Source of the DNA: a virus | DNA: 24,182 bases | Strand: one strand, 5' to 3' | Virus record (IMG/VR): IMGVR_UViG_3300017757_000154 | Location: 1 to 24,182 of that record | In this document: piece by piece, positions 1 to 24,182 of the stretch | How positions within the stretch are numbered: the first letter of the stretch is position 1 | Layout: each line of letters starts with the position of its first letter | Translations under genes and position numbers: made by a program | Notes under the pieces: model-generated | The model's input: only the letters and a program-made list of their open reading frames with translations | Database searches by the model: none | Told to the model about the DNA's origin: nothing

Positions 1-900
1 AACACACATATTGATGGTGCACAAGTTCGATTTAACGATCCGAAGAATATTGCATCAGAACAACTACCCAAAACCCTACCTGAGACACCTCCTTTACCAG
101 AGACACCAATAGAACTACTCACTCCAGAGATCCCTGCATTGCCAGAGCTCGAGGTAAACAGTCGCAGTGCAAGATATACCAATAACTTCGAGTCTCTGGA
201 CGAAGGCGATGGTACAGCCTATCGAACTATATTAATCAATAGAGGTATATACCGAGAAGAAAATCTAGACTTAGGCGAGGTGTCAGCTACTGCAACGCCA
301 ACTGTCAACCCTACTGCCAGCAAGTACATATACACCGACAAGATTATCGACAACATGCAGGAGTTCCCCACTGAGCTCCAACTGTCGTCTCGCTTCCAGC
401 TATCAGCTTTCACCAAGGGTGGAGTGCGAGTGCTAAGGCGAGGTCGTATCAGCAAGCAACAGATAGTGAAGAATCTGAAGGCATTGGCAGAAGCAGTGTG
501 TGAGCCCACCTATACACTGTATCCCAACATGCAGATACTGGCTGGGTATAGGAACAGAGATGACATCGAGGACAGTAGCAACAAGAACTTGCATTATCTA
601 GGACAAGCAGTTGATATAAGATTTGATGGCTATACTCGAGAAGAAACCTACAACGCAGCACAAGAGTTAGTGTCGAATCTGCCACATGGCTTCGATACAC
701 TGGTACTTAACTACAATGGCAAGAAGTCATGTTGGATACATTTATCATTTAGACTTACAGGAAACAGAGAAGCCATCGCAACATATAGAGACCACATCAA
801 GATGGGCGACAATCTACAATACATACCAGAGAATGGCAGTGTGTCTGAGTCGAGTGGCTCGTCTCGCTTGGGTGCATCAACCGAAGACATAATCAGATGA
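1..900 (+). CDS. Tail baseplate hub protein (gp5 position), C-terminal part, with M15-type peptidase domain
   Basis: The reading frame is open from the first base, so the 5' end lies outside the window; the TTG at 139 is not a believable start. Codons 20-45 form a proline/threonine-rich linker. The C-terminal domain (about codons 150-260) has the zinc-site layout of M15 peptidases: H198 and D205 in a HxxGxAxD-like motif (LHYLGQAVDI), then H247 in WIHLSF. M15 enzymes cleave peptide cross-bridges of peptidoglycan, so the inferred job is local wall opening at the tail tip during infection. T4 gp5 carries a lysozyme in the equivalent hub protein. The acidic residue usually found three positions before the last histidine in VanX-like members appears as C244, so catalysis is not certain. 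The gp5 identity rests on position beside the PAAR gene and gp25/gp6; the N-terminal OB-fold half is not visible. Confidence 0.72.
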   Translation, partial: NTHIDGAQVRFNDPKNIASEQLPKTLPETPPLPETPIELLTPEIPALPELEVNSRSARYTNNFESLDEGDGTAYRTILINRGIYREENLDLGEVSATATPTVNPTASKYIYTDKIIDNMQEFPTELQLSSRFQLSAFTKGGVRVLRRGRISKQQIVKNLKALAEAVCEPTYTLYPNMQILAGYRNRDDIEDSSNKNLHYLGQAVDIRFDGYTREETYNAAQELVSNLPHGFDTLVLNYNGKKSCWIHLSFRLTGNREAIATYRDHIKMGDNLQYIPENGSVSESSGSSRLGASTEDIIR

Positions 901-1010
901 CCCCTATTATATTGACAGCACGAGACATCGATCGAAAAGAGTCGGCTTTATTCGGCTGCATATTTTTTAGAGCTGGAAGTCGCAACACTGGAGCTACAAC
1001 ATGCCAATAA
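897..1010 (+). CDS. Possible 37-residue ORF between hub gene and kinase
   Basis: An ATG overlaps the hub stop codon as ATGA and the frame runs 37 codons to a TAA that lies 10 bases inside the kinase gene. The product would start MTPIILTARDIDRKE and contains no recognisable motif. Support is only positional: it fills the one gap of about 100 bases in an otherwise gapless stretch and its ends overlap both neighbours. Against it, there is no clear Shine-Dalgarno upstream of 897 and so short a frame can occur by chance. It may simply be the leader of the kinase gene. Confidence 0.25.
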   Translation: MTPIILTARDIDRKESALFGCIFFRAGSRNTGATTCQ

Positions 1011-1492
1011 GTCAACCACACAACAAAAGAATATCCACATCAGTCAACTGGAAACACATACTGATATGTGGACTGCCAGGATCTGGCAAGACAACGCTGG
1101 CATCAGAGCTGGCATATTACTTTAAGGTTCCACACTATAATGCTGACACACTTCGAGAGTATTATATGGACTGGGACTTTAGTTATGAAGGACGCATTAC
1201 TCAGGCAAGTAGAATGGCTCGTATGCCTTTTGGTATATTGGATTTTGTTTGTCCTACAAATGCTCTGCGAGGAGTAGTCAATGCGGACTATGTTATATGG
1301 ATGAACACAAAGGAGTCTTCGAAGTACGAGGACACAAATAAACTATGGCAGGATCCAGCCACTTACGATATTGAGGTATTACAATGGATAGAGCAAAACC
1401 AACTACGCAACTCCTTGGCAGGTTTCAACCCTGGCATGATGGGCATACAGAGTTATTTAAACGAGCACTTTCCAAAACTGGTCAAGTCGTAA
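1001..1492 (+). CDS. P-loop kinase (adenylylsulfate-kinase-like), probably first half of a split bifunctional enzyme
   Basis: Residues 20-32 hold a Walker A motif (ICGLPGSGKTT) followed by an NADTLRE segment and a DFVCPT segment, the pattern of APS-kinase-like small-molecule kinases seen in marine T4-like phages. GGAG at 990-993 lies 7 bases before the ATG. From memory of the family, related phage proteins continue after a YD[IV].V segment directly into a nucleotidyltransferase domain. Here the kinase reaches DPATYDIEV at residue 126, then runs on for about 38 residues that resemble nothing, in a frame overlapping the start of the nucleotidyltransferase gene. I infer a frame change near 1375-1384 in an ancestral fusion. 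The substrate is unknown; a role in modifying a small molecule or sugar nucleotide is possible. It is an accessory gene inside a tail module. Confidence 0.75.
   Translation: MPISQPHNKRISTSVNWKHILICGLPGSGKTTLASELAYYFKVPHYNADTLREYYMDWDFSYEGRITQASRMARMPFGILDFVCPTNALRGVVNADYVIWMNTKESSKYEDTNKLWQDPATYDIEVLQWIEQNQLRNSLAGFNPGMMGIQSYLNEHFPKLVKS
1373..1383 (+). promoter_or_regulatory. Internal ribosome binding site for the nucleotidyltransferase
   Basis: GAGG at 1373-1376 lies 7 bases upstream of the ATG at 1384, inside the kinase reading frame. A TGA at 1372-1374 closes the nucleotidyltransferase frame further upstream, so the 1384 ATG is the first usable ATG in that frame. This supports independent initiation of the second protein within the kinase message. 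Confidence 0.5.
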
Positions 1493-1743
1493 TATTATTA
1501 CGAGAGTCTGATGGCTCCGAGAGCAATCCGTTAGGGATAAAGGATAGGATCGCTCGGCTACGAGGAGCACTTAGTTTGGCTGGGTATAAGTATGGTCGAG
1601 AATACGAGGTCATACCTGTGCCGAATATAGTACATATTACTTATGGTCGAGATGTAGGTTATAAGATCGAGGAAGAAGTATTAGACGCAGAGACGCAGGC
1701 AATTAGTGCAACTAAGATACGAGAACAATGGAGTAAAATATGA
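1384..1743 (+). CDS. Cytidylyltransferase-like nucleotidyltransferase
   Basis: The N-terminus has the nucleotidyltransferase signature GRFQPWHDGH (HxGH motif, residues 12-21), and the C-terminus has ISATKIREQW (residues 107-116), matching the ISxTxIR motif that binds the nucleotide triphosphate in this superfamily (NMN adenylyltransferase, CTP:phosphocholine and glycerol-phosphate cytidylyltransferases). YGRDVGY at about residues 87-93 is also typical of phage members fused to a kinase. At 119 residues it is a complete single domain. It overlaps the kinase gene by 109 bases in another frame and has its own GAGG site. The next gene starts in its stop codon (ATGA). The chemistry, NMP transfer from an NTP, is firm by family; the acceptor cannot be told from sequence. 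Confidence 0.78.
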   Translation: MDRAKPTTQLLGRFQPWHDGHTELFKRALSKTGQVVILLRESDGSESNPLGIKDRIARLRGALSLAGYKYGREYEVIPVPNIVHITYGRDVGYKIEEEVLDAETQAISATKIREQWSKI

Positions 1744-1955
1744 GCGAGTTTAGATTGAGCACCTTTAATAAGGTTAAGAGTCACTGGGCAAATCAACTAG
1801 GCAAGCCAGGAGATGTAAGTACAGAGGATATGGAAAAGTTGATTGCTTTTTGGGAATCTGCTGATTATACGAAGGAGGGTAATCAATATCATAAGGAATG
1901 CCCAGAAAGTTATCGAGATGAATTTGTTGCTTGGCTACGAGAGGAATATTTATGA
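1740..1955 (+). CDS. Hypothetical protein, 71 residues
   Basis: I do not recognise this protein. It is acidic, probably mostly helical, soluble, with no signal peptide or membrane segment and one cysteine; it contains the aromatic-rich stretches FWESADY and EFVAWLREEY. The ATG overlaps the preceding stop as ATGA, with GGAG at 1730-1733, six bases upstream, so translation is coupled to the nucleotidyltransferase. It ends in an ATGA overlap with the next gene. Its compact operon position suggests a real gene of the accessory cassette that lies between the hub and PAAR genes. Confidence 0.65.
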   Translation: MSEFRLSTFNKVKSHWANQLGKPGDVSTEDMEKLIAFWESADYTKEGNQYHKECPESYRDEFVAWLREEYL

Positions 1956-2164
1956 GAGGTCGCTTTGAAGTTATTACAGCTGAGAATCCGAAAGAGGTTA
2001 AGATCTTTGCGGACTACGATGATATTCCGAATAACATTATAGAGATTATATTATTTAAACCCAGCGAGGAAGATGACGAGGGCAATCACAATCACGAGTA
2101 CCTTGCCACCTTCCCGAGAAAACTAGAGGAATTAAAACTACGATGCCAGCAGTCACAAGAATAG
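1952..2164 (+). CDS. Hypothetical protein, 70 residues
   Basis: Start chosen at ATG 1952, which overlaps the previous stop (ATGA) and has GAGG at 1941-1944, seven bases upstream; a TTG at 1931 in the same frame is less likely. The product begins MRGRFEVITAENPKEVKIF, is acidic (PSEEDDEG around residue 41), and has a HNHE stretch. No domain is recognised. The 3' end overlaps the PAAR gene by 22 bases, again implying coupled translation. It could be a small tail-assembly factor or an unrelated accessory protein; the sequence does not decide. Confidence 0.6.
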   Translation: MRGRFEVITAENPKEVKIFADYDDIPNNIIEIILFKPSEEDDEGNHNHEYLATFPRKLEELKLRCQQSQE

Positions 2165-4536
2165 GCGACGCAGATGTCACGCACTGCTCGGGAATGGAAC
2201 GAGCACAGGGTAGCAGTGATGTCACAGCCAATGGTCAGGGTATTAGTAGAGAGGGCGATTTAAATACTGACCATCTACTTCCTGGATCTCCATGCCCAAG
2301 CCATAGTGTAGGCATTCAGTCTGGTGACCCAACTGTATTTGCGAATAAGAAAAGAATAGGACGAGTGGGCGATCCGACATGCACGCAAGTAGCCGAAGGC
2401 AGTCCGAATGTGTTTAGTAGTGGTGGTGGTGAAACAGCTGGAGTAGATACGAATCTACCAATCGGTGGAGTTATCTTTAATTACATACTCACGAGTTCAG
2501 TTGGTAATACTTGTAACGAGGGCGATGTTGCTACGATTACATTAGCTACTCAGAATCTAGCAGTGGGTACGAATGTACCTTATATCGTCACAGGTATTAC
2601 GAATGCTGATATAGTACAGGCTGAGAGTTCTCCTCTAACTGGAAACTTTGTAGTTGGCTCTCAGGATACGAAAGCATTTAAGTTTGCGAATGACCAAGTC
2701 ACAGAGGGCACAGAAAACTTTACTATTAAAGTGACAACGCAAACTCCATTCTTAGGCAACGATACCCTTAGCATTGCTGTGGCTGATACTTCTAACAACC
2801 CAGTCTTTAGTTTGGTGGGTACTACTACTTTGACACCACAGGAAAATACTGTAGGCAACTTTAAGCTGACTGTCGGCTCTGGTATTATTGGCGATACTTA
2901 TCCCTTTACTATATCAGCAGGGCAAGGCAACTTTGATGAAATAGATTTAGATTACATAGCTGACCATAATGGTGTACAGACAACAATTAATCAGATTCCC
3001 TTTACTTCTAACTTTACTCTAAGAGATTTAGGAGGAGGAATAGCAGGTGATGCTTTTGATTTTAAAATAGCTGATGACTTCTCAAGAATAGAAGGTAGTG
3101 AAGTTATGACTGTAGCAGTATCAGATGCAGGAAGTGTAGTGGCAACTCTTAACTTTACTTTAGCAGATTCGTCACTTAAATCGGAAAGTGCTTTAGTATA
3201 TTCAAGGAATGTAATGCCAGCAGGAACTTATGGATTTGAAGATGTATCATTAAGTAATGGTGACCGAGCCAACGATCCTACTTATCCAAATGGTTATACT
3301 TCTAGCAATCTAGCCACTTACCCTTATGCCTATGCTGGTACTTATGGCGACTTGCCTATGGGTTCTACAGTCACAGGTTCCATAGGAAGCAACCAATCAT
3401 TTAGATTAAATGGAATGAATCTAGTTTATGTAGAGGGTATGGGTTATGTATTTGGATTTATTTCCGAGGAGATTAATAACTTAGTTGGTGCTAGTAATAC
3501 TGTGGACTTACACTATAACCACGAAAGGCAGATGATAGTAAACCAACTGAATACTGATAAACCAAACTTACAAGATAGTCAAGCAAGTCCTAATCATCAG
3601 TTTGATACTTTCAACTATAACACAGTGGCAACAGCTACCTTTCAAACTGCAAACTATCCAAATAATTCTACATCTTCTGCATCTGGGATATCACAAGTTG
3701 CTTTCCCACATGATTATAGTACAACTCCTGCTACTGACTATTCATATCAATCTGCGACTGGTCCTTACCATTTATATGGAGCATATACTACAACTCCAGC
3801 AGTAAGTGGTGACGAAAACTTTAGCACCTATGGAAACAGACAACATATAAATGGACAACCTCGTGCCAGCAACTGTGGTTCTATCTGGCATATCTGGTTC
3901 TTCCGAGCAAAACTATCAAACGGAAATCCTGACTTACGACCAGCCCAAACAAAAGACTTTACTTACTTTGGTTGGAATCCAAATGTAAATTCCTTTCGCT
4001 TTAGAACAACAGCATTCTTCAACCACGATGTAAACTGGGGATCTCTCTGGGCACAAAATGATATTGGACCTGATGGTCAAGGAGATGGTGGTATAGATTT
4101 ACAAACAGACTCACGAGTGACATTTGATACAGGAGTTGACCAAACTCTAGGTGGCTATGTGCATATTAAGATAGATTGTGGTACGAGTAGAAGTCAGTTA
4201 ATTCCTGGAAACGCAGGAGGTGGCTTTATAAAAGATGGGGATTACTATGAGCAATATAATATAACAAGGACTGTCACAAAGTATGAAGGTCGGTACTTTA
4301 GTTTTAATCCTTTTAATTTTGGTTGGATATATTATGGAGAATATCAAGAAGAAGAAGTTATCGGAACAGCATATAGACAAAACGATGGTGGTGAACCTTA
4401 TTTCACTAGCATGCCATTCGTAGCAGAGATAGAATTAATCTTTAAAATGTATGCTCCAGCCACCAATACCTTTGCGAGTAATAGCCAAGGAACTAATTTA
4501 TGGGCAACTACACTTCCTGGAGGTGTTTCTGATTAA
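2143..4536 (+). CDS. PAAR-domain tail tip protein (gp5.4-like) with long C-terminal extension
   Basis: Residues 1-95 form a PAAR domain: repeated GD.....G dipeptide turns and candidate zinc ligands H14, H44, H54 and C80, the three-His-one-Cys set of PAAR cones. In T4 the 97-residue gp5.4 caps the membrane-piercing needle. Here the protein is 797 residues. Residues about 105-225 resemble a Calx-beta domain (NEGDVATITL near the start, DQVTEGTENFTI near the end), and residues about 230-345 look like a second, weaker copy. Residues 345-797 are rich in Tyr, Asn, Gly and Trp, and I do not recognise them. The protein is placed at the tail tip, where PAAR extensions usually carry effector or binding functions; that role here is inferred. 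Base composition changes along the gene, from CGA/GAG-rich at the 5' end to AT-rich after about 2900. GAGGA at 2126-2130 may serve as ribosome binding site. Confidence 0.82.
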   Translation: MPAVTRIGDADVTHCSGMERAQGSSDVTANGQGISREGDLNTDHLLPGSPCPSHSVGIQSGDPTVFANKKRIGRVGDPTCTQVAEGSPNVFSSGGGETAGVDTNLPIGGVIFNYILTSSVGNTCNEGDVATITLATQNLAVGTNVPYIVTGITNADIVQAESSPLTGNFVVGSQDTKAFKFANDQVTEGTENFTIKVTTQTPFLGNDTLSIAVADTSNNPVFSLVGTTTLTPQENTVGNFKLTVGSGIIGDTYPFTISAGQGNFDEIDLDYIADHNGVQTTINQIPFTSNFTLRDLGGGIAGDAFDFKIADDFSRIEGSEVMTVAVSDAGSVVATLNFTLADSSLKSESALVYSRNVMPAGTYGFEDVSLSNGDRANDPTYPNGYTSSNLATYPYAYAGTYGDLPMGSTVTGSIGSNQSFRLNGMNLVYVEGMGYVFGFISEEINNLVGASNTVDLHYNHERQMIVNQLNTDKPNLQDSQASPNHQFDTFNYNTVATATFQTANYPNNSTSSASGISQVAFPHDYSTTPATDYSYQSATGPYHLYGAYTTTPAVSGDENFSTYGNRQHINGQPRASNCGSIWHIWFFRAKLSNGNPDLRPAQTKDFTYFGWNPNVNSFRFRTTAFFNHDVNWGSLWAQNDIGPDGQGDGGIDLQTDSRVTFDTGVDQTLGGYVHIKIDCGTSRSQLIPGNAGGGFIKDGDYYEQYNITRTVTKYEGRYFSFNPFNFGWIYYGEYQEEEVIGTAYRQNDGGEPYFTSMPFVAEIELIFKMYAPATNTFASNSQGTNLWATTLPGGVSD

Positions 4537-4541
4537 ATCGG

Positions 4542-4551
4542 AACTAAATAG
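4542..4551 (+). promoter_or_regulatory. Putative late-promoter-like element AACTAAATAG before gp25
   Basis: AACTAAATAG contains CTAAATA, close to the TATAAATA box of T4-type late promoters. It occupies the 20-base gap before gp25, and the same ten bases recur in the gap at 21481. If used like a T4 late promoter, transcription would begin at or next to the gp25 ATG, giving an almost leaderless message; notably gp25 has no Shine-Dalgarno. Functional use is inference. Confidence 0.35.
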
Positions 4552-4556
4552 TTGTT

Positions 4557-4949
4557 ATGCCAAGTAATACAAGACAATTTACAGATCTCGATTTAAACTT
4601 TACACCACACCCAGTCACTGGAGATGTGGGGTTTAAGAATGATGCGAATGCTATAAAGCAGTCAGTAAAGAACTTGGTACTTACTCAAAACTTTGAGAGA
4701 CCATTTCATTCTGAGATAGGTAGCTCTCTTCGTTCATTATTGTTCGAACCAGCTACACCTATGACGAAAGAAATACTTCGTAAGACTATCACCGATACAA
4801 TTACGAACTTTGAACCTAGAGCAGATTTAATTGATGTTGTAATTAACTATACTCTAGATGATACTGCTGTAAATGTAAAAGTTATATTTAAAATACGAAA
4901 TACATTTACACCTATTGATGTGAGTTTCACATTAGAACGAACTAGATAA
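4557..4949 (+). CDS. gp25: Baseplate wedge subunit gp25
   Basis: The 130-residue product matches the GPW/gp25 family in length and pattern: an N-terminal strand region, a central NLVLTQNFERPFHSEIGSSL segment followed by LRSLLFEP, and the conserved EPR motif (residues 82-84, NFEPRADL). gp25 is the sheath-initiating component at the wedge core, lysozyme-related in fold though not an enzyme, and binds gp6 and gp53 in T4. The gene lies between the PAAR gene and gp6, as expected for this cyanophage/pelagiphage-type arrangement. No Shine-Dalgarno is visible in front of the ATG; the nearest GGAGG is over 30 bases upstream inside the preceding gene. Confidence 0.92.
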   Translation: MPSNTRQFTDLDLNFTPHPVTGDVGFKNDANAIKQSVKNLVLTQNFERPFHSEIGSSLRSLLFEPATPMTKEILRKTITDTITNFEPRADLIDVVINYTLDDTAVNVKVIFKIRNTFTPIDVSFTLERTR

Positions 4950-4967
4950 TTTTTTTGGAGTTATATT

Positions 4968-5126
4968 ATGGCAAAAATGTCAAAGAACTTTGTTCTTCAT
5001 CAAGGAACAAAGAAATCCACTTCTCAAGGTAGAGGTGGTCGTGGTAGGAAAGTCAAAATAGGCACGAGCACCATGAACAAACACAAACGCAGATCCTTTA
5101 AGAAATATAGAGGACAAGGAAAATAA
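4968..5126 (+). CDS. Small highly basic Gly/Arg/Lys-rich protein, 52 residues
   Basis: The frame ATG 4968 to TAA 5124-5126 encodes 52 residues, about a third of them Lys or Arg, with a GRGGRGRK centre (residues 21-28) and a KHKRRSFKKYRGQG tail. TTGGAG at 4955-4960 gives a ribosome binding site, and its stop overlaps the AAGGA site of gp6. Small basic proteins occur at this position between gp25 and gp6 in marine T4-like phages, from memory of those genomes; function is unknown. The composition is like ribosomal or nucleic-acid-binding proteins, which is odd among baseplate genes: it could bind DNA, RNA or the acidic tail proteins during assembly. A strong hairpin lies in its 5' coding part (4988-5012). 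Confidence 0.8.
   Translation: MAKMSKNFVLHQGTKKSTSQGRGGRGRKVKIGTSTMNKHKRRSFKKYRGQGK
4988..5012 (+). other. RNA hairpin inside the small basic gene
   Basis: CTTTGTTCTT (4988-4997) pairs with AGGAACAAAG (5003-5012) over ten pairs with one G-U, leaving a five-base loop. A competing shorter hairpin, AAGAAC (4983-4988) with GTTCTT (4992-4997), uses the same bases, so the two are mutually exclusive. It lies about 20 bases after the start codon, where structure can slow translation. It may be a coincidence of lysine/threonine codons. Confidence 0.35.
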
Positions 5127-5135
5127 GGATTAAAG

Positions 5136-6983
5136 ATGGCAGAACAAAACAGAAGAATCAAACTAGCAGAGCTGGACTTTGATGGAATCAAAACCAATTT
5201 AAAAAACTATTTAAGGGGACAGTCTCAGTTTACTGATTTTGATTTTGAAGGAGCAGGTATATCTGTTCTCCTAGATTTACTGGCATACAATACACACTAT
5301 AATGCTGTGTATCAAAACATGACAGTAAATGAAATGTTTTTAGATTCTGCTGCTAAAAGAGAATCGGTAGTAAGTATTGCTAAGATGTTAGGTTATACTC
5401 CGAAGTCTGCGATATGTGCTACTGCTACAATTCAAGTAGATGTGTCTGGTGTATCAGGAAATCCTGACACATTAACTTTACCAAAAGGTTCCACATTCAC
5501 ATCAACTGTTGACGGAACTGCTTATACTTTCCAAACAACAGGTGCTGCTACAGTAAGTAGATCTGATTCTAACACATATACATTCACGAACTTAGTTATT
5601 ACTGAAGGATCTATGGTCACGAACACATATACTGTCGCAAGTAATACAAGATATTTGGTAGCCAACGCAAACTCAGATATGGTTTCTCTTGGCGTATCAG
5701 TACAAGAAGATCCAAATAATGCAGCATACTTAGGATATACTTTAATAGATAATATTGTAAATGCTGGACCACAGTCTAGAATATTCTTTACGAAAGAAGT
5801 TGAAGATGGTTTATATGAAGTAGAGTTCGGCGATGGTGCTGTAGGATTCAGCCCACCGAGTGGTGCTACTGTAAAATTAGAATACTGTGTATCATCACTT
5901 TCTGCTCCGAATGGTGCTAAGTTATTTACATACACTGGTGGAAGTTTAGGTTCTGCTTCTGTCACAATTACTACTACATCTGCAGCAGGTGGTGGTGTTG
6001 ACCAAGAAACTATTGACTCAATTAAATTTAATGCACCTAAAAGTTTCGCAGCACAAAACAGAGCAGTGACTGCTGATGATTATAAAGTTATATTGCCACA
6101 ACTGTATGATAATGTAGAAGCCATATCGGTTTGGGGTGGAGAAGAAAACGATCCACCAGTTTTCGGTAAAGCATTTATTTCTATTAAGCCAAAGTCAGGA
6201 ACAACACTTACCGAATCTACAAAATTAAATATAACAAATAATATAATTAAATCTAAAAACCTTGTGTCAGTAATTCCTGAAATAATAGATCCTGATACAT
6301 TAGGAATACAAATAGATAGCACAGTTTACTATAATAAAAATGCTACAAGTAAAGCATCCGATACTATCGCTTCGCAAGTAAGTGGTATAATTCAAAACTT
6401 TAATACAGCGAACTTAAATAAATTTGACTCAGTGTTTAGATTTTCAGCATTAAGTAAAGAGATTGATAATAGCGATAGCTCTGTAGTTTCTAACTCTACT
6501 CAAGTAAATCTAAAAAAAGTTTTAACTCCTACATTAAATGTAGCAACAACTTATACACTACCAACAAACAACCCAATCTATAATGACGCAAAAAGTTTAC
6601 GAGCATATATTGCTGTGTCTTCATCTGGGTTTACACTAAGTGGTTCAAATCTTACTTTCTTCTTAGAAGATGATGCCCTTGGAAATGTATTTACTTACTA
6701 CTTAACAGGTGGTAATGAAAAAGTTTATAGTGCTCAATCTGTAGGAACAGTAAATTACACAACAGGATTAATAACATTAAACAATTTATCAATCAGTGGA
6801 ACAACATTAGAAAGTGGTAATGTCAATATTTTAATTGAACCAGCTTCTTATGATGTAGTATCTGTACGAAACCAACTAGCAAGTATTGCTAATGAAGATA
6901 TTGCTGTAACAGCGATAGCTGATAAGGTTGCGTCAGGAGAATCTACTTCTTCTGCTGATTATGTACACACTCAAGTAAGGTAA
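5136..6983 (+). CDS. gp6: Baseplate wedge subunit gp6
   Basis: The 615-residue product is close to T4 gp6 (660). The N-terminal 70 residues carry the conserved pattern FDFEGAGISVLLDLLAYNTH followed by YNAVYQNMTVNEMFLDSA and the lead-in to a baseplate-J-like beta domain (about residues 100-390, including VEFGDGAVG near 230). gp6 dimers form the inner ring of the baseplate, tying wedges together around the hub. AAGGA at 5125-5129 is six bases before ATG 5136. The C-terminal third contains a beta region with LSGSNLTFFLEDD and YTTGLITL stretches, common in phage fibre-like domains. It ends six bases before the next gene. Assignment is firm on motif and synteny. Confidence 0.93.
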   Translation: MAEQNRRIKLAELDFDGIKTNLKNYLRGQSQFTDFDFEGAGISVLLDLLAYNTHYNAVYQNMTVNEMFLDSAAKRESVVSIAKMLGYTPKSAICATATIQVDVSGVSGNPDTLTLPKGSTFTSTVDGTAYTFQTTGAATVSRSDSNTYTFTNLVITEGSMVTNTYTVASNTRYLVANANSDMVSLGVSVQEDPNNAAYLGYTLIDNIVNAGPQSRIFFTKEVEDGLYEVEFGDGAVGFSPPSGATVKLEYCVSSLSAPNGAKLFTYTGGSLGSASVTITTTSAAGGGVDQETIDSIKFNAPKSFAAQNRAVTADDYKVILPQLYDNVEAISVWGGEENDPPVFGKAFISIKPKSGTTLTESTKLNITNNIIKSKNLVSVIPEIIDPDTLGIQIDSTVYYNKNATSKASDTIASQVSGIIQNFNTANLNKFDSVFRFSALSKEIDNSDSSVVSNSTQVNLKKVLTPTLNVATTYTLPTNNPIYNDAKSLRAYIAVSSSGFTLSGSNLTFFLEDDALGNVFTYYLTGGNEKVYSAQSVGTVNYTTGLITLNNLSISGTTLESGNVNILIEPASYDVVSVRNQLASIANEDIAVTAIADKVASGESTSSADYVHTQVR

Positions 6984-6989
6984 AAATAA

Positions 6990-9665
6990 ATGCCAAGTGC
7001 AGTAAAAGCAAAAGTCTCAACTGTAGTAGGAAATCAGATACCTGATTTTATTACTGATGATTCTAATAATTTCAAACAGTTCTTAGAAGCATACTATGAG
7101 TGGATGCAAACTGTTTACCTGCCACAATCTCATCTAGAAAACATTCGTGATATTGATACGACAGTTGATATGTTCGTTGAGCATTTCAAAAATGATATTA
7201 TGCAACCTATACCTGAGCAAGCACTTACTGATAAAAGATTACTTGCTAAAAGAATACAAGATATCTATAGATCTAAAGGTACAGAACAATCATATAAATT
7301 TTTATTTCGTATTTTATTTAACGAAGACGCAGAATTATTTTTTCCAAAGACAGCATTACTACGACCATCTTCGGGAACTTGGTCAGCCAGAACTGTTATA
7401 AGAATTACAGACGCCACAGGTGGGGATCCTTTAGGATTAATTGGTCAAACTATTTCACAAACTCAAGCTGTAGGCGATGGTACATTTAGAACTGTCACAG
7501 GTTTCGTAGAAAACGCAGTATCAACTCAGATAGGAAGTAAGACTGTCACTGACTTAACTATGGATGATGAGTCAATTACTTCAACTTTCGAAGCTGAAGA
7601 TGAATTTAATATAAAGAGTATTACAGCTACATCACTAACAACTGGTGCTACTATAACAGCCACAGTCGTTTCAATTATTACTGGTTTTAATATTACTGAT
7701 GGTGGATCTTATTATGATATTGGTGATTTAATTACAATCGTATCACCAACAGGTAGCGAAGCTAGAGGAGAAATAACTGAGATTGACTCAGGTTCTGTTA
7801 CTGGTGTCACTATCGAGAATGTTGGGGCAGGTTATAAAATAAATGATGAAATTATTTTTGATAATTTAGGAACAGGTGGACCAGGATCTAACGCAGCATT
7901 ATCTGCTCGTGCTTCAGTCACTAATATTGACCGAGACTCAGTATCGCTTGAGTCAGGAAACGCAGGTGGTGGAGGAACACTACTACAAGAAAATAATTTC
8001 GACATAGATTTACAAGAAGCTCCAGAAGAAGGAGCAATTAAACAAGTCACAGTTTTAACAGGTGGTGCATTTTATGACAGACTACCAACCCTTACACTAC
8101 CAACAGGTGGGAACAGAACTGGTGGTAAAGTTGTAGCAACTTCTACTTCTATTGGTAAGTTAAGAAAAATAGAATTATCTAGATTTGGTATTGACTATAA
8201 AGTTCCACCTATTGCTTCTGTACCAGCAATATCTATTTTACAAAATGTCACTGGCTCATTTAACGCAGGTGATACAGTCACACTTACAGCTCAATCATTT
8301 TCAGTAGAAGATGGCAGTGGTGGAGTGTTATTAGAAAGTGGCGATAATATGTTGGTAGAAAACCAGCAAGTATGTACAGGTACAGTAAGAGATTTTGATA
8401 CAGTTAAACAAGTTTTAAAAGTAGATAACCCAAATGTATTTTTACCATTCGCACTTGAGGATGGTTCTGGTAGAATGACCACAGAAACTAGAGATACTTT
8501 TGTTCAAGAACAATCAGGTTTCTTCGCAGATAGTAATACTGTGACATCATCATCAGGTGGTAGTGGTAAAATTATTGACATTAACTACCCATCTATTACA
8601 ACTTCGGTTGGTGCGACAGGTACAGGGTTAGGAGGATACTTAACTGCTGATGGTTTTATTTCTGAGTCATCTAAAAAAATACAAGACTCTAGATTCTATC
8701 AAGACTTCTCATATGTAGTTCAAGTTGGTCAATCAATCGACCAATATAAAGATGCTGTTAAAAAATTACTACACCCAATCGGACTAGCATTATTTGGAGA
8801 AGTACAGATACAAACAATCCTAGCATCATTGATGGGCGATATAAATGATACAGAAAAGAAAAGATATCTGGTCGATTTATTATTACAAGTTATAATTGAT
8901 GGTAAACTAAAAGCAGTCGGTAATTATAGACCTAATAGTGCAGCAGAACATAGACCAGATTTACCAAAACAAATTTTTAGTATTAACTTAGAAGCATTAG
9001 TTGATACTGTTCTTAATTTAAGAATACAAACTTCTGACTTTGTTAGTGAAATAGAGTTCCCTAACTTAACACCAGCAGAAGTAAATCTATTAGAACTATC
9101 TCCACTTAACATATCAGTAGAGGATAGAGTAGAAATAGCTAATAGAACTGCTTACGATTTACAAAAACCTGCTAGAAATCCTGTTGTAAGTTTACCACTA
9201 AGGAGTTCACAACCATTTGATGGTTCGGTAAGACGAGCAGGGTTTAACTTAATAGACCTCGATAGGTATAAGTTCACATTTAAACCCTCTGTAGCAGGAA
9301 CTAAATACTCTAATAGTGAAGGCACACCAGCTTTCACAACTAATGGACTTGAAGATGACCCACGATTGACATACCCTAATCCTAATTCTGGATATTATTC
9401 ACAATATGGTAATACACAAATTAAAGATTTTTCGGATGTTACTGTCGCAAGTATTATAAATAGTCCATATACGCAAGTTTCTTATGCGATTGAATCTGAA
9501 ATTGGCATATTCAAACAGCCAGCATCAGGTTTGAGATTCTCTACACAGGATCCCGCATTCACTTTTGATGATATCGCATTTACATTCGATGCGGATAGTG
9601 TAGAATTTGATACAACTGCTTATAATTTCGATTCGTCGAACTTAAAGTGGGATTTATTAACATAA
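6990..9665 (+). CDS. Large baseplate wedge protein in the gp7 position
   Basis: An 891-residue structural protein between gp6 and gp8, where T4 has gp7 (1032 residues). Residues 1-130 match the conserved start of marine T4-like wedge proteins: a DNFKQFLEAYYEWM-type helix and RIQDIYRSKGTEQSYKFLFR with FNEDAELFFPKT. Residues about 229-300 contain two GG.YY/GAGY beta modules of the kind also found in gp8 and the fibre. Residues about 560-610 (FYQDFSYVVQVGQSIDQYKDAVKKLLHP) resemble the typical FYQ.FSYV segment of phage wedge proteins. The C-terminus (about 855-885) has a short FTFD-type repeat. TAAGG at 6976-6980 serves as ribosome binding site. The wedge role is firm by family; homology to T4 gp7 itself is not established. 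Confidence 0.8.
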   Translation: MPSAVKAKVSTVVGNQIPDFITDDSNNFKQFLEAYYEWMQTVYLPQSHLENIRDIDTTVDMFVEHFKNDIMQPIPEQALTDKRLLAKRIQDIYRSKGTEQSYKFLFRILFNEDAELFFPKTALLRPSSGTWSARTVIRITDATGGDPLGLIGQTISQTQAVGDGTFRTVTGFVENAVSTQIGSKTVTDLTMDDESITSTFEAEDEFNIKSITATSLTTGATITATVVSIITGFNITDGGSYYDIGDLITIVSPTGSEARGEITEIDSGSVTGVTIENVGAGYKINDEIIFDNLGTGGPGSNAALSARASVTNIDRDSVSLESGNAGGGGTLLQENNFDIDLQEAPEEGAIKQVTVLTGGAFYDRLPTLTLPTGGNRTGGKVVATSTSIGKLRKIELSRFGIDYKVPPIASVPAISILQNVTGSFNAGDTVTLTAQSFSVEDGSGGVLLESGDNMLVENQQVCTGTVRDFDTVKQVLKVDNPNVFLPFALEDGSGRMTTETRDTFVQEQSGFFADSNTVTSSSGGSGKIIDINYPSITTSVGATGTGLGGYLTADGFISESSKKIQDSRFYQDFSYVVQVGQSIDQYKDAVKKLLHPIGLALFGEVQIQTILASLMGDINDTEKKRYLVDLLLQVIIDGKLKAVGNYRPNSAAEHRPDLPKQIFSINLEALVDTVLNLRIQTSDFVSEIEFPNLTPAEVNLLELSPLNISVEDRVEIANRTAYDLQKPARNPVVSLPLRSSQPFDGSVRRAGFNLIDLDRYKFTFKPSVAGTKYSNSEGTPAFTTNGLEDDPRLTYPNPNSGYYSQYGNTQIKDFSDVTVASIINSPYTQVSYAIESEIGIFKQPASGLRFSTQDPAFTFDDIAFTFDADSVEFDTTAYNFDSSNLKWDLLT

Positions 9666-9677
9666 ATTAAATTTAAT
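9666..9677. repeat. Perfect 12-base AT palindrome after the gp7-position gene
   Basis: ATTAAATTTAAT begins immediately after the TAA of the upstream gene and ends before the AGGAG of gp8. It is a perfect palindrome, but made only of A and T, so it would form a weak hairpin and could arise by chance in this composition. Confidence 0.25.
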
Positions 9678-9693
9678 CCAGGAGAATACAGCC

Positions 9694-11097
9694 ATGGCTG
9701 CAATTATAACAAGTAAATTTCGCATTCATAATGCGCAATCGTTTCAGGAAGGTTTTTCCGAATCTGCTGCGACGAACATTTATTTGGGGATAGGTCGTCC
9801 ACAAGCATGGGCAGACGACAACTCTCCAGATACTCCGACGGATACAGTCTCTGGCGAGTACTATCGTTGGGATGACATGATTGCTTTGAAAAGAGTTCAA
9901 TCATCTGATGTCACTCTAGCGATTCCTAGAAGAAACTGGACCTCGGGAAAATATTATGACATTTATAAAGATAATTATAATGGTGCAACAGCTGGAGTAA
10001 ACATTGACAGTGGAGCAGGTACGACACCTGCCACTCTTTTCAGTGCTAACTTCTTTGTTGTTACAGATGAATATAATGTTTATAAATGTTTAGACAATAA
10101 CAATGGTGGGCAAAGCACTACCAAACCAACAGGAACTGGTACAACTGTTATCAGTACAGCTGACTCATACAAGTGGAAATATATGTACACTGTATCACCA
10201 GCTGATGTGTTAAAGTTTGTATCTACAGACTTTATTCCTGTTAAGAAAATTATAACCAACCCAGGATCTACCGATCCTTACTACAATCAATATCTAGTTG
10301 AGCAAGCTGCAGTTGATGGTAAGATTGAACATATCACTGTGACTAATAATGGTACATCTTATTCAGGTGCACCAACTATCTCAATTACTGGTGATGGCAC
10401 AGGTGCTGCTGCTGATGCAGTTTATGATAGTGGTACTAACACTGTCACTGGCGTGACTGTGACTAATGGTGGTTCAGGTTATACTTTTGCTGCGATATCT
10501 TTTTCAGGTGGTGGTGGTTCTGCTGCTGCTGCGACTGCAATCATTTCACCAAAAGGTGGACATGGTGCGAATGCTGAAGAAGAACTTGGTGCTTTTTATG
10601 CCATGATGAATGTTCGTTTAGAATACGCAGATGGTACAGGGGACTTCCCAGTAGATAACGATTACAGAAGAATTACATTAGTAAGAGATCCATTCAACTT
10701 TGGTGGAACTGTTGTTGCTTCAGCAACTACATTGAGCTCTACTAAATCTATGTCTTTCACATCACTAACAGGTGGTTCGTTGGTTGTAGATAGAACTTTC
10801 TCAGGTGGTACTTCTAGTGCTGTTGGTAGAATTATTTCTATCGATACAGGTACATCTACTATTAGATATATTCAAACTGCTAGTGACAACCCAACTGGTG
10901 TAAACTTCCAGTCGGCAGAAACTGTCACTATGAATGATGCTGCTGGTTCGCCATCAGGTGTCACTTTCACTAGTGCTACTTTGAATAATCCAGAAGTTCA
11001 ACCAGACTCTGGTGATATTATGTATGTAGAAAACAGAAGACCAATTAACAGAGCAAGCGACCAAATCGAAGATATAAAAATTATCGTCGAAATGTAA
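9694..11097 (+). CDS. gp8: Baseplate wedge subunit gp8
   Basis: The N-terminus (MAAIITSKFRIHNAQSFQEG, then YLGIGRPQAWADD) and the KYMYTVSPADVLKF segment near residue 160 are hallmarks of the gp8 family, whose members sit in the wedge and contact gp10, gp7 and gp6 in T4. The protein is 467 residues against 334 in T4; the excess includes a glycine/threonine-rich insertion at about residues 213-286 with NNGTSYSGAP and NGGSGYTFAA modules, and a second beta-rich stretch at about 340-440. The conserved GHGANAEEELGAFYAMMN and FNFGG segments return after the first insertion. AGGAG at 9680-9684 sits nine bases before the ATG. The stop is followed by a hairpin (11104-11121). Confidence 0.9.
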   Translation: MAAIITSKFRIHNAQSFQEGFSESAATNIYLGIGRPQAWADDNSPDTPTDTVSGEYYRWDDMIALKRVQSSDVTLAIPRRNWTSGKYYDIYKDNYNGATAGVNIDSGAGTTPATLFSANFFVVTDEYNVYKCLDNNNGGQSTTKPTGTGTTVISTADSYKWKYMYTVSPADVLKFVSTDFIPVKKIITNPGSTDPYYNQYLVEQAAVDGKIEHITVTNNGTSYSGAPTISITGDGTGAAADAVYDSGTNTVTGVTVTNGGSGYTFAAISFSGGGGSAAAATAIISPKGGHGANAEEELGAFYAMMNVRLEYADGTGDFPVDNDYRRITLVRDPFNFGGTVVASATTLSSTKSMSFTSLTGGSLVVDRTFSGGTSSAVGRIISIDTGTSTIRYIQTASDNPTGVNFQSAETVTMNDAAGSPSGVTFTSATLNNPEVQPDSGDIMYVENRRPINRASDQIEDIKIIVEM

Positions 11098-11103
11098 TAC
11101 TAA

Positions 11104-11121
11104 GTAGTGTATGTACACTAC
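11104..11121 (+). promoter_or_regulatory. Hairpin in the gp8 to DUF4815 gene gap
   Basis: GTAGTGTA (11104-11111) and TACACTAC (11114-11121) are perfect inverted copies; a realistic fold has seven pairs and a four-base ATGT loop. No T-run follows, so it is not a normal factor-independent terminator. It occupies the 52-base gap before the largest gene and ends 28 bases ahead of its ATG. It could stabilise or mark a processed mRNA end, or tune translation of the giant gene. Confidence 0.5.
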
Positions 11122-11149
11122 GAACTTGCAATAACAAGAGAAAAGATAG

Positions 11150-14100
11150 ATGACAATAAATTTTAATGTAAGTCCTTATTACGATGACTATGATGCAAGT
11201 AAAGATTTCCTGCGTGTATTGTTTCGTCCTGGATATTCAGTACAGGCAAGGGAATTAACTACTCTTCAAACGATCCTTCAAAATCAGGTCACTAGATTCG
11301 GAAACCATATATTCGAAAATGGATCTATGGTTATTCCAGGATCTGTAAATGTGAACAATGAAGTAAACTTCATGAAGTTGAACGACTTACAAGATGGAAA
11401 TTCAGTCACAACCTATCTAACTCAATTTAAAGATAAAGTAATTACTGGTTCAATCTCTGGTGCGAAAGCATTAGTAGAAGATACATCTGAATGTGATTGT
11501 ATGGTTGCTGGTGACAGCACTATACCATCGCTACACTTTACGATGATGGACTCAGGTACATCAGGGTCAACTAAAAAGTTTGTTGCTGGTGAAGAAATTA
11601 CTGCACTTGCTGCTGATAATAGTAAAACTACAAACTTCCGACTTACTGCTAATCAGGTTGGCGATTTAAAAGTCACCATTAAATCTTTTGGAGATACTGG
11701 TAATGTTGGTACAACTTATACAAACAATGCTACTAGCGATGTATTGGGTAAATCATATAGAGTAGAAGTACGAGCAGGGATTTATTATATAGATGGTTTC
11801 TTTGTACAAAACTCAGAAATACATTTATATATCTCAAGGTTTAATACTACACCATCTAACAGAGTAGGATTCCAAGTCACTGAAGATGTAGTGACACCAG
11901 AGGAAGATACTACTCTTAATGATAATGCTCAAGGTACAAATAACTTTGCTGCACCTGGAGCACATAGATATAAAATATCTCTTGCCTTAAAAAGACTATC
12001 ACTTAGTGGTACTGACTCAATTAAATTTGTTGAGTTAATTAGAATTAAAGAAGGTATTGTTCAACAGAAAGTTGAAAAGGCAAGTTATGCTGAGTTAGAA
12101 AAAACTTTAGCAAGAAGAACTTTTGATGAGTCAGGTTCTTACGAAACAAACAAATTTAAAATATCACTTAAAGAACATTTAGATGATGGTACAGGTGCAG
12201 GAGTTTATCAAGCAAATCCTGGAAGTACATCATCTTCTTTCGACGCAAACGCCACTTATGGCGACGCAGATAAATACGCAATCGTTGTAGATCCAGGAAA
12301 AGCATATGTTGAAGGATTCGAAGTAGAATCTACACAAACAACTTATTATCCTGCAGTAAAATCTAGACCAACGACTGATTCTTCTGGAACTACAAGCGAA
12401 AATAATTCAGTAATTAGAGATGCTGCTCAACCAGTAGGAACATCTATAGGAAACTTTGTAATAGCTAGAAATATTACAAGAGCTCCAGCTATCGATACTT
12501 TTGAAAAAGTATTTTTATTCGACGCATCTGGTGCACCTTGGACAAGTTCAGGTGTGTCATCTTATACTGCCCCAACAACTCCTATATCAAGTTATAGTGG
12601 TGCAGTTGGTACAGCTTTTATTAGAAGTTTCCAACTACATAATGGTTCATATTCTGCTCCTACATTTAAAGCAAGTTTATTTAATGTAGTAATGAATGAT
12701 GGTAAATCATTTGCTAGAGATGTCACTTGGTTCGCCAGTTCTAGTAATGGTCAAGTCACAGGTAATGCTGACTTCTATGCAGAGGTAGATCCTACTGCTG
12801 ACTCAGAACAAATTAATTTATCAGGTACTATGTCATTGCCAAACCAAACAGGTGGTTCTAATGTGACACTTACAGGTGTTGGTACTTCTTTTCAAAATCA
12901 ATTAAAAGTTGGCGACGCATTAGTACACGATGGACAAACTGTAGGATTTGTCACAGCTATTGCTAATGGTATATCTGCTACAGTACAAAGACCAGCTAAC
13001 TCTGACAATACATCACTAACAGGTGTAGCAATGACAGTTGGTCGTTCTCAACTAAAAGAAACACAATACAGTTCTCTATTATATTCTACTGGTTATAACT
13101 TTACGAAATCTATTAAAGGTTTTGATACAGGTTCAGGAACTGATACTCTAGAACAATCTACTCATACTGTAAGAAGAGTTAATACTAATACAACTACAGG
13201 TGGTGGGGACTTCGTTATGACATTAAGTAATGTCAACGAAACTTTCCTATCAGATACCGAACTATCAAACTATACATTAATTAGAAACGATACAGGAGCA
13301 GTGCTTAATATAACTGCTGCTGATATTTCTTTTGATGATGACGCAAATAGAAAAGAAGTGACAATCGCTTCTGGTGTAAACGCAACTTCGTGTACCTTGT
13401 ACACTTCAGTTCTTCAAGTAAATGCTGCAGCAACTGAGAAAACAAAAGTAAGAACTACAGCCAATGAAACATTTACTGGAAAAACTAATGTTGCTAAACC
13501 AGAGATAGAACTTAATAATGCTGATGGTATTGATATTACATCAGTTAAAATGGTTCCTGGAAACTTTACTACTTATACAGAAAATTTAGCAATTGATATT
13601 ACAGAAAACTACGAATTAGATTCAGGACAAAGATTAACGCACTACCAAAAAGCAAGATTAAAATTAAAAGCTGGTGCACCTTTACCAACTGGTGCTATAA
13701 AAGTCACATACAGACATTTCTCATATTCTGGTTCAGGAAACTTCTTCTCAGTTGATTCTTATTCAGGTATTAACTATGAAGATATTCCTTCATTCGAATA
13801 TCAAGATGCTACTGGTCAAAAAGTCACAATCGACTTACATGATGTTGTAGATTATAGACCAGTAATTTCAGGTGCTAATACTTTTACACCAGAACTACCG
13901 AAGATTGGTACAGACTTAACAACTCCTGTAGCATTTTATGTTGGTAGAAAAGATAAACTATCTATATCCTCTACAGGAAAAATTCAAATAGTAAGTGGGC
14001 AACCATCTGAATATCCGCAAGAGCCAGAAGATCCAAAACAAGGATTGGTGCTTGCTAGTATGGATATACCACCTTATACTAAAAATGTTTCTGATATAAA

Positions 14101-17100
14101 AATATTCCAAAGAGATAATAGAAGATATACCATGAGAGATATTGGTGGTCTTGAAAAAAGAATTAAGAATTTAGAATATTATACTTCTTTATCGCTACTA
14201 GAAAAAGACACTAAATCAACAGCAATTAAAGATGCTACTACTGGCTTAGATAGATTTAAAAATGGTTTTGTAGTTGATGACTTTACAGGTCATGGTGTAG
14301 GTAATGTTAAATCGCCTGACTATAATGTTTCTGTTGATGCGAAAAACAGAACACTACGACCAGCACACTTTACAGATGTATTAACAGTTATAGAAAATAT
14401 TTCAAACACTACTCAAAGAACAACAAGAGGTTATACTAAAACTGGAGATTTAATCACACTACCTTATACTGAGTCAAGTTTAGTTAGCAATCCTAATGCT
14501 ACTAGATCTCTTGATGTAAACCCTTATAAGATTGGTGCTTATAAAGTAGAAGTACAATTATTCCCAGAGTCAAGTATCTGGAAAGATACAGATAGACGAC
14601 CAGACTTAACAGTTCAAGATGATAATAACACAGATGCGATTAGATTCTTAGCTGAGCAAACAGGAGTAGTAGGAACTGAATGGAATGAATGGGCAAACAA
14701 CTGGACTGGTTCTTCTTCATCTACTACAACATCTTCTAGCAGAATTGGTAATACTATAAGTGTGTTTCAAAATACTGTCACCACTGAAACAGGAAACAGA
14801 ACAAGAGGTGGTACAAGAACATCTATAACCACATCAACCAACTCACAAAACTATGGTGATAAAGTTGTTGATATGACATACATCCCTTACATTAAGGATG
14901 AAGTTGTAAATATTGACGCAAGAAATGCTAAACCTAATTCACAATATTTTGTGTTTATTGATGGTGAGCGAGTTGATACCAGTTATGTAAAACCTGCTGA
15001 CATATTTAAAGTCACACAAGTTGCTGGTTCAACTACACCTATTTTAGATCCAGGACTTTTAGATGCTGGCTTACTAGCTGACGATCCATTTCGTGCTTAC
15101 AATGGTAAAATTGTAAACGCATTTAACTTCGGTGATGTAATTAAAAATGCTGACCACACTGCTACTAGGATTGATACAATAAATCATATTACTTCAGCAG
15201 ATGGTGCAACAAGTTTCACTATGACAGTTCAAGATGCTACTGGTTTAAATCCAGGACATCATGTTTTCTTATATAATTTAAATGCCACTAGAGGAACTGA
15301 CGCAACTAACAACAGAGGTATAGAACAAAATATTACTTCTACTATCCCAACTATTGGTACCAATCACTCAAAACAATTAAACAGAAAATATTTTAAGATT
15401 ACTGCAGTTTCAGGAACTACTATTACTCTATCAGCACTTGATGGTTCTAATATCGCAGCATTCGATTCTTATGCGAGAGCTTCAGCTTATACTGGAACTG
15501 ATGGTGGTAAATTACAAAGACTTACTGCTTCAGGAATTATATCTTATGCTGGTGTAAAAGATTCAGCTACAGTAAGAGATGTTCATATAACAAATATTAA
15601 AAATGGTTTTGCTATCGGTGAAAATGTCACTGGTACTGCCGATATTGGATTAGGTGCGAAAAATACACTTACTCTAACAGAAATAAATGGTTCTTCAATA
15701 TCAACTGCTGCTCCAACAATGAAAGCTACAGGAGGAACTATTACTTCTGATAAAGAAGGATCTTTAAATGCTGTGCTTTATATTCCTGCTGGTAGATATA
15801 GAACTGGAGAAAGAAGCATAAAACTTTCTGATAATATTTCTAATACTGATGCTGACTTCGATTCGTTTGGTTCAGCATTATTTACTGCTAATGGTATGCA
15901 GTTAGCAAAAGAAAGAACTGTTGTCTCTTCAAGAAATTTAAGTTTCGTTGAAGATAGATTATTCCAATCACAACCTATTCGAAGATCTTCTGTTTCTAAC
16001 AGATTAGTTCAACAATTTAATGTTGGTGGTCACGATCCACTCGCTCAAACTTTCGTTGTTCAATCTGATGGTGGTGCATTTGTTACATCTGTTGACTTAT
16101 ACTTTAAGCAAGCAGGTGAAAGACCAGTCTATGTAGAAATTAGAACTACTGATAACGAAGTACCTTCTACAAAGATTGTTCCTTTCTCACAAGTTATATT
16201 ACAACCAGCTGATATTAATACCAGCACTAATGGATCTGTAGCAACAACTTTCACATTCCCATCACCAATTTATTTACAAGAGAATGAAACTTATGCTCTA
16301 GTTGTAAAAGTTGATGAGCCAGGATGTGAAGCATATATTTCTGAATTAGGTGGAACTGATTTACTTACTGAAAATATTGTAGGTATTCAACCACTAACTG
16401 GTTCACTATACTTATCGCAAAACTCTAGAGAGTTTGAAATTAATCCACTGTTAGATCTTAAGTTTGATTTAAAACAAGCATCGTTTACTGAAAACACAAA
16501 TGGTACAGTACAACTAAAAGCAAACCCTGCTGAAACTGTAAGACTTAACAAAGATCCTTTCCAGTTTACTACTAATTCTGAATTGGTAAGAGTACATCAA
16601 AAAAATCATGGTTTCGCTGCAGGCGATATCGTAATAATTGATGGAGTTGCTGATGGATTATATGGAGCAAACTCTATAACTAATGGTGCAAGTCAAGATT
16701 TATTAAATGGTGCTCACACTATACAAACAAATGGACTACAAAAAGATTCTTATGTAATTGACTTAGAAACAGTTGATGCAAATAATAACGATATATTAGA
16801 TGGAGCAGTTTCTGACTTTATTACTGGTAGATATGGTGGCTCAATAGTAGATGCTTCAAGGCAACTTACTGCTGATGCTTTATATTTCAAAACTGAAGAT
16901 TTAGATTTTGATGACACAGAATTATCTTACACTATAAATTCTACAGACACTAGCGGAACTGCTAGTGGTAATAAAACTATTGTTCCTAATGCTACATATA
17001 ATTTTGATAGTAGGAAAGTAATTAAGTCTTTTGAAAACCAAACAACTGTTTCAACGACACCACTAATTAAAACTCCGACACTAACATTTGATGCTACCAT

Positions 17101-18427
17101 AAGTACAACAAATAAAAATGTTTCACCTGTAATTGATTTACAAAAACTTGGTGGATATGCGATTACGAATTTAGTTGACCAGTCATCAACTGCTATAAAT
17201 GTCCCAGAGATTGACCAGAAAAAATTAATTAATACTGGAGATATTGGTTTAGCATTATCAACTTCCTCGGGAACTGGTACTGTGAGTACAACTTCTGCTA
17301 GTCCTACTGTGACTGGTTCAGGAACTGCCTTTACAACCCAAGTCTCAGTTGGCGACACATTAACAACATCTGCTGGTGCATTAGGTAGAGTAAGAACTGT
17401 AGGAAGTGACACAAGTATAACACTATGTGATAACACTGCTCAAGTTTCTACTGGGGCAACTTTCCAAATTACTTCTGACCCAGTAATTACATTTAAACAT
17501 GGAGCAAAAGCTGTAGAGTCAAATGTAGATGCGATTGATAATCTACTTGATAATGTTACAGCAGGAAGTCAGTTATACTTAACTAACATACACCCAGAAT
17601 TAAATGGTGCTATCGATGTAGAGTCTGTTATTGTAAGCTCAAGCACACTACCATTCGGTGGTAATCAAGAGCTCGATAAAACTACTATAAATAAAACAGC
17701 GAACTTTAGTTTTAATGAAACTAACGATATCAAATTAGATGTCGCTCAAAACTTTACTGAGCAAAAAGCAGGATTTACTATTACATCACAAACAAGTTCA
17801 ATTAATGTCACAGCTTCTGGTGCAGTTGATGGTAAATTAATTGCTGGTGATATATTAGTTATCGAAGATGCTGATGGTGTAGGGTCTCTTTCTACTGTTG
17901 GTGGTGTACAAGTATTTAATAAAACTATTCTTGGTACAGTCGCATCAGTAAATGGTACGAACATAGCATTGGCTGCAAACGCAACTGCTGCACTTACTGC
18001 TAAGAATGTAGTTATAAGAAAAGATATATCAGCTTCTACTTGGAACTTCTCTGCTATGGAAGAGTTTGTTGCTGATACTGCTCCAGTTGGTGCTACTAAT
18101 TTAGCAAACTATATAACTAGAACTCTAGAATTAACTAATCCAGCTGACGCATTAAATATTACATTCGATGCTAATGTACCGAAGTCAACAAATTTACAAG
18201 TTTTCTATAAAGCATTCTCTGGTGATACAAATCCTGATACTTTAAATTGGATAGATTCTGGATTTACTGTATCATCTAAAGATGCAGTTGATGTATTTAC
18301 TGAAAGGAATATAACTGTAAGCGATATCCCTGAATTTACAAAGGTTGTTGTTAAGATTGTTATGAAATCTACTGATACAATCTCTGTACCAAAAGTTCAG
18401 GCATTCCGATTAATTTGTCATAGCTAG
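11150..18427 (+). CDS. Giant DUF4815 baseplate/fibre-connector protein, 2425 residues
   Basis: The N-terminus (residues 1-420) is a DUF4815 domain: FNVSPYYDDYDASKDFLRVL, then a PGYSVQARELTTLQ helix and later VVDPGKAYVEGFE near residue 380. Marine T4-like phages carry such proteins where T4 has gp9-gp12. Residues about 557-610 hold a beta module of the TLTGVGTSFQNQL type and residues about 2040-2095 a second copy. Around 965-1025, MDIPPYTKNV leads into a helical segment (LEKRIKNLEYYTSLSLLEKD). Residues about 1625-1790 form a conserved domain starting HDPLAQTFVVQSDGGAFVTS. The last 630 residues are beta-rich repeats. The likely role is to link wedge and tail fibres. The start has only a weak AAGAG upstream. 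It has no frame break despite its length, and dominates the window. Confidence 0.82.
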   Translation: MTINFNVSPYYDDYDASKDFLRVLFRPGYSVQARELTTLQTILQNQVTRFGNHIFENGSMVIPGSVNVNNEVNFMKLNDLQDGNSVTTYLTQFKDKVITGSISGAKALVEDTSECDCMVAGDSTIPSLHFTMMDSGTSGSTKKFVAGEEITALAADNSKTTNFRLTANQVGDLKVTIKSFGDTGNVGTTYTNNATSDVLGKSYRVEVRAGIYYIDGFFVQNSEIHLYISRFNTTPSNRVGFQVTEDVVTPEEDTTLNDNAQGTNNFAAPGAHRYKISLALKRLSLSGTDSIKFVELIRIKEGIVQQKVEKASYAELEKTLARRTFDESGSYETNKFKISLKEHLDDGTGAGVYQANPGSTSSSFDANATYGDADKYAIVVDPGKAYVEGFEVESTQTTYYPAVKSRPTTDSSGTTSENNSVIRDAAQPVGTSIGNFVIARNITRAPAIDTFEKVFLFDASGAPWTSSGVSSYTAPTTPISSYSGAVGTAFIRSFQLHNGSYSAPTFKASLFNVVMNDGKSFARDVTWFASSSNGQVTGNADFYAEVDPTADSEQINLSGTMSLPNQTGGSNVTLTGVGTSFQNQLKVGDALVHDGQTVGFVTAIANGISATVQRPANSDNTSLTGVAMTVGRSQLKETQYSSLLYSTGYNFTKSIKGFDTGSGTDTLEQSTHTVRRVNTNTTTGGGDFVMTLSNVNETFLSDTELSNYTLIRNDTGAVLNITAADISFDDDANRKEVTIASGVNATSCTLYTSVLQVNAAATEKTKVRTTANETFTGKTNVAKPEIELNNADGIDITSVKMVPGNFTTYTENLAIDITENYELDSGQRLTHYQKARLKLKAGAPLPTGAIKVTYRHFSYSGSGNFFSVDSYSGINYEDIPSFEYQDATGQKVTIDLHDVVDYRPVISGANTFTPELPKIGTDLTTPVAFYVGRKDKLSISSTGKIQIVSGQPSEYPQEPEDPKQGLVLASMDIPPYTKNVSDIKIFQRDNRRYTMRDIGGLEKRIKNLEYYTSLSLLEKDTKSTAIKDATTGLDRFKNGFVVDDFTGHGVGNVKSPDYNVSVDAKNRTLRPAHFTDVLTVIENISNTTQRTTRGYTKTGDLITLPYTESSLVSNPNATRSLDVNPYKIGAYKVEVQLFPESSIWKDTDRRPDLTVQDDNNTDAIRFLAEQTGVVGTEWNEWANNWTGSSSSTTTSSSRIGNTISVFQNTVTTETGNRTRGGTRTSITTSTNSQNYGDKVVDMTYIPYIKDEVVNIDARNAKPNSQYFVFIDGERVDTSYVKPADIFKVTQVAGSTTPILDPGLLDAGLLADDPFRAYNGKIVNAFNFGDVIKNADHTATRIDTINHITSADGATSFTMTVQDATGLNPGHHVFLYNLNATRGTDATNNRGIEQNITSTIPTIGTNHSKQLNRKYFKITAVSGTTITLSALDGSNIAAFDSYARASAYTGTDGGKLQRLTASGIISYAGVKDSATVRDVHITNIKNGFAIGENVTGTADIGLGAKNTLTLTEINGSSISTAAPTMKATGGTITSDKEGSLNAVLYIPAGRYRTGERSIKLSDNISNTDADFDSFGSALFTANGMQLAKERTVVSSRNLSFVEDRLFQSQPIRRSSVSNRLVQQFNVGGHDPLAQTFVVQSDGGAFVTSVDLYFKQAGERPVYVEIRTTDNEVPSTKIVPFSQVILQPADINTSTNGSVATTFTFPSPIYLQENETYALVVKVDEPGCEAYISELGGTDLLTENIVGIQPLTGSLYLSQNSREFEINPLLDLKFDLKQASFTENTNGTVQLKANPAETVRLNKDPFQFTTNSELVRVHQKNHGFAAGDIVIIDGVADGLYGANSITNGASQDLLNGAHTIQTNGLQKDSYVIDLETVDANNNDILDGAVSDFITGRYGGSIVDASRQLTADALYFKTEDLDFDDTELSYTINSTDTSGTASGNKTIVPNATYNFDSRKVIKSFENQTTVSTTPLIKTPTLTFDATISTTNKNVSPVIDLQKLGGYAITNLVDQSSTAINVPEIDQKKLINTGDIGLALSTSSGTGTVSTTSASPTVTGSGTAFTTQVSVGDTLTTSAGALGRVRTVGSDTSITLCDNTAQVSTGATFQITSDPVITFKHGAKAVESNVDAIDNLLDNVTAGSQLYLTNIHPELNGAIDVESVIVSSSTLPFGGNQELDKTTINKTANFSFNETNDIKLDVAQNFTEQKAGFTITSQTSSINVTASGAVDGKLIAGDILVIEDADGVGSLSTVGGVQVFNKTILGTVASVNGTNIALAANATAALTAKNVVIRKDISASTWNFSAMEEFVADTAPVGATNLANYITRTLELTNPADALNITFDANVPKSTNLQVFYKAFSGDTNPDTLNWIDSGFTVSSKDAVDVFTERNITVSDIPEFTKVVVKIVMKSTDTISVPKVQAFRLICHS

Positions 18428-18435
18428 GAGTAATT

Positions 18436-18666
18436 ATGATTTGGGCAGGAACTAAAATTGAAGGCGAACCAGATTTAAGAAAAGATAACGATAGTAAAGC
18501 GATTATCAATACTAATACTGATGCATACAAAAGATATAAACAACATCAATCTGGAAAAATAGCTGAGTTGGCGGAAAAAGAACGCATGAAAAAAGAAATA
18601 AATATACTTAAAGATGATGTTAAAGATATCAAAGATATGTTAATTAAACTCACGGAGAAACTATAA
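18436..18666 (+). CDS. Small coiled-coil protein, 76 residues
   Basis: AGGAG at 18426-18430 sets the start, five bases before ATG 18436 and only eight bases after the giant gene. Residues 1-30 (MIWAGTKIEGEPDLRKDNDS) lead to a DSKAIINTNTDAYKRYK segment; residues 38-76 are a charged heptad-like helix ending IKDMLIKLTEKL, a probable coiled coil. Similar small proteins accompany fibre genes in marine T4-like phages, so a trimerising adaptor or assembly factor is plausible but not shown. Its TAA overlaps the next ATG (TAATG). Confidence 0.75.
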   Translation: MIWAGTKIEGEPDLRKDNDSKAIINTNTDAYKRYKQHQSGKIAELAEKERMKKEINILKDDVKDIKDMLIKLTEKL

Positions 18667-18875
18667 TGGCAAAGGAAGCTGCAGTCGCACAAGTAAGTCA
18701 GAGTGAAACCTTTGACCAGTGGCGAGTAAAAACGAATTTGAATATTACTAAGGGAAACAACCAAGAAGATAAACTTGGCGACTTAGCACTATTACAAAAT
18801 GGAGAAGCTGATTTAACATCAGCTGTTAATAACGCAAGAGATTATTCAATAGCAATTAGTATTGCACTTGGTTAG
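18666..18875 (+). CDS. Small fibre-module protein, 69 residues
   Basis: The ATG shares a base with the preceding stop and is served by GGAG at 18654-18657. The product contains SETFDQWRVKTN (residues 12-23), a motif I associate with N-terminal attachment segments of marine phage tail fibres, then GDLALLQNGEADLTSAVNNA and the hydrophobic end YSIAISIALG. A similar C-terminal SLALSVALGG ends the 76-residue protein at 21509. This suggests a standalone attachment or adaptor unit rather than a whole fibre. No enzyme motif is visible. Confidence 0.7.
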   Translation: MAKEAAVAQVSQSETFDQWRVKTNLNITKGNNQEDKLGDLALLQNGEADLTSAVNNARDYSIAISIALG

Positions 18876-18897
18876 TCTTTAAGAAAAGGGAAAATAA

Positions 18898-19221
18898 ATG
18901 GCAAACGATTTTAAAAATGGATTGGCGAAGGATGTTGGGTCTTCGGCAGTCACACTCTACACAACTCCCAGCTTAAAGCAATCCATCATTATCGAATGTG
19001 ATGTATGCAATACAACTTCTGCTACTATAACCACTGATGTGTTTATAGCTTCTGGCGGACAAGACTTCCATATTGTGAAGAACGCACCAGTCCCAACAGG
19101 TGGTACTCTTCAAGTGGTTTCTAACCAGAAAATTATATTAGAAAGTGGCGAAGTTTTAAAAGTAAAAAGTAGTGCAGCATCATCTGCGGATGTTATTGCT
19201 TCAATACTTGAAGATGTATAG
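18898..19221 (+). CDS. Small beta-rich virion protein, 107 residues
   Basis: The pattern VTLYTTPSLKQSIIIECDVCN...TTDVFIASGGQDFHIVKNAPVP followed by GGTLQV and KIILESGEVLKVKSS resembles a widespread family of small phage virion proteins that form a beta-sandwich with an NAPVP.GG turn (residues about 61-70). They are usually found next to fibre genes. AAGGGA lies at about 18886-18891, and the gene is 10 bases from the tail fibre gene, so co-expression is likely. The role, decoration or fibre attachment, is inferred from position. Confidence 0.72.
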   Translation: MANDFKNGLAKDVGSSAVTLYTTPSLKQSIIIECDVCNTTSATITTDVFIASGGQDFHIVKNAPVPTGGTLQVVSNQKIILESGEVLKVKSSAASSADVIASILEDV

Positions 19222-19231
19222 GAAATAAAAT

Positions 19232-21481
19232 ATGGCATATATTGGTTCACAAACTATTAATGCGAGTACTACACTCACGCGACCTAGAGACGAGTTCGTA
19301 TGTGATGGTAATACCAAAGCATTTAAATTAAGTCAAGAAGTTCCTGGAGCATTTGAGTCAAATGTTCAGGTTGTACTTGGGAATATTATTCAAGAGCCAG
19401 TAAATGCTTACACTATACAGGATGTTTATAGATTAACATACTCAAATTTATCATTAACAATTGGTGCTAACCAACCAGCTCGTGGCGATTTAATTACGCA
19501 AGGTGCAAATACATTCTTAGTCACAGAAGCTACTACAGGAATTTTAGATGTAATGGCTGCAACTGCTGGTGGACCAGTACCAACTACTGGGGCAGGTTTA
19601 ACATTAAATGTACCTAATATAGATTTCGGTGTAGATACGCAAGTTAAACATGATGATAATACAATATCATATACTACTGGAACAATTACAGGAGTCAGTA
19701 TTGTACAAAGTGGTGGCTCAGGATATGCTACTACTGATACAATTTTTATAGGTGCACCAAATATTGGTGGTAATGAAACAGCTACTGCTAGTGTATCAAT
19801 TTCTGCTCAAGGAGCAGTTCAAGAAATTACTGTCACTAAAGCTGGTAAAGGTTATACATCTGCACCTGCTGTAAATATTACTTCTACAGGAAGTGGTACT
19901 AACGCAACTGCTACTGCTACTCTAGACTCTGATGGTGGTGTTGCTTCTATTGCTGTTGACTCAGGTGGGTCAGGTTATGACTCAACTACAACTACCATTA
20001 CAATAGAAGATGCTACTACTGGTGGTGTTCAAGCAAAAGCAAGTATTACAAGTGTAGATGGTAGTGGTGCGATTACTGGTGTGACAATGACATCAGGTGG
20101 TTCTGGTTATACATCTAAACCAACTATATTTGTTTCAACTGGTGGTGCTACTACAACAAGTGGTACAGGTACTATAAGTGTTGCTGCCAATTCAGCTACT
20201 GTGACTGGTGTAGGATCTGCCTTTTCAAGTCAACTAACTGTAGGAAATACATTATTCGTTGGTCAAAGTGTTGTAGGTGTAATTGATGCTATCGCTAGTG
20301 ATACTTCATTAACTATTAAAACAGCAATTGGATCGACAGCTGTTAATAGTTCAGCATATAGTTTCGGTGTAAGAGCTGAATTAGATTTAACATTTACTGG
20401 TAATGAAGGAACACTTCAAGTTGATTCTGTAGAAACATTACAAAGAAGAGGTTTATATTTTAATGGTGTTCCTAGACCAGAAGAAAATTTATATATTAAT
20501 CACTTAGGTGGGTCAAGTTTCCAAAATGTTCCTTCTGCTGGATCTGTGACAGAAGATACCTTAGCAACTAATTTAAAAACATTTACTGTAGATAAATTTA
20601 CTTCTACAGCTTCACAGTCAGCATTTACTTTATCTAAAACTCCACCAAGTGGTAATTCTATTCTAGTAATTATTAATGGTTCAGTACAAACTGAAACTAC
20701 ACACTACTCAGTATCTGGTACGACTTTAACATTAGTCACTCCATTATCTGCTGGTGTGACTGTCACAGTTGTTCATATGGGTTTCAGTACAGTATCTAGA
20801 AACGCATTCGTAGATGGTACATTAACATCATCAGCATTTGCTGACTTAACATTAACTGGTAGCAAGATTGCTCAGAACACAATAGATAATACAAAACTTG
20901 CTACAAATACAGTTGTTAATCATTTAGGATATACTCCTGTAGCATCTAATGCAGGTTCAGCTCAAAGTATTAATGCTCAGTTAGCAATAACTGGCGACTT
21001 AGATTTATCTGCTGCTACAGCAGGACAAATTAAATTCCCACCATCACAAAATTCTTCATCTAATGGTCAAACTTTAGATGACTACAGAGAAAGTTCATTA
21101 GCAACTTCTATGGGATTTGGTGGTGCTCAAGTTGGTTTACAAGCTGGAGCAACAGCTGTAAATACAACATACTTTACTAAAGTTGGGAATATAGTTATGC
21201 TGAATATGGAAATGACTATTACTGCTAAAGGATCTTCTACAGGAAATGCAGCAATAGTATTACCAATCGTGGCTAATGCAGATGGCGATGCTATCATTCC
21301 TATCTGGTTTGAAGGAATGGCTTCTGGCGTGACAAGTATGATAGGTAGAATAGAAGGTGGATCTCAGTCTTTAAAATTATTTAAAAGAGATACTGATGGT
21401 GAATACACTACAGCAACCCATGCTGATTTTACTGATGCTTCACATCTGATTGGTTCAGGTACATATAGAAGTGCAACATAA
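19232..21481 (+). CDS. Tail fibre protein, 749 residues
   Basis: The N-terminal part (residues about 18-70: EFVCDGNTKAFKLSQEVPG) and a segment at about 455-520 (SAFTLSKTPPSGNSILVIING) are two divergent copies of a phage fibre beta domain of the type F.L...P....I.V..NG..Q. Residues about 153-306 are a run of GGSGY/GKGY modules, and about 310-370 hold a TVTGVGSAFSSQL module also present in the DUF4815 protein. The end (from about 625: YRESSLATSMGFGG, then TTYFTKVGNIVMLNMEMTIT) resembles C-terminal fibre-tip domains. A fibre role in host contact is a sound family inference; the receptor is unknown. AGGAA at 19220-19224 is the ribosome binding site. Confidence 0.83.
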   Translation: MAYIGSQTINASTTLTRPRDEFVCDGNTKAFKLSQEVPGAFESNVQVVLGNIIQEPVNAYTIQDVYRLTYSNLSLTIGANQPARGDLITQGANTFLVTEATTGILDVMAATAGGPVPTTGAGLTLNVPNIDFGVDTQVKHDDNTISYTTGTITGVSIVQSGGSGYATTDTIFIGAPNIGGNETATASVSISAQGAVQEITVTKAGKGYTSAPAVNITSTGSGTNATATATLDSDGGVASIAVDSGGSGYDSTTTTITIEDATTGGVQAKASITSVDGSGAITGVTMTSGGSGYTSKPTIFVSTGGATTTSGTGTISVAANSATVTGVGSAFSSQLTVGNTLFVGQSVVGVIDAIASDTSLTIKTAIGSTAVNSSAYSFGVRAELDLTFTGNEGTLQVDSVETLQRRGLYFNGVPRPEENLYINHLGGSSFQNVPSAGSVTEDTLATNLKTFTVDKFTSTASQSAFTLSKTPPSGNSILVIINGSVQTETTHYSVSGTTLTLVTPLSAGVTVTVVHMGFSTVSRNAFVDGTLTSSAFADLTLTGSKIAQNTIDNTKLATNTVVNHLGYTPVASNAGSAQSINAQLAITGDLDLSAATAGQIKFPPSQNSSSNGQTLDDYRESSLATSMGFGGAQVGLQAGATAVNTTYFTKVGNIVMLNMEMTITAKGSSTGNAAIVLPIVANADGDAIIPIWFEGMASGVTSMIGRIEGGSQSLKLFKRDTDGEYTTATHADFTDASHLIGSGTYRSAT

Positions 21482-21490
21482 ACTAAATAG
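21481..21490 (+). promoter_or_regulatory. Putative late-promoter-like element AACTAAATAG after the fibre gene
   Basis: The same ten bases as in front of gp25 lie across the fibre stop codon, 18 bases before the next ATG. With T4-like geometry a transcript would start near 21496, upstream of the AGAGGAA ribosome binding site, so here the spacing would give a normal short leader. Use as a promoter is inferred from resemblance to TATAAATA boxes only. Confidence 0.4.
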
Positions 21491-21508
21491 GGTATAAGAG
21501 GAAATAAA

Positions 21509-21739
21509 ATGCCAATATCAAGAGTAAAATCTAACAGTTTAACTAAGAATATAGAATTACAAGGAGAATCATTTAGATTCCCCATTGGTACACAGGCAAA
21601 CCGACCTTCACCTGCTAAGAAGGGAGATCTAAGATATAATTCAGATCTCGATAAAACTGAAATTTACGATGGCTCAAAGTGGGATGTATATAATTCGCAG
21701 GCAGTATCACTAGCTTTGAGTGTTGCTTTAGGAGGATAA
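21509..21739 (+). CDS. Small structural protein with fibre-type YDGSKWD motif, 76 residues
   Basis: Residues 28-60 (TQANRPSPAKKGDLRYNSDL then KTEIYDGSKWDVY) match a very common fibre-associated segment in phages, in which an RP..P..G.LRYN turn is followed by .E.YDG..W. The C-terminus SLALSVALGG resembles that of the 69-residue protein at 18666. AGAGGAA around 21497-21503 is the ribosome binding site. The terminal GGAGG codons double as the ribosome binding site of the next gene. Probably a small tail or neck decoration protein; exact location is unknown. Confidence 0.72.
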   Translation: MPISRVKSNSLTKNIELQGESFRFPIGTQANRPSPAKKGDLRYNSDLDKTEIYDGSKWDVYNSQAVSLALSVALGG

Positions 21740-21742
21740 ATT

Positions 21743-22447
21743 ATGCACATTAATGTGCATGACGACGACCAGTGGAACTGGGAAATTATTGCTACTAGAG
21801 CAAAACAAAATTTCATGGTGACTAAAGCTACTGGTAGAAAAGGTCAAACTGGTGTCATTGGGATACCGAATATTGAAAAGTGTACACTAACTTGCGTACA
21901 CACTGGATTTATAGAGATACTTGATGAAGAAAAACAAGTATTGGGTACTATGGGTCCAGGAGCAAAGTTTCATTATGGGATACTTCAACAAGGTATTTCA
22001 GCAATGAAGCCAGAGTTGGGGAAAGTCGACTACTTAGGAAAGCCGATTCCCTCAGAAGAAGTTTGTAAGAGAGTGGCTAGTTATACTCATGTTCTTTTAC
22101 GAACTGCTAGTGAAGAGAGTATATTTTATTGTTGTTCCGATCCTAAGGATATGTTCATTTGGGAAGGTGACAATTATGCTTTTGGGAACTTTTCAAGTTT
22201 TGATACCGATTGGGATTTAGAACTTGGTTCCGAGTTTGTTGTTGAACCAGAAATGGGTAAATACTTTTTTGGTTATTCTGACAATCTTGAAATAAATGGA
22301 AAAAAAGTACCTAAATATAACAAGATAAACTCTTATGTATATGATGAACCCATGAGAATAAGAGGTGGTGAAGGTGATGCCTTCTCAATTTTTACTCAAG
22401 AGGGTATGTATAAAGAAACAAGTGGTAATAGAAGATACCAAATTTAA
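21743..22447 (+). CDS. Hypothetical protein, 234 residues
   Basis: I do not recognise this protein. It starts three bases after the previous stop with GGAGG at 21733-21737. It is soluble, mixed or beta-rich, with notable cysteines (CTLTC around residues 47-51, YCCSD around 130) and aromatic clusters (DDDQWNWEI at residues 7-15, EGDNYAFGNFSSFDTDWD around 142-159). A GPGAKFHYG stretch (residues 71-79) could be a strand-turn of a cupin-like barrel, but that is only a guess. It lacks the Thr/Ser/Gly repeats of its structural neighbours, so it may be a fibre chaperone, an assembly factor or an enzyme rather than a fibre part. Confidence 0.7.
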   Translation: MHINVHDDDQWNWEIIATRAKQNFMVTKATGRKGQTGVIGIPNIEKCTLTCVHTGFIEILDEEKQVLGTMGPGAKFHYGILQQGISAMKPELGKVDYLGKPIPSEEVCKRVASYTHVLLRTASEESIFYCCSDPKDMFIWEGDNYAFGNFSSFDTDWDLELGSEFVVEPEMGKYFFGYSDNLEINGKKVPKYNKINSYVYDEPMRIRGGEGDAFSIFTQEGMYKETSGNRRYQI

Positions 22448-22464
22448 TTTTATAGGAAATACTA

Positions 22465-24182
22465 ATGGCAAAAAAACTCATCGCAACTGGTTATACGATT
22501 AATGCAGCACAGAACCAGATTACTGTTCCTGGCATTATTCAACCAGTAAGGTTGCTATTAATAACAGATATTAATAACAATACAATTTTATATAACTTCG
22601 CAGATCCAGCAACAGGTTTAGCCAATTTTGCTTACAACTATACTGCGGATACCACGACTTTCACTACTACACTTGACTTGAGTGCTAATGGTGTCGAAAA
22701 CTCACACGGATTACAGATATTCTATGAAACAGACTTTTCTAGACAAGGGTTTGAAGAAGCGATGCTTGACCCTGTTAATAAGTTGCGTGTTTCAAACCCA
22801 GAGAACTTAATTGATACTGACTTTGAGTATGGTCTTCAATCTTCTAAATGGGAAACTCTACAAACAGTTTTAAATATTCCTACAATTTATTCACAAGCAG
22901 GTGATGTACCTCTTGAGCAATTAAGTTCAATTACAACTACTGCTAACTCTAAGCAAGTTAAAGTGACCACTACTGCCAACTCTGGTTTATCACTAGGGGA
23001 TCCAGTTCTAGTACAAGGTACGACACTAAATGCTGCAGATGGTTTCTTCTTAGTGTCTGGTTTAACTTCACAATTAGAATTCTTTTATGAAATGGATAAT
23101 GCTGCAGAATCTACTGCAACTATTTCAGGTTCATATACTTCAGTTATCCCTGCTAAATTCTTTGAGGGATCTAACTTAAATATAGATTTAACAAGTACTG
23201 CGATTGAAACTGATGGAGCAAACCCATCTATAATGACAGTGACTACTGCTCAAACTCATGGACTTAAAGCTGGTACAAGAGTTTATTTAAGACAAACAGT
23301 TGGTCCGAAAAATTTAAGAATCGCTGACCCAACTGCTAATGGTGGAAACGCACCTGATGGCGCACCATGGGTTGATACTCGTGCTACAATTACAACAACT
23401 ACTACTGTAGATGCTACTACTGCTATCGGTGGTGGTGGTGCTCAAGAATTCCCTGTTGTCACTTGGGACTGGGAAGGTACATATAACTTGTATCTTGCTG
23501 CTTCAATGATTAATACAGGGTCAGATAGAATTACATGGACAAACCATGGATTTACTGATAATGCTTCACTAATATTTCAAACACAAATTAGAGGTCAAAC
23601 GAATGGTGGTTTAGTAGATGGTACAGTTTACTATGTAAATGTTGTTGACGCAAACACAATCGAATTATATTCTGACTATGGTACTCTTGGTTCAAGAATG
23701 AATTTAACTTCTTTTGATTTCACTAGAGGTCATCCTAGATTAACACTGGTATATAAAATCGAAGGAAATAATGGTACGCAAAGATTTACTGCTTTCTATA
23801 AAAGAAACCTAGTGACTGGTAGAGCTTTCCAAAACGCACAGGCAACTCAGAATACTACTAATACACAATCATTTAACTTTAGTATTACAACTTCAGGTTA
23901 TACACCTATTAAAGCGACACTTACAAGAATCGCTTATGCTGGAAACTTAAACGATAGTGACGAAACAGTTGCTGTATCAATACAAGCTAGAAACTATCTA
24001 GGACTTGGATCTAATAACTATGGTGTCACTGTTGGTGGTGTTGGTTCTTCAAACGGAAACCTTTACCCTAACGCAGATGTGACTCGTTGTATTTATCAAC
24101 AAGGTTCTAACTTCTACTTAACAACTTCATATACTCCAACTTCTTCAGTTATTGAAACTGATACAGCTGGTTCTGTGACTAC
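22465..24182 (+). CDS. Large virion structural protein, 5' part (572 codons seen)
   Basis: ATG 22465, with AGGAAA at 22454-22459, opens a frame that has no stop before the end of the window. It begins MAKKLIATGYTINAAQNQIT, and residues about 111-135 carry NPENLIDTDFEYGLQSSKWE, a segment I recognise as conserved in large structural proteins of marine T4-like phages. It is followed by beta modules centred on HGL/NHGF turns (near residues 260 and 360) with GT.VY..... and ANTIELY strands. Such proteins are Thr/Ser/Asn-rich, repetitive and virion-located. It is probably a fibre or tail-tube-exterior component; length and C-terminal domain are outside the view. Confidence 0.78.
   Translation, partial: MAKKLIATGYTINAAQNQITVPGIIQPVRLLLITDINNNTILYNFADPATGLANFAYNYTADTTTFTTTLDLSANGVENSHGLQIFYETDFSRQGFEEAMLDPVNKLRVSNPENLIDTDFEYGLQSSKWETLQTVLNIPTIYSQAGDVPLEQLSSITTTANSKQVKVTTTANSGLSLGDPVLVQGTTLNAADGFFLVSGLTSQLEFFYEMDNAAESTATISGSYTSVIPAKFFEGSNLNIDLTSTAIETDGANPSIMTVTTAQTHGLKAGTRVYLRQTVGPKNLRIADPTANGGNAPDGAPWVDTRATITTTTTVDATTAIGGGGAQEFPVVTWDWEGTYNLYLAASMINTGSDRITWTNHGFTDNASLIFQTQIRGQTNGGLVDGTVYYVNVVDANTIELYSDYGTLGSRMNLTSFDFTRGHPRLTLVYKIEGNNGTQRFTAFYKRNLVTGRAFQNAQATQNTTNTQSFNFSITTSGYTPIKATLTRIAYAGNLNDSDETVAVSIQARNYLGLGSNNYGVTVGGVGSSNGNLYPNADVTRCIYQQGSNFYLTTSYTPTSSVIETDTAGSVT

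Follow-up and report, generated by a model that had tools for sequence, protein, structure and literature searches.

A paired G-x-[GS]-Y module in the gp7-like, gp8 and tail-fibre-like proteins of a virus record, with possible kinship to T4 gp18 domain I

The window, by which we mean the whole stretch of DNA analysed, is a 24,182-base virus record whose baseplate genes run in the order gp25, gp6, gp7-like, gp8, a 2425-residue protein in the VrlC position, and fibre. All features described here lie on the + strand. The gp8 gene (9694..11097) encodes a 467-residue baseplate wedge protein that matches Pfam Phage-Gp8 (PF09215) at 1.7e-23 and 83.7 bits, well above the cut-off of 25, and phrog_438 over its full length (3.9e-136). 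When this protein was compared with annotated phages by tblastn, the top matches were Pelagibacter and Synechococcus phages. The tail-fibre-like protein, a 749-residue ORF at 19232..21481, has a relative (L243) that is 77% identical across all 749 residues.

The 891-residue wedge protein encoded at 6990..9665 is homologous to T4 gp7 both by phmmer (E 2.8e-7) and by hhalign, in which its family aligned with T4 gp7 residues 644-790 at 95.5%. Its match to Pfam Baseplate_wedge (26.1 bits) falls marginally short of the cut-off of 27. On sequence grounds, this protein is a short gp7. In pelagimyophages, T4 gp7 is reported to be absent, apparently with VrlC in its stead (accessible text of PMC7029224); in contrast to that account, homology indicates that a short gp7 exists in the window phage.

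All three proteins carry copies of a module of ~40 residues with the motif G-x-[GS]-Y. Using a profile built from nine window peptides, we located nine copies, of which the gp7-like protein has three, gp8 two, and the fibre four. In the gp7-like protein, modules 1 (residues 230-269, 7677..7796) and 2 (270-313, 7797..7928) form pair A, and module 3 (350-390, 8037..8159) is the first of pair B. We tentatively assign a degenerate fourth module to residues 391-436 (8160..8297), since aligning the profiles of pair B and the gp8 pair places it in register (75%, E 3e-6); taken alone, these residues gave 0.5-1.7%. The gp8 modules occupy residues 211-250 (10324..10443) and 251-289 (10444..10560). The fibre array consists of modules at residues 152-195 (19685..19816), 196-236 (19817..19939), 237-280 (19940..20071), and 281 to about 325 (20072..20206), the end of the last being uncertain, with the profile match reaching residue 314 or 329.

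These copies belong to one family. Pair A of the gp7-like protein and the gp8 pair aligned in register over 85 columns (hhalign 95.2%, E 8e-9), the two gp8 modules aligned with each other (64.7%, E 8e-6), and BLASTP with masking off connected the three proteins at E 5e-6 to 0.012. Homology of the modules among the gp7-like, gp8, and fibre proteins is thus shown by alignment. An initial annotation of this DNA had named copies in these three proteins and proposed that they shared one module; the profile coordinates confirm the places, including a stretch at about residues 229-300 of the gp7-like protein. It had overlooked the third copy in that protein, at 350-390. It had also described the gp8 copies as an insertion that T4 gp8 lacks. 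This agrees with our comparisons: the module profile gave E 1.5 over 5 residues on T4 gp8, and the hhalign alignment of the gp8 family with T4 gp8 ended at window residue 184, ahead of the insert.

The same annotation had pointed to DNA similarity among the genes and read it as recent copying. The word that it named, GGTGGTTCAGGTTATAC, is found at 10468..10484 (exact match), and near-matches occur in the fibre gene at 19712, 19841, and 19964 (3 mismatches each) and at 20096 (1 mismatch). Since these are five matches at up to 3 mismatches where 0.05 are expected, and five were reached in 0/100 shuffles, the similarity is real and more than chance DNA. With whole-window codon usage as the null, codon identity between genes was in mild excess (162 vs 135.3, p 0.011), as were fibre-gp7 codon identity (p 0.010) and 17-mer likeness (4 vs 1.6, p 0.009). 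However, permuting codons within the set of module residues removed the excess (162 vs 168.9, p 0.81). At residues shared between genes, codon identity was 48.2% within genomes (1620/3360) and 47.5% between clusters (117,201/246,530); the corresponding values for the separate gene pairs were 49.2% and 45.5% (fibre-gp8), 45.6% and 47.0% (fibre-gp7), and 48.5% and 48.9% (gp7-gp8). We attribute the DNA likeness of the modules to the protein motif together with locally favoured synonymous codons.

The distribution of the modules among relatives points to long residence in the wedge genes. In the fetched loci and the window, modules scored over threshold in 80/82 gp8 ORFs, 59 with two and 21 with one; the other two are fragments missing the region, one at a contig end (L038) and one the second part of a split ORF (L073). 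The insert position is fixed and the motif residues are invariant in gp8 sequences that are 45-96% identical to the window gp8, with G220, G260, and Y263 unchanged across 68 distinct sequences. The gp8 proteins of HTVC008M, P-SSM4, and Mosig, which are classed under Kyanoviridae, have two modules apiece. Among gp7-like ORFs, 58 of 72 contain modules.

For comparisons among modules, we retained 303 from 340 profile hits, dropping 37 that were too short. In a tree of 155 of the 303 modules (40 columns, strong support on 8/152 inner branches), the gene label changed 4 times (minimum 2, shuffled mean 72.0) and the phage label 131 times. Copies therefore cluster by gene rather than by phage, a pattern that the initial annotation had itself given as evidence against recent copying. 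Modules of different genes in the window genome share 16-46% of aligned residues, and inter-gene BLASTN matches were not commoner within genomes (5/356 pairs) than between them (501/27768). The nearest same-gene module from outside the phage cluster was closer than the nearest other-gene module of the same genome for 110/111 gp7, 108/108 gp8, and 45/46 fibre modules that allowed the comparison, although this test leans towards the same gene because the same-gene pool is larger. Mean inter-gene identity, a fairer test, was 0.253 within genomes and 0.289 outside for gp8, 0.252 and 0.262 for gp7, and 0.33 and 0.316 for fibres. Recent tandem duplication can be recognised within the fibre array of one relative, L037, whose neighbouring modules have 90-94% DNA identity over 50-53 bases. 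By these comparisons, the modules are old in gp8 and gp7 and inherited with the gene, and there is no sign of recent copying between genes.

Recent gene conversion of the module between the gp7, gp8, and fibre genes of the window phage would account for the DNA words common beyond chance, the mild codon excess under whole-window usage, and the slightly higher fibre-gp8 codon identity within genomes, and the tandem duplication in the L037 array is in keeping with it. However, the tree is sorted by gene; BLASTN rates, mean identity, and codon identity have no overall within-genome excess; the codon excess disappears on permutation inside modules; and modules are found in every gp8 ORF other than the two fragments. 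We reject this explanation, which is refuted as far as sequence can tell and which we consider extremely improbable. The initial annotation thus stands in its description of a shared family and of a gp8 insert absent from T4 but not in its inference of recent copying.

A structure prediction for the gp8 insertion, as that annotation had proposed, yielded a confident model. The gp8 model, made from 68 aligned sequences, had a mean pLDDT of 84.6 and superposed on T4 gp8 (1n7z) over 256 residues at 2.9 Å (Z 19.4). The insert (residues 211-290, block pLDDT 86-94) is predicted to form six strands, three per module: 211-218, 228-233, and 236-245 in module 1 (block pLDDT 87-94) and 250-261, 266-271, and 279-284 in module 2. 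Among the 50 matches listed of 226 chains with Z of at least 2, three were confined to gp8 residues 211-286, and all three were sheath proteins. The insert matched the T4 sheath structures 3foa and 3j2m at Z 6.1 (75 residues, 2.9-3.0 Å), aligning with residues 99-188 of 3foa, and a Klebsiella phage sheath at Z 5.3 (71 residues). As a Z under 8 can mean a common arrangement, we take the match between gp8 and the sheath as supporting evidence, not proof.

The fibre array was modelled poorly (mean pLDDT 66). Its alignment contained 73 four-module slices, selected from a non-redundant set of 155, and the low quality may stem from a possible mixture of slices in both phases. Fold searches with this model were empty; the absence of gp18 from them rules nothing out. 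Comparison of the fibre array with solved structures gave only weak matches, to tryptophan synthase (E 0.28).

Modules also occur in neck and head proteins. The C-terminal half of phrog_460 (neck protein head closure Hc2, gp14 type) matches the modules. Four gp14-type neck proteins have identical flanks and differ in modules at a single site: L246 (218 residues) has none, L255 (301 residues) and L265 (309 residues, from the same record as L023) have two each, and L267 (386 residues, from the record of L007) has four. The differences among some neck proteins are thus the size of a pair. Across 22 distinct neck proteins, the module count was 0 in three, 2 in four, 4 in two, 5 in nine, 6 in two, 7 in one, and 8 in one. 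With degenerate modules included, 10/22 have odd counts, and pairing is not strict. A second neck subfamily has 5-8 modules, and the three proteins lacking modules include those of T4 and P-SSM4. As read from its sequence, the P-SSM4 neck protein has a different repeat at the site of the modules. In the L023 record, pair matches were detected in six ORFs, namely the gp7-like, gp8, fibre, and neck proteins, a fibre-like protein of 671 residues, and a protein of 371 residues with a match to phrog_613, a head protein. The window fibre is matched, via its module region, by PHROG families with the labels wedge subunit, tail fibre, and head closure Hc2; the module by itself can thus carry a family label from one protein to another, which calls for caution.

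We examined the lengths of module arrays in 80 further loci and three fibres; with the laxest threshold, these yielded 116 runs from 51 clusters. Runs ranged from 2 to 24 modules. Even lengths outnumbered odd ones by 38 to 13 under the laxest threshold; under a stricter one the counts were 33 and 19, and among runs of three or more with a score above 4 they were 25 and 19. The significance of the excess depended on the threshold (p 0.0003 at the laxest, 0.06 at the strictest). The difference in spacing between and within pairs that is expected under pairing was not seen in the array runs. An even-number rule for arrays is therefore not robust, and we regard the even-number preference as a hint.

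The sheath protein that emerged from the structural search was also detected with profiles. The stretch at 7650-7940, which holds pair A of the gp7-like protein, matched Pfam Gp18_dom_I (PF22639) at E 0.0004 and 20.7 bits, below the cut-off of 27; the gp8 pair, gp7 pair B, and the fibre were not among the Gp18_dom_I matches. When eight records were searched with PF22639, T4 gp18 was the sole match above cut-off, and sub-threshold matches comprised gp7-like ORFs and a 2662-residue ORF of P-SSM4, with two records giving none. Sub-threshold matches were also found in 2/14 unrelated control genomes. A pair profile built from 12 gp8 pairs, 6 fibre pairs, and 1 other array pair, from which gp7 and gp18 sequences were absent, had a single match at E ≤0.01 in the whole T4 genome. 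This was gp18 domain I (E 5.4e-4), at residues about 102-169, aligned with model positions 9-74 of 84 (66/84 positions). With a gp7 pair profile, gp18 ranked top among 14 T4 proteins (2.7e-5, next 0.31), and its 14.2 bits compare with a maximum of 9.1 in 2800 shuffled proteins. Twelve gp7 pairs aligned with eight T4-type domain I sequences at 91.9% over 47 columns, mainly in the first half.

In the reverse direction, a T4 domain I profile searched against 848 proteins found gp18 first and then 13 gp7-like proteins (E 0.003-0.06), several of which are near relatives of one another. By hhalign, T4 domain I fell on module 1 of both whole families, at 55.7% for gp7 and just 1.4% for gp8. The profile kinship between the module and gp18 domain I is thus detectable in both directions, mostly in the first half and weakly for gp8 alone. 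Five module or pair profiles gave no convincing match to 81 P-SSM4-like gp18 proteins (best E 0.11). We conclude that kinship of the module pair to gp18 domain I is supported but not proven.

What is described of domain I suggests a role for the module pair. According to the accessible text of PMC3004832, domain I of T4 gp18 forms a barrel of six strands with an added helix and is an insertion within domain II; it points outward, makes no sheath-sheath contacts, and binds the baseplate and retracted fibres, and G106S in gp18 inhibits fibre retraction. Since residues 178 and 179 of Met-numbered gp18 are L and A, the numbering in that text, judged by its A178, seems to be one lower. Given this one-residue offset, G106 seems to be the glycine in P-G-S-N-Y, which is the motif that domain I and the module have in common.

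Since T4 domain I protrudes, binds fibres, and has G106 on the shared motif, we propose that the modules build an outward docking domain. One G-x-[GS]-Y module would be half of a small accessory beta domain, and two modules in succession, contributing three strands each, would together form a domain of six strands and about 80 residues, a distant relative of gp18 domain I that probably shares its fold. Virion proteins would carry this domain as an insertion in loops or as a series of copies. In Kyanoviridae-type phages, it is old in the gp7-like and gp8 wedge proteins, where it has been passed down along with the gene; neck, fibre, and head proteins would have gained, lost, and multiplied it, often pairwise. 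By analogy with T4, we infer that the pair sits on the surface and sticks out from the assembled particle, where nearby components of the virion, such as tail fibres in the folded-back state, would most likely dock on it. We consider this paired, gp18-domain-I-like accessory domain the best explanation of the data and, taken as a whole, somewhat probable.

Three other explanations concern the nature of the module. The first element of doubt is composition: glycine-, serine-, and threonine-rich beta hairpins could resemble one another, and gp18 domain I, through convergence and not common descent. The sequence is indeed short and biased, the similarity to domain I is sub-threshold, the Pfam family weakly matches some control genomes, and tblastn with the gp8 insert alone and the complexity filter on gave no match, although this null probably reflects the filter. 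Biased composition is harder to reconcile with an alignment that keeps register across two modules, with profile matches that singled out one protein among 14 from T4 and a single location across the complete T4 genome, with the invariance of the three motif residues in gp8, and with the lower scores of shuffled controls, and we consider convergence rather unlikely. The modules could instead be Ig-like or carbohydrate-binding adhesion domains that attach the virion to cell or particle surfaces and dock no virion parts. The fibre array matched Pfam InlJ_IG (E 0.0036), the mobility of the module among virion proteins resembles that of phage Ig-like domains, and a head protein of a relative bears a pair. 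But the InlJ_IG match (17.8 bits) is below the cut-off of 26 and no Ig family scored above the Pfam cut-off in the three proteins; their Pfam matches include no carbohydrate-binding family, and the gp8 pair structurally matches gp18 domain I, with no Ig folds among the 50 matches listed. Adhesion is unlikely in our judgement, though it deserves consideration. If the modules were passive spacers, they would merely lengthen proteins and hold parts apart with no specific partner. The highly variable copy number of arrays is what a spacer would predict, but a fixed location in gp8 and invariant motif residues across its range of divergence are not, and we doubt this reading as well.

If the docking domain is as we propose, a more general arrangement can be imagined, which we rate as very unlikely but record here: T4-like phages may share one interchangeable docking barrel, mounted on the sheath in T4 and on gp7, gp8, fibre, neck, or head proteins in the Kyanoviridae type. 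Arrays on the fibres and barrels on the body might then bind each other, so that parking and release of fibres would be barrel-to-barrel along the whole particle.

Phage virions are known to bear small, mobile beta domains. What is new here is this family of modules, the pair as its unit, and the connection with gp18 domain I. We found no description of the module in the open literature, including the accessible parts of PMC9230969, PMC3004832, and PMC7029224, and a search for the motif strings returned no phage-virion title among the matches listed. Many unannotated phage virion proteins contain this motif, for which the analysis offers a likely fold and a testable role; the analysis also connects these proteins with the domain that keeps the retracted tail fibres of T4 in place.

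Phage Ig-like domains are small beta domains spread across many virion proteins, and in this the module resembles them; unlike them, it has no above-cut-off Ig match and has another best structural match. T4 gp8 (PF09215) is the counterpart of the protein that hosts the insert in the window and has the same fold, but it has no module, and window gp8 is 133 residues longer. In phrog_460, the module lies in another host protein, with a count from 0 to 8. A further parallel is gp18 domain I (PF22639, PDB 3FOA), an insert of ~90 residues in which VGD.I.V comes after a G-S-x-Y motif. Like the gp8 pair, in which the strands are modelled, domain I has six strands and is inserted into another domain; it differs in its extra helix (accessible text of PMC3004832) and in its location, for it sits on the T4 sheath, whereas the module described here is found on gp7, gp8, fibre, neck, and head proteins.

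The fibre and the 2425-residue protein, the ORF that stands in place of VrlC, have a second module in common, TVTG.G..F..Q..VG..L, whose DNA lies at window positions 12864-12922, 17304-17362, and 20196-20254. Two copies are 76% identical in DNA over 59 bases, and residues 307-403 of the fibre match the 2425-residue protein at 2037-2132 and 571-613 (blastp, E 2e-9).

The G-x-[GS]-Y beta module occurs in several other proteins at loci outside the window. A module pair lies near the N terminus of a protein matching phrog_613, a head protein family (L266:109-1224 and L268:631-1440); by eye, the C-terminal half of this protein has an Ig-like look. Six modules are found near the N terminus of a phrog_376 tail protein (L254:4677-7076) and in most members of a family of ORFs of about 740 amino acids at loci L185 to L206. 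When the L185 member was compared with the window fibre, all of the BLASTP matches listed fell in the module region and none in the first 100 residues of the fibre.

By eye, gp8 carries a further beta insert of the F..GE.V.G.TSGA.A.V type at about residues 340-430 (window 10711-10983). Residues 349-436 resemble the barrels of eIF2 gamma and EF-Tu (VIA-align, Z about 5 to 6.5), and the structural matches listed for gp8 in BFVD include P22 Gp10-type DNA-stabilising proteins. In the neck protein of the Prochlorococcus phage P-SSM4 (L083:37211-38137), a repeat of the F..GE.V.G.TSGA.A.V type, identified by eye, occupies the site that holds module pairs in relatives.

Elsewhere in the window, inspection by eye revealed two ORFs overlapping by 109 bases (1001-1743), one P-loop kinase-like (GLPGSGKTT) and the other nucleotidyltransferase-like (RFQPWHDGH). 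Also by eye, the 797-residue protein (2143-4536) begins with a PAAR-like repeat, as expected of a spike tip that carries a lengthy extension. Although PMC7029224 states that gp7 is absent from pelagimyophages and cyanomyophages, window positions 6990-9665 encode a short homologue of T4 gp7.
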